Assembly: GCF_022695595.1 (NCBI RefSeq)
Contig: NZ_CP074380.1
Location: forward strand, 7,220,501-7,284,500
Reading direction: 5' to 3'
Source of the DNA: Streptomyces sp. MST-110588
GTDB taxonomy: Bacteria; Actinomycetota; Actinomycetes; Streptomycetales; Streptomycetaceae
DNA length: 64,000 bases
The position numbers and the translations under genes were made by a program. Shown piece after piece: positions 1-64,000 of this stretch; positions within the stretch are counted from its first letter, which is position 1; every line of letters starts with the position of its first letter. The notes below the pieces were generated by a model. That model was not told the DNA's origin, made no database searches, and was given only the letters and a program-made list of their open reading frames with translations.

Positions 1-1
1 A

Positions 2-829
2 CTGTCCGCCGTCCGTGTGGTGACCACGATTCCGGCCGCCGAACTGCGGGCGCGGTCCCGGGCGTCGGGCGGGGTGGCCACCGGCCTGATGATGATGAAC
101 GCCCGCGCGGCCCGGCTGACGGCGGCCGGGGCGGCGCGGTCCGGCGAGCCGGGGATCACCGCCCGCTGGTGCGCCCGGCTGCGCCCGCCCCGTACGCCCG
201 CTCTGCTGATTCCCTGGCGGGACGCCCTCGCCCTGCTCGCCGAGCCCAAACGGCCGGGCCTGGCCCTGCTGCTGACGGTGACGACGGGCGGCATCGCGGC
301 CCTCGGCACGGCCGTGCGGGGCGGCGCGACGTACGGGCTGACCGCGCTGGGCGCGGCCCTCGGCTGCATGGCGGCTGCCCAGCTCCTGGAGCCCGCACGG
401 CTGGACGCCGACGACCGGCACCGCGCGTCCTGGTCCCCGAGGCCGCCGGAGCGCAACGCCTTGGCGCACGCCATCACCCCCACCCTGGTCCTGCTGTTCC
501 TGGGCACCCTGATATCCCTGCCCGCCGTGGCCGGGCACGGGCCGCGGGTGCTGCTGTACGGCGCCGCGACCGCACCCGTACTGGTCGCGAGCGGGCTGCT
601 GAGCGCCTATCGCGCCCCGGTACCGCTGTGGGTGCTGGCCAGCGGCGCGGAGGTGGCGCCGCTGGTGGTGGCGGTCTGGTACGGCGCGGGCCCGGTGCTG
701 GCCGTGCTGGGCGTGACCGGGATGCTCGGGGGAGGGCCGGGCTGGGGCAGCCTCGCCGGGTGCTGGGTGCTGGCCGCGCTGATGCTGGGACTGCTGTGGC
801 TGCGCGTCCGCCGCTCGGCGCGCCGCTGA
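2..829 (+). CDS. Partial multi-pass membrane protein (C-terminal part)
   Basis: The reading frame is open to the left edge of the window, so the true start lies outside. The GTG codons at 17 and 20 are probably internal. The visible 270 or so residues begin with a basic, soluble-looking stretch and then contain roughly six hydrophobic segments, including a Leu/Val-rich helix pair after a PKRPG turn and two closely spaced helices before a basic C-terminus (RVRRSARR). This is the look of an integral membrane subunit, for instance the permease half of an ABC exporter of the actinobacterial DUF6297 kind, but no diagnostic motif is present. A perfect 16-bp inverted repeat follows the stop. Function unknown. 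Confidence 0.6.
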   Translation: MSAVRVVTTIPAAELRARSRASGGVATGLMMMNARAARLTAAGAARSGEPGITARWCARLRPPRTPALLIPWRDALALLAEPKRPGLALLLTVTTGGIAALGTAVRGGATYGLTALGAALGCMAAAQLLEPARLDADDRHRASWSPRPPERNALAHAITPTLVLLFLGTLISLPAVAGHGPRVLLYGAATAPVLVASGLLSAYRAPVPLWVLASGAEVAPLVVAVWYGAGPVLAVLGVTGMLGGGPGWGSLAGCWVLAALMLGLLWLRVRRSARR

Positions 830-849
830 CGGCCGCCCGCCTGCCTCGG

Positions 850-898
850 CCCGTACGGATACGGAGGCGCGGTGACGTCGCTTCCGTATCCGTACGGG
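850..898 (+). terminator. Strong hairpin after the partial membrane protein gene
   Basis: Two perfect 16-nt arms (850-865 and 883-898, outer sequence CCCGTACGG) flank a 17-nt loop, 20 bp after the preceding stop. There is no U-tract, as is common for Streptomyces terminators. The rest of the roughly 360-bp gap up to 1190 holds G-rich direct repeats (a 14-nt CCGGTGTGATCCGG copy near 1025 and another near 1067) and no convincing gene. The promoter of the acyl-CoA ligase must lie in it. Confidence 0.5.
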
Positions 899-1190
899 CG
901 TGGATGCCGGCGCTCCGGGCACGGGTTGTGGGTGACGGCGCTCCGGTCACGGTGCCATGAGTGTCGGTGCTTCCGTCACACCGTTCCGCCACCGTGGTCC
1001 GGTTGCGTGGCCCGCTCACGGCGGGCCGGTGTGATCCGGGGCGGTCCGGAGCGGTCCGGGGCGGTTCCGGTGTGATCCGGCGCGGTCGGCTGACGGCGGC
1101 TCTCTGGAAATCGGACGGATGCGCCTGTTCAATGGGGCCCGAGCCGTAATCGCGCCGTAATCGTGCTGTGCGCACGCGCTTGGAGGCCGC

Positions 1191-2741
1191 ATGGACGTCG
1201 CCCCCGTACCCGCCGCGATCCGTTCGGCCGGGTTCGAGCGCTCGTACCCAGACTTCTTCGAACGCGCCGCGCGCATCGCGACCGGCCTGCGCGACCTGGG
1301 GGTGGAGCCCGGCGACCGGATCGCGGTCGTGCTGCGCAACGAGCCCGCCTACCTGGAGATCACCGCCGCCGCGGCCCTGATCGGAGCCTCGGCGGTCCCC
1401 GTCAACTGGCACTTCAAGAACGACGATCTGCGCCATGTGCTCGCCGACAGCGCGAGCAGGGTGGTCTTCGCCCACACCGACCTGCTGCCCGGCGTGGCCG
1501 CCGTACTGCCGGAAGGCGCCCGGCTGATCGAGGCCCCGGTCCCCGCCGAGATCGCCGATGCCTGCGGCTTCCCGCCCCCGTCGCCCACCGGCGGCCACCC
1601 GCTCCTGGACACCTGGCTCGCCGGCCACGCTCCGCTGGCCGAGGCCGCCGCCGAGCGCCCGCCGACCATCATCTACAGCTCCGGAACCACCGGCCGCCCC
1701 AAAGGAGTGCTGCGCGAACCGGTCAGCGCCGAGCAACTGGCCGCGGCGGTGGAGAAGTTCCTCGAACACTTCGCGATCCGTCCCGGCGGCAGCACCCTGA
1801 TCCCGGCGCCGCTCTACCACGCCTCGCCCAGCCAGCACGCCGTACTGGCCCTGGCCGCCGGACTCGACATCACCCTCATGCCGCGCTTCGACGCGCAGGA
1901 GTTCCTGCGGCTCATCGAGCGCCACCGCATCGAGCAGGCGCAGGTCGTGCCCACCATGTTCGTCCGCCTGCTGCGGCTGCCCAAGGAGGTGCGCGAAGGG
2001 TATGACATCTCCTCCCTCACCTCGGTCGTGCACGCTGCCGCCCCCTGCCCGCCCCACATCAAGCACGCCATGATCGACTGGCTGGGCCCCATCCTGCGCG
2101 AGTACTACGGAGGCAGCGAGACAGGCCCGGTGACCTGGTGCGACAGCCGGCAGTGGCTGGAGCACCCGGGAACCGTCGGCCGCGCCGAAGGGACGTGCGG
2201 GGTGGCGGTCCTGGGCCCGGATGGCACCGTACTGCCGCCCGGGGAGACCGGCGACATCTACCTCAAGCCCTCCGACGACTGGCCGGGGTTCAGCTACCTC
2301 GGCGACCCGGCCAAGCGGACCGCGATGGAATCCGCGCACCTGCCCGGATACGTCACGGTCGGGGACGTCGGCCATCTCGACGCGGACGGCTACCTCTACC
2401 TCAGCGACCGCCGCGACGACATGGTGATCTCCGGTGGGGTCAACATCTACCCGGCGGAGATCGAAGGCTGTCTGCTGTCCCTGACGGGGGTGCGGGACGC
2501 GGCCGTCTTCGGCATCCCCGACCAGGAGTTCGGCGAGTCGCTGGCCGCGCACATCCAGCCGGAGAACGGCGCGGCGCTGACCGCCGAGGACGTACGTGCC
2601 CATGTCGCGGGGCGGCTGGCGTCGTACAAGGTACCCAGGACGGTGGTCTTCGAGGAGAGCCTGCCGCGTGACGACTCCGGCAAGCTCTTCCGGCGGCGGC
2701 TGCGCGACCCGTACTGGGTGGGCCACGGCAGCAACATCTGA
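1191..2741 (+). CDS. AMP-dependent acyl-CoA synthetase / fatty-acid CoA ligase
   Basis: This is an adenylate-forming enzyme that would activate a carboxylic acid as acyl-AMP and pass it to CoA. The P-loop signature YSSGTTGRPKG lies at residues 162-172. The A5-like YYGGSETG follows at about 305. The hinge and A8 region SDRRDDMVISGGVNIYP is near 403-420, and the A10 lysine is in DDSGKLF (about K498). Its 516-residue length is normal for class I ligases. The ATG follows a GGAGG at a good spacing. It stands alone on this strand: the next gene is convergent and a hairpin separates them. The acyl substrate cannot be read from sequence. The bile-acid or medium-chain acyl-CoA ligase groups are the closest guess. 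Confidence 0.9.
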   Translation: MDVAPVPAAIRSAGFERSYPDFFERAARIATGLRDLGVEPGDRIAVVLRNEPAYLEITAAAALIGASAVPVNWHFKNDDLRHVLADSASRVVFAHTDLLPGVAAVLPEGARLIEAPVPAEIADACGFPPPSPTGGHPLLDTWLAGHAPLAEAAAERPPTIIYSSGTTGRPKGVLREPVSAEQLAAAVEKFLEHFAIRPGGSTLIPAPLYHASPSQHAVLALAAGLDITLMPRFDAQEFLRLIERHRIEQAQVVPTMFVRLLRLPKEVREGYDISSLTSVVHAAAPCPPHIKHAMIDWLGPILREYYGGSETGPVTWCDSRQWLEHPGTVGRAEGTCGVAVLGPDGTVLPPGETGDIYLKPSDDWPGFSYLGDPAKRTAMESAHLPGYVTVGDVGHLDADGYLYLSDRRDDMVISGGVNIYPAEIEGCLLSLTGVRDAAVFGIPDQEFGESLAAHIQPENGAALTAEDVRAHVAGRLASYKVPRTVVFEESLPRDDSGKLFRRRLRDPYWVGHGSNI

Positions 2742-2822
2742 CCGGATCGCGCCCAGGAACGGGGCAGCCCAGGAGCGGGGACCGGACGGGGACGGGGACC
2801 GGCCGGGACGGGCCTGCACGGT

Positions 2823-2856
2823 GACGGGCGCGACCGACCGGCCGGCCGCGCCCGTC
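2823..2856. terminator. Hairpin between convergent genes
   Basis: Perfect 10-nt arms GACGGGCGCG / CGCGCCCGTC surround a 14-nt GC-rich loop. They sit between the 3' ends of the rightward ligase and the leftward SRPBCC gene, so the hairpin could serve both. Confidence 0.4.
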
Positions 2857-2942
2857 TGCCCGGTGTCCACCTGCGTCGGCCGGTGCCTGGCCGTGTCCAC
2901 CGGGTTCGTCCGGCACGTGTCACATGCGCGTACGAGCGGGTG

Positions 2943-3392
2943 TCAGACCTCGCCGCGCCAGGCGCCGGTCTCCGTGCCGTAGGACTCGATGTACTCCTTG
3001 AAGCGTTCGAGGTCGCCCTTGACCTGCCGGCGGACGAATCCGAGCTTGTCGCCGACGGTCTCGGCGAGCCCCTCGGGGACGAACTCCATCTGGAGCATCA
3101 CCTTGGTCCTGGCCTCGTCCAGGCGGTGGAAGGTGACCACACCGGACTGCTCGGCCTCGCCGGCGACGGTGGTCCAGGCGATCCGTTCGTCGGGGAGCTG
3201 CTCGGTGATCCGCGCGTCGAACTCCCGGGTCACACCGTCGACCTTGGTGACCCAGTGCGTCAGCGTGTCGGAGCGCTGCTCGATCCGCTCGACCCCCTCC
3301 ATGAAGTGCGGGAACTCCTCGAACTGCGTCCACTGGTTGTAAGCCGTCCGCACCGGCACGGCGACCTCGACGGACTCTTCCACCTGCGACAT
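2943..3392 (-). CDS. SRPBCC (polyketide cyclase/dehydrase-like) family protein
   Basis: A 149-aa helix-grip-fold protein of the Coq10/polyketide-cyclase type. The N-terminal pattern VEVAVPVRTAYNQWTQFEEF followed by PHFMEGV is typical of actinobacterial SRPBCC proteins that bind a small hydrophobic ligand. The central ARITEQLPDERIAW and the C-terminal amphipathic helix GDLERFKEYIE complete the fold. A GAAGGAG lies about 10 nt upstream of the ATG. It has no operon partner; the next gene on the strand starts beyond a repeat-rich gap. Ligand and biological role are unknown. It is more likely a stress or lipid-binding protein than a true aromatase. Confidence 0.85.
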   Translation of the reverse strand: MSQVEESVEVAVPVRTAYNQWTQFEEFPHFMEGVERIEQRSDTLTHWVTKVDGVTREFDARITEQLPDERIAWTTVAGEAEQSGVVTFHRLDEARTKVMLQMEFVPEGLAETVGDKLGFVRRQVKGDLERFKEYIESYGTETGAWRGEV

Positions 3393-3629
3393 CTGCGGGA
3401 CACTCCTTCGCGTGGGCGCGCTGCCCGGCGGTCGCCGGACAACGGGAACAGGCGTTCCCGGTCGGCCGGATACCCGCGCCGCGTTCGGTCATGGCCCCCG
3501 CCCGGCCGCCGACGTCTGCCGGAACACTTCCGGCCAGGCAGGGCGACGCATCCCCGGGCGGGCTCCCCGGCGGGCTCCCGGTCGTCCACTTGGACCGCCC
3601 ATCGGACCCCCTCCTCGGAGGGCCTGCTC

Positions 3630-3680
3630 CTCGGACCCATGCCTCGGACCCATGCTTGGACCCATGCCTCGGACCTGCTC
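3630..3680. repeat. Short tandem repeat, about 13-bp unit
   Basis: Three and a half imperfect copies of CTCGGACCCATGC lie just downstream of the Tat-exported protein gene, in the intergenic stretch. No hairpin or coding role is evident. It may be a replication-slippage minisatellite. Confidence 0.6.
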
Positions 3681-3681
3681 C

Positions 3682-4788
3682 TCAGACCGCCGTGAAACGA
3701 GCCTTGTACAGGCTGGACCCGGGCAGCGTCTCCGTGCCGCCGGGGGCGGCCAGGCTGATCGTGGAGCTGCACCACGTACAGACGTGGCCCGCCTGCGGAC
3801 TCACGGTCAGGATGCGCCCCGTATAGGGGTCGTCGCTGACACTTTTGACCTGGGGGCGGTCCACCTCCGGTGCCTGGTCGTACGGTACGAAGGCGCCCCG
3901 GCCGGCTGAGAACTGGTGGACGTGCTTGCCGGTGGTCACCCACATGCGGTCCTTGTCCCGTATGACGGTGGCCAGGTCGTGGCCGCCGGGGTCGGGCAGC
4001 GGCACGGCGAAGACCTCGGTGAGCGTGGGGAGGCCGGCGGCGGTGCCGACGGACAGGGCGACCAGTCGGTCCCGGCCCAGGGCCCAGAGCCGGCCGCCTG
4101 CCGCGTCCTGCCAGCGGAGCCCGTGCGCGCCGGGGAGCCGGTACTCGGCGTGCTCCGTACGGCGCGGACCGGCGGAGGCGGCGTAGACCCGTACGAACCC
4201 CGCCGTGCTGCCGGCCACCGCGACATCGCCGTTGGGCAGCAGCTCCGCGGAGTGGAGGTTGGCACGCGGGACGGCGGCGGCCCAGTGGACGGCGCCGCCC
4301 GGATGGGCGACGACGGCGGCGAAACCCTCCGAGGCGCACATCACCACGTGGTCCTGGCCGCGCAGTACCCGGAACTTCGCCTCCGACACATTGCGCCAGG
4401 TGAGGTCGGGACGCAGCGGCGCCAGGGCGGCGTCCGCGCCGGGCGCCCAGGTCCATACGGGGGAGAGGGTGGCGAGCGCGGCCAGGAGGGAGGTGCCCTC
4501 CTTGTGCCGTGCGGCGCGGGTGGCCGGGTCCAGGAGCAGCACCCTGCTGGTGGCCTGGTCGGCGGCGATGATCAGGCTGCGTTTGGCGGGGGAGACGGCC
4601 GCGGGATCCGGCGGTACGGGCACGGAAGGCGCGGCGCGGGCGGTGGCGGACGCGGCGGGTGTGGCGGATGCGGGCAGTGCAGCGGATGCGGCGGATGTGG
4701 CGGGGGCGGCGGCGACGGTCAGGAGCGCGGATGCCGCCGTACGCAGGGCGGTGCGGCGGGTGGGCGGGCCGCAAGAACTGACGGGCAC
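3682..4788 (-). CDS. DUF6528-like secreted protein, probable beta-propeller, Tat signal
   Basis: The 368-aa product opens with a twin-arginine signal (RRTALRTAASALL from residue 11) followed by a long Ala/Pro-rich region. The mature part starts around LIIAADQATSRVLLLDP, the hallmark I associate with DUF6528 proteins. It continues as repeated short beta-strand units (LLPNGDVAVAGSTAGFVRVY; TEVFAVPLPDPGGHDLATV), consistent with a propeller. The GTG start has a GAAGGA about 8 nt upstream. No catalytic motif is visible; a role in carbohydrate binding or surface sensing is only a guess. Confidence 0.75.
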   Translation of the reverse strand: MPVSSCGPPTRRTALRTAASALLTVAAAPATSAASAALPASATPAASATARAAPSVPVPPDPAAVSPAKRSLIIAADQATSRVLLLDPATRAARHKEGTSLLAALATLSPVWTWAPGADAALAPLRPDLTWRNVSEAKFRVLRGQDHVVMCASEGFAAVVAHPGGAVHWAAAVPRANLHSAELLPNGDVAVAGSTAGFVRVYAASAGPRRTEHAEYRLPGAHGLRWQDAAGGRLWALGRDRLVALSVGTAAGLPTLTEVFAVPLPDPGGHDLATVIRDKDRMWVTTGKHVHQFSAGRGAFVPYDQAPEVDRPQVKSVSDDPYTGRILTVSPQAGHVCTWCSSTISLAAPGGTETLPGSSLYKARFTAV

Positions 4789-5010
4789 GGTCGGGGTCCT
4801 TCACGGGGGGGCGGGGCGAGGCGGGAGACGGCTGCGGCGCCGTTCCGGGCCGGAGCGGACGGGCCGTTCGACGGGCCGATTCTCGACGCCGCGGCCCGGA
4901 CACGCCGGTGTGACACGCCCGCCCGTCACACCCCGCCCGTTACGCCCATCCCGCACTGCGGGATGCGCAACCCGGTACCGGCCCGTGCCGGTGCCCGCCC
5001 GCGTCGGCCC

Positions 5011-5033
5011 CGCCGGGGTGCGGCACCCCGGCG
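5011..5033 (-). terminator. GC-rich hairpin downstream of the alpha/beta hydrolase
   Basis: Perfect 10-nt arms CGCCGGGGTG / CACCCCGGCG with a 3-nt loop lie 58 bp past the hydrolase stop. The remaining 4789-5010 region is GC-rich with no gene and should hold the promoter of the DUF6528-like gene. Confidence 0.4.
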
Positions 5034-5091
5034 CCCCCGCGTCGGTCGCCCCGGGATACGGCCCCGGCGCCCGCCCGCAACGGATCCCGCG

Positions 5092-5898
5092 TCAGTTCTG
5101 CCACAACCGCCTGAGCACGTCGTTCACCACGTCCGGGCGCTCCTGGTGCGGCAGGTGGCCGGCACCCTCGACACGTACGTGCCGGGCGCCGATCAGCTCC
5201 GCGACGGTCTCCCCGCACGCGGCCAGCGCCTCCCCGACGAACTCTCTGTAGGCGGGGTGCGCGCGCTCCCACGTCCCGTTGACCACGACCTTGGGCCACT
5301 CGGCCGAGGCGATCGGACCGAGCGGAACCTCCGCGTCCCACGAGGGCCGTTCGGCCATCGCGGACCGCACCGCGCGCAGCACGCGCGGGGTCGGTTCCGG
5401 TACCGGCAGGCCGAACGGCTCGGCGGATGCCCGCAGGTACTCCTCGGGATCGGTCCGCGCCGCCGGCCCGTTCCCGGCCGCCGCGCGCAGCCGGTCCAGC
5501 GCCGCCGCCACGACCGGGTTCCCGGCCGCCACGCGCAGCGCGGACGGCTCGATCAGGGTCAGGGAGTGCACGGCCCGCGGCCGGTCCGCCGCGGCGAGCA
5601 GCGCCACCACTCCTCCGTAGGAGTGGCCCACCAAGTGGGCGCCGTTCCCCAGGAGTTCGACGACGTCCTGTGCGTCGACCGCGTAGTCGCCGCGTTCCGT
5701 GTCGGGGCTGTCGCCGAAGCCGCGCCGGTCGGCCACCTCCAGCCGGAACTGGTCGGCCAGCGGGCGCTGGGCCGCGAAGCACTCCGTTCCCCAGGTCATC
5801 GTGCCGTGCACCAGCACCGCCCGCGGGGCACCGGGCGTCGACTCGTCCCAGACCGTCACATGAATCGGCTGAATCGGCCGACTCGGCTCTCGGTTCAT
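5092..5898 (-). CDS. Alpha/beta hydrolase
   Basis: A 268-aa single-domain alpha/beta-hydrolase. The oxyanion HGTMTW motif is at residues 31-36, the nucleophile elbow GHSYGG at 91-96 (Ser93) and the terminal EGAGHLPHQE gives His248. The acid is expected on the strand before it (IEPS region or later). Size and motif order match esterases, haloperoxidase-like hydrolases and lactonases, which cannot be told apart here. The ATG is the first in frame. It is monocistronic, with about 250 bp of repeat-containing intergenic DNA upstream. Confidence 0.88.
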   Translation of the reverse strand: MNREPSRPIQPIHVTVWDESTPGAPRAVLVHGTMTWGTECFAAQRPLADQFRLEVADRRGFGDSPDTERGDYAVDAQDVVELLGNGAHLVGHSYGGVVALLAAADRPRAVHSLTLIEPSALRVAAGNPVVAAALDRLRAAAGNGPAARTDPEEYLRASAEPFGLPVPEPTPRVLRAVRSAMAERPSWDAEVPLGPIASAEWPKVVVNGTWERAHPAYREFVGEALAACGETVAELIGARHVRVEGAGHLPHQERPDVVNDVLRRLWQN

Positions 5899-6150
5899 GA
5901 CGTCACTCTAGAGGCCGGTGGCCCCTCAGGCCCCGAAGTCCCGCGCACGCACCGCCCTTTGCGCCTGTCATGGTCTGCGCGCGCCCCGTCGTGCGCGGGC
6001 GTGAGGGGCGCGATACGGCGCACCGCCCGCCGCTTGCGGTCCACGGTCCGGGGCGGCCCTGGGCGTTCCTGGGCGTTCCTGGGCGGCGCGGGTCAGCGCG
6101 GGTCGGCGCGCGGGCCGGAATCCGGCGAGGTGCTGCTCACCGCTCACCGC

Positions 6151-7134
6151 TCACAGCCCGGCGAGGTCCGCCAGTATGCGCGCCCGCGCCAACTCCTCCT
6201 CGCCGCCCGGTACGTCATCGTGGTCGGCACACCACAAGGCGTTCTCCACGACGCGCGCCACCGCCCAGGACAGCAGCCGCGCGGGATCCTCGCCCACCGC
6301 CTCGGCCAGCAGCCCGAACCGCTCGCGGAGCACGGGGCGCGGACGCTCGTACCCGAACGGCTCGTCGACCTGCTCCAGCAGCGGCCACGGGTCGTAACCC
6401 GGGTCGCCGACCATGGGTTTGGGGTCGATGGCCAGCCAGGGGCGACGCCGCGCCGACAGGATGTTGCCGGGGTTGAAGTCGCCGTGCACCACCACCTCGC
6501 GGCCGGCCGTGCCCGGCAGCTTGCGCAGGAGGTCCGCGCCCAGCGCGACCAGTCCGGGGTCGTAGCCGGGCCGCAGGCGCAGCATCCGCTCCTGGAGGGC
6601 ATCGGCCCACTCGGCACACACATCGGCCACCCGTTCCAGTTCGCCGTCGGCCGGTACCGGCGCGGCCCACAGCTCGCGCAGCAGCCCGGCGGCCGACAGC
6701 AGCAGCCCGGCGGGTTCCGCGCAGGTGCCTTCCGGAGCGTCCTTCGATGAGCCGTCCAGTACGTCTTCCAGTGAGACGCCCGGGTCACAGCGCTCCATCA
6801 GCAGCGCGTACCGCTCGCGGTCGGCGCGGAGCAGCCGTACCGCGCCCCGCCCGTCCCACGCGCGCAGCCCGGTGGCCTCCCCGGCGGCCTCACGGTGCGG
6901 CCAGGTCACCTTCAGTACGGCCGGGCCGCCGCCGGGCAGTTCGGCGGGCGCCACCCAGGAGCAACTGCCGCCGTACAGGGGCGCGCCGAGCCGTAGATCC
7001 CACTCCTGCCGCACGTCCCGGACGATCCCCGGCAGCCGGTCCAGCCACGCGCGACCGGGGGCGTGCCGCCCCATCTCCTGGAAGACCGGCAGGTCGGGCG
7101 GAAAGAGGGCGTCGTCCTTCTCCCGAGGTGTCAT
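6151..7134 (-). CDS. Aminoglycoside/hydroxyurea antibiotic kinase, APH(6)-like
   Basis: A 327-aa phosphotransferase of the streptomycin 6-kinase/hydroxyurea kinase family (PF04655 type). It contains an ATP-binding lysine in AVLKV (K75), an acidic hinge LLMERCDPG (112-120), the catalytic loop VVHGDFNPGN (215-224) and the metal-binding AIDPKPMVGDPGYD (235-248). The DPKP form is characteristic of this family rather than the generic APH DxE form. Streptomycin kinases O-phosphorylate streptomycin with ATP. Many chromosomal Streptomyces homologues have unproven substrates, so resistance is inferred, not shown. It is divergent from the CapA gene with a 113-bp shared promoter region. Confidence 0.85.
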   Translation of the reverse strand: MTPREKDDALFPPDLPVFQEMGRHAPGRAWLDRLPGIVRDVRQEWDLRLGAPLYGGSCSWVAPAELPGGGPAVLKVTWPHREAAGEATGLRAWDGRGAVRLLRADRERYALLMERCDPGVSLEDVLDGSSKDAPEGTCAEPAGLLLSAAGLLRELWAAPVPADGELERVADVCAEWADALQERMLRLRPGYDPGLVALGADLLRKLPGTAGREVVVHGDFNPGNILSARRRPWLAIDPKPMVGDPGYDPWPLLEQVDEPFGYERPRPVLRERFGLLAEAVGEDPARLLSWAVARVVENALWCADHDDVPGGEEELARARILADLAGL

Positions 7135-7247
7135 CCGAGCAGCCTAACCGGGCACGCGAAGCCGCCCCCGGGGCTGTCCGGGCGATATCAGGGGCCTGAT
7201 CCCTCTTCATGTGATTATCGTGGGATTGCGGGTGTTATGCCTCGCTC

Positions 7248-8489
7248 ATGAACGTGCACAGACGGTACGGGGCGGCTGCCCTGCTCGTCGCGCTGGCCGT
7301 GGGCTGCGGCTTCTTGGACGACGCCCCGTACGGCGGCGGCCGGGGCACCGGGGCGGACCGCCACCTCGCCGGCCCGGCGACACCCCGGCCCGCCGCACGC
7401 CCTGAATCCCCTCCGGCACACTCCGCACACCCCGCACACCCTGCGCACACTGAATCCCCTCCGGCGCACCCCGGCGCGAAGCCGTTCACCCTCGTCGCCT
7501 CGGGTGACGTCATCGCCTCCTACCCCTCCGTACTGGACACCGCACGCCAGGACGCGGGCGGCTCCGGTTACGAGTACCGGCGGATCCTGGCCGGTGTGCG
7601 GCCCGTCATCGAACACGCCGGCCTGGCGGTCTGTCACCTGGAGACGCCCCTGGGCCCGCCCGGCGGCCCTTTCACCGGATATCCCGTCTTCAAGGCCCCG
7701 CCGCAGGTCGCCGACGCGCTGCGGGCCACCGGCTACGACTCCTGCTCCACCGCCTCCAACCACACCCTGGACGACGGTGAGGAAGGCGTCCGGCGCACCC
7801 TGGACGTCCTGGACCAGGCGGGTCTGCGGCACGTGGGCTCGGCCCGCGACGCCGCCGAGGCGGCCCGGCCCGCGATGCTCACGGCGCCCGGCGGCGCGCG
7901 GGTCGCCCAGCTCTCGTACACCTATGGGACCAACGGTGTCCCGCTGCCCGACGGCAAGCCCTGGACCGTCAATCCGATCGACGCGCGGCGGATCGTCGCG
8001 GACGCGCGGGCCGCCCGCCGGGCCGGCGCCGACATCGTCCTGGTCAGCCCCCACTGGGGGACGGAGTACCAGACGGCGCCCGACGAGCAGCAGCTCTCGG
8101 TCGCCCGGGCGATCACCGCCGCGCGCACCGCCGGCCGGCCCGACATCGACCTGGTCATCGGCACCCACGCGCACACTCCGCAGCCGTACGAGAAGGTCAA
8201 CGGCACCTGGGTCGTCTACGGCATGGGCGACCAGATCGCCGGGATCATGGAGAGCGAGCGCGGCAACTGGGGCACCATCGCCCGCTTCCGCTTCGCGCCG
8301 CCCGAAGGGGAGGGACGGCGCTGGCGGGTGACCAGCGCCGAGTACATCCCGCAGCTCTCCGACCACGGGCCGCCGCTGCGGATGGTCGACCTCACCGCCA
8401 CTCGTCGTTTCCCGGACGTGCGCGAGGAGATCCGCGAGGCCGTCCTGAGCCGTGGCGCGGCCCGTGACGGGCTCACCGAGGGCCGCTGA
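7248..8489 (+). CDS. CapA/PGA-cap metallophosphatase-like lipoprotein
   Basis: The 413-aa product has a lipoprotein signal ending LAVGC (Cys20). A low-complexity Pro/His/Ala linker (HSAHPAHPAH) follows, made by a direct repeat of CTGAATCCCCTCCGGC. The catalytic CapA domain then carries the expected motifs LVASGDV, NLE-equivalent HLETPL, FKAPP, SNHTLDDGEEG, SPHWGTEY and IGTHAHTPQP. These resemble calcineurin-type metal-binding residues. The Bacillus CapA family acts in poly-gamma-glutamate synthesis, but no capB/capC genes are nearby, so an orphan extracellular phosphatase-like role is more likely. The nearest gene downstream is the frameshifted TetR. Confidence 0.88.
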   Translation: MNVHRRYGAAALLVALAVGCGFLDDAPYGGGRGTGADRHLAGPATPRPAARPESPPAHSAHPAHPAHTESPPAHPGAKPFTLVASGDVIASYPSVLDTARQDAGGSGYEYRRILAGVRPVIEHAGLAVCHLETPLGPPGGPFTGYPVFKAPPQVADALRATGYDSCSTASNHTLDDGEEGVRRTLDVLDQAGLRHVGSARDAAEAARPAMLTAPGGARVAQLSYTYGTNGVPLPDGKPWTVNPIDARRIVADARAARRAGADIVLVSPHWGTEYQTAPDEQQLSVARAITAARTAGRPDIDLVIGTHAHTPQPYEKVNGTWVVYGMGDQIAGIMESERGNWGTIARFRFAPPEGEGRRWRVTSAEYIPQLSDHGPPLRMVDLTATRRFPDVREEIREAVLSRGAARDGLTEGR

Positions 8490-8713
8490 CCGCGAGCCGC
8501 ACGCCCGGTGAGTCGCCGAGCACGCCCCGGTGAGTCGCCGAGTGCACCCCGGCGCGCCATCGGGCGCGCCCCGCCTGCCGCGTGCCGGGGCGGCGTACCC
8601 GTACGGCGGTCCGCCCGATGTGAAACCCTGGTCGGAGCCTGGACGGGCGGCGACAGTGACACAGCGGCAGAGCGACAAAGCGACAGAGGAACACAGGAGA
8701 GGGCGGTACGGCG

Positions 8714-9491
8714 GTGAGTGAGAATGCGGCTGTACGGCCCCGTAATCCGCGCGGACAGGGGGAGCGCCTGCGGGAGGAGCTGCTGAGGGCCACCGAACGC
8801 CTCCTGGAGGAGGTCGGCAGCGAGGACGCCCTGTCGCTGCGGGCCGTGGCGCGCGAGGCGGGCGTCGCCGCCCCCAGCATCTACCGTCATTTTTCCGACA
8901 AGACCGAGCTGGTCTGGGCCACGCTGGAGGTCAGCTACGAGCGGCTGGCGCGGGCCATGGCGGAGGCGGACGCCGAGGCCGCCGCGCAGACGGCCGCCGG
9001 GACCGGTAGCGCTGACAGCAGCCCCGGGCAGCCCCGGCAGCCCCGGCAGCCCCGGCAGCCCCGGCAGCCCCGGCAGCCCCGAGAGCCCCGGCAGCCCCGG
9101 CAGCTCCACGAGCGGCCAGGACAGCGGTACGGGCACGGGCGGCGGCGACCCGGTGGCACGGCTGCGGGCACAACTGCGCGCCTACTGCCGGTACGCCGTC
9201 GGCCACCCCGCCAAGTACCGCCTGCTGTACGAGACCCGGCAGACCCCGGTCGGGCCCGAGCGACTGGCCGGCCACCCGGCCGGGCTGCTGGTGCGGAGCC
9301 TGCACGACGCCCTGACGGCGTGCGAGGAGGCAGGCTGGACGGTGCGCGGATCCCGTACGGAGGCGCCGTACGTCCTGTGGTCGGCGGTGCATGGCCGGGT
9401 CATGCTCTGGCAGGTCATGCCCAGCCGCAAGGACACCAGCCGGCTGGACCGCTTCGTGGACGAGCTGCTGAACCTCCTCCTCGACCGCTGA
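8714..9491 (+). pseudogene. TetR-family regulator, broken by +1 base in a 9-bp repeat
   Basis: The first frame (GTG at 8714, AGGAGA upstream) encodes a clear TetR helix-turn-helix: LSLRAVAREAGVAAPSIYRHFSDKTEL cut by the family's usual spacing. It then enters a GC-rich 9-bp minisatellite. The effector-binding half (AQLRAYCRYAVGHPAKYRLL to LLNLLLDR) lies in the +1 frame. A run of GGG at 9026-9028 has one G more than the other repeat units. Dropping it joins both halves into about 258 residues, with a Gly-Ser-Pro linker (repeats of GSP) between DNA-binding and ligand domains. The C-terminal half resembles TetR_C-type WHG domains. A sequencing error or a genuine recent frameshift both fit. Confidence 0.8.
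9018..9108 (+). repeat. 9-bp tandem repeat in TetR coding sequence
   Basis: About nine copies of a CCCGGCAGC-type unit lie inside the TetR gene. Read in the repaired frame they encode Gly-Ser-Pro triplets; in the frame as sequenced they encode Gln-Pro-Arg. One unit carries an extra G, which shifts the frame. Confidence 0.85.
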
Positions 9492-9665
9492 GCCGCTCAC
9501 CCGGCCCTCCGGACGCCCCCCGGGCTCCCGGCCACCCCGCCCCCTCGCCGTACCCCTCCCCACACCGATCGTCCCGATCACTGCGTACGCGCGGGAAATC
9601 GGTTGCCCGACACGGCGGACGGCTGCTGTACTCCCGGGCAACAGCCGATCGACCAAGGAGCCCGT

Positions 9666-9776
9666 ATGCGCACGACGTTCATGTCCCACCGGGAAGGATT
9701 CGCCCCCTATTCAGAGGACATGACGCTTCGTGCGAACGCTCAACCTGGGAATTCTGGCCCATGTCGACGCAGGTAA
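9666..9776 (+). CDS. Candidate 36-aa leader peptide overlapping the tetracycline-resistance gene start
   Basis: A perfect AAGGAG (9655-9660) sits 5 nt before an ATG opening a 36-codon frame (begins MRTTFMSHREG, ends PCRRR, TAA). It runs through and past the GTG start of the ribosomal-protection gene and stops 47 nt inside it, in another frame. Such an overlapping leader would make initiation at the downstream gene depend on ribosome movement, as in leader-peptide control of other ribosome-targeting resistance genes. Tet(M) is known to have a short leader ORF and attenuation. Whether this ORF is translated is an inference from the Shine-Dalgarno alone. Confidence 0.5.
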   Translation: MRTTFMSHREGFAPYSEDMTLRANAQPGNSGPCRRR

Positions 9777-11799
9777 GACGAGCCTGACCGAGCGGCTGCT
9801 GTACGCCGCCGGTGTCATCGACGAGATCGGCCGGGTCGACCACGGAAACACCCGTACCGATTTCCTCGCGCTGGAACGGCAGCGCGGGATCACCATCAAA
9901 TCCGCCGTCGTCTCATTCGTCGTCGACGACGTCACGGTCAATCTCCTGGACACGCCAGGCCACCCCGATTTCATCGCCGAGGTGGAACGGGTGCTCAGCG
10001 TGCTGGACGGCGCCGTCCTGGTCGTCTCCGCCGTGGAAGGCGTACAGGCGCAGACCCGCGTACTGATGCGGACGCTGCGGCGGCTGCGCATTCCCACCCT
10101 CGTTTTCGTCAACAAGGTCGACCGGGGCGGCGCACGGCCGGAGAACGTGCTGCGCGCGATATCGGAGAAGCTGACCCCGGCGATCGTCCCCATGGGAACG
10201 GTCGCTGCCGCGGGTACGCCGGAAGCGGTCTGTACGCCGCGCACCGCCGCCGACGCCGGCTTCGTCTCACGGCTGGCCGATCTGCTCACCGAGCACAACG
10301 ACGAGCTGCTGGCCGCGTATGTGGAGGACGAGACGGCGGTCTCCTACGGGCGGCTCCGCGGCGAACTGGCCGCCCAGACCCGGCGGGCGTGGGTGCATCC
10401 GGTGTACTTCGGGTCGGCCATGACGGGCGCCGGCGTGGACGCGCTGGTCGCCGGCATCACGGAGCTGCTGCCGGCGGCGGAGGGCGATGCGGACGGACCG
10501 GTGTCGGGCACCGTCTTCAAGGTGGAACGCGGCCCGGCCGGGGAGAAGATCGCCTACGTACGGATGCACTCCGGGACGGTACGGACGCGCGACCGACTGC
10601 GCATCCACCGGGACGGCACGAACGGCGTGAATGCCGTGAACAGCGCATACAGCACGGACACCACGGACACCACGGACGATACGGGCAAAGTCACCGCGAT
10701 CAGCGTCTTCGACCGCGGCTCGGACGTGCGCGGTCCCTCGGTCACCGCGGGGCGGATCGGCAAGCTCTGGGGGCTGGGCGGTATCCGGATCGGCGACGCG
10801 GTCGGCGACGCGCCGACGGTTCCCGTACGCCGCCATTTCTCCCCGCCGACCCTGGAAACGGTCGTCGTCCCCTGCCGTACGGCCGACAAAGGCGCCCTGC
10901 ACACCGCGCTCACCCAACTCGCCGAACAGGACCCGCTGATCAACCTGCGGCAGGACCCGGCGCGTCAGGAAATCGCCGTCTCGCTTTACGGGGAGGTGCA
11001 GAAGGAAGTCATCCAGGCCACACTCGCGGACGAATTCGGAATCGACGTCACTTTCCGGGGGACGACGACCATCTGCATCGAGCGGCCGGCCGGCAGGGGA
11101 GCGGCGGTCGAGTTCATCGACAAGGACCCCAATCCGTTCCTCGCCACGGTGGGACTGCGTATCGAACCGGCGCCGGCCGGCGGAGGAGTGGAATTCAAGC
11201 TGGGTGTGGAACTGGGAGCGATGCCGTTCTCGTTCTTCAAGGCGGTGGAGGAGACGGTGCGCGCGACGCTGACGCAAGGACTGCGCGGCTGGCAGGTCAC
11301 CGACTGCGTGGTCACCATGACGCACTGCGGCTACTGGCCCCGGCAGAGCCATTCCCACGCCGTCTTCGACAAAAGCATGTCGAGTACGGCCGGGGACTTC
11401 CGCAACCTGACGCCGCTGGTGCTGATGAGCGCGCTGCGACAGGCCGACACCCAGGTGTACGAGCCGCTGCACCGCTTCCGCATCGACCTGCCCGCCGACA
11501 CGCTCGGGCCGGTCCTGCCCGTACTGGCACGGCTGCGCGGCGTACCCCGTACCCCGGAACTGCGGGGTGCGGCAGGTGTGATCGAGGGCGAGATCCCGGC
11601 GGCGCGGGTGCGTGAACTGGAGCAGCGGCTCCCCGGACTGACCCGGGGCGAGGGCGTGCTGGAATCCGCCTTCGACCGCTACCGGCCAGTCGTCGGCGCC
11701 GTCCCCGACCGGCCGCGCTCCGACGACAACCCGCTCGACCGCGAGGAGTACCTGCTGCGCGTGGCCCGGCGGGTCGCCGTGGGCCAGGGGGGCGTGTAA
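9730..11799 (+). CDS. Tetracycline resistance ribosomal protection protein, Otr(A)/Tet(M)-like
   Basis: A 689-aa EF-G-like translational GTPase. G1 AHVDAGKT (residues 10-17), the switch region ERQRGITI (49-56), G3 DTPGH (74-78) and G4 NKVD (128-131) are intact. The C-terminal domains match the tetracycline ribosomal-protection family (TMTHCGYWPRQSHSHAV-type loop, then FDKSMSSTAGDFRNL), which separates it from EF-G and LepA. Family members dislodge tetracycline from the 30S A-site at the cost of GTP. A small insertion in domain II consists of Thr/Asp repeats from 9-bp DNA repeats. The GTG start overlaps an upstream small ORF that may control it. No tetracycline biosynthesis genes are in the window, so this is a stand-alone resistance determinant. 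Confidence 0.9.
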   Translation: MRTLNLGILAHVDAGKTSLTERLLYAAGVIDEIGRVDHGNTRTDFLALERQRGITIKSAVVSFVVDDVTVNLLDTPGHPDFIAEVERVLSVLDGAVLVVSAVEGVQAQTRVLMRTLRRLRIPTLVFVNKVDRGGARPENVLRAISEKLTPAIVPMGTVAAAGTPEAVCTPRTAADAGFVSRLADLLTEHNDELLAAYVEDETAVSYGRLRGELAAQTRRAWVHPVYFGSAMTGAGVDALVAGITELLPAAEGDADGPVSGTVFKVERGPAGEKIAYVRMHSGTVRTRDRLRIHRDGTNGVNAVNSAYSTDTTDTTDDTGKVTAISVFDRGSDVRGPSVTAGRIGKLWGLGGIRIGDAVGDAPTVPVRRHFSPPTLETVVVPCRTADKGALHTALTQLAEQDPLINLRQDPARQEIAVSLYGEVQKEVIQATLADEFGIDVTFRGTTTICIERPAGRGAAVEFIDKDPNPFLATVGLRIEPAPAGGGVEFKLGVELGAMPFSFFKAVEETVRATLTQGLRGWQVTDCVVTMTHCGYWPRQSHSHAVFDKSMSSTAGDFRNLTPLVLMSALRQADTQVYEPLHRFRIDLPADTLGPVLPVLARLRGVPRTPELRGAAGVIEGEIPAARVRELEQRLPGLTRGEGVLESAFDRYRPVVGAVPDRPRSDDNPLDREEYLLRVARRVAVGQGGV

Positions 11800-11918
11800 G
11801 GGCTTACGCGCGCCGTTACGCGCGCCCAGTAATGCTACAGAAGTTGCCTTTGGCGGCCGGCGGGTGCAGACTGGAGCAAGCAGATGCGAGAGAGACCGAT
11901 TGGTTCACGGGGGGCGTC

Positions 11919-12839
11919 ATGCAGTGCACACAAAACAATCATTCCCATGGTTCCTGTCTGCCGGTGATCCGGGAGTTCACCGTCGCGGACGAGCGGTCCG
12001 GTCCGTACGGCATCACGGCCGGCGGTGACGGCGCGCTGTGGATCACTCTGGTCCACGGCGGCGGGATCGCGCGGCTCACCGTCGACGGCGAGGTCACCAC
12101 GTACGACCTGGGCGCACCCGAATCCGGACCGTCGGTCATCACGCCGGGCCCCGACGGGGCGCTGTGGTTCACCCGCACCGCGGACCACCGGATCGGGAGG
12201 ATCACCACCGGGGGCACGTGCGCGGAATTCGCGGTGCCGACGCCAGGGGCCGGCCCCTTCGGGATAGCGGCCGGTGGTGACGGCGCGCTGTGGTTCACCG
12301 AACTGAACGCCGACCGGATCGGCCGGATCAGCACCGACGGGGAAGTCACGGAGTTCCCGCTGCCCGTCGAGGGAGCCTTCCCCTCGATGATCGCGGAGGG
12401 TCCCGACGGGGCGCTGTGGTTCACCCTCAACCAGGCCGACGCGATCGGCCGGATAAGCCTCGACGGCGAGATCGCCCTCCATGAACTGCCCACCGCCGGC
12501 GCCGCACCGGTGGGTATCACCCGGGGCGCCGATGACGCACTGTGGTTCGTCGAGATCGGGGCAGGGCAGATAGGCCGGATAACCATGGACGGCCGGGTCC
12601 GGGAATTCCCGTTGCCCGACCGTGCGGCCAGGCCCCATGCGATCGTGTCCGGCCCTGACGAGGGCTGCTGGTTCACCGAGTGGGGAGCCAACCGCATCGG
12701 GCACATCACACCGTCGGGCGAGATCACCGGGTACGACCTGCCGGTGCCCTCCTCCGAGCCGCACGGCATCACGGTGGGCCCGGACGGCGCGACCTGGGCC
12801 GCACTGGAAACGGGCAGCGCCGTACGCCTGGCCGCCTGA
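11919..12839 (+). CDS. vgb: Vgb family protein, virginiamycin B / streptogramin B lyase-like
   Basis: A 306-aa seven-bladed propeller. Each blade carries the repeated pattern GPDGALWFT-x-x-x-x-x-RIGRI, exactly as in virginiamycin B lyase. This enzyme linearises streptogramin B by beta-elimination at the ester bond. The blade with ARPHAIVSGPDEGCWFTEWGAN cut short here, and the later EPHGITVGPDGATW, supply the histidines expected in the active-site funnel. The second acidic/His pair after TWAALE is not fully convincing (ETG rather than ExH), so activity needs testing. The ATG at 11919 has a GGGGGCG before it; a longer in-frame start at 11832 is possible but poorly supported. Confidence 0.82.
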   Translation: MQCTQNNHSHGSCLPVIREFTVADERSGPYGITAGGDGALWITLVHGGGIARLTVDGEVTTYDLGAPESGPSVITPGPDGALWFTRTADHRIGRITTGGTCAEFAVPTPGAGPFGIAAGGDGALWFTELNADRIGRISTDGEVTEFPLPVEGAFPSMIAEGPDGALWFTLNQADAIGRISLDGEIALHELPTAGAAPVGITRGADDALWFVEIGAGQIGRITMDGRVREFPLPDRAARPHAIVSGPDEGCWFTEWGANRIGHITPSGEITGYDLPVPSSEPHGITVGPDGATWAALETGSAVRLAA

Positions 12840-13420
12840 CCCTGTCGGCGCACGACCCGTACGGCGGGCGCGACCCGTACGGTCTGTGCGGTCCATACGG
12901 CCCCTCGGCCGCCGAAGGTCACGAAAGGACGTGAGCAACGAGCAGGGCAGGGGCGGATTCACGGATCGGCTGCACGAATCGGATGTTTGGACGCGTCAAT
13001 CTGTGCGTCGTTGGTCACGGTCGTGCCGGGAGTCCGTGGGTGTACAGGTCGCGTGAGTGGGTCTTGGAGCGGACCCGCCGGGATCGTCGGCTGGATCCGA
13101 CGTGTCGGGGCGGACGCCGGCTCAGCGGTCCAAGATGTCGCGGAACACGGTGGCAAAGGCGCTCGCGTCTCCCGTTCCGTTGAAGCGGAAGAAGCCTCCT
13201 GACGTGCCTCAACTGCTGGGACGCCAAGACCCCGGACCGCGATGGCGCCACCAGTGCAGCACCGTGCGGTCATCGGGCCATGGGGCGTCCCTTTCGCCCC
13301 GGCGCTCGAAGACGTCACGCTTGAGGTCGATGGGTCACCAGTGCGGATCCAAAGGCTCGTCGTCCCGAGGCGGCCGGACCTTGGCCACGAATCGTTCCTC
13401 AGATGCGCCGAATTGCTTGA
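12840..13420. other. Gene-poor stretch with mobile-element scraps
   Basis: No intact gene is visible. A short piece at 13129-13173 encodes SKMSRNTVAKALASP, matching the helix-turn-helix of IS21-family IstA transposases. On the opposite strand a piece ending near 13335 encodes a plausible protein tail (SEERFVAKVRPPRDDEPLD) cut off from any start. The stretch looks like decayed insertion DNA. Confidence 0.5.
13129..13173 (+). pseudogene. IS21-type istA fragment (HTH only)
   Basis: Fifteen codons reading SKMSRNTVAKALASP reproduce the conserved N-terminal helix-turn-helix of IstA (usually preceded by a G/L). Flanking codons do not continue the match on either side. Together with the istB fragment 2 kb to the right it suggests one or more lost IS21 copies. 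Confidence 0.5.
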
Positions 13421-14125
13421 AGTTCGCTTGGGCCTCGGCCAAGGAGGGCCTGTTGGCTCCGTCGGTCCAGTCGGGCCCCGGAGATTTTCCTCGATGACCG
13501 GCTCGACTCGCTCGACCGGTGGTGCCGGAAGTACTTCGCCTTCCTGGCCCCGGACACCCGGGCGGAACTGGACACGTGGATCGGGCTCCTGCGGCACGGC
13601 ACTTCCCGCCGCAGGCCACGGGCCCGCTCCACGGTCGTCACCCTGCTCAGGCTCGTCCTGCCGTTCCTCGCCGAGTACGGCGCAAAGTACACAACCCCCC
13701 TGCGGCAGGGCATGCGAGATGACCTCGCCACCTGGCTGCCCAACCGGCCGCACCGGGCCTATGAAGCCAGTGTCCTGCGGTCGCTGTTCGGAACACTCAA
13801 TGCCGAGCGGCTGATCTTCAGCAACCCGATGCGCGGCATCAAACGCGGCCGTTGGCCCAACAGCACCAACCCGCACCTGCTGAGCAGCCGGAACACGGCC
13901 ACCACCACGACAGCCGTCGCGACCTTCTGGGTGGACAAGCTCGTCCGGCCGCTGCCCGTGGGCCTCGACCGGCTGAGGCAGGGCCGCATCCTGGAAGAAG
14001 CCCTCGCCGGCGGCGCGGACCCCCTCCACCTCGCACATGTCTTCTGCCTCGGCGCCAAGACCAGCCTCCGCTACACGACCGCAGTCGCCGCCGCGGCTGC
14101 CGAAAAGGAACCGCGCGCCTGCTGA
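13421..14125 (+). pseudogene. Tyrosine recombinase/integrase remnant lacking most of the catalytic domain
   Basis: From about 13481 the frame encodes an integrase-like core-binding domain: FLDDRLDSLDRWCRKYFAFL, then STVVTLLRLVLPFLAEYG and RAYEASVLRSLFGTLNAERL. It jumps after NPMRGIKRG into a C-terminal-type stretch (ILEEALAGGADPLHLAHVF, GAKTSLRYTTAV) that resembles the end of tyrosine recombinases. The central catalytic R-H-x-x-R region is missing. No start codon with a Shine-Dalgarno is seen, and a stop lies just upstream at 13418. This is an internally deleted remnant, not a working integrase. Confidence 0.6.
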
Positions 14126-14134
14126 GCTGGAACT

Positions 14135-14755
14135 TTATGGGCGGCGTGCCCAGAACAGGGCATGCCCGCTGTCGCCCTCAGGGACGAAGTCCTCCCGTTC
14201 AACCGTCATGCCGGTCTGTTCGATCCACTCGCGGTTGGTGGCAGCATCCGCATGGCTCCACCACATAGGGGCGCCGCCCCCGAGCCAGTTCTCCTCGGTT
14301 CCGGTCCACTCGCCGTGTCCCGTGGTGGCCACGAAACAGCCTCCCGGGCGGAGCCACCCAGCAATCTTCCGCAGCAGGGGCGGCTGCTCAGCCAGTGGAA
14401 TATGGATCAGCGCGAAGAAGGAGACGATGGCGTCGAAGGACGCGGCGCCGAAGGAGACAGCTGTGGCATCGGCATGGATGAACTCTGCCTGAGGCACCCG
14501 CTCGCGGGCCCGGCGGATCTGCACCTCGCTGATGTCTATGCCGGTGACCCGGTAGCCGGCGGCGGCCAGAGCGCGTGCGACCGGCACCCCGCTGCCGCAG
14601 CCCAGGTCCAGCACCGTCCCACCGGCCGGGATCCGCTGGCAGAGGTCACCAAGCAGTGACCGGTACTTCGTCTCGGCGCCGTACGCCTCGTCGTAACGCA
14701 AGGAGACGGCGTCGTACCCACGTCGGACCAGGTCCTTCGGATCTGTGATGTCCAC
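14135..14755 (-). CDS. Class I SAM-dependent methyltransferase
   Basis: About 206 aa starting VDITDPKDLVRRGYDAVSLRYD. Motif I is VLDLGCGSGVPVARAL, followed by the acidic loop VTGIDIS, motif II HADATAVSFGAASFDAIVSF and post-motif RKIAGWLRPGG, which together define a Methyltransf_11/25-type fold. The GTG at 14755 was chosen because homologous proteins begin at the DPKDLV segment. The frame could extend to 14866, but that adds an Arg-rich tail of no known match. It is the only intact gene in the remnant zone and may itself be a passenger. Substrate unknown. Confidence 0.82.
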   Translation of the reverse strand: MDITDPKDLVRRGYDAVSLRYDEAYGAETKYRSLLGDLCQRIPAGGTVLDLGCGSGVPVARALAAAGYRVTGIDISEVQIRRARERVPQAEFIHADATAVSFGAASFDAIVSFFALIHIPLAEQPPLLRKIAGWLRPGGCFVATTGHGEWTGTEENWLGGGAPMWWSHADAATNREWIEQTGMTVEREDFVPEGDSGHALFWARRP

Positions 14756-15139
14756 GGTCGAGACGCTAGCCAGTGCTCCCAGTCGAGGCGAACGAATATC
14801 TCGGCACAAGCTGAACCGGAGTGCCCATACAGGCAGCCTGCCAGCCTGGACCCGTGGGTTCGCCACGAAGACCTCTCAGAATCGCGAACCCGCGGAGGTT
14901 CTCGTTTTCGCCGTTCTACTGCACCCCTGGCGAGGAAGGGTGCGGCTTCGAGCGGCAACGGCCGTTGCTGCGGCCGTTGCCGGACGAGCCCGGCGGGGAG
15001 AGGGGGCGAAGGTCATCTCGCTGCTCACCCGGCGACTGCCGCCGGACCTGCGGGCCGGGTGGCCGGACATGAGTAAGTACGACCGGTTGCTGACGCCGGT
15101 GAGGAACCCCACGACAGCCGCGCAGAAGGGCGCGAGTGC
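14756..15139. other. Intergenic stretch without a recognisable gene
   Basis: This lies between the divergent methyltransferase start and the istB remnant. It should contain the methyltransferase promoter. No conserved coding signal, repeat or RNA structure was found. Confidence 0.4.
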
Positions 15140-15399
15140 GTGTTCGTCGGCAGTCTCAGATCCCCGTCCGGGGCGGAAGAAGGCCGCCCGCTGGTGCTGA
15201 TCGGTGACTCCGGCGCCGGCGAATCCCGTCTGCTGACCGGGATCGGTACGGCGGTCGCCGAGGCCGGGCTCAGCATCCGCCACACCACCATGTCCGCGCT
15301 GGTCAACTAGCTCGCCGAGGCGGACGCGGCCCGTCGGCTGTCCTCAGTCATCGCTCGCTACAGCAAAGTCGACCTTCTCTGTCTGGATGAATTCGGCTC
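15140..15399 (+). pseudogene. IS21-family istB (ATPase helper) remnant with in-frame stop
   Basis: The frame reads PLVLIGDSGAGESRLLTG, then TAVAEAGLSIRHTTMSALVN, a TAG stop at 15308, and LAEADAARRLSSVIARYSKV followed by DLLCLDEFG. This is IstB with Walker A (normally GxxGTGKSH) mutated at the lysine and Walker B (LCLDELG) still visible. The similarity ends abruptly after Walker B. The element is dead by substitution, nonsense mutation and truncation. Confidence 0.75.
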
Positions 15400-15588
15400 T
15401 TCTCGGTGCCGGGCCGTGCCGGGCTGTCTCATGGTTTCGGCGCTGCCGCTGTGCCTGGAGGTGGCGGGCCCGTGGGGGCGGGGCGGCGGGGGCTGGTGAG
15501 CGGTCGTCAGCTTGTTGTGTGGGGGACATTTGTGGCTGCGTCGGGGCGCTTTGGGGCAGCGGTGGCGGCTTGGGGGTTCGTGTGGGTG

Positions 15589-15611
15589 ACCCCCCTTATT
15601 CGGCGGGGGGT
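15589..15611 (+). promoter_or_regulatory. Inverted repeat upstream of the CYP105-like operon
   Basis: ACCCCCC and GGGGGGT form a 7-bp inverted repeat around a 9-nt AT-richer centre, followed by GTAAGTTTAC at about 15619-15629. These stand out in the roughly 290-bp leader of the P450 operon and could be an operator or promoter-proximal element. The regulator is unknown. Confidence 0.3.
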
Positions 15612-15692
15612 AACGCATGTAAGTTTACGAGCGTTAGGCGAGCGTCCGACTCATGGCCGCACGCTCCTGCCCGCGTGCTCGCAAGGAACGAC

Positions 15693-16973
15693 ATGACACT
15701 CACACCTACCTCCACCCCCACCTCCGCTCCCGCGCCGCTGCCCGTCCAGCCGCCCAGCGGCTGTCCTTTCGACCCGCCCGCCGAGTTCGGCCGGCTGCGT
15801 ACCGAGGAACCGCTCTCGAAGATCTCGCTGCCGGACGGGAGCTGGGCCTGGCTCGCGACCCGCTACGCCGACATCCGCGCGATCCTGGGTGACACCCGCT
15901 TCAGCTCCGACACCACCCGCGCCGGATACCCGCTCAGCGGTATGACCGGCGGCGCGTCCACCGAGCACCGTGGCTTCATCCGCATGGACCCGCCCGAGCA
16001 CACCCGGCTGCGGCGCATGGTCACCCGGGAGTTCATGGTCAAGCGCGTCGAGGCGCTGCGCCCGCAGATCCAGCGACTGACCGACGAGCTGTGTGACGCG
16101 ATGGAGAAGCGCGTCGCGGACAGCGGGGCGGCGGACAGCGGGGCGGCGGACGGCGCGGCGGCGGGCGGCCGGGAGGTGGATCTGATCGAGGCGCTGGCCC
16201 TGCCGGTGCCCTCGCTCGTCATCAGTCTGCTGCTCGGCGTCCCCTATGACGACCACGAGCTGTTCCAGCGGCTCACCGGAACCCTGCTCTCCCGTACGGT
16301 CGCCGACGACGAGCGTGAGAGCGCCCGCGGCGAACTGCGCGAGTACCTCCACCGGTTGGTGTATGCCAAGGAAGCCGCGCCCGGTGACGACATCCTCAGC
16401 CGTCTGATCACCGAGCAGCAGCACGCGGGCGAGATCACCCACGACGACGTGGTCGCCTTCGCGGCGCTGCTGCTCATCGCCGGTCACGAGACCACCGCCA
16501 ACATGATCGGGCTGAGCGCGCTCACCCTGATGCGCGACAAGGAGACGGCCGAGCGGCTGCGTCAGGACCCGGGTCTGATCCGTGGCGCCGTGGAGGAACT
16601 GCTGCGTTTCCACAGCATCATCCGCAACGGGCCGCGCCGCGCCGCGACCGAGGACGTCGAGATCGGCGGGCAGCTCATCCGGGCGGGCGAAGGCGTCGTG
16701 GTGGCCGTGCCGTCCGCCAACCGTGACGAGAGCGTCTTCCCCGACGCCGGCCGCCTGGACGTCTGCCGGCCCAACGCCCAGCACCACGTCGCCTTCGGTT
16801 ACGGCATCCACCAGTGCCTGGGCCAGGCCCTGGCCCGGGTGGAACTCCAGGTCGTCATCGCCACGCTGCTGCGCCGCTTCCCGGACATGCGGCCCGCCGT
16901 GCCGGTCGAGGAGATCCCCTTCCGTACCGACATGGCGATCTATGGTTGCCACGCACTGCCCGTCACCTGGTGA
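15693..16973 (+). CDS. Cytochrome P450, CYP105-like
   Basis: A 426-aa class I bacterial P450 with I-helix AGHETT, the ExxR helix ELLRFHS preceded by AVEELLR, the heme loop FGYGIHQCLGQALAR (Cys375) and the C-terminal IYGCHALPVTW usual in CYP105. It begins at an ATG with AAGGA 5 nt upstream. It heads a three-gene operon with its own 3Fe-4S ferredoxin and FAD ferredoxin reductase, a complete electron chain from NAD(P)H. CYP105 enzymes hydroxylate diverse xenobiotics and antibiotics; the substrate here is unknown. Three 15-bp repeats encode an Ala-Asp-Ser-Gly-Ala insertion after the C/D helices (16116-16160). Confidence 0.93.
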   Translation: MTLTPTSTPTSAPAPLPVQPPSGCPFDPPAEFGRLRTEEPLSKISLPDGSWAWLATRYADIRAILGDTRFSSDTTRAGYPLSGMTGGASTEHRGFIRMDPPEHTRLRRMVTREFMVKRVEALRPQIQRLTDELCDAMEKRVADSGAADSGAADGAAAGGREVDLIEALALPVPSLVISLLLGVPYDDHELFQRLTGTLLSRTVADDERESARGELREYLHRLVYAKEAAPGDDILSRLITEQQHAGEITHDDVVAFAALLLIAGHETTANMIGLSALTLMRDKETAERLRQDPGLIRGAVEELLRFHSIIRNGPRRAATEDVEIGGQLIRAGEGVVVAVPSANRDESVFPDAGRLDVCRPNAQHHVAFGYGIHQCLGQALARVELQVVIATLLRRFPDMRPAVPVEEIPFRTDMAIYGCHALPVTW

Positions 16974-17054
16974 TCAACGGCCTCACACGCCGCACCCACC
17001 ACAAAGACCACGCCCACCACACCCCCCGATCCCACCCCACCGGAGCTTGCTGCC

Positions 17055-17249
17055 ATGAAGATCACCCTTGACGCCGACAAGTGCTGCGCCGCGGGCCAGT
17101 GCGTACTGATCGCCCCCGACGTCTTCGACCAGCGTGACGAGGACGGCGTCGTGGTCCTGCTGGACGCGGCGCCGCCCGCCGACCAGCACGACGCGGTCCG
17201 CGAGGCCGCCGCCATCTGCCCCGCGGCCGTCATCGAGGTCCACGAGTGA
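17055..17249 (+). CDS. 3Fe-4S ferredoxin
   Basis: A 64-aa ferredoxin with cluster ligands in CCAAGQC (the first or second Cys plus the last) and a later Cys in AICPAAV, the pattern of Streptomyces P450 ferredoxins of the SuaB type. The acidic surface and position between the P450 and the reductase mark it as the electron carrier. Its stop overlaps the next start (GTGA), suggesting translational coupling. Confidence 0.92.
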   Translation: MKITLDADKCCAAGQCVLIAPDVFDQRDEDGVVVLLDAAPPADQHDAVREAAAICPAAVIEVHE

Positions 17250-18448
17250 CCCCGCAGCGCATAGCCGTCGTAGGTGCCTCGGCGGCGGGACTGGCCACCG
17301 CCGAGGCCCTGCGCCGGCTCGGCTGGACCGGCGCGCTGACCCTGATCGGCGAGGAGCCGCACCCGCCGTACGACCGGCCGCCGCTGTCCAAGCAGTTGCT
17401 CGGCGGCGACTGGGAGGCCGACCGCCTCACCCTGCGCGCCCCCGACGCGCTGGCAGGGCTCGGCCTGGACCTGCGGCTGGGCGAACGGGCCACCGCCGTG
17501 GACACCGCCGCCCGGTACGTCGAGCTGGCCGGCGGCGCCCGCGTGGACTACGACGCCCTCGTGGTGGCCACCGGCGCCCGCGCCCGGCGGCTGCCGGGCA
17601 GCGAGGGCATCGCCGGGGTGCATGTGCTGCGCACCCTGGAGGACGCCCTCGCGCTGCGCGCCGAACTGGCGGCCACCCCGCACCTCCTCGTGGTCGGCGG
17701 CGGCTTCATCGGTGCCGAGGCCGCCGCCGTCGCCCGCCGGCTGGGCTGCCGGGTGACTTTGGTGACCGGCTCCCCGTATCCGATGGCCGATGTCCTCGGT
17801 CCCCGCCTGGGCGCGCTGCTCGCCCAGGTCCACGCCGGGCACGGCGTACGGATCGAGGCGGGCGCCCGTGCCGAACGCGTCCTGACCCACGGTGGCCGGG
17901 CCACCGGCGTCGCGCTGAGCGACGGCCGCACCCTGGAGGCCGACGCCGTGCTGGTGGGCATCGGTGCCCGGCCCAACACCGAATGGCTGGCCGGCAGTGG
18001 CCTGCCGCTCGGCGACGGGATCGAGTGCGACGCGACCCTCCACGCCGGTCACGGTGTCTGGGCCGCGGGTGATGTGGCGTCCTGGCCGGATCCGGCGAGC
18101 GGCGCCCGGCTCCGGGTCGAACACCGCACCAACTCCGCGGAACAGGGCCTGGCCGTCGCCCGCAACATCCTCGCCGGGCCGGGCGAGGCCAAGCCCTTCA
18201 CCACCGTGCCGTACGTCTGGTCCGACCAGTACGACCTGAAGATCCAGATCTACGGGCTCACCCGCGGTGCCGACCAGGTACGGATCGTCGACGGCGACCC
18301 GGAACAGCGGGAGTTCACCGCGCTGTACGGCAGGAACGGGCAGGTGTGCGGCGCCGTCGGCGTCAACATGGTCCGTCCGCTGCGCGCCCTGCGCGCCCTC
18401 GTCGCCGCCCGCGCCCCGTGGGCCCAGGCCACCGCGGGGGCCCGGTGA
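17246..18448 (+). CDS. NAD(P)H-dependent FAD ferredoxin reductase
   Basis: A 400-aa pyridine-nucleotide disulfide-fold flavoprotein. The N-terminal FAD site is AVVGASAAGLATAEAL, the DPPLSKQ-like PPYDRPPLSKQLL motif is typical of putidaredoxin-reductase-type enzymes, the NAD site is VVGGGFIGAEAA, and VWAAGDVASW is the second FAD motif. It overlaps the ferredoxin stop by 4 bp and completes the P450 redox chain: NAD(P)H, FAD reductase, ferredoxin, P450. Confidence 0.92.
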   Translation: MTPQRIAVVGASAAGLATAEALRRLGWTGALTLIGEEPHPPYDRPPLSKQLLGGDWEADRLTLRAPDALAGLGLDLRLGERATAVDTAARYVELAGGARVDYDALVVATGARARRLPGSEGIAGVHVLRTLEDALALRAELAATPHLLVVGGGFIGAEAAAVARRLGCRVTLVTGSPYPMADVLGPRLGALLAQVHAGHGVRIEAGARAERVLTHGGRATGVALSDGRTLEADAVLVGIGARPNTEWLAGSGLPLGDGIECDATLHAGHGVWAAGDVASWPDPASGARLRVEHRTNSAEQGLAVARNILAGPGEAKPFTTVPYVWSDQYDLKIQIYGLTRGADQVRIVDGDPEQREFTALYGRNGQVCGAVGVNMVRPLRALRALVAARAPWAQATAGAR

Positions 18449-18632
18449 CGGAGGGCTCACGGCCCCTGCCCCTCGGATCCTGACCCGCCGGCCCGGTCCG
18501 CAAGGCCCTGGTCCGCCAGGCTCCGGACCGCAAGGTCCCGAGCCGGAAGGTCCTGAGCCGCAAGGCCCGCCCGGCGCCCGAGCCGGCGCCCGGCCCGGCG
18601 GACCGGTCCGCCCGTGCCCGATCATGGGGGGT

Positions 18633-21296
18633 ATGACCGACTCGTACGTACGGGTGCGCGGCGCCCGTGAGCACAACCTCCGCAGTGTCGACGTGGACAT
18701 CCCGAGGGACGCGCTGGTCGCGTTCACCGGGGTGTCCGGGTCGGGCAAGTCCTCGCTCGCCTTCGGCACCCTCTACGCCGAGGCCCAGCGCCGCTACTTC
18801 GAGTCGGTGGCCCCCTATGCGAGGCGGCTGATCCACCAGGTCGGCGCCCCCAAGGTGGCCGAGATCACCGGGCTGCCGCCCGCCGTCGCGCTGGAGCAGC
18901 GGCGCTCCACCCCCACCGCCCGCTCCTCCGTCGGCACCGTCACCACGCTCTCCAACACCCTGCGCATGCTCTTCTCCCGGGCCGGCACCTACCCCGAGGG
19001 CGCGGCCGGACGGCTGGACTCCGACGCCTTCTCCCCCAACACCGCCGCCGGGGCCTGCCCCGAATGCCACGGCCTGGGCCGTGTCCACCGCGTCACCGAG
19101 GACTCCCTGGTCCCCGACCCGTCCCTGACCATCCGCGAAGGCGCCGTCGCCGCCTGGCCCGGCGCCTGGCAGGGCAAGAACCTCCGCGACATCCTCGCCA
19201 CCCTCGGACACCCCCTGGACACGCCCTGGCGGGAGCTGCCCCGGGCCGACCGCGAGTGGATCCTGTTCACCGACGAACAGCCCGTCGTCACCGTCCACCC
19301 CGTACGCGAGGCCGGGCGTATCCAGCGCCCCTACAAGGGCCAGTACATGAGCGCCAAGCGCTACGTACTGCACACCTTCGCCGACTCCAAGAGCGAGACG
19401 CTGCGCAAACGCGTGCAGCGCTTCATGGTCTCGGCCCGCTGCCCGGCCTGCGACGGGCGGCGGCTGCGCGCCGAGGCGCTGGCCGTCACCTTCCAGGGCC
19501 ATGACATCGCGGAGCTGGCGGCCCTGCCGCTGAGCACCCTGGCGGACGTGCTGCGCCCCACGGCGGAACGGACCGGCGACCAGGCGCCGGGCGTCGCCCC
19601 GGCGCTGGCCCGCGACCTGGTGGCCCGTATCGACGTCCTCACCGAACTGGGCCTGGGCTATCTGGCCATGGACCGCCCCTCGCCCACCCTCTCCGCGGGC
19701 GAACTCCAGCGGCTGCGGCTGGCCACCCAACTGCGCTCGGGGCTCTTCGGCGTCCTCTACGTCCTGGACGAGCCCTCGGCCGGGCTGCACCCCGCCGACA
19801 CCGAGGCGCTGCTGACCGTCCTGGAGCGCCTCAAGGCCGCCGGGAACTCCCTGTTCGTCGTCGAGCACGACATGGACGTGGTGCGGCACGCCGACTGGAT
19901 CGTGGACGTCGGGCCGCGCGCCGGGGAGCACGGCGGGCGGGTCCTGCACAGCGGGCCCGTCGCGGATCTTTCGGCCGTCCCCGAATCCGTCACCCGGTGC
20001 TTCCTGTTCGCCACCGGTGAGGACGGCGGGGAGCAGGGAACGCCCACGGCCCCCGTCACTGCCCCCGTCACGTCACGCGCATCCGTCACCTCACAGGCAT
20101 CGGCCACCCCACAGGCATCGGCCACCTCGCGGGCTTTGGCGCCGGCCGGCGGCGACCGGCCCCGTACCCCCAGCGGCGTGCTGTCCCTCCACGGCATCAC
20201 CCTCCACAACCTCCGTGGCCTGGACGCCGAGTTCCCCCTCGGCGTCTTCACGGCCGTCACCGGTGTCTCCGGCTCCGGCAAGTCCACCCTGGTCACCCGG
20301 GCCCTGGCCGACGCCGTGGCCGGTCACCTGGGTACGCCGCCCGGCGCGGACCCCGGCGAAGACGCCGGTACGGCTCCCGGCAGCGACCCCGGCACCGACG
20401 GCGTACGGATGGCGGACGCGGCGGACCACGCGCCGCCACTGGCCGGGGCCAAGGGGCTGGAGGCGATCGACCGGCTCGTACGGGTCGACCAGAAGCCCAT
20501 CGGCCGCACGCCGCGCTCCAACCTCGCGACGTACACGGGGCTGTTCGACGCCGTACGCAAGGTCTTCGCCGCCACCGACGAGGCCCGCGCCCGCGGCTAC
20601 AACGCCGGCCGCTTCTCCTTCAACGTCTCCACCGGCCGCTGCGAGACCTGCCAGGGCGAGGGCTTCGTCGCCGTCGAACTGCTCTTCCTGCCCGGTACGT
20701 ACGCCCCCTGCGCCGCCTGCCACGGCGCCCGCTACAACCCGGACACCCTCGACGTCACCTACCGGGGCCGCAACATCGCCGAGGTGCTGGCCATGACGGT
20801 GGAGGAGGCCGAGGGGTTCCTCGCCGACGTCCCGGCCGCCGTGCGCAGCCTGCGCACCCTGCGCGAGGTGGGCCTGGGCTATCTGCGGCTGGGGCAGCCC
20901 GCCACCGAACTGTCCGGCGGCGAGGCCCAGCGCATCAAGCTCGCCACCGAACTCCAGCGCTCGCACCGCGGCCACACCCTCTACCTCCTGGACGAGCCCA
21001 CCACCGGCCTCCACCCGGCGGACACCGAGGTCCTGCTGCGGCAGTTGCACGGGCTGGTGGACGCGGGGAACACCGTCGTGGTCGTCGAGCACGACATGGG
21101 GGTGGTCGCGGGCGCCGACCACGTCATCGACCTGGGGCCGGGCGGCGGTGCGGCGGGCGGCCGGATCGTGGCCGCCGGCACCCCCGCCGAGGTGGCCGCC
21201 TGCCCCCACGGCCGTACCGCTCCCTACCTGGCCCGACGCCTGTCCCGCGGAGCCCGCACGGCCGCTGCCGACGGGACCGGCTCGGCGGTCGGTTAA
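18633..21296 (+). CDS. Class II UvrA-like ABC ATPase (UvrA2/DrrC type)
   Basis: An 887-aa soluble double-ABC protein. The first Walker A is GVSGSGKSSLAFGTLYAE and the second GVSGSGKSTLV. Zinc-finger cysteines are in ACPECHGLG and CETCQGEGF plus CAACHGARY. Signatures are SAGELQRLRLA (degenerate) and SGGEAQRIKLA. After LRMLFSRAGTYP the chain goes straight to FSPNTAAGACPEC, so the UvrB-binding domain of true UvrA is absent. Known class II UvrAs (for example DrrC of the daunorubicin producer) confer tolerance to DNA-binding drugs rather than general excision repair. An Ala/Ser/Thr/Pro linker from 18-bp repeats (about 20057-20135) joins the halves. The ATG at 18633 follows GGGGG. Confidence 0.88.
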   Translation: MTDSYVRVRGAREHNLRSVDVDIPRDALVAFTGVSGSGKSSLAFGTLYAEAQRRYFESVAPYARRLIHQVGAPKVAEITGLPPAVALEQRRSTPTARSSVGTVTTLSNTLRMLFSRAGTYPEGAAGRLDSDAFSPNTAAGACPECHGLGRVHRVTEDSLVPDPSLTIREGAVAAWPGAWQGKNLRDILATLGHPLDTPWRELPRADREWILFTDEQPVVTVHPVREAGRIQRPYKGQYMSAKRYVLHTFADSKSETLRKRVQRFMVSARCPACDGRRLRAEALAVTFQGHDIAELAALPLSTLADVLRPTAERTGDQAPGVAPALARDLVARIDVLTELGLGYLAMDRPSPTLSAGELQRLRLATQLRSGLFGVLYVLDEPSAGLHPADTEALLTVLERLKAAGNSLFVVEHDMDVVRHADWIVDVGPRAGEHGGRVLHSGPVADLSAVPESVTRCFLFATGEDGGEQGTPTAPVTAPVTSRASVTSQASATPQASATSRALAPAGGDRPRTPSGVLSLHGITLHNLRGLDAEFPLGVFTAVTGVSGSGKSTLVTRALADAVAGHLGTPPGADPGEDAGTAPGSDPGTDGVRMADAADHAPPLAGAKGLEAIDRLVRVDQKPIGRTPRSNLATYTGLFDAVRKVFAATDEARARGYNAGRFSFNVSTGRCETCQGEGFVAVELLFLPGTYAPCAACHGARYNPDTLDVTYRGRNIAEVLAMTVEEAEGFLADVPAAVRSLRTLREVGLGYLRLGQPATELSGGEAQRIKLATELQRSHRGHTLYLLDEPTTGLHPADTEVLLRQLHGLVDAGNTVVVVEHDMGVVAGADHVIDLGPGGGAAGGRIVAAGTPAEVAACPHGRTAPYLARRLSRGARTAAADGTGSAVG

Positions 21297-21353
21297 TGTA
21301 CCCGGGTCAGCTCCGCCGATCAGCGGCACAGCACTATGAAGGGGGCATCTCCC

Positions 21354-21566
21354 GTGGCAGACATCGAGGCGGCCAAGGCAGCGTTCGACCGGCTGGACGC
21401 GAACAAGGACGGTCTGGTCACCGCGGACGAGTTCCGGCGGGCGATGGCCGAGATGGGTGACCCGTACGTCACCGGGCCCGTCGCGGAGGCCGTCATCAAG
21501 GCCAAGGACACGAACTCCGACGGACTGCTCTCCTTCGACGAGTTCTGGCAGGCGCTCCAGCGCTGA
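21354..21566 (+). CDS. EF-hand calcium-binding protein, CalD/CabB-like
   Basis: A 70-aa protein with two EF-hand loops, DANKDGLVTADE and DTNSDGLLSFDE, both with acidic residues in the coordinating positions. It is a typical Streptomyces small calmodulin-like calcium buffer. The GTG at 21354 has AAGGGGG upstream; an ATG at 21336 in frame lacks a site. Monocistronic, followed by a strong bidirectional hairpin. Confidence 0.88.
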   Translation: MADIEAAKAAFDRLDANKDGLVTADEFRRAMAEMGDPYVTGPVAEAVIKAKDTNSDGLLSFDEFWQALQR

Positions 21567-21611
21567 GCACCCCTCGCGCCGGCGTGCCGGCGCCGCCCCC
21601 ACGCCGCCGTC

Positions 21612-21649
21612 CCGTCCGGCGGCGGGAGTCCGCTCCCGCCGCCGGACGG
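21612..21649. terminator. Bidirectional hairpin terminator
   Basis: Perfect 17-bp arms (CCGTCCGGCGGCGGGAG and its complement) around a TCCG loop lie between the convergent EF-hand and APC permease genes. Confidence 0.7.
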
Positions 21650-21681
21650 CAGGGGGCCCGTGCCCGGGGCGCGCGCCGTCG

Positions 21682-23133
21682 CTACCGGCGGCCGTCCGCG
21701 CCGTGCGCCGCCCCGGCGCGCGGACCGCCGCGGGCCAGCGCGGAGTGGCGGTAGGAGTACCCGAAGTAGACGCCCAGGCCGATCACGAACCACACCGCGA
21801 AGCGGACCCAGGTCTGCCACTCCAGGAACGTGATCAGCCAGATCGAGAAGACCACACCGAGCGCGGGCACCACCGGCACACCGGGGCAGCGGAACGTACG
21901 CGGCAGATCGGGCCGCCGGTAGCGCAGCGCGATCACCGCCACGCACACCACGACGAACGCCAGCAGGATGCCGATGTTCGTCAGCTCCGCGGCCTGACCG
22001 ATCGGCAGGAAGCCGGCGATGACGGCCGAGGCGGCACCCACGATCCAGGTCACCCGGGTCGGCACGTGCCGGGTGGGGTGGGTCTTGGCGAACCACGTCG
22101 GCAGCAGACCGTCCCGGCTCATGGAGAACCACACCCGGGTCACGCCGAGCATGAAGGTGAACATCACGGTGAGGATGCCGATGATCGCGCCGACCGCGAT
22201 GACATCGGCCAGGCTGCCCAGCCCCACCGACTTGAACGCCGTGGAGAAGCCGCTCTCCGGGTCGATGTCCTGGTAGCCCTGCATGCCGGTCAGCACCAGG
22301 CAGGCCAGCACGTACAGCACCATCGAGATCGCCAGCGAGTACAGGATCGCCTTGGGCATGTGCCGCTGGGCGTCCTTGGACTCCTCGGCGGCGGTGCTCA
22401 TCGCGTCGTACCCGAAGACGGCGAAGAAGACGGTGGCCGCGCCCGTGAACGCGCCGCTGACGCCGAAGGGGAAGAACGGCGTGTAGTTGCCGGTCCTGAC
22501 GTGGAAGAAGCCGACGCCGATGACCAGCAGGACCACCAGGACCTTCAGTCCCACCACGACCGTCTCGAAGCGTGCCGCGTTCTTGATGCCCAGCGTCAGC
22601 AGGTACGCGATGAGCAGGCACAGCACCGCCGCGAACAGATCCACCCGGTGGCCGGCGCCGGTGCCCGGCGCCCCCAGCATCCAGGCGGGCAGCTCCAGGC
22701 CCATTTCGCCGAGCAGGAAGCTGAAGTAGCCGGAGATGCCGATCGCGACCACCGCGACGATCGCGGTGTATTCCAGCAGCAGGTCCCAGCCGATGAACCA
22801 GCCCGCGAACTCGCCCAGCACCGCGTACCCGTAGGTGTACGCCGAGCCCGCCTTGGGGATGAGCCCGGCGAACTCGGCGTAGGAGAAGGCCGCCGCGGCA
22901 CTGGCCACGCCCGCGATCAGGAAGGAGATCAGGACGGCCGGCCCGGCCTTCCCGTTGGCGACCGTACCGGCGAGGGTGAAGATGCCCGCGCCGATGATGC
23001 CGCCGACGCCGATGGCGGTGAGCTGCCACAGCCCCAGCGACCGGTTGAGCTGTTCGGTCGCGCCGCCTTCCGTCTCCTGGATGTGTTCGATCGGTTTACG
23101 GCGCAATACGCCCTGTCCCGCGCGCAGACCCAT
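21682..23133 (-). CDS. APC superfamily amino acid permease
   Basis: A 483-aa membrane transporter with about 12 predicted helices. The first helix holds the unwound substrate motif GVGGIIGAGIFTLAGT, and the conserved SYAEFAGLIPKAGSAYTYGY follows in TM2-3. This places it with cationic amino acid or polyamine transporters (CAT/YfnA-like). The C-terminal tail is basic and soluble. The ATG has GAGAGGA upstream. Likely an H+/amino-acid symporter; the exact substrate is not readable. Confidence 0.9.
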   Translation of the reverse strand: MGLRAGQGVLRRKPIEHIQETEGGATEQLNRSLGLWQLTAIGVGGIIGAGIFTLAGTVANGKAGPAVLISFLIAGVASAAAAFSYAEFAGLIPKAGSAYTYGYAVLGEFAGWFIGWDLLLEYTAIVAVVAIGISGYFSFLLGEMGLELPAWMLGAPGTGAGHRVDLFAAVLCLLIAYLLTLGIKNAARFETVVVGLKVLVVLLVIGVGFFHVRTGNYTPFFPFGVSGAFTGAATVFFAVFGYDAMSTAAEESKDAQRHMPKAILYSLAISMVLYVLACLVLTGMQGYQDIDPESGFSTAFKSVGLGSLADVIAVGAIIGILTVMFTFMLGVTRVWFSMSRDGLLPTWFAKTHPTRHVPTRVTWIVGAASAVIAGFLPIGQAAELTNIGILLAFVVVCVAVIALRYRRPDLPRTFRCPGVPVVPALGVVFSIWLITFLEWQTWVRFAVWFVIGLGVYFGYSYRHSALARGGPRAGAAHGADGRR

Positions 23134-23261
23134 GCCCCGTCCTCTCCGGACTCGTGGTTGACCGACGGCCGGTCATCATGGCCCTTCGAAGGGGGCGGCG
23201 GAAGGCGACTCCCTGGTACGGGCCGGGCAAGCCGGCTCCCGGTACGGCCTCAAGGGGTGGG

Positions 23262-23483
23262 TCAGCCCGCGTCCTCCAGGCGGAAGCCGACCTTCAGACC
23301 CACCTGGTAGTGCTCGATCTCGCCGTCGACGATGTGACCGCGCACCTGCACCACTTCGAACCAGTCGAGGTTGCGCAGGGTCTGCGCGGCCCGCTTGATG
23401 CCGTTGCGGATCGCGGTGTCGACGCTCTCCTGGGACGTACCCACGATCTCGGTCACCCGGTACGTGCGGTCGGTCACGGTCAT
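23262..23483 (-). CDS. Dodecin family flavin-binding protein
   Basis: A 73-aa dodecin: VTEIVGTSQESVDTAIRNGI forms the first strand and helix, and NLDWFEVVQVRGHIVDGEI has the Trp that stacks on flavin (W36 in archaeal dodecin). Twelve subunits build a hollow flavin or CoA store. The ATG is preceded by GAGGGAG. It sits between a permease and a universal stress protein with no operon evidence. Confidence 0.92.
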   Translation of the reverse strand: MTVTDRTYRVTEIVGTSQESVDTAIRNGIKRAAQTLRNLDWFEVVQVRGHIVDGEIEHYQVGLKVGFRLEDAG

Positions 23484-23611
23484 CTCCCTCGTCGGGCGGC
23501 ATACCTCTTCCCCCCACCGTGCCCCAGACCCGGCCGCCCCACCAGCGGAACGGCCCGCGGCGCCGCCCGGCCCGACGGGTCCCGGTCAGGTGCGGCCGAG
23601 GTCCGCCGGGC

Positions 23612-24073
23612 CTACGGGACCACCGTCACCGGCCAGCGGCCGGCCTTGACCAGGCGGACCGCCACCGACCCCATGATGCGGTGCCCCGCCGACTCCGAGG
23701 CGCCCACCACCACCGCGTCCGCCTTCAGCTCGTCGGCCATCCGCACCATCCCGCCGTACGGGTCCCCGCGCAGCGTATGGAACTCCCAGCGCACGTGATG
23801 GGTGCCGTACGAGCGCTCCGTCGCCGCGCGCATCTGTGCCATCAGCTCCTCGGCGACCTCGTCCGCGGCGTCCACGACCGGCGCGCCCATGACCGCGCCG
23901 GCCGGCAGCACCGGCTGGACGTAGACCAGCGCGAGCAGCGACCCCTGGCGGCGGGCCAGCCCCGCGGCGTAGGCGGCGGCCCGCCACGAGGAGTCCGAGC
24001 CGTCGACCCCGACGACGATCACCTTCGGTCCGTCCGTACCGCGCTCGAAGGGCGCGGGCGTCTTGTCCTCCAC
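23612..24073 (-). CDS. Universal stress protein (UspA family)
   Basis: A 153-aa Usp with the initial VIVVGVDGSDSSWRAA and the ATP-binding end GASESAGHRIMGSVAVRLVK cut by the usual G-2x-G-9x-G pattern, ending WPVTVVP. The GTG start (VEDKTP) lacks a good Shine-Dalgarno, so the true start may be a few codons later. Likely dormancy or redox-stress regulated as in other actinobacteria, though no promoter element was identified. Confidence 0.88.
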   Translation of the reverse strand: MEDKTPAPFERGTDGPKVIVVGVDGSDSSWRAAAYAAGLARRQGSLLALVYVQPVLPAGAVMGAPVVDAADEVAEELMAQMRAATERSYGTHHVRWEFHTLRGDPYGGMVRMADELKADAVVVGASESAGHRIMGSVAVRLVKAGRWPVTVVP

Positions 24074-24159
24074 GCAAAGGAGGTTATCCGCCCGCGCCCC
24101 CCGGTGATCTCCCGGGCCGGGGTGCCCCGCGGCCCTTCACGCGGCCCGGCCGCGGCCCC

Positions 24160-27024
24160 TCACGAATCCGCGCCGGTGCCGCGCTCCGGGAGCACCGGCC
24201 GCCACGGCGCGAAGGCGCTCGCGCCGCGCGGCAGCATCGCGGCCAGCTCCGGGCAGTGCCGCAGGATGACGGAGCTCATGCCGCCCTTGGCGACCCAGTC
24301 CATGCCCAGCGGCGTGTACAGTTCCGGCCGGAAGTCGACGGTCAGGAACCGGTCGGACTGGATCCGCCGGGTCGCCATCAGGATGAAGATCCTGAAGGCG
24401 GTGTCGCTGAAGCCGAAGCCCTTGGGCGGGTTCTCGGCGAACAGCCCGACCATGGTGTCGACCTCGTCGACGTTGCGGTAGACCTCCTTGAGCCGGGTGA
24501 CCGTCTCGGGATCGCCGGAGATGTCCTCGAAGCGGCTCACCCGCTGCTTGTGCAGCCCGGCCCGGAAGTCGTTGTAGCGCGGTACGCCGCGCCGCCTGGT
24601 CCGTACCAGATCGACCACCGAGAGGTCGATGATCTCGCCGTCCCGCTCGAAGTGGGTCAGCGACCGCGGGTAGTTGCGCAGGGTGATCGCGCCGGGATGG
24701 GCGATGCCGAAGGAGTACAGGGAGTCCGCCAGCCCGGTCTTGCGGGCCACCGCCTCGGCCGCCACACCCTGGATGTCGTGGAAGGACACCGTCTCCAGGC
24801 GCTGCCCGAAGTGGTGCTCCCGCAGCTCGTAGTCGTCCGGGATCAGCGGGTGCATGCGGTAGACGGTGACGAAGTCCTCGGTCAGCGAGTACGGCACGTC
24901 GTGGTGGTCGGGCAGGGTCCTGGGGATGCCGGTCAGCGCATGCGACTCCACCAGCCACAGGCCCAGCTTGGTCAGCCAGTTGTCCGGCGGGCCCTCCCAG
25001 TTGGTGCGCAGGCCGACGTCGATGGCCTTGGTGGCCAGGATCGCCGGGGTCCACTCCACCGTGTGGATCTTGGCGATCAGGGCGGAGACCACCAGCCGCG
25101 CGGTGTGGTAGATCCGGTCCTCGCTCATCGAGGGGTACTCGGCGCGCAGCGCGTCGCACAGGGCGTTGTGCTCGCGCGCGAAGAGGGTGTGCATCACGCT
25201 CAGGCCCAGCCACCAGTTCTCGCTGAACCCGGTCAGCGGGATACCGTCGGCGCCGATCGGCAGATGGCCGTCCTCCAGGCGCAGCTTGGCGCCGCCGTCC
25301 GGCTCGCGCAGCGAACGCGCGGTGCGCTCGTCGCCGCCGTACACCTCCGAGCCGTCCCACCACGGCGAGGTGGTGTTGGTGAACAGCAGCGGCGGCTTGC
25401 CGGGCTGCTCCACGCCGATGTTCTCCGCGAACCGCATCACCTCCTCCGACGGTCCGCCGGGGGTGTTCTGCCAGGTCGTGCCGGGCGGCAGCGGCACCTC
25501 GACGGACCGGCCGCCGACCGGGTGGCGCCGGTGGTTGACCCAGTCGTGCACCTGGAACTGGATCCAGGCCGCGGCCAGGATGTTCAGGGAGGTCGCGGGC
25601 ACGAACGCCTCGCGGTGCAGCAGCCGGCGGGCGGTGGTGACCGGGTTGGGCACGTCGAAGAGGTCGGGCCGGTAGACGGGGGCGAGGTTGCGGCCGAAGG
25701 TCGAGCCGATCGCGCCCATGTGCGGCACGGACAGATCGGTGGAGGAGCCGTCGTAGGTACGGGCCGTGCGGGCCGCCTCGTCCACCGTCTCCGGCACCGG
25801 TACGGCCTTCGGCGGGGCCTCGGGGATCTCGGTGTCGATGAGGTTGAAGCGGCGCAGCGCCTGGCGCAGCGCGACCAGGTTGAGCAGGCTCAGGTTCAGC
25901 GGCAGCCGGTGCCAGGGCACGTACCGGTTGACGAATCGGAAGGCGGCCCGCACCGGCACGCCGATCAGCGCGTTGCGTACGGGTTCCTCGGTACGGAAGC
26001 GGGTGCCCAGGCGGTGCGCGGCGCTCGCCTGGTAGGCGGCCTTGCGGGCGCGGTTGAGGTTGCCCAGCGGACGGAACTCCTCGGTGGTGTGCCACGGGTT
26101 GAACGCCAACTGCTCGATACGGCGCGCCGCCGAGCGGGCCTGCGCGGAGGTCAGGTCCTGGCGCGGCACGGTCAGCCGGGCGACGGTCAGCACCGGCGCG
26201 TCCGATTCGCGCCAGTTGGCCGCACCGTCCTCCACCGGGGTCCGCCGCTGGTCGGTGAAGCGCTGGACGCACAGGTCGAAGGCGACGTCCTCGGTGGCCA
26301 GCCGTTCCGTCAGCTCGTGCCGCAGGTGGTCGGGGTCGCGCTTGTCCGGGCGCGGCGCGGGCGAGCCGCCGGGCGCCGGCCGGAACTGGTAGCGCACCGG
26401 TCCCGCCTCGCCCCACAGGATCGCGCCCCGGCTCCAGTACGTCTCGCGGGCCAGCGACCCGACCACGTGCCGGGAGGCCGCCTGCACGTTCTTGCGCATC
26501 CGCGCCGCGGTGTTCCAGCCCACCGCCAGCGGCAGCTTCACCAGCAGCCCGAACGCCTTCTGGACCGGGTTGACGGCCCCCGCCATGGCCTTGGCGAACG
26601 CCACGAACTCCCGCGCGTCGCGGGCGTGGGAGACCGGGAAATTGGTTGCCAGCAGGTCGTGGTTCTCCTCCCCGGAGACCTCCACGCGTACGGCGATGCC
26701 GCGCAGGTCCGGTGTGCTGTCACTCTGGGCCGTGCCGCCGGCGTTGGAGAGCCGCAGGAGCGCCGGGTACTCCGCGCCGGGCCGCGCGTACCCGGTGGTC
26801 AGCGCCGCCGGCAGATCGTCGGCGAAGCGCAGCCGGGCGTTCTCCACCCCCAGCGCGGCCTTGGCGTGGAAGGCCCGCTGGACGCCCGGGGCCCCGGCGG
26901 CCTCCTTGTTCTTGAGCTGCACCCGCATCAGTTCGCGTGCCAGCTTCTCGAAGACCACTCGCTCCGCTTCGGGACTTCCGCCTTCGTACGTCTCGTACTG
27001 CGCGTAGTTCACGGTGTCGGCCAT
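24160..27024 (-). CDS. Catalase-like (AOS-type) / alpha-dioxygenase-like heme peroxidase fusion
   Basis: One 954-aa chain with two heme domains. Residues 1 to about 345 are catalase-related: a distal His in RAFHAKAAL (H53), the heme-face FPVSHARDAREFVAFA, and the proximal ligand motif R-x-x-x-Y as RKAAY (R327-Y331) after WHTTEEFRPLGNLNR. From about 430 the chain matches animal-peroxidase/alpha-dioxygenase enzymes: distal His in IQFQVHDWVNH (H493), LFAREHNALCD, proximal His in AKIHTVEWTP (H654) and the radical tyrosine in VYRMHPLIPD (Y722). The second half would add O2 to a fatty acid; the first resembles hydroperoxide-rearranging or -consuming enzymes such as allene oxide synthase. The ATG is in frame and no targeting signal is seen. 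It is convergent with none and downstream of the PAS-LuxR gene, same strand. Confidence 0.87.
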   Translation of the reverse strand: MADTVNYAQYETYEGGSPEAERVVFEKLARELMRVQLKNKEAAGAPGVQRAFHAKAALGVENARLRFADDLPAALTTGYARPGAEYPALLRLSNAGGTAQSDSTPDLRGIAVRVEVSGEENHDLLATNFPVSHARDAREFVAFAKAMAGAVNPVQKAFGLLVKLPLAVGWNTAARMRKNVQAASRHVVGSLARETYWSRGAILWGEAGPVRYQFRPAPGGSPAPRPDKRDPDHLRHELTERLATEDVAFDLCVQRFTDQRRTPVEDGAANWRESDAPVLTVARLTVPRQDLTSAQARSAARRIEQLAFNPWHTTEEFRPLGNLNRARKAAYQASAAHRLGTRFRTEEPVRNALIGVPVRAAFRFVNRYVPWHRLPLNLSLLNLVALRQALRRFNLIDTEIPEAPPKAVPVPETVDEAARTARTYDGSSTDLSVPHMGAIGSTFGRNLAPVYRPDLFDVPNPVTTARRLLHREAFVPATSLNILAAAWIQFQVHDWVNHRRHPVGGRSVEVPLPPGTTWQNTPGGPSEEVMRFAENIGVEQPGKPPLLFTNTTSPWWDGSEVYGGDERTARSLREPDGGAKLRLEDGHLPIGADGIPLTGFSENWWLGLSVMHTLFAREHNALCDALRAEYPSMSEDRIYHTARLVVSALIAKIHTVEWTPAILATKAIDVGLRTNWEGPPDNWLTKLGLWLVESHALTGIPRTLPDHHDVPYSLTEDFVTVYRMHPLIPDDYELREHHFGQRLETVSFHDIQGVAAEAVARKTGLADSLYSFGIAHPGAITLRNYPRSLTHFERDGEIIDLSVVDLVRTRRRGVPRYNDFRAGLHKQRVSRFEDISGDPETVTRLKEVYRNVDEVDTMVGLFAENPPKGFGFSDTAFRIFILMATRRIQSDRFLTVDFRPELYTPLGMDWVAKGGMSSVILRHCPELAAMLPRGASAFAPWRPVLPERGTGADS

Positions 27025-27064
27025 GGCTGGGCGTCCTGTCCTACGAGAAGAAGGACGCCTGACG

Positions 27065-27841
27065 CTACTCGGCCCCCTGCCCGGTTCCAGGGGTGGTTTC
27101 GGGCGGATTCATGGATCTGTAGGAGGAGTGTCGGGTGGGGCGTACGAGGCGCGTCGGGCCTGCGTCGGGCGCCCGTGCGGGCCGTTCAGACGGGGGCCGG
27201 GGCCAGGCGGTGGGGGACAGGACGCCCAGCACGTACGCCTTGGCCACCAGGGCGGTGCGGCCCTGCACCCGCCAGCGGCGGGCGAGCCGGCCGAGGTGAT
27301 AATTGACGCCGTCGGTGGTCATGCCCAGCGACTTGCCGATGGCCGCCGTGGTCGTGCCGGCCGCGGCCAGGGCCAGGATGCGGGCCTCCACGGGGCTGGC
27401 CAGGCCCCGGGCGGACGGCTGCGGGACCTCCTCTCCCGCGCGCAGCACGGCGAGCAGGGCGGGCGGGGTGACGGAGGGGTCGCCGACCGGATCGACCGTC
27501 AGCTCACCCGTACGCTCGGCCCCGTCCGTGCCCGCCCGCCAGCGGACCTCGACGGGGTAGCGGGACCTGCGGCCCAGCCGCAGCGCCTCGGTCAGCCGCT
27601 CGAACTGGGCGATCGCCGTGGGACGGAAGAGGTCCAGGAGGTTACGGCCGCGCAGTTGGCCCGGGGCGGTGCCCCACTCCGCCGCCATGGCCGGGTTGGC
27701 AACGAGCACCACGCCGTCGGCCCGGCACACCGCCGTGGGCAGCGGTATCCGGTCCAGGAGAATGAGGAAGTAGTTGCGCCAGGGACCGGCTTCGTACGGG
27801 GCGGCCGGGTTGCCGGCGTCGTCGGTGGTTCCCTGGTCCAT
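27065..27841 (-). CDS. PAS-LuxR transcriptional regulator
   Basis: A 258-aa regulator with an N-terminal PAS sensor domain (LLDRIPLPTAVCRADGVVLV, then NPAMAAEWGTAPGQLRGRNLLDL) and a C-terminal LuxR-type HTH (EARILALAAAGTTTAAIGKS, then TTDGVNYHLGRLARRW). This is the architecture of the PimM family, whose members control secondary metabolite clusters. A GAGAAGGAG precedes its ATG. It is divergent from the CYP102-like gene across a 105-bp intergenic region with an 18-bp inverted repeat, and just upstream of the heme fusion. It probably controls one or both. Confidence 0.88.
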   Translation of the reverse strand: MDQGTTDDAGNPAAPYEAGPWRNYFLILLDRIPLPTAVCRADGVVLVANPAMAAEWGTAPGQLRGRNLLDLFRPTAIAQFERLTEALRLGRRSRYPVEVRWRAGTDGAERTGELTVDPVGDPSVTPPALLAVLRAGEEVPQPSARGLASPVEARILALAAAGTTTAAIGKSLGMTTDGVNYHLGRLARRWRVQGRTALVAKAYVLGVLSPTAWPRPPSERPARAPDAGPTRLVRPTRHSSYRSMNPPETTPGTGQGAE

Positions 27842-27885
27842 TGCTCCTTCTCCGGTCCGTCCGCAAGGGTGCTCGGCGAAAAATC

Positions 27886-27903
27886 ACTGCACAATCATGC
27901 AGT
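27886..27903. promoter_or_regulatory. Inverted repeat in divergent promoter, candidate operator
   Basis: ACTGCA-N6-TGCAGT is a perfect 6-bp dyad between the PAS-LuxR and CYP102-like starts, about 45 bp from each. It differs from the published PimM-type box, so binding by the adjacent regulator is only inferred from position. Confidence 0.45.
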
Positions 27904-27946
27904 TGCCCGGCGCGGGCCCGTACACCGGGCCGGTCACGCTGGAGGA

Positions 27947-30900
27947 ATGACCGACACGATCCCGTTCCACGCCGACGAGCGCGCCGGCGACCGCCCCGCC
28001 GCCACGGCCTCACGGACCGGCGCGACCGCTGCCACCGCCGCGACCGCCGTGTCCGCCGAGGTCGTCGAGGACACCGGGGACGGCGGCATGCCGGTGGTCG
28101 ACATCTCGGCGACCGGCCCGACCGCCACCCCGCTCCAGCAGGCCATGGAGATCACCCGCCGGCACGGCCCCGTCTTCCGGCGGGTGCTGCACGGCCGCTC
28201 CTCGGTCATGGTCTCCTCCCTGGAGCTGGTGACGGAGCTGGCCGACGAGGAGCGCTTCGCCAAGGGCATCGCGCCCGCGCTGGAGAACGTCCGGGAGTTC
28301 GCCGGTGACGGACTGTTCACCGCGTACAACGAGGAGCCGAACTGGGCCCGGGCGCACGACATCCTCATGCCCGCCTTCGCGCTGGGCTCGATGCGTACGT
28401 ACCACCCGGCGATGCTGAAGGTGGCCCGCCGGGTCATCGCGAGCTGGGACCGGCGGGCCGCCGACGGCACCCCCGTCGACGTCCCCGAGGACATGACACG
28501 GATGACGCTGGACACGATCGGTCTGGCCGGTTTCGGCTTCGACTTCGAGTCCTTCAGCCGCGACACCCCCCATCCCTTCGTGGACGCCATGGTGCGCTGC
28601 CTGGAGTGGAGCATGACCCGACTGGCCCGCACCCCCGGCGTGGACCACTCCGAGCGGGACGAGGCGTTCCGGGCGGACGCCGACTACCTCGCCTCCGTCG
28701 TGGACGAGGTCATCGCCGCCCGGCAGGGCAGTAGCGGAACGGGCCCCGACGGCCGTACGGCCCCGGCCGAGGACCTGCTCGGCCTGATGCTGGACGCCCC
28801 GCACCCCGAGGACGGCGAGAAGCTGGACGCGGCCAACATCCGCAACCAGGTCATCACCTTCCTGATCGCCGGCCACGAGACGACCTCCGGCGCCCTGTCC
28901 TTCGCCCTGTACCACCTGCTCAAGGACCCGGTCGCGCTGCGGATGGCGCAGCGCGAGGCCGACGAGCTGTGGGGCGACGAGCCCGACCCCGACCCCTCCT
29001 TCGAGGACATCGGACGGCTGCCCTTCACCCGCCAGGTGCTCAACGAGGCGCTGCGCCTGTGGCCCACCGCCGCGGCCTTCAGCCGCCAGGCCCGCCACGA
29101 CACGCTCCTCGGCGGCCGGTACCCGCTGCGCGCGGGCGAGCTGGTCACCGTTCTGACGCCGATGCTGCACCGCGACCCCGCCTGGGGCGACAACCCCGAG
29201 CTGTTCGACCCGGCGCGGTTCGCCCCCGAGGCGGAGGCGGCCCGCTCCCCGCACGCGTACAAGCCCTTCGGAACGGGGGAACGCGCCTGCATCGGGCGGC
29301 AGTTCGCGCTGCACGAGGCGACGATGCTGCTGGCGATGCTGGTGCACCGCTACCGGCTGATCGACCACGCCGACTACCGGCTGCGCGTCAAGGAGACCCT
29401 CACCCTCAAGCCGGACGGCTTCACCCTCACCCTGGCCGCCCGCACCCCTGAGGACCGGGCGGCGGCACGTGCCGCGCTGGCTGTGCTCCCCGGCGGCGGC
29501 GACAAGGCCCCGCAGGACACCGCGCGGGACGGCGAGCTGCCCAGCCGCGCCCGGCAGGGCACCGGCCTGCTGCTCCTGCACGGCACCAACTACGGCACCT
29601 GCCGGGAGTTCGCCGAGCGGCTGGCCGAGGAGGCCGGTGAGCTGGGCTTCACCGCCGAGGTGGCGCCGCTGGACGCCGCGGCCGGCGCGCTGCCCGCCGA
29701 CCGCCCCGTCGTCCTGGTCGCCGCCTCCTACAACGGGCAGCCGACCGACGACGCGGCCGGATTCGTGCGCTGGATCCAGGGCGCGCAGGAAGGGACCGCG
29801 GCAGGCGTCGCGTACGCGGTGCTGGGCGTCGGCGACCGCAACTGGGCCGCCACCTACCAGCGCGTGCCGACCCTGCTCGACGACCGGCTCGCCGCCCTGG
29901 GCGGGGAGCGGCTGCTGCCGCGCGCCGAGGCCGACGCCTCGGGCGATCTGTCCGGGACCGTACGAAAGTTCACCGCCCACCTGCGGACCGCCCTGCTCGC
30001 CCGGTACGGCGACCCCGCGAGCACCGGCGCGAGTGGTACGGAGCCCGCCGGGCCCGCGCAGGAGACGTACAGCGTCACCGAGATCACCGGCGGGCCGCTG
30101 GACGCGCTCGCCGCCCGGCACGGCCTGACGCCCATGACCGTCACCGAGGCATACGACCTCACCGCCCCCGGTCACCCGCGCACCAAGCGCTTCCTGCGCC
30201 TGGCCCTGCCCGACGGCGTGACCTACCGCACCGCCGACCACCTCGCGGTGCTGCCCGTCAACGCCCCGGCGGCCGTCGAGCGGGCCGCCCGGGTACTGGG
30301 CGTGGACCTCGATGCCGTACTGGCGCTGCGCGCCCACCGCCCCGGCCGCGACACCCTGCCCGTCGACCGGCCGCTGACCGTACGGGAACTCCTGGCCCAC
30401 CACCTGGAGCTGGGGGCGCGCCCGACACCCGCACAGGCCGCGCTGCTGGCCGCGCACAACCCCTGCCCGCCCGAGCGCGCGGCCCTGGAGAACCTCGCCG
30501 AGGACGACCCGCGGACCGTCCTGGACCTCATCGAGGAGCACCCGGCGCTGCGCGGGGCGCTGCCCTGGACGGCCGTGCTGGACCTGCTGCCGCCGATGCG
30601 CGTCCGGCACTACTCCGTGTCCTCCTCGCCCGCCGCCGACCCCCGGCACGCCGACCTGATGGTCTCCCTGCTGCCCGGCGGCACCGGCTCGGGCCATCTG
30701 CACGCGCTGCGGCCCGGGGACACGGTCCTGGCCCGCGTCCAGCCCTGCCGTGAGGCGTTCCGTATCGACCCCGCCGACCCGACCCCGGTGATCATGGTCG
30801 CGGCCGGCACCGGACTGGCGCCCTTCCGCGGCGCGGTCGCCGACCGCGTCGCCGCCGGCCGGCCCGCCCCCGCGCTGCTCTTCTTCGGCTGCGACGCGCC

Positions 30901-31234
30901 CGACGCGGACTATCTGCACGCGGCGGAGCTGAAGGCCGCCGAGGCGGCGGGCGCGGTGGGGCTGCGGCCGGCCTTCAGCGTCCGTCCCGAGGAGGGCCGC
31001 CGCTACGTCCAGCACCGGATCGCCGCCGCGGCCGACGAGGTGTGGCCGCTGCTCCAGGCCGGGGCGCGGGTGTACGTGTGCGGGGACGGCAGCCGGATGG
31101 CGCCGGGCGTACGGGAGGCGTTCCAGGAGCTGTACGCCGCACGGACCGGCGCCTCGCGGGAAGAGGCGCGGTCCTGGCTGGACGGGCTGACCGCGGCGGG
31201 CCGCTACGTGGAGGACGTCTACGCGGCCGGCTGA
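27947..31234 (+). CDS. Self-sufficient cytochrome P450/NADPH reductase fusion, CYP102 (BM3)-like
   Basis: A 1095-aa fusion. The heme domain has AGHETTSG (308-315), EALRLWP and the heme loop FGTGERACIGRQFALHE (Cys448). The CPR part has an FMN flavodoxin domain starting LLLLHGTNYGTCREFAERL. An FAD domain follows, with RHYSVSSSP and GTGLAPFRG, then NADPH-binding VYVCGDGSRMAPGV. CYP102 enzymes hydroxylate medium and long fatty acids near the omega end without partner proteins. The N-terminus has an extra Ala/Thr-rich 55 residues. The ATG follows GGAGGA. The nearby fatty-acid dioxygenase-like fusion makes a shared lipid substrate plausible. Confidence 0.93.
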   Translation: MTDTIPFHADERAGDRPAATASRTGATAATAATAVSAEVVEDTGDGGMPVVDISATGPTATPLQQAMEITRRHGPVFRRVLHGRSSVMVSSLELVTELADEERFAKGIAPALENVREFAGDGLFTAYNEEPNWARAHDILMPAFALGSMRTYHPAMLKVARRVIASWDRRAADGTPVDVPEDMTRMTLDTIGLAGFGFDFESFSRDTPHPFVDAMVRCLEWSMTRLARTPGVDHSERDEAFRADADYLASVVDEVIAARQGSSGTGPDGRTAPAEDLLGLMLDAPHPEDGEKLDAANIRNQVITFLIAGHETTSGALSFALYHLLKDPVALRMAQREADELWGDEPDPDPSFEDIGRLPFTRQVLNEALRLWPTAAAFSRQARHDTLLGGRYPLRAGELVTVLTPMLHRDPAWGDNPELFDPARFAPEAEAARSPHAYKPFGTGERACIGRQFALHEATMLLAMLVHRYRLIDHADYRLRVKETLTLKPDGFTLTLAARTPEDRAAARAALAVLPGGGDKAPQDTARDGELPSRARQGTGLLLLHGTNYGTCREFAERLAEEAGELGFTAEVAPLDAAAGALPADRPVVLVAASYNGQPTDDAAGFVRWIQGAQEGTAAGVAYAVLGVGDRNWAATYQRVPTLLDDRLAALGGERLLPRAEADASGDLSGTVRKFTAHLRTALLARYGDPASTGASGTEPAGPAQETYSVTEITGGPLDALAARHGLTPMTVTEAYDLTAPGHPRTKRFLRLALPDGVTYRTADHLAVLPVNAPAAVERAARVLGVDLDAVLALRAHRPGRDTLPVDRPLTVRELLAHHLELGARPTPAQAALLAAHNPCPPERAALENLAEDDPRTVLDLIEEHPALRGALPWTAVLDLLPPMRVRHYSVSSSPAADPRHADLMVSLLPGGTGSGHLHALRPGDTVLARVQPCREAFRIDPADPTPVIMVAAGTGLAPFRGAVADRVAAGRPAPALLFFGCDAPDADYLHAAELKAAEAAGAVGLRPAFSVRPEEGRRYVQHRIAAAADEVWPLLQAGARVYVCGDGSRMAPGVREAFQELYAARTGASREEARSWLDGLTAAGRYVEDVYAAG

Positions 31235-31543
31235 CCGCCTCCGGCCGGCCGGCCGGTCGTCCCGGCCGCGCCGGCCACCCCGGTCCGGCTGCCTGGTACG
31301 TACGTGTACGCGGCGGCCGGACCGGCCCGGGAGCGGGTGCCCGGCCCGCTCCCCAGGACCGGGACGCCGGCCTCGCACACCCCTGGGCTCCCGTCCGCCG
31401 CGCGGGTTGCGCCCGCGTCCCGCCGCTGCCGCGCGAGGTCTGGCTCCCCTCGCCCTACGGCGTCAAGGTGGACGGGTGCGGCCCCGCGGCCGTGCCCGTC
31501 CACCTCGTCCGGAGGGCCGGGAGGTCCGACAGGGGGGAGCGTC
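31235..31543. other. Intergenic stretch between CYP102-like and FAD monooxygenase genes
   Basis: No coding signal is seen. It contains a GGCCGGCCGGCCGG run near 31244 and a GTACGTACGTGTACG dyad near 31297. The promoter of the monooxygenase is expected near the GGGGGGAG before its ATG. Confidence 0.35.
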
Positions 31544-32761
31544 ATGACCCACGCCCTGATCATCGGAGGCGGCATCGCCGGCGCGGTGACCGCGATGGCC
31601 TTGCGCAAGGCGGGGATCGACTCGGAGATCTTCGAGGCGTACCCCACCGGCGCGGACGACGTCGGGGCCTTCCTCGTCGTCTTCGCCAACGGCCTGGAGG
31701 CGCTGCGGGTGATCGACGCGCAGCGGCCGGTCGTGGAGCACTCCTTCCCCGCCGAGCGGGTGGAGTTCTTCAACAGCGCCGGCAAGCGGCTCGGCGAACG
31801 CCCCATCGCGGGCAGCGGAGGCGGGGGAGAAGGCGAAGGGGACGACGGACGGCGGGGGACGAGCGGCACCGGTCCCCGTACGCTGCGCCGCGCCACCCTC
31901 TACCGGGTCCTGCACGACCAGGCCCGCGACCGCGGCATCCCCCTGCACCACGGCAAGCGGCTGATCGCCGCCGAGACCGTCGGCACCGGCCGGGTCGTGG
32001 CCTCCTTCGCCGACGGCGGCCGTGCCGAGGGCGACGTCCTGATCGGCGCGGACGGCATCCACTCGGTGACCCGCAAGCTCATCGACCCGGCCGCGCCGCG
32101 CCCCCGCTACACCGGGCAGAACACCGTCTGCGGCTACACCCGGGACGCCAAGACCCTGCCCGCGGCCCGCACCTACACCATGATCTACGGCAGGCGTGCC
32201 TTCTTCGGGTGCACCCTCGCCCCGGACGGCGAGGTGTGGTGGTTCGCCAACGCGCCCGGCCGCGAACTGTCCCGGGCGGAATTGGCCGCCGTCGCCCCCG
32301 ACCAGTGGCGCCACCGTGTCGCCGCCCTCTTCGAGGAGGACCACACCCCGGCCGCCGCCGTCGTCCGCTCCACCGGCGAGGCGATCACCGGCTCCAACGC
32401 CTACGACATCGCCTCCACACCGAACTGGTCCACCGACACCATGGTCATCATCGGGGACGCCGCGCACGCCGCCGCCCCCAACGCCGCCCAGGGCGCCTCG
32501 ATGGCGATCGAGGACGGCATCGTGCTGGCCAAGTGCCTGCGCGACCACCCCCGCGCGCGGGACGCCTTCGCAGCGTATGAGGAGCTGCGCCGCGAGCGGG
32601 TGGAGCGGGTTGTGGCGGCCAGCGCGGAGATGGTCCGGCACGCGGCGCCCGGACCCGTGCGCCGGGTCGTCAGGGACGCCGTACTGCCGCGCCGCATCGA
32701 GCGCCGGGAAGCCGGCGCCGGAGCCGACGACTGGCTGACCGGGTACCGCATCGAGTGGTGA
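31544..32761 (+). CDS. FAD-dependent aromatic-hydroxylase-type monooxygenase
   Basis: A 405-aa flavoprotein: the N-terminal dinucleotide fold is ALIIGGGIAGAVTAMALRKAG, the DG motif is VLIGADGIHSVTR, and the second FAD motif TMVIIGDAAHAAAPNAAQGA is followed by AIEDGIVLAK. This matches class A monooxygenases of the salicylate or zeaxanthin-epoxidase kind. The ATG has GGGGGGAG 7 nt upstream. A Gly/Glu-rich low-complexity insertion (GSGGGGEGEGDDGRRG) sits around residue 90. The substrate could be aromatic or a polyketide. Confidence 0.88.
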   Translation: MTHALIIGGGIAGAVTAMALRKAGIDSEIFEAYPTGADDVGAFLVVFANGLEALRVIDAQRPVVEHSFPAERVEFFNSAGKRLGERPIAGSGGGGEGEGDDGRRGTSGTGPRTLRRATLYRVLHDQARDRGIPLHHGKRLIAAETVGTGRVVASFADGGRAEGDVLIGADGIHSVTRKLIDPAAPRPRYTGQNTVCGYTRDAKTLPAARTYTMIYGRRAFFGCTLAPDGEVWWFANAPGRELSRAELAAVAPDQWRHRVAALFEEDHTPAAAVVRSTGEAITGSNAYDIASTPNWSTDTMVIIGDAAHAAAPNAAQGASMAIEDGIVLAKCLRDHPRARDAFAAYEELRRERVERVVAASAEMVRHAAPGPVRRVVRDAVLPRRIERREAGAGADDWLTGYRIEW

Positions 32762-32875
32762 ACCGGGTACCGCATCCAACGCGTCCCATGTCCAGCGCAT
32801 CCCATGGTGCACCGGCCGGGCGCCGGACCGGTGCGGGCGCGCCCGGAATCCGGGCTGTTCGGCCGGCAATCCGGG

Positions 32876-33454
32876 CTATTCGTCGGGCGCCGTACGCTCC
32901 CGCGTCCCCGGAAGGTGGACGACCACCAGCGCCACCCCCGCCAGGAGGAAGTTGCGGGCGGCGGCCTCCAGGCCGTTCCAGCTCTTGGACTGCCACATCG
33001 CGAACCACTCGCCGCCCACCGCGATGAAGCCCGCGCCGAAGAGCAGCAGCACCATCAGCAGCCCGGCGGTGGCCGCCCGCCGGGCTCGGGCGAAGCCGCC
33101 GCGGCGCCGCAGTCCCCCTGCCCACAGCGCGGTCGCCGCGATCAGGACGAGCGCGGCGGCCGTCTCCCAGAGGATGATCAGGACGTACGCGATGTCCTGG
33201 ACCACGGGTGACTCGATGGCCCGCCACATCAGGTCCGGGTCCTTGAACGTGGTGTCCATCGCCAGGACGTGCCGTACGAACTCCCGGTTGGTACCGAAGT
33301 CGGTGATGTTGCCGAAGGCGACCAGCGTCATGTAGAGCGCGAGCGTCGCGGTGAGCACGGCCGCCGCGAGCGGCAGCGCCACAAGGGACGTCGCGGCCGG
33401 TGTCCGTGGTCTTCGCGGTGTCCGTACCGGTGCGAAACGATACTTCCGGGTCAT
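32876..33454 (-). CDS. DUF2165 family small integral membrane protein
   Basis: A 192-aa protein with four predicted helices: LVALPLAAAVLTATLALYMTL, then an outside loop with NITDFGTNREFVRHVLAMDT, DIAYVLIILWETAAALVLIA, GLLMVLLLFGAGFIAVGGEW and a last helix LLAGVALVVVHL. The conserved NxTDFxxNxxFV and WET motifs fit DUF2165. Function unknown. It is last in a leftward series downstream of glgX, but the 136-bp gap and own GTG/ATG context leave operon membership open. Confidence 0.82.
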   Translation of the reverse strand: MTRKYRFAPVRTPRRPRTPAATSLVALPLAAAVLTATLALYMTLVAFGNITDFGTNREFVRHVLAMDTTFKDPDLMWRAIESPVVQDIAYVLIILWETAAALVLIAATALWAGGLRRRGGFARARRAATAGLLMVLLLFGAGFIAVGGEWFAMWQSKSWNGLEAAARNFLLAGVALVVVHLPGTRERTAPDE

Positions 33455-33589
33455 GCCGCCTCCCCTGTGGTCCGGGACAACTCACGGTAGAGGCAGGGAA
33501 GTTGCGGCGGAAGGGCGTGCTTCCGGCGGCCCCGGCGAAGGATGACGCCGCCGACGGTCCCCGGAGCGGGACCCGCGCGGGGTACGGCG

Positions 33590-35601
33590 TCAGCCGGTGC
33601 GGGCGGCCAGCGCCACCAAGGAGGTACGCGGCGGTACCACGCACACGTCACCCGTCTTGAGGGTGGCGGCGGGGGCGGGCGCGCCGTCCGGTGCCGTGGT
33701 GTCCACGACGACCTCGTAGACCGCGCCCGCCCGGCCCGGCACCACGAAGCTTGCAGGCCCGGTGTCCGCGTTGAGCAGGGCCAGCAGGTCCGCGTCCGGC
33801 ACGGCGCTCCCGTCCCCCGCCAGCAGCATCCCCAGGAACCGGTGCGCCGGATCCTGCCAGCGGGCCGGTGTCATGACCCGGCCGTCCCGGTCGTACCAGG
33901 CGACGTCCGGAGGGGAACCTGCGCCGGTGAGGAAAGTGGTGCGCCGGAGCACCGGGTGGTCGCGCTGCAGCGCCACCACGCGGCGCACGAAAGCGGTCAA
34001 CGGGGTCGGCGCGGACCAGTCGTACCAGCTCAAAGGGTTGTCCTGGCAGTACGCGTTGTTGTTGCCTCCCTGGGTGCGCCCCAGTTCGTCGCCCCCCTGG
34101 AGCATGGTGCAGCCCTGGGAGATCAGCAGGGTCAGCAGCAGGTTGCGGCGCTGCCGTTCGCGGACCGCGGTGACGGCGGGGTCGGTGGTGGGGCCCTCGA
34201 CCCCGTAGTTGGCGCTGCGGTTGTCCTCCGTGCCGTCGCGGTTGTTCTCGCCGTTGGCCTCGTTGTGCTTGCGCGCGTAGGTGACCAGGTCGGTCAGGGT
34301 CATGCCGTCGTGACAGGTGACGAAGTTGACCGAGGCGTCCGGGCCGCGGCGCCCGGGCGCGTACAGGTCCGAGGAGCCGGCCAGCCGGCTGGCGAGGTCG
34401 CCGGTGGCCGCCGCGCCGCGCCAGAAATCGCGCACCGTGTCGCGGTAGCGGTCGTTCCACTCGTTCCAGCCCGCCGGGAAGCGGCCGGCCTGGTAGCTGT
34501 CGGGCGCGCCCACGTCCCACGGCTCGGCGATCAGCTTGACGCGGTTGAGCACCGGGTCCTGGTAGAGCAGGTCGAAGAAGGCGGAGAGCCGGTCGACGTA
34601 ACCGTACTGCCGGGCGAGGGAGGCGGCGAGGTCGAAGCGGAAGCCGTCGACGTGCATCTCGGTGACCCAGTAGCGCAGCGAGTCCATGATCAGGCGCAGT
34701 ACTTCCGGGCGGCCCGCGTTGAGGGTGTTGCGGGTGCCGGTGGTGTCCACGTAGCGGGACGGGTCGGCGGGGTCCAGCCGGTAGTAGATCTCGTTGGCCA
34801 GACCGCGCAGCGACAGCGCCGGATCGTCCGGCGGGCCCTCGGCGGTGTGGTTGTAGACGACGTCCAGGACGACTTCGATGCCCGCCGCGTGCAGTGCGCG
34901 GACCATCTCCTTGAAGCCGGTGAGCTGCCCGCCGTCGTGACCGGACGCACTGTAGGCGGCGTGCGGGGCGAAGAAGCCGATGGTGGAGTAGCCCCAGTAG
35001 TTGACCAGCCCGCGGTCCAGCAGGAACTGCTCGGACAGGAACTGGTGCACCGGCATCAGCTCGACCGTCGTTACGCCCAGTTCGCTCAAGTGGCGCAGCA
35101 CCGCCGGGTGCGCCACCCCCGCGTAGGTGCCCCTGATCTCCGGCGGCACCTCGGGATGGGCGGCGGTCAGCCCCTTGACGTGCGTCTCGTACAGGACGGT
35201 GCGGGACCACGGGTGGCGCGGCGGGCTGTCCGTCCCCCAGTCGAAGGCGGTGTCGGCGACGAGGCTGACCAGCGACCGTTCCCCCAGCGGCTTCATCACC
35301 TTGGCGTACGGGTCCAGCAGCACCACGGACGGATCGAAGCGCAGGCCGCGCCGGGGCTCGTTCGGGCCGTGGGCGCGGTAGCCGTAGGCCAGACCCGGCC
35401 GCGCGTCAGGGACGTGGGCGTGCCAGATGTCGCAGTCCACGGACATCGGCACCCGCCGCTCACCCCCTCGCCGAACAGGCACAGTTCGACCGCGCCGCCG
35501 TACGCGCCGGCCGAGGAGTGGACGGCGAAGGAGGTGCCCCGGCCGTCCCAGTGGGCGCCGAGCCGGTAGGGGTCGCCGGGCAGGCTCGCGGGAGTCGTCA
35601 T
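33590..35601 (-). pseudogene. glgX: Glycogen debranching enzyme GlgX/isoamylase-like, 1-nt frameshift near N-terminus
   Basis: The gene starts with [20 protein letters not shown], a CBM48 (isoamylase N) domain. After about 45 codons the frame breaks: adding one C to the C5 run at 35463-35467 restores [20 protein letters not shown]. The large downstream frame holds the GH13 catalytic motifs: VTTVELMPVHQF, DVVYNHTAEG, GFRFDLAASL with the nucleophile Asp, LIAEPWDVG with the acid Glu, and FVTCHDGMTL. The repaired length of about 670 aa is usual for GlgX. The frameshift is most likely a sequencing error. It is the last member of a tight leftward cluster with cupin and GMC genes, which suggests a shared carbohydrate substrate. 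Confidence 0.85.
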
Positions 35602-35655
35602 CAGTCGTCACCGCCGGGTCCGTGGTATCCGCCGAGTCAGTCGTCACCGTCAGGA

Positions 35656-36909
35656 TCAGTCGTAACCGCCGAACATGAAGAGGGAGGCGCGCTGGTCGGC
35701 CGGGTTCATCAGCCCGTGCAGATTGCCGCCCTTGAGGAACGCCAGGTGCCCGGCCGGCAGCCGGCGGATCTCGAAGGAGCGCACGCGGGTCCCGGAGTCG
35801 GCCCAGTCACCGATCACCATCAGCCCGTCGCCCTCCAGCATCAAGAAGACCTCCTGGTTGTCGCGGTGGCGGTGCAGGCCGATGCCGCAGGCCGGGTCCA
35901 GGACGTGCAGGTCCATGTAGTTCACGGCGAAGAACGGCTCGCCGTCACCGCTGGAGTGCCCCTTGTTCCCGTACGCGTCCAGGTTGTACGGCTCCAGGGC
36001 GCGCCGCAGTTCGCCGCTGCCCGCCCAGCGCCCGTAGTCGCTGAAGAGCGTGCGGTACTCCAGGAACCCGACGCCGCCGTGCGGATTGCCGCTCGTACCG
36101 ACGCTGAGGTAGTTCTCCCAGCCGCGCAGCCGCATCTCGAAGCCCAGGCGCACCGAGCCCGACGGCGGATCGGCCGAGCCCGCGCCGTCCGGGCTCGCCG
36201 TCCAGCGCAGGTCGATGTAGCAGGGCAGGACGGGGTGCAGGGCGTGCCGGGGCGAGATCTGCCGCAGGTCCTGGTCGCTCATCCGGTCGCGGGCGAAGTC
36301 CTGGGCGAGTCCGGTGACGATGTCCGGGCGCGGCTGGAGCAGCCCGCTGTCCAGGGCGGCCCTGCCGCGCTCGCCCAGCAGGTCGCGCAGCCCGTCACCG
36401 ACCCGGCCCCACAACTCGACGGTGTAGAAGTCGGTTTCCTCGTCGTAGGGGACCCGGACCGGCAGCGGCGTACTGCCCTGTACGGAGACCACACACCCGA
36501 TCGCGTCCCCGAGCTGTCCCGCCTCCCGCCACAGCGCGGAGTCCGGGCCGCCGCGGTAGGACAACTGGAGGAAGGGGCCGCGCCAGTCGCCGACCGAGGC
36601 CCAGCCGCGTACCGCCCGGGTGTCGCCGAGCCGGAAGTCGCGCACGTTCTGCTTCTGGAAGTCGGTCTTGTCGTCCTGGTGCTCCGGGTCGAGCTGATCC
36701 TGGTTCGGGGCGGCGGGCCCGTACAGCTCCAGGGAGCGCAGCGGGAAGAGGTACTGGAGGGAGGCGGGGTCATACAGTTCGCGCTCGGCGGCCGTACGGG
36801 AACGCTCGACCAGGCCCAGCAGCTTCAGCAGGGGGTTGTCCGCCGCGTAGTCCGGTGGTTTGCCGGGGTCGACGCGGAAGACCGAGTCGGTGTGCACGAT
36901 CTTGGGCAT
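35656..36909 (-). CDS. Cupin-domain protein (cluster member 2)
   Basis: A 417-aa protein with a C-terminal cupin: metal motif GLHRHRDNQEVFLMLEGDG and second motif GHLAFLKGGNLHGLMNP, giving H-x-H-x4-E and a later His. The N-terminal 250 residues form a domain I do not recognise, containing YYRGGPDS-like repeats and many aromatic residues (RRLRGWENYLSVG, VGFLEYRTLF). It begins MPKIVHTDSVFRVD. It is related in layout to the next upstream gene, suggesting duplication. No signal peptide. Probably a metal-dependent cytosolic oxygenase, isomerase or binding protein; function not known. Confidence 0.75.
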   Translation of the reverse strand: MPKIVHTDSVFRVDPGKPPDYAADNPLLKLLGLVERSRTAAERELYDPASLQYLFPLRSLELYGPAAPNQDQLDPEHQDDKTDFQKQNVRDFRLGDTRAVRGWASVGDWRGPFLQLSYRGGPDSALWREAGQLGDAIGCVVSVQGSTPLPVRVPYDEETDFYTVELWGRVGDGLRDLLGERGRAALDSGLLQPRPDIVTGLAQDFARDRMSDQDLRQISPRHALHPVLPCYIDLRWTASPDGAGSADPPSGSVRLGFEMRLRGWENYLSVGTSGNPHGGVGFLEYRTLFSDYGRWAGSGELRRALEPYNLDAYGNKGHSSGDGEPFFAVNYMDLHVLDPACGIGLHRHRDNQEVFLMLEGDGLMVIGDWADSGTRVRSFEIRRLPAGHLAFLKGGNLHGLMNPADQRASLFMFGGYD

Positions 36910-36945
36910 CGCTGGACCGCCTCAGATGGTGGGTGTCGGTGGGTG

Positions 36946-38076
36946 TCAGGTCGTGTGGTACAGGAACGCGACGAACTTCAGGGGCGCGTCGTTCGGGTTG
37001 CGGATGCCGTGCACCCCGCCGCTCTTGGTGTAGATGACGCTGCCCGGCTTGACCGGCAGCTCACGGCACTTGACCGGCCCGACACCGAAGACCGGCCGCT
37101 CCACCAGCGGATAGTTCGCGGTGGTCGGGTCGTCCCCGTCGCTCATGTACGCGATGCCGGTGCCCGAGACGACGTAGTACAGCTCCTCGGAGCCGATGTG
37201 CCGGTGGGTGCCCTCCACCGCGCCCGGCGGGACCGTCACCTCGTGGAAGAAGACCAGGTCGCTGCCGAGCTCCCGCTGGAAGAGCCAGCGCATCTGGACG
37301 ATGTTGTCCTCCCGGCGCTCCGGGTTGCCCTCGTCGCTCATGGCGTTGCGGTAGTTGACGGGCGCCAGCGCCGAGGCGTCGGGGATGAAGAAGCCGCGCT
37401 GGAAGTCCAGCAGGTAGTTGCTGTCGGCGACGGTGTTCTGCGGTGAGCTGGGTTCCGGCGTACGCGGTTCCTGGTGCGAGCGCAGATAGGCGTTGTCCCA
37501 CTGCGGGTTGCCCAGCTTCTGCCCCGTCGGGTAAAGGACGCCGTCCTCGCGGAAGGCCATCGCCACCTCGGTCACCGACCCCAGCAGCGGGGAGAGCTGC
37601 GGCACCCGCGTGATCGGCGCGTCCCGCCCCATCAGGGGCAGCACACGGTGGTCGTGGGTGGTGCCGTCCGGCGGCTCCAGGGTCTGCCAGATCTCGGCCG
37701 CGTACGCGCCGATCACCGGGTCCCAGTGCAGGGTGACGATCGCCTCGGCGGACTGCGCCGGGTCCTCCCCGGTGACCTTCAGCCACGCCTTCGTACGGGG
37801 CCCCAGCCGCCGCCCGAACTCCCGCGCCTGCTCCACCAGCCGGATGCCGGAGTACTCGATGCGCAGCATGGGGCAGAGCTTGCTGCCGGCCAGGAAGACG
37901 TCGCCCTTGATGGCGGTGCCGTCCGCGGAGCCGCGTACCTCCGAGACGTAGTAGCGGTAGCGGGAGGAGCGGGTGGCGTTGAGGTAGCGGGCATGGTAGA
38001 TGCGGTCGGGGTAGAAGACGACGCGGAAGATCTCGTTCTCGGGGTGGGTGTAGATCTGGTCGAAACGGCTGTCCAT
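36946..38076 (-). CDS. Cupin-domain protein (cluster member 1)
   Basis: A 376-aa paralogue of the downstream gene. The cupin at the C-terminus has GAVEGTHRHIGSEELYYVVS (H-x-H-x4-E) and SGGVHGIRNPNDAPLKF with the third His. The N-terminal domain begins MDSRFDQIYTHPENEIFRVV and contains long beta-rich runs like IVTLHWDPVIGAYAAEIWQT. Only 36 bp separates it from its neighbour and 24 bp from the GMC gene, so one transcript is likely. The role is unknown. Two unequal cupins could form a heteromer. Confidence 0.75.
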   Translation of the reverse strand: MDSRFDQIYTHPENEIFRVVFYPDRIYHARYLNATRSSRYRYYVSEVRGSADGTAIKGDVFLAGSKLCPMLRIEYSGIRLVEQAREFGRRLGPRTKAWLKVTGEDPAQSAEAIVTLHWDPVIGAYAAEIWQTLEPPDGTTHDHRVLPLMGRDAPITRVPQLSPLLGSVTEVAMAFREDGVLYPTGQKLGNPQWDNAYLRSHQEPRTPEPSSPQNTVADSNYLLDFQRGFFIPDASALAPVNYRNAMSDEGNPERREDNIVQMRWLFQRELGSDLVFFHEVTVPPGAVEGTHRHIGSEELYYVVSGTGIAYMSDGDDPTTANYPLVERPVFGVGPVKCRELPVKPGSVIYTKSGGVHGIRNPNDAPLKFVAFLYHTT

Positions 38077-38100
38077 GTCACGGCCTCCTGGGCGGCGTCC

Positions 38101-39909
38101 TCACGGCTTCTGGAGCCGGCCGAGCAGCACGTCGCCGACGCGGAAGGAATTGGCCTCGATGGTCAGCGTCGGGTTGGCGCTGCCGGAGGTCGGCATGAAC
38201 GCGCCGTCGGTGACGTAGAGATTGTCGAAGTTCCAGGCCCGGCAGTCCGGGTCCAGGACGGAGTCGCCCGGCTGCGACCCGAACCGGGCGCCGCCCAGGA
38301 CGTGGTTGGCGATCCGTACCACCGAGCCTCCGACCGACCCCGAGCTGACGTCGCGCACGTCCCCGCCGTGCACCAGGATCTGCCGGCACTGCTCGGCGAG
38401 GGTGTCCATCAGGGCCCGGTCGTGCGGGTGCCAGGTCTTGATGATGTACGCGACCGGGCGGCCCCACTTGTCCTTGACGGTGGGGTGCAGCTCGATGCGG
38501 TTGGAACGCTGCGGCACCTGGTTGGCCATGAACGCAACCGACAGCCGGCGGCCGAAACTGTCCTCCAGGTAGTCCTCGAAGCCGTCGCCCACCAGGCCGG
38601 TGTCGTAGAGGTAGCCCTTCCACATGTTGTCCATGTCCATGGCGTGCCAGGTGCGGGCCAGGGAGATGGGCAGCGCGCCGTCGGAGGTGTTGTTGTAGAT
38701 CACCCCGCCCGCCCACAGGCCCTGCGCGCGGAACCACTCCGGGCGCGCGCAGTGGTCGGTGGCCCAGTCCGAGTCCAGCGTCTTGGACTTGTCCGCGCGG
38801 GTGGGCACGATGCACTGCGCCCCGCCGAAGCAGTGCGTCAGGAAGTAACTCCCCAGCAGGCCGCCCGCGTTGATCCGCTGGTCGAAGGCCGCGTCCAGCG
38901 CGGCGGACAGCTTCAGCAGCCGCACCGACTCGATCGCCGAGCACGCCACGACCACGGTGCCCGCGGCGATCGTACGGGCCCGGCCGCCCGGGTCCCGGTA
39001 GTGCACCCGGGTCACCCGCGGGCCGTCCGCCTCCAGATGCGTCACGGTGCAGTTGGCCCGCAGGTCCAGCCCGCCCGTCCCGTCGGTGAGCAGCGGAGCC
39101 AGCAGCGAGACCCAGGTGTTTGACTTCAGCCCCAGCGGGTCGCCGTAGCGGTTGACGAACGCCGTCTTGATGCTGTCGGTGTCGGCGGGGACCGTACGGC
39201 CGCTGGGGGCGTGGTCGCGGGTGATCACGGCCAGCGGGGTGCGGTAGCGGCGCATGCCCAGCGCGTCCATGCCGGCCGCCGCGTACGCGCTGATGGCGTT
39301 GGGCTCCAGCGGCGGCTGGTAGTGGTCCTCGGAGGGCACCTTCGCCTGCCCCTCCCAGGTCCCGTTGATGCCGACCAGGCGCTCGGCCCGGCTGTAGTAC
39401 GGCTCCAGCACGGCGTACTCCAGCGGCCAGTCGCGGGCCTCACGGCGCACCTCGCCGCCCGGGTCGTCACGCAGGTCCGTACGCGAGGCGTTGAGGGTGG
39501 CCAGCCGCAGGTCCTCCGGTGTGAAGCGGGGCGAGACCCCGCCGTACAACTGGGTGCCGCCGCCCACCACCTGGGCGGTGTAGCCCTCGATGGTGACCCG
39601 GTCCTGTCCGTCGCTGTCGCGGTAGACGTGCGGCTCGTCGTTCAGGTCCGGCTCGACATGACTGGAGTAGTACGGCTCACCGGTGTTGGCCACGCCCTGG
39701 ACGGTGATCCGCTTCTCCGAGCCGGTGGCGAAGGACTCGTCGCGCTTGAAGTCCGAGAGCCCCGTGGGACTCTGCGCCTGGGTGCGCAGCAGCGGGCCCT
39801 TCTCCAGCATCACCACGCGGTGGCCGGCCTTGACGAGCGTGTGGGTGAGCGGTGCGCCGCCCGCGCCGCTGCCGATGACGACGATCGGGGCACTCTCCTC
39901 GGAGGCCAT
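38101..39909 (-). CDS. GMC family FAD oxidoreductase
   Basis: A 602-aa glucose-methanol-choline-type flavoprotein. N-terminal FAD site VIGSGAGGAPLTHTLVKAGHR cut short, then VVMLEKGP. The GMC region carries VVGGGTQLYGGVSPRF and ALDAAFDQRINAGG. The C-terminus shows NHVLGGARFG (catalytic His region) and NLYVTDGAFMPTSGSANPTL, the standard GMC ending. The preceding gene encodes a gluconate-dehydrogenase subunit 3-like partner, as in membrane sugar dehydrogenases. No Tat signal is present on either, so the complex would be cytosolic. Likely substrate a sugar, polyol or lipid alcohol. Confidence 0.88.
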   Translation of the reverse strand: MASEESAPIVVIGSGAGGAPLTHTLVKAGHRVVMLEKGPLLRTQAQSPTGLSDFKRDESFATGSEKRITVQGVANTGEPYYSSHVEPDLNDEPHVYRDSDGQDRVTIEGYTAQVVGGGTQLYGGVSPRFTPEDLRLATLNASRTDLRDDPGGEVRREARDWPLEYAVLEPYYSRAERLVGINGTWEGQAKVPSEDHYQPPLEPNAISAYAAAGMDALGMRRYRTPLAVITRDHAPSGRTVPADTDSIKTAFVNRYGDPLGLKSNTWVSLLAPLLTDGTGGLDLRANCTVTHLEADGPRVTRVHYRDPGGRARTIAAGTVVVACSAIESVRLLKLSAALDAAFDQRINAGGLLGSYFLTHCFGGAQCIVPTRADKSKTLDSDWATDHCARPEWFRAQGLWAGGVIYNNTSDGALPISLARTWHAMDMDNMWKGYLYDTGLVGDGFEDYLEDSFGRRLSVAFMANQVPQRSNRIELHPTVKDKWGRPVAYIIKTWHPHDRALMDTLAEQCRQILVHGGDVRDVSSGSVGGSVVRIANHVLGGARFGSQPGDSVLDPDCRAWNFDNLYVTDGAFMPTSGSANPTLTIEANSFRVGDVLLGRLQKP

Positions 39910-39918
39910 CTCTCCCCC

Positions 39919-40989
39919 TCAGCCGCGGTAGTCGGTGTTGTGGCCCAGCGGCGACTCCAGCGCCCGCCGCCAGTCGAAGAGGGTGCGGTCCCCGGCGTCC
40001 CTGAAGCGGCTCTCCAGGTACATCCAGCCCGCCGCCCCGGAATTCCCGCCGTACTTGGGGTGGACGAACGCGCCGGTCATCGCGTGCCGCCTCAGCAGCA
40101 ACAGGAAGAAACGCGGGCTTCCGTAACGGGAGTAGTCCCAGCCGTCGACCTTTTCGGTCTCCATCTGCGCGTAAAGATCCGCGTACATTTCGGGGGGCGC
40201 GGACGCCGGGTCGAGACTGCCGAAGCGGTACCGCAGTATTTCCCCGATGATTTTGAGGCAGATGTGGTAGTCGTCGGCGTTGTGCTGTTCCTGGCGGGCC
40301 ACGAGCTTGTCGATGTAGTTGACCGTGCCGACCTCGTCGTCCAGTTGATAGGCGAGCGGGAATTCCTCCTCGCGGCTCGCCCGGTCCAAGGACTCGTACA
40401 CGCCGCGCAGGAACCGCCGGTTCTCCTCCAGCCGGAACGGCAGCAGATGGCGCACCAGCCGGCCCAGCAGATCACGCTCGGCCCGGCTGAAGGTCAGCGG
40501 TACCGCGCAGCCGTCGGTGAAGAAGCGGGACCAGGTCTCGCCGTTGTCCAGGACGGTGCGCTGCGGATTGACGGGGTCCAGGCCGAAGGTGCCGTCCACC
40601 GCGAACTTGTAGGTGTGCACCTGCCCCTTGGGCACGCGCACGGTCGCGGCGTAGAAACCGGTCGGCTCCCCCGCGAAGACCAGCGGGCGCAGCGGCACGG
40701 GGGAGTGCAGCGGGCCGAAGGTGCCCAGCACGGACACCGAGGAGGGGGTCCGCCGCCGCCCGTCGTGGACGAACGTCACGTCGTTGTACGGATAGGAACT
40801 CGCGGCCGACACCCCGTCCCAGTGGGCGTCGACCACCGGGAACCGCCAGGCCTCGCAGATTGCCGCGCGGGCGTCCCCGGGCGGGTACTGGCCGAAGTCG
40901 TGACGCGGGTCGGCGCTGTCCCGGGCGAGATATTTCGTGCAGTGATTCAGAACGTACTGATCGTCTTTCTCGATGACCTCGATCTTCAC
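39919..40989 (-). CDS. CBM48-like/gluconate 2-dehydrogenase subunit 3-like fusion protein
   Basis: A 356-aa protein starting at a GTG (VKIEVIEKDDQY) with GGGGG upstream. Residues about 85-160 look like a glycogen-recognition (E-set) domain: VSVLGTFGPLHSPVPLRP, FYAATVRVPKGQVHTYKFAV and DPVNPQRTVLDNGE. The second half resembles subunit 3 of gluconate 2-dehydrogenase, including FLLLLRRHAMTGAFVHPKYG and GNSGAAGWMYLESRF. Such subunits partner GMC flavoproteins, and the GMC gene follows after 9 bp. A carbohydrate-binding domain fused to this subunit is unusual. It leads the operon and is divergent from the MDR gene. Confidence 0.7.
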   Translation of the reverse strand: MKIEVIEKDDQYVLNHCTKYLARDSADPRHDFGQYPPGDARAAICEAWRFPVVDAHWDGVSAASSYPYNDVTFVHDGRRRTPSSVSVLGTFGPLHSPVPLRPLVFAGEPTGFYAATVRVPKGQVHTYKFAVDGTFGLDPVNPQRTVLDNGETWSRFFTDGCAVPLTFSRAERDLLGRLVRHLLPFRLEENRRFLRGVYESLDRASREEEFPLAYQLDDEVGTVNYIDKLVARQEQHNADDYHICLKIIGEILRYRFGSLDPASAPPEMYADLYAQMETEKVDGWDYSRYGSPRFFLLLLRRHAMTGAFVHPKYGGNSGAAGWMYLESRFRDAGDRTLFDWRRALESPLGHNTDYRG

Positions 40990-41082
40990 CGCGGCACCCC
41001 CGAGAGGTCTGGAGTGCCATTGAAAGTATTGCGGCGACCGGGGGTTGTCCACGCCACCGGCCAAGGCCGTATCGTGCGGGAC

Positions 41083-42099
41083 ATGCGCGCCGCTTGGTAT
41101 GAGAACAGAGGCCGGGCCCGAGAGGTGCTGCGGGTGGGGGAGATGGAAACTCCCGTGCCCGGGCCGGGGGAAGTGCGCATCAGGGTGGAGTTCTCCGGGA
41201 TCAACACCGGGGACGTCAAGAAGCGGCAGGTGTGGCTGGGCGCGGGCGCGATGGCCCACCCGCGGATCGTGCCGCACAACGACGGGGCGGGAGTGGTGGA
41301 CGCGGCCGGCGAAGGGGTGCCGCGCTCCTGGCTGGGGCGGCGGGTGTGGTGCTCCTACGCCCAGAGCTACCGGCCGTACGGGACCGCGGCCCAGTACACA
41401 GTCGTGCCCGTGCGTCACGTCGGCGCGCTGCCGCAGGAGGTGCCGGCCGAGCAGGGCGCCTGCCTGGGCATCCCCGGGCTCACCGCCCACCGCGCGGTCT
41501 TCGCGGACGGGCCGGTGGCAGGCACCACGGTGCTGGTCGCGGGCGCCGCGGGCAGCGTGGGCCGGGCGGCTTCGGCCCTGGCCCGCCGGGGCGGGGCGCG
41601 GGTGATCGGCACCGTCACCCGCGCCGATCAGCTCGACGCGGTACGCGAGGGCGGCGCCGACCACGCCCTGCGGACGGGCCCGCACCTGGCCGCGGCGGTC
41701 CTGGAACTGACCGGCGGGCGCGGCGCGGACCGGGTGATCGAGGTCGCCCTGGACGCCAACGTCCACGCCGACGCCGACCTGCTGGCCCCCGGCGGCGCGG
41801 TCGTCACCTACGCCACCGGCGACCCCGAACCCGCCCTGCCCTTCTGGCCGCTGGCGTTCAAGAACGCCACGGTGCGGCTGCTGGGGTACGACGACTTCCC
41901 GCCCAAGGCGGTGGCCGCCGGCATCGCGGAGGTGACCGCCGCTGCCGCCGCCGGCGACCTGCGCTACCCGATCGCCGGGGTCTTCCCGCTCACGGACATC
42001 GCCGCCGCCCACGAGGCGGTGGAGCGGCCACAGAAGCCGGGGCGGGTCCTGCTCGCGCTGCCCGACGGCCGGCAGGCCGGTCAGGAGCTGTCCGCTTGA
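41083..42099 (+). CDS. Zinc-independent MDR alcohol dehydrogenase / quinone oxidoreductase
   Basis: A 338-aa medium-chain reductase: GEMETPVPGPGEVRIRVEFS at the N-terminus, GINTGDVKKRQ, and the NADPH motif VLVAGAAGSVGRAASALARR cut to GxxGxxG. No zinc-ligand Cys/His cluster is visible (the region after GAGVVD lacks GHE), favouring a quinone-oxidoreductase (QOR/zeta-crystallin) assignment. It is divergent from the CBM48/GMC operon with 93 bp between starts and convergent with the FUSC gene. Its substrate could be a carbonyl made by the neighbouring oxidase. Confidence 0.85.
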   Translation: MRAAWYENRGRAREVLRVGEMETPVPGPGEVRIRVEFSGINTGDVKKRQVWLGAGAMAHPRIVPHNDGAGVVDAAGEGVPRSWLGRRVWCSYAQSYRPYGTAAQYTVVPVRHVGALPQEVPAEQGACLGIPGLTAHRAVFADGPVAGTTVLVAGAAGSVGRAASALARRGGARVIGTVTRADQLDAVREGGADHALRTGPHLAAAVLELTGGRGADRVIEVALDANVHADADLLAPGGAVVTYATGDPEPALPFWPLAFKNATVRLLGYDDFPPKAVAAGIAEVTAAAAAGDLRYPIAGVFPLTDIAAAHEAVERPQKPGRVLLALPDGRQAGQELSA

Positions 42100-42106
42100 C
42101 GGCTGG

Positions 42107-43375
42107 TCAGGAGCCGAGCCGGCGCAGCAGCCTGCGGGCATGTGCCAGCAGGGACCCGAACAGCGCGATGGCCCCCGGATCGTCGGGTGTCTGGGCGGCC
42201 AGTCGCTTCTGGAGCGACTCGTGGGTGTCCTGGGCGTGCCGCAGCGCCCGGGACAGCTCCTCGCGTGCGGCGTCCCGGTCCGGGCCGGTCATGCTGCGCC
42301 CGTAGGTGTCGGTCGCGGCGGCGACCTGACGCAGGAACGCGGCGTAGGACTCGGTGGTCTCCGCGTCCGGCTTGGTGATCGGGCCGATGCAGTCGGCGTC
42401 GCTGTCGCTGGCGGCGTCGGTTTCGGTGCTGGTTGCGGTGCCGGTGCCGGCGTCCGAGCCGGCAGCGGCAGGGGAACCGGAGCCCGGACCGCCCCCGTCG
42501 TGGGAGCCGGCGTCCTCGGACGCGTCCAGGAGCGTACGGGTCAGCCCCTGGATCTGCTCCGCCACCTCCTCCAGGGTGGACAGCAGCCCCTCGAACTCCG
42601 ACTGCGCCCGCACCAGTTCGGTACGCCACCGGCGGTCCGGGTTCAGCCGGGCGCTCTCCTTGCTCCAGTCGACGGCGGAGCGCACCCGGCGCAGCAGCCG
42701 CGGCAGCCGCCGGGCCCGGTCCCACCAGCCCAGCGTCTGCCGGTTGGTCCACGGCTCGGTCAGGCCGTCCGCCACGGCCTCCAGGATGCCCACGCACTCG
42801 GCGATCACCTCCCGTACCGCCTGACGGGTGCTGCGCAGGTGGGCCGGCGGCCGTACCAGGGCGTTGACGCCGATGCCCAGGGCCGCACCGATCAGCGCGG
42901 CCAGCACCCGGTCGGTCGCCACGGACACCGACACCGGCCCGCCGACCAGGGTGAACAGCGCCGAGGTCGCGCTGTAGATCCCCTGGTCGCCCAGGCGCGG
43001 CCAGTTGCCGACCAGCAGCGTCACGGGCAGCACCACGGCCATCGCCGCCGCCGTGCTGTGCAGCAGCAGGCTCACGGCGGTGGCGAGCATGGTGCCGAAG
43101 GCGATGGCGAAGGTCTGCTGGAGCCCCTGGGCGACCGAGCGGTAGACGGTGGACTGGACGAGCACCACGGCCACCCAGGGCGCCATCAGGGCGAGGGTGT
43201 CGGGCAGCAGCCACTGGGCGAGCGCCCAGGCGGCGGCAGCGGCCAGCGCCGCCTTGAGGGACTGGACGACCAGGTCGCGTTCCCGGCCGGGGCCGGACCA
43301 CGCCTGCCGTACGGACCGTAGGACGGCGCTGCTCTCCTGGCGTACCGCGTCGGTGACCTGCTGTTTTGCGATCAT
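42107..43375 (-). CDS. FUSC/aromatic acid exporter-like membrane protein
   Basis: A 422-aa protein with an N-terminal block of about six helices: SLKAALAAAAAWALAQWLL, TLALMAPWVAVVLVQSTVY, FAIAFGTMLATAVSLLLHS, MAVVLPVTLLVGNWPRLGD, TSALFTLVGGPVSVSVA and RVLAALIGAALGIGVNALV. A long cytosolic helical region follows. This is the layout of ArAE/FUSC proteins such as AaeB and YccS. A Thr/Ser/Asp-rich low-complexity linker (about 320-350) is encoded by CGGTGCCGGT-like repeats. The ATG at 43375 follows poorly conserved signals. Likely an efflux component for aromatic or carboxylic acids. Confidence 0.8.
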   Translation of the reverse strand: MIAKQQVTDAVRQESSAVLRSVRQAWSGPGRERDLVVQSLKAALAAAAAWALAQWLLPDTLALMAPWVAVVLVQSTVYRSVAQGLQQTFAIAFGTMLATAVSLLLHSTAAAMAVVLPVTLLVGNWPRLGDQGIYSATSALFTLVGGPVSVSVATDRVLAALIGAALGIGVNALVRPPAHLRSTRQAVREVIAECVGILEAVADGLTEPWTNRQTLGWWDRARRLPRLLRRVRSAVDWSKESARLNPDRRWRTELVRAQSEFEGLLSTLEEVAEQIQGLTRTLLDASEDAGSHDGGGPGSGSPAAAGSDAGTGTATSTETDAASDSDADCIGPITKPDAETTESYAAFLRQVAAATDTYGRSMTGPDRDAAREELSRALRHAQDTHESLQKRLAAQTPDDPGAIALFGSLLAHARRLLRRLGS

Positions 43376-43563
43376 GCATGCTCCGGTGCTCGGTGGTCGT
43401 GCTACTTCCGTGCGTACGGCGGGTGGTTCCCACGGGTCCATTTCCCCGGGCGCCACACGGGTACCAGAGCAGCGCGTTCCCAGACGTGCGACATACCGGG
43501 CGGGTTTCCGGGCACCCGGACCACTCCGGACGCGGACCTGCGGCGCCGCGCCCCGGCAGCACC

Positions 43564-43650
43564 ATGAGCACGGCACCTGAGCACGGCGTTTACGACCACA
43601 GCACCTATGACCACAGCTTTACGAGCACAGCACCCATGAGCACGGCCCGG
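43564..43650 (+). repeat. Imperfect direct repeats in the leader of the NDH-2 operon
   Basis: Six degenerate 14-15 bp units of the form ATGAGCACGGCACC / ACGACCACAGCACC lie about 30-115 bp upstream of the NDH-2 GTG. A frame starting at 43564 reads through them (33 codons) but has no ribosome-binding site, so I treat it as repeat DNA or a leader rather than a gene. The 43376-43563 stretch has nothing recognisable. Confidence 0.5.
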
Positions 43651-43680
43651 CAGCACAAGGACTGAGGACTTGGAGGCCCT

Positions 43681-45096
43681 GTGACCCGCGCGACCCGAAC
43701 GCCCTCCGCCAAACGCCCCCGCATCGTGATCGTCGGGGCCGGCTTCGCCGGCTACCAGTGCGCGCGCACACTCTCCCGCACAGCACGCGGCGCCGCGGAG
43801 ATTGTGCTGGTCAACCCGCACGACTACTTCCTGTACCTGCCGCTGCTGCCCGAGGTCGCCGCCGGGGTCCTGGAGCCGCGCCGGGTCTCCGTCTCACTGA
43901 CCGGAACCCTGCCGCACGTCCGGCTGGTCCTGGGGGAGGTGGGGGACGTCGACCTGGACGAGCGGCGGCTGACCTACACCGACCCCGAAGGGCGCACCGG
44001 CACGCTCGGCTACGACCGGCTGGTGCTGACCGTCGGCAGCGTCAACAAACTCCTGCCCGTCCCGGGCGTCGCCGAGCACGCCCACGGCTTCCGCGGCATG
44101 CCCGAGGCCCTCTACCTGCGCGACCACGTCACCCGGCAGATCGAGCTGGCGGGCAGCACCGAGGACGACGCCGAGCGCGCCGCCCGTACCACCTTCGTCG
44201 TGGTCGGCGCCGGCTACACCGGCACGGAAGTGACCGCGCACGGCGTGCTGTTCACCGATGCGCTGGCCCGCCAGAACGCCGGCCTGCGCGGCGCGGGCAA
44301 GCCGCGCTGGATGCTGCTGGACCTCGCCGACCGGATCCTGCCCGAACTGGACCCCCGGCTCTCCCGCGCCGCCCACCAGGTGCTGAGCAGGCGCGGCGTG
44401 GACGTCCGCACCGGCACCTCCGTCAAGGAGGCCACCTCCGACGGGGTGCTGCTGGACGACGGGTCGTTCGTGGCCACCCGCTCGCTGATCTGGTGCGTGG
44501 GGGTGCGTCCGGATCCGCTCGTCGCCTCGCTGGGCCTGCCCATCGAGCGCGGCCGGCTGTGTGTCGACAAATATCTGCGGGTGCCCGGCCACCCGGAGGT
44601 GCTGGCCTGCGGTGACGCGGCGGCCGTACCCGACCTGACCCGGCCGGGTGAGTTCACGCCGATGACGGCCCAGCACGCCCAGCGCCAGGGCAGGGTCGCC
44701 GCCCACAACATCGCCGCCTCCTACGGGAAGGGCGAGATACGTCCGTACAAGCACAACGACCTGGGCTTCATGGTCGACCTCGGCGGCATCCAGGCCGCCG
44801 CCAACCCCCTGCACCTGCCACTGTCCGGCCCGTTCGCCAACCTCGTCACCCGCGGCTACCACCTCATGGCGATGCCCGGCAACCGCGTACGGGTCGCCGC
44901 CGACTGGACGCTGGAGGCGCTGCTGCCGCGCCAGGGCGTCCAACTGGGGCTGGTCCGCTCCGGATCGGTCCCGCTGGACGCGGCCACCCCCGAACTGGCC
45001 CGGGTGCCCGCGGGGCCCGGCCGCGAGGACGGCTCCGGCCAGGGGAACGGCCGGCCGCAGACCGGGGAATCCCACGGACCCGGAGGAACCGCATGA
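43681..45096 (+). CDS. Type II NADH dehydrogenase-like FAD oxidoreductase
   Basis: A 471-aa NDH-2 family flavoprotein: FAD site RIVIVGAGFAGYQCART at the N-terminus, YDYFLYLPLLPEVAAGVLEP-type segment (FLYLPLLPEVAAG) typical of NDH-2, NADH site FVVVGAGYTGTEVTA, and VLACGDAAAVPDLTRPGEF with QHAQRQGRVAAHNI. The C-terminus lacks a clear membrane helix and ends in a Gly-rich tail. It would pass electrons from NADH to quinone. Its stop overlaps the transketolase start (ATGA), so they are co-translated. Confidence 0.87.
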   Translation: MTRATRTPSAKRPRIVIVGAGFAGYQCARTLSRTARGAAEIVLVNPHDYFLYLPLLPEVAAGVLEPRRVSVSLTGTLPHVRLVLGEVGDVDLDERRLTYTDPEGRTGTLGYDRLVLTVGSVNKLLPVPGVAEHAHGFRGMPEALYLRDHVTRQIELAGSTEDDAERAARTTFVVVGAGYTGTEVTAHGVLFTDALARQNAGLRGAGKPRWMLLDLADRILPELDPRLSRAAHQVLSRRGVDVRTGTSVKEATSDGVLLDDGSFVATRSLIWCVGVRPDPLVASLGLPIERGRLCVDKYLRVPGHPEVLACGDAAAVPDLTRPGEFTPMTAQHAQRQGRVAAHNIAASYGKGEIRPYKHNDLGFMVDLGGIQAAANPLHLPLSGPFANLVTRGYHLMAMPGNRVRVAADWTLEALLPRQGVQLGLVRSGSVPLDAATPELARVPAGPGREDGSGQGNGRPQTGESHGPGGTA

Positions 45097-47068
45097 CCAC
45101 CGAGCACCCTTACGACGACACCGGCGCCGGCGGCGAGCCGCGCCCCGCCGCCACCGGATCCCGGGCCGCCGGGTCCGCCGCCACCGGACCCGAGGCCGTC
45201 GGACCCGACACCATCAGCGCCGGCGACCGCGGCCGGCACGCCATGCTGCGGGAGCTGGCCCAGCAGCTCCGCGTGGACTCCGTACGGGCCGCGGACGCCG
45301 CCGGCTCCGGCCACCCCACCTCCTCGATGTCCGCCGCCGAACTGGCCGCCGTGCTGCTCGCCGGGCATCTGCGCTACGACTTCACCTGGCCCGAACACCC
45401 CGGCAACGACCATCTGATCTTCTCCAAGGGGCACGCCTCACCGCTGGTGTACGCGCTGGGCAAGGCCGCCGGCGCGCTCACCGACGAGCAACTGCTCACC
45501 TTCCGCAAGCGCGGCAGCATCCTGGAGGGGCACCCCACCCCCGGATCCCCTGGGTGGACGTCGCCACCGGCTCGCTGGGCCAGGGGCTGCCGATCGGCGT
45601 CGGGGTGGCCCTGGCGGGACGCGACCTGGACCATGTGCCCTACCACGTCTGGGTGCTGTGCGGGGACAGCGAGATGGCCGAGGGCTCGATGTGGGAGGCG
45701 TTCGAGCACGCCGGGTTCGAACACCTGGACAACCTCACCGCCGTCATCGACGTCAACCGCCTGGGCCAGCGCGGTCCCACCCGCCACGGCTGGGACCTGG
45801 ACGCCTACACACGCCGCATACGGGCCTTCGGCTGGCACACCATCGAGATCGACGGGCACGACACACAGGCGGTCGACCGCGCCTACGGCGAGGCCCGGTC
45901 CACCGTCGGCCGGCCCACCGCGATCCTCGCCCGTACCCGCAAGGGCCGGGGGGTCGCCGCCGTGGAGGACCAGGAGGGCAAGCACGGCAAGCCGCTGCCC
46001 GACGCCGCGGCGGCCGTCGCGGAACTCGGCGGCGTACGCGACCTCCAGATCAAGGTGCATCCGCCGCTGGACACCGAACGGCAGGTGTGGCCCGGCGGCG
46101 GGGACCCGGCACTGCCGCGCTACGAGATCGGCGAGGAGGTCGCCACCCGCAACGCCTTCGGCGAGGCGCTGGCCGCACTGGGCACCGCGCGCGGCGACGT
46201 GGTCGCCCTGGACGGCGAGGTCGGCGACTCCACCCGGACCAAGGTCTTCGCCGACGAGCACCCGGACCGGTTCTTCGAGTGCTACATCGCCGAACAGCAG
46301 ATGGTGGCCGCGGCGGTCGGCATGCAGGTACGCGGCTGGCTGCCGTACGCCTCGACGTTCGCCGCCTTCTTCAGCCGCGCGTACGACTTCGTCCGCATGG
46401 CCGCCGTCAGCCGCGCCGACATCAACCTCGTCGGCTCGCACGCGGGCGTGGCCATCGGCGAGGACGGGCCCTCCCAGATGGGCCTGGAGGACCTGGCCGC
46501 CTTCCGGGCGGTGCACGGCAGCACGGTGCTCTACCCGTGCGACGCCAACCAGGCCGCCCATCTGGTCGCCGCCATGGCCGACGCCGAGGGCATCCGCTAT
46601 CTGCGCACCTCGCGCGGCGGTCTGCCGGTCATCTACGACCCGTCGGAGAACTTCCCGATCGGCGGCAGCAAGACCCTGCGCGCCACCGAAGGGGACCAGA
46701 TCACCATCGTGGGCGCGGGGGTGACCGTCCACGAGGCGCTGGCCGCCGCGGACGCCCTGGCGGCGGAGGGCGTGCCGGCCCGGGTCATCGACCTGTACTC
46801 GCTCAAGCCGGTGGACATCCCGGCCCTGCGGGAGGCCGCCGAGGTCACCGGCCGGATCATCACCGTGGAGGACCACCACCCCGAAGGCGGCCTGGGTGAC
46901 GCGGTGCTGGACGCCTTCACCGACGGCCGTCCCGTGCCGTGCCTGGCCCGGCTGGCCGTACGCACCATGCCGGGGTCGGCCACACCGGCCGAGCAGTTGC
47001 GGGGCGCGGGCATCGACGCCCAGACCATCGCCGCCACGGCGCGCGGCATGCTCGCCACCACCGCCTGA
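45093..47068 (+). pseudogene. Transketolase, 1-nt frameshift in a C run
   Basis: The N-terminal part (from MTTEHPYDDTG) gives the thiamine enzyme motifs VDSVRAADAAGSGHPTSSMS and HLIFSKGHASPLVYA, then goes out of frame after EGHPTP. Adding one C to the C5 run at 45538-45542 restores HPTPRIPWVDVATGSLGQG and continues with the TPP motif GDSEMAEGSMWEA, then EQQMVAAAVGMQ and the transketolase C domain to AARGMLATTA. The joined product of about 658 aa is full length with all three domains. An N-terminal Thr/Ala/Gly-rich extension is present. Whether it is a classic transketolase or a DXS-like variant is unresolved; it lies in an operon with NDH-2 and an epimerase. Confidence 0.85.
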
Positions 47069-47135
47069 CAGCGGGCGCACGGCATCGGAACCACGGCACG
47101 GCACCGGAACCGGGGGCGACGAAAGGAGCGGGCCC

Positions 47136-48227
47136 ATGGCGAAGAACACGAAACAGGCGGGCGGCGGCAAGCGGGTCGTGGTCGTCGGCGCGACCGGCAA
47201 CGTCGGCACCAGCGTGGTACAGGCCCTCGCCGAGGACCCCGACGTCGCCTCGGTGCTCGGCATCGCCCGCCGCGTCCCCGACTGGACGCCGCCCAAGGCC
47301 GAATGGGCGAGCGCCGACATCGGGCAGGAGAGCGGCCGGGCCACGCTGGGCGGACGCTTCGCCGGGGCGGACGCCGTCATCAACCTGGCCTGGCTCTTCC
47401 AGCCCACGCACAATCCCGCGGTCACCTGGAGCACCAACGTCCTGGGCGGCATCGCCGTCTTCCGGGCCGCCGCCGAGGCCGAGGTGCCCGCCCTGATCCA
47501 CGCCTCCTCGGTCGGCGCGTACTCGCCCGGCCCCAAGGACCGCGCCGTGGACGAGTCCTGGCCCACCCACGGCTGGCCGGAGGCCGCGTACTGCCGCGAG
47601 AAGTCCTACCTCGAACGTGTCCTGGACGACTTCGAGCGCACCCACACCGGCATGCGCGTGGTACGGATGCGGCCCGGCTTCCTCTTCAAGGAGGCGGCGG
47701 CATCCGAACAGCGCCGCCTGTTCGCCGGCCCGCTGGTCCCCGGCCGGCTCGTCCGTCCCGGGCTGCTGCCCTTCGTGCCCGACATCCCGGGACTGCGCTT
47801 CCAGGTCCTGCACACCGACGACGCGGCCGACGCCTTCCGCCGTGCCGTCCACCGCGACGTCCGCGGCGCCTTCAACCTCGCCGCCGGGCCGCCGGTGGAC
47901 GCCGAACTGCTCGCCGGGATCCTCCACGCGCGTACGGTCCGCCTCCCGCGCCGGGCGGCCCGCGCCGCCGTGTCGGCCGCGTGGGGCCTGCGCCTGGTCC
48001 CCGCCTCACCACATCTGCTCGGCGCGGCGCTGACCCTGCCGCTGATGGACTGCGCCCGCGCCCACGCCGAACTGGACTGGCACCCCGAACACACGGCCGT
48101 CGACGCCCTGCGGGAGTTCCTGCGGGGCCTGCGCCGGGGGAGCGGCATGCACACCCCGCCGCTGGCGGCCAGGGTCCGCGGCGGACGCGCCCACGAACTG
48201 GCCACGGGAGCCGGCGTACGACCGTAA
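47136..48227 (+). CDS. NAD-dependent epimerase/dehydratase (extended SDR)
   Basis: A 363-aa extended SDR: Rossmann GxxGxxG in VVVVGATGNVGTSVVQAL, NLAWLFQPTHNPAVTWSTNVLG in the middle, the catalytic Ser in IHASSVGAYSPGP and Y-x-x-x-K as YCREKSYLE (Y in AAYCREK). The ATG has GAAAGGAG at the right spacing. It follows transketolase by 67 bp, on the same strand. Functionally it may reduce or epimerise a nucleotide sugar or a ketone; the substrate is not readable. Confidence 0.88.
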   Translation: MAKNTKQAGGGKRVVVVGATGNVGTSVVQALAEDPDVASVLGIARRVPDWTPPKAEWASADIGQESGRATLGGRFAGADAVINLAWLFQPTHNPAVTWSTNVLGGIAVFRAAAEAEVPALIHASSVGAYSPGPKDRAVDESWPTHGWPEAAYCREKSYLERVLDDFERTHTGMRVVRMRPGFLFKEAAASEQRRLFAGPLVPGRLVRPGLLPFVPDIPGLRFQVLHTDDAADAFRRAVHRDVRGAFNLAAGPPVDAELLAGILHARTVRLPRRAARAAVSAAWGLRLVPASPHLLGAALTLPLMDCARAHAELDWHPEHTAVDALREFLRGLRRGSGMHTPPLAARVRGGRAHELATGAGVRP

Positions 48228-48387
48228 GAACCGGCTGGTCGACGACGGCACGGAGGTCCTCGGCGCCCTGGCCGCCGCGACCGCGGGCGCCGGAGTGGGA
48301 GGAGCGTTCACGATGCTGGTCGTCGTCCTGCGCGGTCTCCTGCGCAAGGCGACGGAGCTGCGGACCGAGATCGCCGGGGTGAACTGA
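48226..48387 (+). pseudogene. DUF2975 membrane protein C-terminal fragment
   Basis: The frame ending TGA at 48385 encodes a transmembrane helix and tail (GALAAATAGAGVGGAFTMLV, then VVLRGLLRKATELRTEIAG) matching the end of DUF2975 proteins. These usually pair with a following XRE regulator, exactly as here. The upstream part of the gene is missing: it abuts the stop of the SDR gene. A fragment only. Confidence 0.6.
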
Positions 48388-48645
48388 TGGCGATCGTCGT
48401 CCGACTCGACCGTCGGCTCGCCGCACGCGGAACGTCGGTCGGCGAGTTCGCCGAGGCCGTCGGCATCACGCCCGCCCCACATCGCCGTACTGAAGAACGG
48501 CCGCGCCAAGGCCGTACGGTTCACTGCCCTCGACGCCATCTGCCGCGCCCTGGACTGCCGGCCCGGCGACGTACTGCGCCGGGTGCCCGACGGCGACGCG
48601 GAGGACAACGCGGTGGACTCGCCTGCGGATCAGGAACGGCGGTGA
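48387..48645 (+). pseudogene. XRE-family regulator, frameshifted by one extra C
   Basis: The ATG overlaps the DUF2975 stop (TGATG). The frame encodes an HTH start, VVRLDRRLAARGTSVGEFAE, then diverges. Removing one C from the CCCC at 48475-48478 restores PAHIAVLKNGRAKAVRFTAL and DAICRALDCRPGDVLRRVPD to a TGA at 48645, an 85-aa Cro/CI-like protein of the YozG kind that usually accompanies DUF2975. One-base indel in a C run. Confidence 0.75.
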
Positions 48646-48652
48646 GGAGCTG

Positions 48653-48913
48653 TTGGAGCTGTTCCTGGAGCCGTACGGGAGCGACCACTGGCTGGTTCCC
48701 GGCGAGACCTTCGTGGTCTGGACGGTCGGTTCGGTGGGCGGTGACGGTCCCTGGTCCGGGACGACACGTGGTAACGAGCCCTTCGAGGCCGACTACCGGC
48801 CGGGTTCGGCGACGGTGCACGCCAACGGCGTGCACAGCCATGTGACCGATGAGGACGGCAACGAGATCGACCGCGGTCACCGGCGACCGGACGCCACCGG
48901 TCCCTCGGCATGA
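48653..48913 (+). CDS. Hypothetical protein, possible immunity-like or beta-sandwich protein
   Basis: An 86-residue frame with sensible composition: LFLEPYGSDHWLVPGETFVV looks like a beta-strand sandwich (similar to Streptomyces LEPYGSDHWL proteins of unknown function). The start is uncertain: TTG at 48653 is in frame, but the sense-like pattern RIRNGGEELLE continues upstream. No family assigned. Confidence 0.45.
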   Translation: MELFLEPYGSDHWLVPGETFVVWTVGSVGGDGPWSGTTRGNEPFEADYRPGSATVHANGVHSHVTDEDGNEIDRGHRRPDATGPSA

Positions 48914-48941
48914 CCACGCACGGCCCCCAATGTGCGGCAGA

Positions 48942-50023
48942 ACTAGATGTACTGGCCCGTGAGGTTGGGGACGCGGCTGGCGGGTGGTTTCCCTTGCAGC
49001 GCGGTGTGGCCGCGGTGGTGATTGTAGGTGTGGAGCCAGCCGGGGAAGGCGTCGCGTCGTTCCTGCTCCGAGCGGTAGGGGCGGGCGTAGGCCCACTCGT
49101 CCAGCAGCGTGCGGTTGAAGCGTTCGACCTTGCCATTGGTCTGGGGCCGGTAGGGCCGGGTGCGTTTGTGCGTGATCCCGGCCCGGGCCAGCTCGTCTTG
49201 CCAGTCGTGTGAGCGGTAGCAGGCGCCGTTGTCGGTCAGCACCCGCTCGACGGTGATGCCGCACTCGGCGAAGAAAGCGTGGGCCCGCTTCCAGAAGCTG
49301 GTGGCTGTTTCCTTCTTCTCGTCGGTGTGGATCTCGCTGTAGGCCAGGCGGGAGTGGTCGTCGACGGCGGTGTGCAAGTAGCTGTAGCCGACGTTCGAGC
49401 GGGTCTTTCGGCCTGTCTGCCGGCCCAGGACCTTGTGTCCGCCGCCGTCGGGGATGTTGCCGAGTTTCTTGATGTCGACGTGGACCAGTTCGCCTGGCCG
49501 TTGGCGTTCGTAGCGGCGTATGACAGGGCCGGTTGCCCGGTCCAGATGCGCGAGGCGGGCCAGGCCGTAGCGAGTCAGCACGCGGTGCACGGTCGAGGGC
49601 ACCAGCCGCAGCAGGCCCGCGATGCGGGCTGGTCCCCAGCGGCGCAGGACACGAACCTTGATGATGCGGCGCTCGGTGCGGGTGGGGGTGCGGCGCGGGC
49701 TTGTGCGCGGGCGGGAGGAGCGGTCGCACATCCCGGCCTCACCGAACCGCCGGTAGCGCTCAGCCCACCGCTGGGCTGTCGTCGGCGAGACCTGGAAGCG
49801 TTCCGCGGCGCGCCTGAGGGGCCAGTTGTCCTCGACCACGCAGCGAGCCAGACGCAGGCGGCCTGTCTCGGTCAGGGGTGCATTACGGTGGGGCACGAGG
49901 GCCTTTCTGTTGCTGGTGCAGATGTCGCAATCCACACCAGGCCAGAAGGCCCTCACCCATTTCAAGATCGATCAGCCGTGAGCCCTGTCACCGTCCACAA
50001 CCTCCCGGAACAGAACAACTAGA
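48942..50023 (-). mobile_element. IS481-family insertion sequence with 6-bp target duplications
   Basis: Imperfect terminal inverted repeats TGTaCTGgcCCGtGAGGTTG (from 48948) and its mate reading inward from 50017 enclose one transposase gene. Identical 6-bp ACTAGA direct repeats at 48942-48947 and 50018-50023 are the target-site duplication. The element proper is 1070 bp (48948-50017). The transposase stop TAG lies in the left duplication, and the TAG of the adjacent blaB gene lies in the right one, so the insertion sits exactly at blaB's 3' end without harming it. IR similarity and intact termini imply recent movement. Confidence 0.88.
48943..49896 (-). CDS. IS481-family transposase (DDE)
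   Basis: A 317-aa transposase read from GTG at 49896 (VPHRNAPLTETGRL); an ATG at 49965 would add a doubtful stretch. It has an N-terminal HTH pair (RRAAERFQVSPTTAQRWAER) and the integrase-type catalytic core: VHVDIKKLGN (first Asp), VLTDNGACYRS (second Asp) and TNGKVERFNRTL (Glu). Full-length and without frameshifts, so probably still active. The last codon and stop use target DNA. Confidence 0.9.
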   Translation of the reverse strand: MPHRNAPLTETGRLRLARCVVEDNWPLRRAAERFQVSPTTAQRWAERYRRFGEAGMCDRSSRPRTSPRRTPTRTERRIIKVRVLRRWGPARIAGLLRLVPSTVHRVLTRYGLARLAHLDRATGPVIRRYERQRPGELVHVDIKKLGNIPDGGGHKVLGRQTGRKTRSNVGYSYLHTAVDDHSRLAYSEIHTDEKKETATSFWKRAHAFFAECGITVERVLTDNGACYRSHDWQDELARAGITHKRTRPYRPQTNGKVERFNRTLLDEWAYARPYRSEQERRDAFPGWLHTYNHHRGHTALQGKPPASRVPNLTGQYI

Positions 50024-50921
50024 GCTGCCGCAGATGGTCCCGCAGGGTGCGGGCGACCTGGGACATCAGGGCGTCGGCACCGGGCTGGGTGCCGGCCGGG
50101 ACGAGGGACTCGGTCAGAACGGCTATGGCGAAGGCCATTCCGTCGGAGTGCTCGACGACACCGATCTCGTGGCGGAGGTTCAAGAGCGTGCCGGTCTTGG
50201 AGGACCAGGTGGTGGCGTCGGAGCTGAAGTCCGGGGCGAGGCGGTGCCGCAGCACGTTGTTGGCCATGAGGTCGCGTACCCGCCCGGCCACTTCGGGGTC
50301 GATCGCCGAGGGTCTCCACAGGGCCTGGAGCAGCCCGGCGTAGGCGCGTGCGCTGCCGGTGTTGGCGCGGGTGGTGTCGAGCTGGGGCACCCGGTGCCCG
50401 CGTCCGCCGGTGCCGGCGTCGATGGCCAGGGCGTAGGCGAGGTGGGCCTCGGCGGGATCGAAGCGTTCCACGGGCGTGTCGGACAGTTCGCGCATCGTGT
50501 GCCGTACGGTGATGCCGCCCAGGCCGAACTCGCGGAGGATGGCGGTGACCTGGTCGGGCGGGGTCAGGTCGAACAGGGCGTCGGCGGCCGTTCCGTCGCT
50601 CAGACAGGTGCTCAGGTAGAGCAGGTCCTCGACCGCGATCCGGACGGGGTGGCGGAAACGGCTCAGCCCGGTGGGGCCGGGTGTGGTGATCCGTCCGGGC
50701 GGTACGTCCAGCATCATCGCGCCGTGGAGTTCGCCGCGCCGGATGCGCTCCAGGGTCGCCAGCGCGAGCGGGACCTTGACCAGGGAGGCGGTGGGCAGCT
50801 CGGTGTCCGGCTCGATGCCCAGCTCCTCCCCCGTGTGCAGGTTCCGTACGAGCAGAGTGCCGTGCAGGCCGCCGTCGTGCAGTTGGCGGCGCATCTCGCG
50901 CAGCAGTGCCTCGGTGTTCAC
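50019..50921 (-). CDS. blaB: BlaB-like penicillin-recognising protein, bla regulator
   Basis: A 300-aa serine beta-lactamase/DD-peptidase fold: S46-L-V-K49 (first motif), S108-D-G110 where active class A enzymes have SDN, and K242-T-G244. The class A Glu166-type loop is not apparent. In S. cacaoi BlaB, encoded beside BlaA and opposite BlaL, is needed for beta-lactamase induction and resembles serine penicillin-binding proteins without shown hydrolysis. Its GTG overlaps the LysR stop (GTGA), so it is coupled to blaA. An IS481 copy ends in its TAG. Confidence 0.8.
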
Positions 50922-51837
50922 GCCGCCGTTCCTCCTGTGGTGTGCGCCCTTCCGTCTGTGGTGGGCCCGGTGTCCGCGCCGAGGCAGCGGGCTATGGCGT
51001 CGCCCAGGCGCGCCTGGATGAGCCGGGGGTTGCCGTCCGCGGCGGCGGCCAGGGCGAACCCCCGGCCGATGGTGACCTCGCCCAGGGGCCGCCAGTTCAG
51101 GGCCAGTTCCGCGGCCTGGGCGGGGGAGCACAGCAACAGGTCGTCGGTGCTCAGGACGTCGGCCGCGGCGCTCGTCAGGTCGGGTGCGGTGACGAGCTGT
51201 GCGGGCCGCAGCCCCACCGCGTCGCGCAGCCTGGTCAGCGGGTCACGGATGTGCGGCACGTCGTCCTCCGGCTGGATCCAGACCCGGCGGGCCGGGCCGC
51301 GGCCGGCCCGGCCCAGCCGCAGCGTTTCGAGGTAGACGCGCCTGACTCCGGGGTCCCGGACGCCGGCGAGCCCGAGCGGTACGGACCACGCCGCCTCGTC
51401 CGCGGGCACCGCGAGCAGCGCGGCCCGTACCTGCTGGGCGTGGACCAGTTCCCTGCGCCGTGCCGGTGGTGCGACGCGGAGGTCGAGGGTGACGCCGTGC
51501 CCTCGGGCCTCGGCGACGAGACGGGCGAGGGAGGCCGTGGAGCAGATGCCCGGCACCGCGAGCCGCCACGGCTTGCGCTTGGCGGCTGCCGCCTCGTCCA
51601 GCAGCACCTCGGCCGCCTGTGCCAGTCCTCTGGCCGCCGGCAGCATGTCCCGGCCGAAGGGGTGAGTACGGCCCGGCGCGATGTGCGCTCGAACAACTGC
51701 TCACCGAAACGTTCTTCCAGGGCGGCGACGCGACGGCTGGCCACCGACTGGGACATCCCGGCGGCGGCTGCTCCGACGGTGAAGCTGCCGTACTCGCTGA
51801 CGCTGACGAACGCGCGACACGCTCCCACGAGATCCAC
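50918..51837 (-). pseudogene. blaA: BlaA-like LysR regulator, 1-nt frameshift
   Basis: The LysR HTH begins [20 protein letters not shown] (GTG 51837), followed by [20 protein letters not shown]; a longer ATG start at 51864 is possible. After AVLTP the frame shifts. Adding a G to the GGGG at 51659-51662 rejoins [21 protein letters not shown] and continues through the periplasmic-binding-like effector domain to HTTGGTAA. Full repaired length is about 306 aa. In S. cacaoi BlaA activates the divergent blaL by binding T-N11-A sites; a matching site lies upstream here. The frameshift probably reflects an assembly error. Confidence 0.82.
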
Positions 51838-51849
51838 GGCCCGCACTCT

Positions 51850-51864
51850 ATGCCAGTTCGGCAT
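51850..51864. promoter_or_regulatory. LysR-type T-N11-A box in the bla divergent promoter
   Basis: ATGCC-AGTTC-GGCAT is a perfect 5-bp dyad with the TGCC-N5-GGCA T-N11-A form of LysR binding sites. It lies just upstream of the regulator start and about 140 bp from the beta-lactamase ATG. The position supports BlaA autoregulation and control of the lactamase. Confidence 0.6.
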
Positions 51865-52006
51865 GGAACGGCGCACAACCGTATTGGACCGCATGGTCAC
51901 CCGAGGGCGAGGGTGTTCCCGACAGCCAGCCGCACACCGGGGTGGAGCCTTCGCGTTCCATCCCTCGACGCGCCCTGCCCGCAGGGCGCCCCGGGAGGTT
52001 CGGACC

Positions 52007-52984
52007 ATGCAGCAATACCGTTTCCGGCGTGCCGTCGTCGGTACGCTCGCCACGCTCGCCCTCGTCCCGTCGGCAGCCTGTGGCGCGCAGGGTCACACGG
52101 AGGACACCTCGGCGTCCTCGTCGGCGTCCTCGGCGACGTCGGTGTCGGCATCGGCGGCGTCCCTCGCCAGGACGGAACCGGCCGCGGCCGTCAAGCCGTA
52201 CGCCCGCGCGTTGCGGGACCTGGAGCGCAAGTACGGCGCACGGCTCGGGGTGTACGCGATCGACACCGGTACGGGGCGCGAGGTGGCCTACAAGGACGGT
52301 GAACGGTTCGCCTACAACTCCACGTTCAAGGCCCTGGAAGCCGGTGCCGTCCTGCGGAAGTACTCGCTGAACGGGCTGGACCGGATGATCACGTACTCCA
52401 AGGACGACCTGGTCGACAACTCGCCCGTCACCAAGGAGCATGTCGCGGCCGGGAGGATGAGCCTGGGTGAGCTGTGTGACGCCGCCGTGCGGTTCAGCGA
52501 CAACACCGCCGCCAACCTGCTGTTCGATCAGCTCGGCGGGCCCCGGGGCCTGGACGCCGTCCTGGCGGAGATCGGTGACGACGTCACCGTGATGGAGCGC
52601 TACGAGCCAAAACTGAGCAGTTGGGTGCCGGGGGTCATCAGCGACACGAGCACGGCGCGGGCGATCGCGAAAGACCTCCGCGCATTCGTGCTCGGGGACG
52701 TCCTCGGCAAGCGGGAACGGGCCCAGCTCACGAAGTGGCTGCGGACCAACACCACCGGGGACGAGCTGATCAGAGCCGGTGTGCCCAAGGGGTGGGTGGT
52801 CGGCGACAAGACCGGGACCGGCACCTACTACGGCGCGCGCAACGACATCGCCGTGCTGTGGCCGCCGCACCGCGCGCCCGTCGTCGTGGCGATCATGTCG
52901 CACCGCAACGAGAAGGACGCCCCGTACGACAACAAACTGATCGCCGAAGCGGCGACCGTGGTCACCGACACGCTGTCGAAGTAG
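52007..52984 (+). CDS. blaL: Class A beta-lactamase, BlaL-like
   Basis: A 325-aa class A enzyme: S105-T-F-K108, S164-D-N166, E200 in the RYEPKLSS loop (Glu166 equivalent) and K268-T-G270. The signal region [20 protein letters not shown] is followed by a Cys that could be lipidated (SAAC) and a Ser/Ala/Thr-rich linker (28-52) before the catalytic domain. It hydrolyses penicillins and perhaps cephalosporins. The ATG has GGGAGG about 9 nt upstream. It is divergent from blaA. A strong hairpin follows. Confidence 0.93.
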
Positions 52985-52989
52985 CGGAG

Positions 52990-53024
52990 CGGCGGGCGCC
53001 CGTCACGAAGACGGGCGCCCGCCG
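52990..53024. terminator. Strong hairpin between convergent bla and DUF6480-like genes
   Basis: Perfect 15-bp arms CGGCGGGCGCCCGTC / GACGGGCGCCCGCCG with an ACGAA loop, immediately after the beta-lactamase stop and before the end of the leftward small gene. Confidence 0.75.
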
Positions 53025-53048
53025 GAAGCCGGAGAGACAGGCGCCCCG

Positions 53049-53327
53049 TCACCAGCCCCAGATGCGGGCGAGAAAGAAGATCGCGCACAGCACGACGACC
53101 AGCGCGAGGAGCAGGAGCGGGCCCCGGGACCAGCCGCGCCCCGGGTTGTAGGTCTCGCGCGGCCCGGCGCCGGACATACTGCTCTCGGCGGGCGGCGTCT
53201 CACCTGGCGGCACGCCGCCGCCCCCTTCGAGGCCGGGTGTCGTCCCGGGCGACGGGTCGGGGTTCTTGGGATCCGGGTTGGCCGGATCGGGGTTCTTCGG
53301 GTCGGGGTTCTGCGCGGGGCCGGCCAC
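53049..53327 (-). CDS. DUF6480-like small membrane protein
   Basis: A 92-aa product from GTG with Pro/Asp repeats (NPDPKNPDPANPDPKNPDP) at the N-terminus, then GGVPPGETPPAESSMSG and one C-terminal transmembrane helix LLLLALVVVLCAIFFLARIW. This fits the Streptomyces DUF6480 family. It starts 4 nt past the ChaB-Rho stop, so probably the same operon. Function unknown, often stress-linked. Confidence 0.78.
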   Translation of the reverse strand: MAGPAQNPDPKNPDPANPDPKNPDPSPGTTPGLEGGGGVPPGETPPAESSMSGAGPRETYNPGRGWSRGPLLLLALVVVLCAIFFLARIWGW

Positions 53328-53331
53328 GGCT

Positions 53332-53736
53332 TCACTCCGACCGGGCCTGGCGCGTCCGCGAACGGTTCGCCTTGCGGATGGCCTCCAGCAGCTCCGGCTT
53401 GGACATCCGCGAGCGGCCTTCGATGTCCAGGCGCTGCGCGAGGTCGTACAGATGCTCCTTGGAGGACTGCTCGTCCACGCCCTCGCCGCTGCGCCCGCCC
53501 TGCTGCCGCGGCCTGGCCGACTGCGGGTCGGAGGGGCCCTTGCGGCCCTTCTCCTTGCGCTCCCAGTGGTCGCCGACCTTCTCGTGGGTGTGCTTGAGGG
53601 CGCCGTAGGCCACGCGGTGGGCCCGTTCACCCTCGCCGTACTGTTCCACGGCCGAGTCGTGCGCCTTGATCCAGGTGCGCTGGGCTTCCTCGGGTGAGCG
53701 CCCCAGGGTCGAGGGCAGTTCCTGCCGTCCTGGCAC
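53332..53736 (-). CDS. ChaB-domain plus Rho N-terminal (SAP-like) protein
   Basis: A 134-aa small protein starting GTG (VPGRQELPSTLGRSPEEAQR), with GGAGGTGA upstream. Residues 1-60 match ChaB (TWIKAHDSAVEQYGEGERAH), followed by a basic linker and the Rho_N/SAP-type helix pair EHLYDLAQRLDIEGRSRMSK, then PELLEAIRKANR. Such proteins are thought to bind nucleic acid under stress. Part of a leftward small-gene series. Confidence 0.85.
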   Translation of the reverse strand: MPGRQELPSTLGRSPEEAQRTWIKAHDSAVEQYGEGERAHRVAYGALKHTHEKVGDHWERKEKGRKGPSDPQSARPRQQGGRSGEGVDEQSSKEHLYDLAQRLDIEGRSRMSKPELLEAIRKANRSRTRQARSE

Positions 53737-53892
53737 GGGTCTCACCTCCGCTTCCGGGTGGTTGTGCGGGTGGTCGTGCGGTCCGGGTGCCCCGCGGCCA
53801 GGCGTTTGACACGTGGGTGCCGGGGCCCGGGCAGGCGGTACGGGGCATACCGCCGGCTTCCCGTACGCAGGGCGCGGCGGCCGTACGGGCGC

Positions 53893-54570
53893 TCAGCTCC
53901 CCGCCTCCCGTACGTCCCGGGCCGCCTGTGCGTCCAGCGCCACCCGGACCAGCGCCGCGGCCAGCGCGGCCGGTTCCGCCGTCCGGTCCGCCGTGCGTAC
54001 GGCCTTCCACAGGGCGTCCGGGTCACCCGGCAGCCCCACCCGCCGGGCGCCGTCCAGCGCCTTGGCGTCCAGGTACGGCGCGAGCGCGGTCCACACCGCC
54101 TGCACCTCGCGCAGAAAGATGTCGATGCCCGTCGGACCCAGCCCCGGCACCTCGCGCAGCAGCGTGCGCAGCCGCCCGGTCGAGCCGCCCGCCGCGTCCC
54201 GCAGCTTGCGCAGATCGCCGCCGTACTTCTCCAGCACCAGGCGGGCCCCGTCACCCAACTGGGTGGCGGTGCGTTCGTCGTAACGCCGGTAGCCGCCCTC
54301 GCCGAGCGCGTCCACCCGCGCCTGCCAGGTGGCGTCCGCCATCCGCCGCGCGTCCCGCAGCCCGGCGTCGGCCAGCGCCCGGGCCGCCGCCACCGCGGTC
54401 GTGGCCCGGATGCGGGCGCTGAGCAGAACGGCGAGCACCAGCAGCCGGTACAGCGGCTGCGGGGTGTCCTTCAGACGGATGCCGGCCTCGGCGGCGTACG
54501 TCTGTCCGTGGCCCTCCAGGAGCGCGCGGACGGTGCTGGCCGTGCTCTTGGCCGTGCCGCCGCCGCTCAC
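53893..54570 (-). CDS. HhH-GPD / endonuclease III-like protein
   Basis: A 225-aa protein starting GTG (VSGGGTAKSTASTVRALLEG) with overlap to the DUF3140 stop. The helix-hairpin-helix EVPGLGPTGIDIFLRE and surrounding helices match base-excision repair glycosylases. The Fe-S cluster cysteines of Nth are absent, and the catalytic Lys/Asp pair is not obvious (a D is near AVWTALAPYLD), so it is an endonuclease III-like protein of uncertain activity. Confidence 0.75.
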   Translation of the reverse strand: MSGGGTAKSTASTVRALLEGHGQTYAAEAGIRLKDTPQPLYRLLVLAVLLSARIRATTAVAAARALADAGLRDARRMADATWQARVDALGEGGYRRYDERTATQLGDGARLVLEKYGGDLRKLRDAAGGSTGRLRTLLREVPGLGPTGIDIFLREVQAVWTALAPYLDAKALDGARRVGLPGDPDALWKAVRTADRTAEPAALAAALVRVALDAQAARDVREAGS

Positions 54571-54932
54571 GTCCCCTCGCGCAGCGGATCGTGGCCCAGC
54601 GACATCAGGGCGTGCCGCCACTCCGGTCGCTGCGCGGCGTCGGACGGGGCCGTGCTCAGGCGCTCGTTCACCTCGTCGATGACCTCACGCATACAGGTGA
54701 TGTCCTCGTCGGTGAGGTCGGTACGGCGCTTTTGCAAGATCGCCAGGACGTGCCGGCCCACGGGCGGACCCGCGAGGTCGGGCACCTCCTCGCTGTTCTC
54801 CTCGGCGGCGCTGGTCCGCAGCCATGTGGCCAGCTCCGGCGAGGTCATGTTGACCACGCGGTGGAACGTGTCCCACAGCGCGTCGCTCTCGGGCTCCGTC
54901 GCGGGGTCCGTGGTGATCGGGTCTTCCGCCAT
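54567..54932 (-). CDS. DUF3140 family protein
   Basis: A 121-aa acidic protein. It has LWDTFHRVVNMTSPELATWL at the N-terminus and GRHVLAILQKRRTDLTDEDI with MREVIDEVNERL later, the DUF3140 pattern. Its stop overlaps the HhH gene start (GTGA). DUF3140 proteins are often near DNA-stress genes. Function unknown. Confidence 0.82.
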   Translation of the reverse strand: MAEDPITTDPATEPESDALWDTFHRVVNMTSPELATWLRTSAAEENSEEVPDLAGPPVGRHVLAILQKRRTDLTDEDITCMREVIDEVNERLSTAPSDAAQRPEWRHALMSLGHDPLREGT

Positions 54933-55101
54933 GGTGGTGCCTCCCGGTCGGCCGGGTCGGTGCTCTCGTACGCCCGCCTGTGTGCCCCCCGGTCCGCGGG
55001 CGGAAACCTGACCGTACGCAGCGTTGGCCCAGGCACCACACCCGGTGAACAGCCCGTCCGGCAACCCCCGTACGCTGCTGCCCGTTCGACCACAGTGACC
55101 T

Positions 55102-56163
55102 ATGAGAGACATGAGGGTGGGGCGCGTGAACAGAACGCGAAGTGCGGGGGCCGCGGCGGTCGCGGCGGCGGCGGTGATCGCGACGATGGGCCCGGCGGTG
55201 GCAGCGCCCGCCGGGACGTACGACAAGACCACGGCGGTGGGCGTCCACAACGCCTACGAGAAGGGCAAGTACCCCTATTTCGCCGATGCCCTGGACTCCG
55301 GCGCCGGGCTCGTCGAACTCGACGTGTGGACCAACGGGCTGGGCAGGTCCTGGCGCGTCTCGCACGCCAACCCGCTGGGGAACAACAGCAACTGCGTGAA
55401 CGCCGCCGGCCCCGCGGAGCTGCGCACCAAGCCCCGCGACCAGGACTTCGCCGGCTGCCTCGCCGACATGAGGGCCTGGCACGACGCCAACCCGGGGCAC
55501 CGCCCGATCGTCGTCAAGGTCGAGATGAAGGACGGCTTCAACGCCCGGGGCGGCCGGGGGCCCGCCGCGTTCGACGCGCTGGTCCGCGGCAAGCTGGGGG
55601 ACGCCGTGTACGGGCCCGGCGACCTGGTGGGGCGGCACGCGACCCTGGACGAGGCGGTACGCGCCGACGGCTGGCCCGAGCGGTCCGCGCTCGCCGGGAA
55701 GTTCCTCTTCGAACTCATCCCCGGCACGGTCGAGGAGGGCAACCCGCTCGACAAGCTCTGGACCGACCGCGAGTACGCCACCCACCTCAAGGACCTCGCC
55801 GCACAGGGCGAGCTCGCGCAGGCCACCGCCTTCCCGGCCGTGCACCGCGCCGCCCCCGGAGACCCGCGCGAGCGCTACGCCGACCCGGCCCTGCGCCCCT
55901 GGTTCGTGGTCTTCGACGGGGACGCCGCGGCGTACATGAACGGCACCGTCGACACCGCCTGGTACGACACCCGGCACTACCTGCTGATCATGACCGACGC
56001 CCACAAGGTGCCCCCGGTCATCGACGGCACCAGGCCCACCGAGGCCCAGGCGCGCGCCCGCGTGGACCAACTGGCCGCAGCCCACGCCAGCTTCGCCACC
56101 GCCGACTGGTACCCGCTGCCGCAGGTCCTCAAGACCGTGGTGCCGCGGGGTACCCGGGGTTAG
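55102..56163 (+). CDS. Secreted PI-PLC-like (Ca-dependent phosphoinositide phospholipase C) protein
   Basis: A 353-aa secreted protein. The signal region RTRSAGAAAVAAAAVIATMG ends AVAAPAG. The catalytic barrel starts VGVHNAYEKGKYPYFADALD with His43-like HN and includes LVELDVWTNGLG and RPIVVKVEMKDGFNARGG, typical of bacterial Ca2+-dependent PI-PLC. GTG codons at 55126 and an ATG at 55111 are possible starts with better G-rich upstream sequence. It would cleave phosphatidylinositol or glycerophosphodiesters outside the cell. Confidence 0.8.
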   Translation: MRDMRVGRVNRTRSAGAAAVAAAAVIATMGPAVAAPAGTYDKTTAVGVHNAYEKGKYPYFADALDSGAGLVELDVWTNGLGRSWRVSHANPLGNNSNCVNAAGPAELRTKPRDQDFAGCLADMRAWHDANPGHRPIVVKVEMKDGFNARGGRGPAAFDALVRGKLGDAVYGPGDLVGRHATLDEAVRADGWPERSALAGKFLFELIPGTVEEGNPLDKLWTDREYATHLKDLAAQGELAQATAFPAVHRAAPGDPRERYADPALRPWFVVFDGDAAAYMNGTVDTAWYDTRHYLLIMTDAHKVPPVIDGTRPTEAQARARVDQLAAAHASFATADWYPLPQVLKTVVPRGTRG

Positions 56164-56265
56164 CCGTCCCTCGCAGATCACCGAATCGTCGGCGTCCGGT
56201 TCCGGCGCGGTCGCGCGCTGAACACACCTTCCCCCCGCCCGTGGAGGAGGTTTTTGCGGCACAGT

Positions 56266-56303
56266 ACTAACCGATCGGTCAGTTAGCTGACCGATCGGTT
56301 AGT
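56266..56303. promoter_or_regulatory. Large perfect TetR-type operator
   Basis: Perfect 17-bp arms ACTAACCGATCGGTCAG / CTGACCGATCGGTTAGT with a TTAG centre. Each arm holds its own palindrome ACCGATCGGT, so two TetR dimers could bind. It sits about 30 bp upstream of the FAD monooxygenase GTG and overlaps its likely promoter. The downstream, convergent TetR gene is the obvious candidate regulator. Confidence 0.82.
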
Positions 56304-56331
56304 CTTTTCCCCTCAGGAGAGGGGAGCAAGC

Positions 56332-57564
56332 GTGGAACGTACGACGTGCTGTGTGGTGGGTGGCGGCCCGGCGGGCATGATGCTCGGACTGCTGCTGGCC
56401 AGAGCCGGGGTCCAAGTGACCGTTCTGGAGAAGCACCGGGACTTCCTGCGCGACTTCCGCGGGGACACCGTGCACCCTTCGACGCTGCGGCTCCTGGACG
56501 AACTGGGGCTGGGCGAGGAGTTCGGCGCGCTGCCCGCCCGCCGGCTCGAAGAGATGCGGATGGAGATCGGCGGCACGACCGTGGTGATGGCCGACTTCCG
56601 CCGGCTGCCCGGCCGCCACAAATACCTCGCCATGGTCCCGCAGTGGGACTTCCTCAGCCTCCTCGCGGACGCCGCGGCCAAGGAGCCTTCCTTCACGCTG
56701 CGGATGGGTACGGCCGTCACCGGCCTGCGTACCGAGGCCGGCCGGGTGACCGGGGTGCGCCATGTGGACGCGGACGGCCGGACCGGTGAACTGGCGGCCG
56801 ATCTGACGGTCGCCTGCGACGGCCGCGACTCGCTGGTCAGGAGCTTGGCCGGACTCCGGCCGCGGTGGTTCCAGGTGCCCATGGACGTGTGGAACGTACG
56901 GGTCCCGGTGCCGCGCGATGCCGCCGGTGACATCAAGGACGGCCGGGTCTTCGCCCGCTTCGGGGGCGGGCAGGCGGCGGTCACCATGGACCGCGGCGGG
57001 TACTACCAGACCTCGTACCTGATCCCCAAGGGCCGGGACCGGGCGCTGCGGGCACACGACATCCAGTGGTTCCGCGACCGGATCGGCGCCCTGTTCGGCT
57101 GGGACCGGGAGGTGACCGGTGCGATCGGCTCCTGGGACGAGGTCAAGCTGCTGGAGGTGACCATGGGGCGGCTGCCGCGCTGGTACCGGCCCGGCCTGCT
57201 GTGCATCGGGGACGCGGCGCACACCATGTCCCCGGTGGGCGGCGTGGGGGTCAACCTGGCGGTGCAGGACGCCGTGGCGGCGGCCCGCATCCTGGCCGGG
57301 CCGCTGCGCCGGGGCACCGTCGGCGTACCGGACCTGGCGCGGGTACAGCGCCGGCGGGGGCTCCCGGTGTCCCTGGTGCAGGGGGCGCAGCGCGGCGAGC
57401 ACGCGGCGGTGCTGCTGCCCGCCCTGGAGGGGACGCTCGACGGCGACCGGCTGCCGGTGCCGCTGCGGCTTCTGCGGCGGTGGCCCGCCCTGCGTACGGT
57501 GACCGGCTACCTCGGCGGCATCGGCGTCCGCGCCGAACACGCGCCCGGCTTCGCCCGCCCCTGA
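56332..57564 (+). CDS. FAD-dependent monooxygenase (aromatic hydroxylase type)
   Basis: A 410-aa class A flavin monooxygenase. FAD site CCVVGGGPAGMMLGLLLARA, DG motif LTVACDGRDSLVR and the GD motif LLCIGDAAHTMSPVGGVGVN with NLAVQDAVAAARIL. Start GTG (VERTTCC) with AGGAGAGGGG upstream and the operator just before it. Its sequence resembles FAD oxidoreductases that detoxify or modify polyketides. Expression is probably repressed by the TetR and induced by a small aromatic ligand. Confidence 0.9.
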   Translation: MERTTCCVVGGGPAGMMLGLLLARAGVQVTVLEKHRDFLRDFRGDTVHPSTLRLLDELGLGEEFGALPARRLEEMRMEIGGTTVVMADFRRLPGRHKYLAMVPQWDFLSLLADAAAKEPSFTLRMGTAVTGLRTEAGRVTGVRHVDADGRTGELAADLTVACDGRDSLVRSLAGLRPRWFQVPMDVWNVRVPVPRDAAGDIKDGRVFARFGGGQAAVTMDRGGYYQTSYLIPKGRDRALRAHDIQWFRDRIGALFGWDREVTGAIGSWDEVKLLEVTMGRLPRWYRPGLLCIGDAAHTMSPVGGVGVNLAVQDAVAAARILAGPLRRGTVGVPDLARVQRRRGLPVSLVQGAQRGEHAAVLLPALEGTLDGDRLPVPLRLLRRWPALRTVTGYLGGIGVRAEHAPGFARP

Positions 57565-57566
57565 CC

Positions 57567-57599
57567 GGGCGCGGCGGTCCCGTCGCTCCCGCCGCGCCC
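57567..57599. terminator. Hairpin between convergent monooxygenase and TetR genes
   Basis: Perfect 11-bp arms GGGCGCGGCGG / CCGCCGCGCCC with an 11-nt loop right after the monooxygenase stop. Confidence 0.5.
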
Positions 57600-57663
57600 A
57601 CCGGGGACGTACGCGGCGGGAGCAGCCGTGACCCGGAGCAACCGTGATCCGGAGCGGCTGTGG

Positions 57664-58293
57664 TCAGGACCGGTCGCGGCGGTCGATGGCGTTGAGGGTG
57701 AAGTGCTCCAACTCGTCGGCCGCGGCGTCCAGGTCGAGGTCCGGATGGGCGAGCCAGTGCGAGATCACGCCGTCGATCGCACCGCCGATCGCCAGCGCCA
57801 CCGTACGGGCGTCGAAATCCCGCAGTGAGCCCGCCTCCTGACCGGCCGTCAGCAGCCGGACCAGGGAGCCGATGCGGTCGTTGGTGTCGTGCGAGCCGGG
57901 TGTCTTGAGCCGGGTGCCGCCGTGGTCGTCGAGCAGCATCTCGGTGATCACCCGCACATGACGGCGGTTGGCCTGCTGGTAACCGATCATCGCCCGGACG
58001 TAGGCCACGACGGCGGCCCGCGGATCGGACTCCCGTTCCACGCGCTCGGTGACGTACGCGGTGAACTGCTCCAGCACGTGTGCCAGCGTCGCCTGCGTCA
58101 GGTTGTCCTTGGAAGAGAAGTGGTAGAGGACGGCGGCCTTGGAGATGCCGGCCTCCTCGGCGATCGCCGACAGCGAGGTCGCCGGATAGCCCCGGGTGGA
58201 GATCAGGTCGATCGTGCACTCGACGAGCTGCCGACGACGGGCCTGCTCCGTGAAGGTCGGTGCGCCGGTGTCCGTACCCCGCCGACGAGTCAT
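57664..58293 (-). CDS. TetR-family regulator, probable repressor of the FAD monooxygenase
   Basis: A 209-aa TetR protein: HTH LISTRGYPATSLSAIAEEAG then ISKAAVLYHFSSKDNL. The C-terminal ligand domain has helices like HVRVITEMLLDDHGG and VALAIGGAIDGVISHWLAHP. The ATG is followed by a short basic tail. Its gene is convergent with the monooxygenase, and the palindromic operator upstream of that gene matches typical TetR sites. Confidence 0.9.
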   Translation of the reverse strand: MTRRRGTDTGAPTFTEQARRRQLVECTIDLISTRGYPATSLSAIAEEAGISKAAVLYHFSSKDNLTQATLAHVLEQFTAYVTERVERESDPRAAVVAYVRAMIGYQQANRRHVRVITEMLLDDHGGTRLKTPGSHDTNDRIGSLVRLLTAGQEAGSLRDFDARTVALAIGGAIDGVISHWLAHPDLDLDAAADELEHFTLNAIDRRDRS

Positions 58294-58457
58294 GGTGACG
58301 CCACCCCTGCCCTGTTTCCGCTGCCCATGGCCCTGTGACGGCCACAACGCGGTGACGGTCACACCAGACCGTACACCGGGGCGCGCAGCGGGAGAGCGGG
58401 AGGGCCGACCGGCTCCGGACGGCGGCCCGGAGCCACGGGCGCAGCGAGGGCGCGCTC

Positions 58458-58973
58458 CTACTGGGCGTTGCTGCCCTGGAGGGTGCGCACCGGCAGCAGG
58501 CAGTGCGCCGAGGTGGTCAGCACGTCCTCGTTGGCCACGAACCGCTTCAGCGCCTCCTCGCCCACGGGACGCCCGGGCACCGCCTCCGGCCACGGGCGGG
58601 TCGCGAACAGCGCGTAGACCTGACGGCGGGCGCGCGCCGCGGCCAGCCACTCCTGCGGCACCGTGCACTGCGCGTTGAAGTGCGGCGTCGTCAGGACCGC
58701 CTGCCCGCCCTCCACGAGGAGGGTCAGCGGCAGTCCCGGCGCCCGCGAGCCGTCCAGCAGCTCGTTGCCGATGGTCAGCCCGATCTGCCGGATGAGCTGT
58801 TCCATGGCGGCCATGCCGGCCTGCGGACCGTCCTTTCCGTTGCCCAGGGAGTACGTGAGCAGGAAGGGCACGTCGTTCCCGTCCTGCGCGTTCTCACCGC
58901 TCCATCCGATCATCACAAGGGTGCCCAACTGGCTGTGCCGGATGGTGCCGCCGGCGGACTGGGTAGAAGTCAT
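58458..58973 (-). CDS. DUF5949 family protein
   Basis: A 171-aa Streptomyces-type protein: SQLGTLVMIGWSGENAQDGN at the N-terminus, PFLLTYSLGNGKDGPQAGMA, then GLTIGNELLDGSRAPGLPLT and TTPHFNAQCTVPQEWLAAAR. I match this to DUF5949. Function unknown. Start ATG at 58973; no signal peptide. Monocistronic. Confidence 0.78.
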   Translation of the reverse strand: MTSTQSAGGTIRHSQLGTLVMIGWSGENAQDGNDVPFLLTYSLGNGKDGPQAGMAAMEQLIRQIGLTIGNELLDGSRAPGLPLTLLVEGGQAVLTTPHFNAQCTVPQEWLAAARARRQVYALFATRPWPEAVPGRPVGEEALKRFVANEDVLTTSAHCLLPVRTLQGSNAQ

Positions 58974-59098
58974 GGCCGGGACCCTAGCGGCCGGTGGAGT
59001 GCCGGTGTGCGCCCATTTCACCCGGTCGGCGGAGTGTCTTGGCCAACTACTCCGAACGGGGCGGGCCGCTCACACGTACGGCCCAGCCCGTTCGTCCG

Positions 59099-59287
59099 TC
59101 AGTGCCGGGGCCGGTCGTCCCCGCTCCGGCCGAACTGGTCCTTGAGCTTGTCCTGGGCGGAGTCCACCTGGCCGCTGTACTTCCCTCCGGTGCGCTGATC
59201 GAAGGCGTCGCCCGCCTTGTCGATGCCCTTGCCGGTCTGCTCCTGGTGGCCCTTGAGCATCTGCTTGAGCTTGTCCATCATCGACAT
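59099..59287 (-). CDS. Antitoxin-like small protein (Rv0909/MT0933 type)
   Basis: A 62-aa protein: MSMMDKLKQMLKGHQEQTGK and GIDKAGDAFDQRTGGKYSGQ. The repeated short Lys/Gln-rich segment resembles actinobacterial stress or antitoxin proteins (MT0933-type). The ATG is preceded by GAGGAGG at good spacing. No toxin gene adjoins it; the upstream gene on the same strand is a small hypothetical. Confidence 0.75.
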   Translation of the reverse strand: MSMMDKLKQMLKGHQEQTGKGIDKAGDAFDQRTGGKYSGQVDSAQDKLKDQFGRSGDDRPRH

Positions 59288-59399
59288 GGTCGTCCTCCTC
59301 GCCGTGCACGCCCCCTTCATCTCCAGGGTCGCCGCACCCGGCGGGGTCCGCATCCGGATGGCCCAACGCCGCCCGAGGCCGCCCGGCGCGGCCCGTCGG

Positions 59400-59693
59400 T
59401 CACCGCTGCGCAGGGGAGGCGACGGCCGGTGCGACGGCGCCGCCGCCCGCCCGGACGGCATCGACGGCGGCCTGGTGGACCGCTCTGCTGTGTGCCTCGG
59501 AATGAGCCGGTACGGGGCTTCCGGTGAGCGTGAACCAGTCCAGTGCGCCGGTGTACTGCACAGCGATGTGCGCCTGGTCCTCGGTCCAGGTGGTGTGGAC
59601 GGTCAGCTCTCCGGTGATCACTCCGATCTCGTCCGTGACCACCCCGCCGGCCCCGGCGATGACGCCGCTGGTCGTCCATGAAGCCCACGTCAT
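59400..59693 (-). CDS. Small hypothetical protein
   Basis: A 97-aa frame starting MTWASWTTSGVIAGAGGVVT with a plausible beta-rich middle (HTTWTEDQAHIAVQYTGALD) and an Ala-rich tail. No known family. A GGAGAGGCGGAG lies upstream of the ATG. It might be a minor secreted or assembly protein; support is weak. Confidence 0.5.
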   Translation of the reverse strand: MTWASWTTSGVIAGAGGVVTDEIGVITGELTVHTTWTEDQAHIAVQYTGALDWFTLTGSPVPAHSEAHSRAVHQAAVDAVRAGGGAVAPAVASPAQR

Positions 59694-59944
59694 CGCGCTC
59701 CGCCTCTCCGCCGCCCGCGGGCCGCCGCGCCGGTGCGCCGGTGCGACCGGGCGCGTCGAGGCGGCGGCCCGCTGGGCCTGTTCGTCCTGGATGTCCGCAC
59801 AGTTTCACTCACTATGGTGGGTTTATCCAGGATGTACCGCGACTCACCGCGACTCACCGTGGCCCGTCATCGCCGGTCGCCGCCCGCGATCAAGCCCCTG
59901 GCCCGGATTCACGAAACGAACATGCGATGGTTTATACTTGAACT

Positions 59945-60063
59945 TACCGTGCGATACCGGGACCCCCCGCCCAGGTACCGCACCGGCACCGGGCGACCGG
60001 TGACGGGGCTCGTGCCCCAACAAAGCGCCCCGGCCGGTTCCCCCCAACCGGCCGGGGCGCTTT
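59945..60063 (+). ncRNA. 6C RNA (actinobacterial two-hairpin sRNA)
   Basis: A first hairpin, TACC-GGG ... CCC-A-GGTA with loop A-CCCCCC-G (59955-59977), is followed by a strong second hairpin whose loop is CCCCCC (arms 60022-60039 and 60046-60063, perfect 18 bp). Two hairpins with a six-C loop each are the definition of the 6C RNA motif. A TATACT at 59933-59938 and a TTCACG near 59908 give a possible promoter, so the transcript would start near 59945; the 5' end is an estimate. Its role in actinobacteria is regulatory, with mRNA pairing through the C loops proposed. The interval 59694-59930 otherwise holds no gene. Confidence 0.75.
60022..60063 (+). terminator. 18-bp hairpin terminator of the 6C RNA
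   Basis: AAAGCGCCCCGGCCGGTT and its perfect complement with the CCCCCC loop, A-rich on the left and T-rich on the right, work in both directions. It also ends transcription of the leftward DUF4239-like gene. Confidence 0.85.
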
Positions 60064-60099
60064 CCTGTGTCCGCACGGCGTACGCCGCGCCCGTCGGCG

Positions 60100-60858
60100 T
60101 CACACGTGCGGGAAGAGATCGGTGAAGGGCTCCGCCGTGGCCGTCAGGCCCCGGCTGAAGGGCGCGTCGAAGTCCCACACCAGGAAGAGCAGAAAAGCGA
60201 TCAGGGCGCTGAACAGGCCGGCCATCAGCAGCTCACGCCCGGAGCGGCGGATCTGGAGCGTGAAGATCAGGCCGATGGTGACGGCCGCGCCGGAGAGCAG
60301 CCCGAACCAGACCACCGGCGGCAGGGTCGCCCCGGCGCTGTCACCGCGGGCGCTGCGGGCCCCGTCCGCCACCCCCACCTGATCGATGATGCCCTGGTAG
60401 GACTGCTCCTCATAGCTGTCGCGCGGCCGGTAGTCGCTGACATCGGCCCGTACCTTCGCCAGCAGGTCCGCGCCACGCCCGGTGAGCTTCCCCTGCCCGG
60501 CCAGGACCGGCCACTCCTTGTGGACGACATGGCTGACGTACTGGTCGACGTCCGAGCGGATCCGCGCCCGGACCGGCTGCGGATACACCCGGGCCCGGGC
60601 GCTGACCTCGTGCAGCGCCTGCGCCTCGGTCCGTACGGTGTCCTGCGCGGCGCCGCGGGCCTCCCAGACGCCGGCGATGGCCAGGCCCAGCACGATCGCG
60701 TACACCACCCCCACCATCATCGTCATGTACTCGATGACGTCGGGCGTCTCGGACGGATCGTCGTCCTCGCCGATCCGGCGCTGTCTGAGGACCGTGATGG
60801 CCAGGACGACGCCGCAGGCAGCGGCCATGGCGAGGGACAGCACCAGCCATTCGGACAT
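60100..60858 (-). CDS. DUF4239-like (bestrophin-like domain) membrane protein
   Basis: A 252-aa protein with an N-terminal helix EWLVLSLAMAAACGVVLAIT, YMTMMVGVVYAIVLGLAIAG, and two C-terminal helices (GLLSGAAVTIGLIFTL; LLMAGLFSALIAFLLFLVWD). The central soluble part is helical and charged. I assign it to DUF4239. An AGGAGG is 6 nt before the ATG at 60858; a TTG six nt earlier is not needed. Possible ion channel or stress-linked protein; function unknown. Confidence 0.75.
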   Translation of the reverse strand: MSEWLVLSLAMAAACGVVLAITVLRQRRIGEDDDPSETPDVIEYMTMMVGVVYAIVLGLAIAGVWEARGAAQDTVRTEAQALHEVSARARVYPQPVRARIRSDVDQYVSHVVHKEWPVLAGQGKLTGRGADLLAKVRADVSDYRPRDSYEEQSYQGIIDQVGVADGARSARGDSAGATLPPVVWFGLLSGAAVTIGLIFTLQIRRSGRELLMAGLFSALIAFLLFLVWDFDAPFSRGLTATAEPFTDLFPHV

Positions 60859-60868
60859 GGACAACCTC

Positions 60869-61666
60869 CTAGGAGGAACGGCGCCCGGCCGAGCCGGAAC
60901 CGGACGGGGAGCTGGAGGAGTTCGAGGAGCTCGAACGGGGGCGCAGCGCCGCGGCGGCCAGCACGGCCGGTGCGGTGATCAGCAGGGTCGTGGTCACCAG
61001 CGACCTTTTGCCGTGCCGGTGACGGGCGGCCACCGTGTGGTGGTACAGCCGGTGCGGTGTGGCGGAGGGCGGGACCGGGGGAGAGGGGGCCGGAGGGGCG
61101 GGAGGCGGTGCGGAGGGAGGGGGCGCGGAACGCTTCGGGGGCGGTTGCGGGGGAGCGGGGCGGGGCGGCGGCGCGGCAGCCGGCGGTGGCGGCGCGGGGC
61201 GGGCGGGCCGGTGGGTGGCCGGAGGCGGCGGCTGGGGGGCCGGGGGGCGGGGCCGGGCCGGTGGATGCGGCGGGCGTGGCGGCGCAGGGGGACGGGGCGG
61301 GTGCGGCGGACGGGGCGGTACGGGAGGAGGCGTCGGCGACGGCGGGCACGGTGGTGGCGGGGGCGGCGGGAACGTGGGGCAGTCCGGCGGTCTCGTCCCC
61401 GCCCACGAACAGTTGCCGTTCCCGTCGTGGGCGTGCGATCCGCCGCCACCGGCCCCCGACGAGGGAGGCGTCGGCCCGGCCCGCGACAAGAGGCGCTCGG
61501 CCCCGGTTCCCGGCGAAGGGGACGCCGGTCCGCCGCCCGCGGCCACGGCGGTGAACGCGGCACAGGTGCCCAGCGCCAGGAACGCGGCCAGCGCGGCCAC
61601 CGCGGCCAGCGTCGCCCCCCACCTCGTCGGCCGGTGCGTACCGAGCGGCGTTCCGAGGGCCGTCAC
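60869..61666 (-). CDS. Proline-rich membrane-anchored protein
   Basis: A 265-aa frame from GTG with an N-terminal helix WGATLAAVAALAAFLALGTC, a long Pro-rich low-complexity region (about 110 residues, PPPPPPP-type) and a C-terminal helix TTTLLITAPAVLAAAALRP, then a Ser-rich tail. The composition could be a real cell-wall-spanning protein or partly an artefact of GC bias. A codon-position analysis would decide. It is on the same strand and just upstream of the DUF4239-like gene. Confidence 0.5.
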   Translation of the reverse strand: MTALGTPLGTHRPTRWGATLAAVAALAAFLALGTCAAFTAVAAGGGPASPSPGTGAERLLSRAGPTPPSSGAGGGGSHAHDGNGNCSWAGTRPPDCPTFPPPPPPPCPPSPTPPPVPPRPPHPPRPPAPPRPPHPPARPRPPAPQPPPPATHRPARPAPPPPAAAPPPRPAPPQPPPKRSAPPPSAPPPAPPAPSPPVPPSATPHRLYHHTVAARHRHGKRSLVTTTLLITAPAVLAAAALRPRSSSSNSSSSPSGSGSAGRRSS

Positions 61667-61834
61667 CGGTGGGCCCGCGCGGCGCGCCCGTTGGCGTACT
61701 CCTCGACGGGTCCGGGATATCCGGCGTGCTCCAAGTCGTGCGTCCACGCGGAGATCCTGCGCGGTGCAGGGCACGTCCAGCCATGTCGTACGACTGATTC
61801 CCTCGAAGGTTGGAAATATCGTACGGTCGTGTGC

Positions 61835-63178
61835 GTGACTGCTGTTGAGGTGTTCACCCCGCGGACCTACGCCGACGGGGTCCCCTACGGCCTCTTCCGG
61901 GAACTGCGCGCCACCCGTCCCGTGTGCTGGATCGAGGAACCCGCGGTCGACGGCTGGCCGGCCGGGCCCGGCTACTGGGCGGTGCTGCGGCACGCCGACG
62001 TCAAGCACGTGCTGCGTACGCCCGGGTGCTACTCCTCATACCTGGGCGCCACCCAGATCCGTGACCCCGACACCGAGGCCGACCTGGCCTTCGTACGCGC
62101 CATGATGCTCAACCAGGACCCGCCGGACCACGCCCGCGTCCGGCGGGTGGTCGCCGCGGCCTTCACCCCGCGCGCCGTACGGGAGTTGGAGCAGGACATC
62201 GACGCGCGGGCCCGCACACTGGTGGAGCAGGTGGCACGGGACGGCGCGGCCGATTTCGTGACGGTGGCCGCGGACCTGCCGGTGTGGACCCTGGCGCGGG
62301 TGATGGGAGTGCCGGAGTCGGACCGGCAGTTGCTCGTGGACTGGTCGAACCGGGTCATCGGCTACCAGGACGCGGAGTACGCCGAGTGCGCGGAGCACGC
62401 CGAGAACACCGAGCACGCCGAGTACGCAGGGGCCGCGCGGCCGGGCACCGCGGACCCGGCGCGGCTGAGCCCCATGGCCCGGGCCGCGCTGGCGCAGCGC
62501 CCGGCACCCGCGCTGCGCCCCGACGGGCACCCCGTCAACCCCCGCTCCCGCGCGGCGCTCGCCGACATGTTCGCCTACGCCCACGCGCTGGCACGACGGC
62601 CGCGCCCCGGCAGCGTCATGGCCCACATGCGGGCGGGCGGGCTCAACGAGGCGGAGTTGGAGAACATGTTCTTCCTCTTCGCGGTGGCCGGGAACGAGAC
62701 CCTGCGCAACGGCATCCCGGGCGGTCTGCTCACCCTGCTGCGCCACCCCGAGGAGTACCGGCGCCTGCGCGCCGCACCGGAGCTGACCGGCTCGGCGGTC
62801 GAGGAGATGCTGCGCCACTGGCCGCCGGTGATGAACTTCCGCCGCACCGCCGCCCGCGACGTGGAGCTGGGCGGCGTACGGATCCGGCGGGGCGAGAAGG
62901 TCGTCGTCTACCACGCCTCCGCCAACCGCGACGAGACGGTCTTCCACGACCCCGACCGCTTCGACGTCACCCGTGCCCCCAACGACCACCTCAGCTTCGG
63001 CTTCGGCCCGCACTTCTGCATGGGCGCCCATCTCGCCCGCGTCCAGATGCGGTCCGTGCTGCGGCATGTGCTGACCCTGCTTCCCGGCCTCCGGCCGGAC
63101 GGCGAGCCGACCCGCCTGGTCTCCAACTTCCAGAACGGGCTCAAGCACCTGCCGGTGGCCGTCGGCACACCCGACTGA
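61835..63178 (+). CDS. Cytochrome P450 with GNET-type I-helix (CYP124/125/142-like)
   Basis: A 447-aa P450: I-helix FAVAGNETLRNGIPGG (AGNET rather than AGHET), EEMLRHWPP, FRRTAARDVELGG and the heme loop FGFGPHFCMGAHLAR (Cys395). AGNET and FGFGPHFC are typical of steroid and branched-lipid P450s. Start GTG at 61835; a GTG at 61831 is out of frame. The region after the F/G helices holds an inserted acidic repeat (EYA-ECA-EHA-ENT-EHA-EYA) encoded by six 9-bp units at 62375-62428. No redox partner is adjacent. Possible substrates are sterols or branched lipids. Confidence 0.9.
   Translation: MTAVEVFTPRTYADGVPYGLFRELRATRPVCWIEEPAVDGWPAGPGYWAVLRHADVKHVLRTPGCYSSYLGATQIRDPDTEADLAFVRAMMLNQDPPDHARVRRVVAAAFTPRAVRELEQDIDARARTLVEQVARDGAADFVTVAADLPVWTLARVMGVPESDRQLLVDWSNRVIGYQDAEYAECAEHAENTEHAEYAGAARPGTADPARLSPMARAALAQRPAPALRPDGHPVNPRSRAALADMFAYAHALARRPRPGSVMAHMRAGGLNEAELENMFFLFAVAGNETLRNGIPGGLLTLLRHPEEYRRLRAAPELTGSAVEEMLRHWPPVMNFRRTAARDVELGGVRIRRGEKVVVYHASANRDETVFHDPDRFDVTRAPNDHLSFGFGPHFCMGAHLARVQMRSVLRHVLTLLPGLRPDGEPTRLVSNFQNGLKHLPVAVGTPD
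62375..62428 (+). repeat. In-frame 9-bp minisatellite in the P450 gene
   Basis: Six units of the form GAGNACGCC encode Glu-x-Ala triplets in a surface loop between about residues 181 and 198. Length changes of one unit would keep the frame. Confidence 0.85.
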
Positions 63179-63265
63179 ACGCCGGGGGCCGGTGGCCGAG
63201 GGCCGGTGACGGCGTGACGCGTCCGAGCCCTGGGCCGGCGGGACCGTGCCGGGCGCCGGCTCCCG

Positions 63266-63835
63266 TCACTGGCCCACCCTTCCGTCGATGCGCTCGCGCA
63301 GCAGGTCGGCGTGCCCGCAGTGCCGGGCGTACTCCTCGATCCGGTGCACCAGCAGCTCACGGACCGCGATCCCGTCCTTGCCCACGCGTTCGCCCGGGTC
63401 CGGGTGCCGGGCCAGCGCGGCGTCGGTCGCGGCCTGTTCGCGCTCCAGAGCGCGGTATGCGGCGTCGACCTCGGCCTGGTCGGCGACGGCCGCCTCGAAG
63501 TCCGCGCCGCCCTCGCCGTACAGCTTCGGCAGCGGGTCGCCGTCGCCGATCCAGTTGCGCCAGTCCCGTTCCACCTCGGCGAGGTGCCGCAGCAGGCCGA
63601 GCAGTGACATCGTCGACGGCGGGACCGACCGGCGCGCCAGTTGCCCGGCGTCCAGTCCCTCGCACTTCATCCGCAGGGTCAGTCGGTAGTTGGTCAGGAA
63701 GTCGTGCAGCGTGGCGAGTTCGCCGTCCGGAGCGGGACCTTCGTTGTTGCGCGGGTCCTCCTGCGGGTCGGCCCACATGTCGGGGTAGACGCTCGCCCGG
63801 CTCCACCGTGCAGGTTGGTCACTCATGCGTCCCAT
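63266..63835 (-). CDS. DinB family protein
   Basis: A 189-aa four-helix-bundle DinB/YfiT-like protein: TLHDFLTNYRLTLRMKCEGL, SLLGLLRHLAEVERDWRNWI and LLVHRIEEYARHCGHADLLR with three His residues expected for metal binding. The GGAGG 5 nt before 63835 favours that ATG over the MSDQ start. Likely a mycothiol- or thiol-dependent transferase; substrate unknown. The final 160 bp of the window hold no gene. Confidence 0.85.
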   Translation of the reverse strand: MGRMSDQPARWSRASVYPDMWADPQEDPRNNEGPAPDGELATLHDFLTNYRLTLRMKCEGLDAGQLARRSVPPSTMSLLGLLRHLAEVERDWRNWIGDGDPLPKLYGEGGADFEAAVADQAEVDAAYRALEREQAATDAALARHPDPGERVGKDGIAVRELLVHRIEEYARHCGHADLLRERIDGRVGQ

Positions 63836-64000
63836 GTTCCTCCGCGAGGGCCGGAGCCCGCCAGAGCACCGCTTCCCTCAGGGCGGAAACGAGGTGTCAG
63901 CGGTGGCGGCACCGGCCGGGCGCATCCACGCCCCGGCCGGTGCCGTCCGGGCCGCTGTACGGGCCGGTCCGTACACCCCGCCGTCAGGCGCGTACGGACC

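Follow-up and report, generated by a model that had tools for sequence, protein, structure and literature searches.

The product of alpha-dioxygenases (alpha-DOX) is a 2-hydroperoxy fatty acid, which loses CO2 spontaneously, an aldehyde being a normal outcome; many alpha-DOXs also possess a peroxidase activity that yields hydroxy fatty acids, which the rice enzyme is described as lacking (excerpts of PMC9305512). In rice alpha-DOX the fatty-acid carboxylate is bound by H311 according to Kim et al., who report alpha-DOX in Actinobacteria, with no mention of a fusion in the available excerpts (PMC8720084).

Several described systems bring a fatty-acid dioxygenase together with a second, hydroperoxide-processing activity. 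Nostoc punctiforme has a linoleate 10S-dioxygenase of the COX superfamily and a catalase-related hydroperoxide lyase, although by description the dioxygenase lies nearest to COX rather than to alpha-DOX, and the lyase is encoded by a gene of its own (excerpts of PMC13049297). A cyanobacterial protein that combines catalase and heme dioxygenase and acts on linoleate has also been reported; as far as its partial description goes, its products are of the 10-hydroperoxide type, not those of alpha-oxidation, and it may be the Nostoc system loosely described. In the coral proteins cAOS-LOX and cHPL-LOX a catalase-related domain is fused to the dioxygenase (excerpts of PMC5617202), and cyanobacterial catalase-LOX fusions of Anabaena and Acaryochloris are similarly built (excerpts of PMC11719350). 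Fungal linoleate diol synthases, like the DOX-P450 fusions akin to them, unite two hemes, a dioxygenase and a hydroperoxide-processing domain in one protein (excerpts of PMC13049297).

Here we analyse a 64,000-nucleotide stretch of the Streptomyces sp. MST-110588 genome (hereafter the window), in which one open reading frame joins a catalase-fold domain to a full alpha-dioxygenase domain. The latter is shared in its entirety with the rice (4kvj), Arabidopsis (4hhr) and CalDOX/LepDOX enzymes, but compared with plant and cyanobacterial alpha-DOX the protein adds about 345 residues of catalase-like sequence at its N-terminus. Its architecture recalls the one-protein linoleate system, but its partner domain is alpha-DOX where that of the coral and cyanobacterial fusions is a lipoxygenase, and the DOX-P450 proteins differ in having a P450 partner and a dioxygenase of another subfamily. 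A sequence-only reading of the window knew of no described bacterial pathway with this pair; related cyanobacterial pairs are in fact known, but this particular fusion we did not find reported. Among the matches listed in a search of openly licensed PMC literature there was no report of a catalase/alpha-dioxygenase fusion, and no paper dedicated to a Streptomyces or rhizobial alpha-DOX.

Results

The sequence-only reading had placed two heme-type domains in a single 954-aa protein without stating the strand; the open reading frame spans exactly positions 24160-27024 and lies on the minus strand (Table 1). GC content at its three codon positions (0.70/0.49/0.96) follows a coding-type pattern, and a genome search matched the gene once in its own genome. 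Both Pfam domains score above cut-off: Catalase (PF00199) over residues 78-344 (E 2.5e-12) and An_peroxidase (PF03098) over residues 422-930 (E 3.5e-93).

Table 1. Features of the fusion gene and its neighbours, in window positions.
Feature	Position	Strand	Basis or detail
Fusion gene, 954 aa	24160..27024	-	ATG 27024-27022, stop 24160-24162; Pfam domains
Catalase-like domain, residues ~1-345	25990..27024	-	Pfam PF00199, 3e4w match, residue tables
Residues of catalase-like domain			R50, F52, H53, R91, T127, S132, H133, F140, R327, Y331, R338
Linker, residues ~346-368	25921..25989	-	Gap between both domain matches
Alpha-dioxygenase domain, residues ~369-941	24202..25920	-	4kvj (rice alpha-DOX) alignment and mapped residues
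Residues of alpha-dioxygenase domain			Distal H493; carboxylate/alpha-carbon site H654, T659, R887; catalytic Y722; proximal H725
PAS + LuxR-type regulator	27065..27841	-	Pfam PAS, GerE; 40 bases upstream of fusion start
Universal stress protein	23612..24073	-	Pfam Usp E 3.4e-23; downstream of fusion
P450-BM3-like (CYP102-type) P450-reductase	28079..31234, start approximate	+	Pfam P450/flavodoxin/FAD/NAD; PDB P450 BM3 and relatives

Of 203 relatives, the best 80 named loci were compared; they range from Streptomyces to rhizobia, 30 carry non-Streptomyces titles, and the fusion is a single open reading frame in every one, a recurrence that chance could hardly produce; the 120 database proteins listed (the best 120 of 1078, query included) span 951-981 aa. 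Because the two-domain frame is intact throughout the named loci, we reject an artefact of reading frame or assembly, in which two adjacent genes or frames were read as one, as vanishingly improbable; nothing speaks for such an error in the window gene, though some other Streptomyces loci (L136-L139) hold only pieces of the fusion gene. Of the catalase-like pieces that have no whole alpha-DOX, two (L138 and L139) are also missing the distal His. Samples of 296 and 293 genomes gave no full-length fusion hit outside Streptomyces, the matches there covering part of a single half or, in G679, a stretch of 55 residues; the view that the fusion is confined to Streptomyces was, however, overturned by relatives in other actinobacteria and rhizobia among the 203. 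The fusion is thus widespread in soil and plant-associated bacteria, and not a lone oddity.

Eleven residues, H53, R91, R327, Y331 and R338 of the first half and H493, H654, T659, Y722, H725 and R887 of the second, are identical in each of the 120 close homologs compared, the top-ranked of 1078, and in every readable row of the 80 named loci, one row being gapped at the N-terminal sites. In another alignment H53 was kept in 53 of 57 fusion rows, the other four lacking both distal His (H53R, H493P). The residues listed by the sequence-only reading (H53, RKAAY with Y331, H493, H654 and Y722) are all present, and the loss of heme-pocket residues that would have spoken against it was looked for and is absent in the window protein.

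The C-terminal half is, on its residues, an orthodox alpha-dioxygenase. In a search against solved structures plant alpha-dioxygenase matched residues 369-941 with E 4.2e-105, lactoperoxidase (E 1.9e-22) and COX (E 2.8e-10) following as weaker matches, and 14 of 16 named active-site or channel residues of the rice enzyme are identical in the alignment to 4kvj. The catalytic Tyr, proximal His and distal His of rice (Y379, H382, H157) correspond to Y722, H725 and H493, while H311, T316 and R559, which position the carboxylate and alpha-carbon, correspond to H654, T659 and R887, kept in 80 of 80 named loci. H654, which the sequence-only reading listed among the alpha-dioxygenase/peroxidase residues, aligns with the carboxylate-binding His and is no heme ligand, the proximal ligand being H725. 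Since both the scores and the carboxylate-site residues fit alpha-DOX, a COX-type or animal-peroxidase identity was ruled out; nor does the protein appear to belong to the COX-like subfamily ascribed to the Nostoc 10S-DOX, alpha-DOX being by far the best PDB match and COX a far weaker one.

Searched alone, the N-terminal 348 residues found their best PDB match in the Mycobacterium avium paratuberculosis protein 3e4w (E 1.5e-10). The term catalase-type holds for the fold, the distal His (H53) and the proximal Arg-x-x-x-Tyr motif (R327/Y331), but not for the rest of the distal pocket, where the catalase Asn is replaced by Thr127 and the Phe pair by Ser132/His133 (N148 and F153/F154 in human catalase numbering). 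For the catalase comparison 19 loci yielded 11 rows; the Asn and Phe-Phe are kept in 9 of 9 rows of at least 488 aa, and the two short rows are without the Asn. H53, S132 and H133 are invariant in 79 of 79 readable rows of the named fusions. This altered and conserved pocket argues that the N-terminal half is probably no true heme catalase, a candidate we rejected in spite of the retained ligands. Like the fusion, 3e4w/3e4y has no Asn at the aligned distal place but a Gln; it is a stand-alone protein with peroxidase activity, where the fusion's half is joined to alpha-DOX. MAP-2744c did not occur among the matches listed in the literature search. Placed via the catalase alignment and spacing, the heme Args of coral cAOS (R64, R102, R360) and its proximal Tyr353 correspond to R50, R91, R338 and Y331, but its distal Thr66 and Asn137 are replaced by Phe52 and Thr127 (coral residues from excerpts of PMC5617202). 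Among the characterised catalase relatives compared, we found no counterpart of this distal pocket.

In the window lineage the neighbourhood is conserved: the PAS + LuxR-type regulator also adjoins the fusion in L111, L145, L146 and L147 (71-75% identity), the divergent P450-reductase is kept beside it in the same four loci, and the universal stress gene occupies the same place in these and in L112 (6 of 50 fusion loci). Elsewhere a different gene predominates, encoding an uncharacterised protein of about 460 aa that adjoins the fusion in 62 of the 80 named loci and has no match in the genome of the window. Its 120 listed homologs show no Pfam domain, those with names being called hypothetical or uncharacterized, and a nitroreductase match fell below threshold. 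TPP enzymes lie within about 7 kb in 15 of 50 fusion loci. They are 21-36% identical to the TPP enzyme of unfused operons; of three scanned, the L116 enzyme scores above cut-off for a model of the acetolactate-synthase type and those of L118 and L119 match such models below it, the best solved-structure match of the L119 enzyme being BbmA. We do not count these enzymes as support for the chemistry of the fusion.

Unfused alpha-DOX genes offer a second view of the association. At 7 of 46 such Streptomyces loci a catalase-like gene lies upstream with a small open reading frame between; in the other 39 no catalase-like frame was detected within about 6 kb. These catalase-like genes fall into a clade of their own, separate from the fused domains, and L125 presents a third arrangement, which together suggest that the two functions became associated on more than one occasion. 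Where the fusion has its distal His, the catalase-like protein of the unfused operon has Asn in 7 of 8 rows and Thr in the eighth, a partial one, and it may for that reason perform different chemistry. Other alpha-DOX operons encode an FAD oxidase resembling GlcD and a TPP enzyme of the benzoylformate-decarboxylase type, which fit a route from 2-hydroperoxy through 2-hydroxy and 2-oxo acids to aldehyde. Lipase-like or patatin-like genes are found repeatedly in the vicinity of alpha-DOX genes.

Discussion

We give about an even chance to the reading that the fusion is a di-heme, two-step enzyme of fatty-acid alpha-oxidation, which makes a 2-hydroperoxide and then processes it. In the C-terminal half a Y722 radical would abstract a C2 hydrogen of a free fatty acid, and addition of O2 would give the 2-hydroperoxy fatty acid, a step that the residues support well. 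Handed over to the N-terminal half, with its putative tyrosinate heme and the pocket of H53, T127 and H133, the hydroperoxide would most likely be reduced to the 2-hydroxy fatty acid, so that the fused domain would in effect add the peroxidase step absent from a plant alpha-DOX like that of rice; in many lineages the ~460-aa neighbour may deliver the electrons. The sequence-only reading is partly supported by this comparison. Its logic of an oxygenase and a hydroperoxide-processing activity in one protein agrees with two domains whose predicted heme pockets are kept, but the allene-oxide product that it entertained is unlikely, because, on chemical grounds, a saturated or delta-9 2-hydroperoxide has no neighbouring double bond.

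The catalase-like half might instead be a hydroperoxide lyase or decarboxylase, converting the 2-hydroperoxide to a Cn-1 fatty aldehyde and CO2 in the manner of the catalase-related lyases of Nostoc and corals. Such lyases occur beside or fused to dioxygenases (excerpts of PMC13049297 and PMC5617202), aldehyde is a normal product from alpha-DOX hydroperoxides (excerpts of PMC9305512), and F140 lies by spacing at the position of Phe150 in the coral lyase and Leu150 in coral allene oxide synthase (excerpts of PMC5617202). We nevertheless think it unlikely: 2-hydroperoxides decarboxylate spontaneously, so no enzyme is required for the aldehyde; the distal Asn and Thr of cAOS are replaced; and Phe stands at the F140 position equally in 9 of 9 long catalase rows.

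Quite unlikely, in our estimation, is a role in peroxide control, in which the domain would protect the alpha-DOX, or switch it, by clearing H2O2 or lipid peroxide and would handle no pathway intermediate. The Tyr radical of COX-family heme oxygenases does form with the help of peroxide (excerpts of PMC13049297), and in the window lineage a universal stress gene lies next after the fusion, but the exchange of the catalase Asn and Phe pair for other, nearly strictly kept residues disfavours plain H2O2 dismutation. That each half has a substrate of its own, the fusion serving only co-expression or membrane location, would agree with the 39 unfused loci without a detected catalase-like neighbour; it is very improbable given that the association occurs in separate lineages and that the fusion is unbroken from Streptomyces to rhizobia.

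A wider version of the two-step reading, which we advance tentatively and hold to be doubtful in its entirety, is a channelled di-heme alpha-oxidation module of actinomycetes and rhizobia, in which the remodelled catalase domain would supply the missing peroxidase, the ~460-aa family would be the usual partner, and the 2-hydroxy or 2-oxo fatty acids produced would serve membrane lipids or oxylipin signals. The 2-hydroxy phosphatidylethanolamine of Streptomyces is a lead towards membrane lipids, for which a literature search gave no usable paper.

Bacterial fatty-acid alpha-oxidation is hardly described, and the catalase/alpha-DOX fusion is apparently unstudied. The ~460-aa family, with no Pfam domain shown and its named homologs hypothetical or uncharacterized, points to a new enzyme function. 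A fusion conserved in antibiotic-producing actinomycetes and rhizobia offers a direct route to the fate of 2-hydroperoxy fatty acids in bacteria, and, if the two-step reading is true, an alpha-DOX member joins the natural fusions of a dioxygenase with a hydroperoxide-processing domain, beside catalase-LOX and DOX-P450.

Two heme-type domains in one reading frame

A 954-aa fusion of catalase-like and alpha-dioxygenase (alpha-DOX) halves had been proposed by the sequence-only reading, and a reading frame of that position and length is present, lying on the minus strand with a strong, coding-type codon bias. Pfam assigns Catalase to residues 78-344 and An_peroxidase to residues 422-930, both above cut-off; in the PDB, residues 44-341 match 3e4w, a mycobacterial catalase-related protein (E 1.5e-10), and residues 369-941 match a plant alpha-dioxygenase (E 4.2e-105). 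The fusion is the single match within its own genome.

Positions of the fusion, its neighbours and exemplar operons (L-numbers are loci from other genomes, with positions within the locus)
Feature	Location	Strand	Remarks
Fusion ORF	window 24160-27024	-	954 aa
P450-BM3-like (CYP102-type) gene	window 28079-31234	+	divergent from fusion, PAS-LuxR regulator between; conserved in close relatives
~460-aa family member	L261:5814-7259	+	beside fusion
~460-aa family member	L117:8589-10064	+	beside fusion
TPP enzyme adjoining fusion	L119:3574-5310	-	closest solved relatives BbmA and CsmA
TPP enzyme adjoining fusion	L118:8456-10690	+	present in some fusion loci
Type A operon (example)	L066:3-7824	+	TPP decarboxylase, GlcD-like oxidase, P450, hydrolase, stand-alone alpha-DOX
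Type B operon	L079:1505-10790	+	extra gene of no assigned kind; catalase-like gene without distal His; also L084, L129

As judged by alignment, the C-terminal half has an orthodox alpha-DOX active site. When the rice alpha-DOX residues listed in the available part of PMC8720084 were placed on the fusion through the PDB-search alignment, 14 of 16 were identical, comprising catalytic Y722, proximal H725 and distal H493, those that position the carboxylate and alpha-carbon (H654, T659 and R887), and L383, R387, W658, F718, F877, F880, I881 and A884; H493, H654 and Y722 are the three that had been claimed as alpha-dioxygenase residues. The remaining two positions differ from rice, with I668 in place of M325 and T674 in place of A331.

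For the catalase-like half, we used as reference the heme contacts of coral catalase-related allene oxide synthase (cAOS) published in the available part of PMC5617202, which correspond by alignment and spacing to R50, H53, R91, Y331 and R338 of the fusion. T127 occupies the distal Asn position of catalase and cAOS, S132 and H133 replace the catalase Phe pair, F140 is retained and F52 precedes the distal His. Among 11 control catalase-type rows, recovered from 19 loci of a 296-genome phylum sample, Asn and Phe-Phe are retained in all nine of at least 488 aa, and Gln and Leu replace the distal Asn in the two of about 310 aa. The 120 closest of 1078 homologs found are all identical at H53, R327, Y331, S132 and H133, and 119 have T127, bearing out the proposed catalase-type distal His (H53) and R-x-x-x-Y proximal motif (R327, Y331); loss of heme-pocket residues was looked for in this alignment, and H53 and Y331 were kept throughout. 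In the same best 120, the position before the distal His is variable (Phe in 92) and N128 is mostly Ser. Among named loci, of which the best 80 of 203 relatives were compared, H53, S132 and H133 occur in all 79 readable rows, with one gap, T127 in 77 with Ser in two, and Y331 in all 80; the 30 of these rows with non-Streptomyces titles are concordant at the H53, T127, S132, H133 and Y331 sites. Since these residues are near-invariant across homologs and named loci, the alignments argue that the pocket is not decaying and is instead a different, conserved one.

Exceptions occur in another set of 57 rows, made up of the window protein and 56 distinct fusion ORFs. Four fusions (L140, L180, L183 and L184) are without the distal His of both halves simultaneously, carrying H53R, H493P and T659I, yet still have the proximal ligand of each half and the catalytic Tyr; P493 is additionally found in a fifth row. 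L180 and L183 cluster in a 68-row alpha-DOX tree, outside whose sampling L140 and L184 fall, and the loss was likely a single event. Partial copies occur at four more loci, three (L136, L138, L139) with a catalase-like ORF and no alpha-DOX ORF within the fetched stretch, and one (L137) with partial, overlapping frames.

Distribution and neighbouring genes

At least 45 of 392 window-genus genomes, the window's own counted, contain a near-full-query, single-piece match among the matches listed, and all 50 window-genus loci picked as fusions hold both domains within one ORF. Samples of 296 phylum and 293 order genomes yielded no full-length fusion outside the genus; a scan of named genomes found full-length fusions in Streptomyces, Nonomuraea, Microtetraspora, Planobispora, Actinomadura, Sinosporangium, Actinocorallia, one Mycobacterium and, at about 60% identity, 16 Rhizobiales records (Rhizobium, Mesorhizobium, Phyllobacterium and two less precisely named). 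In a quick tree with SH-aLRT support only, S. rimosus and S. monomycini are nearest to the window protein among named rows, all 16 Rhizobiales rows form one clade (support 100) and the long-branched Mycobacterium row adjoins it, which suggests transfer of the fusion between phyla.

A family of ~460-aa proteins adjoins the fusion in 62 of the 80 named loci (best 80 of 203). Its gene directly follows the fusion on the same strand in 58, including all 16 Rhizobiales and Mycobacterium, with frames overlapping or closely spaced, and lies on the opposite strand in four. The family is tagged at 27 of the 50 window-genus fusion loci; those without it include the window and its near relatives, and the window's genome as a whole gives no match to it. 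Neither Pfam nor NCBIfam gives the family an assignment, a PDB profile search yielded no credible match, and the sole hint is a sub-threshold nitroreductase match (E 0.012) in one of two scanned members. The 296-genome phylum sample holds remoter relatives, at 31-36% identity, in 18 genomes, and these 18 do not overlap with its fusion carriers. In the window lineage other genes neighbour the fusion, encoding a universal stress protein, a PAS-LuxR regulator and a CYP102-type P450-reductase; L111 and L145-L147 retain these, and L112 has the stress gene alone. Thirteen of the best 80 named loci carry, upstream of the fusion and on the opposite strand, a gene with a class 3 lipase representative. 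The role of the BbmA and CsmA relatives was not found in CC-licensed literature.

Unfused alpha-DOX operons

The unfused set comprised 46 stand-alone alpha-DOX loci of the window's genus, among the matches listed, and five from other actinobacteria. Type A operons join alpha-DOX to a TPP enzyme (its representative a benzoylformate decarboxylase above the NCBIfam cut-off), a GlcD-like FAD oxidase (strong in Pfam, below the glcD cut-off), a P450 and a weakly assigned hydrolase; all four partners are tagged in 11 of 17 loci (L060-L075, L077) and in a further locus, L130. By its gene content, this looks like a complete bacterial cassette for fatty-acid alpha-oxidation. Type B operons hold a DyP-type peroxidase (just under the superfamily cut-off), a catalase-like gene, a small ORF, alpha-DOX and a patatin-like gene (weak match). 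Type C pairs a GMC oxidoreductase with alpha-DOX; in one example (L125) a catalase-like gene is also present, sharing 56% identity with the window domain. The order of upstream catalase-like ORF, small ORF and alpha-DOX is found in seven of the 46 window-genus loci, among the matches listed, and in L129 of a later set. L134 and L135 carry a DyP-type peroxidase and catalase-like pair with no alpha-DOX within the fetched stretch.

The quick 68-row tree places all 12 alpha-DOX rows from fusions in a single clade (SH-aLRT 100). In a quick 43-row catalase tree, which flags long branches, type B rows included, the eight catalase-like genes of type B fall in a clade of their own (99), separate from the fused domains, and the association of catalase-like and alpha-DOX proteins therefore seems to have arisen more than once. 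Such repeated origin argues for a shared purpose; counting against this are the 39 of 46 unfused loci, among the matches listed, in which no catalase-like neighbour was detected, and the type B genes themselves, which are without the distal His (Asn there in seven of eight rows).

Known relatives and proposed chemistry

No paper on a catalase-like/alpha-DOX fusion was found in CC-licensed literature, among the matches listed. Coral and cyanobacterial catalase-LOX fusions and fungal DOX-P450 fusions are architectural parallels; the nearest described bacterial logic is that of Nostoc 10S-DOX and its catalase-related lyase, although the latter is encoded by a separate gene (available part of PMC13049297). 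Were the cyanobacterial protein that is said, in the available part of its source, to join a catalase and a heme dioxygenase, and that may be this Nostoc system, a true fusion, the architecture here would be less new, with the dioxygenase subfamily still differing.

From its residues, the alpha-DOX half is predicted to form a 2-hydroperoxy fatty acid. According to the available part of PMC9305512, 2-hydroperoxides decarboxylate to Cn-1 aldehydes or yield 2-hydroxy acids, and peroxidase activity is present in many alpha-DOXs and absent from the rice enzyme. A fused catalase-fold heme domain with a non-catalase pocket would supply the peroxidase step that rice alpha-DOX lacks; rival readings would make the catalase-like half a lyase or decarboxylase, or give it a part in peroxide control. 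The type A operons point to a route via 2-hydroxy and 2-oxo acids for the alpha-DOX product in some Streptomyces, and this, together with the peroxidase gap, leads us to favour reduction of the hydroperoxide, by which the product of the fusion would be a 2-hydroxy acid.
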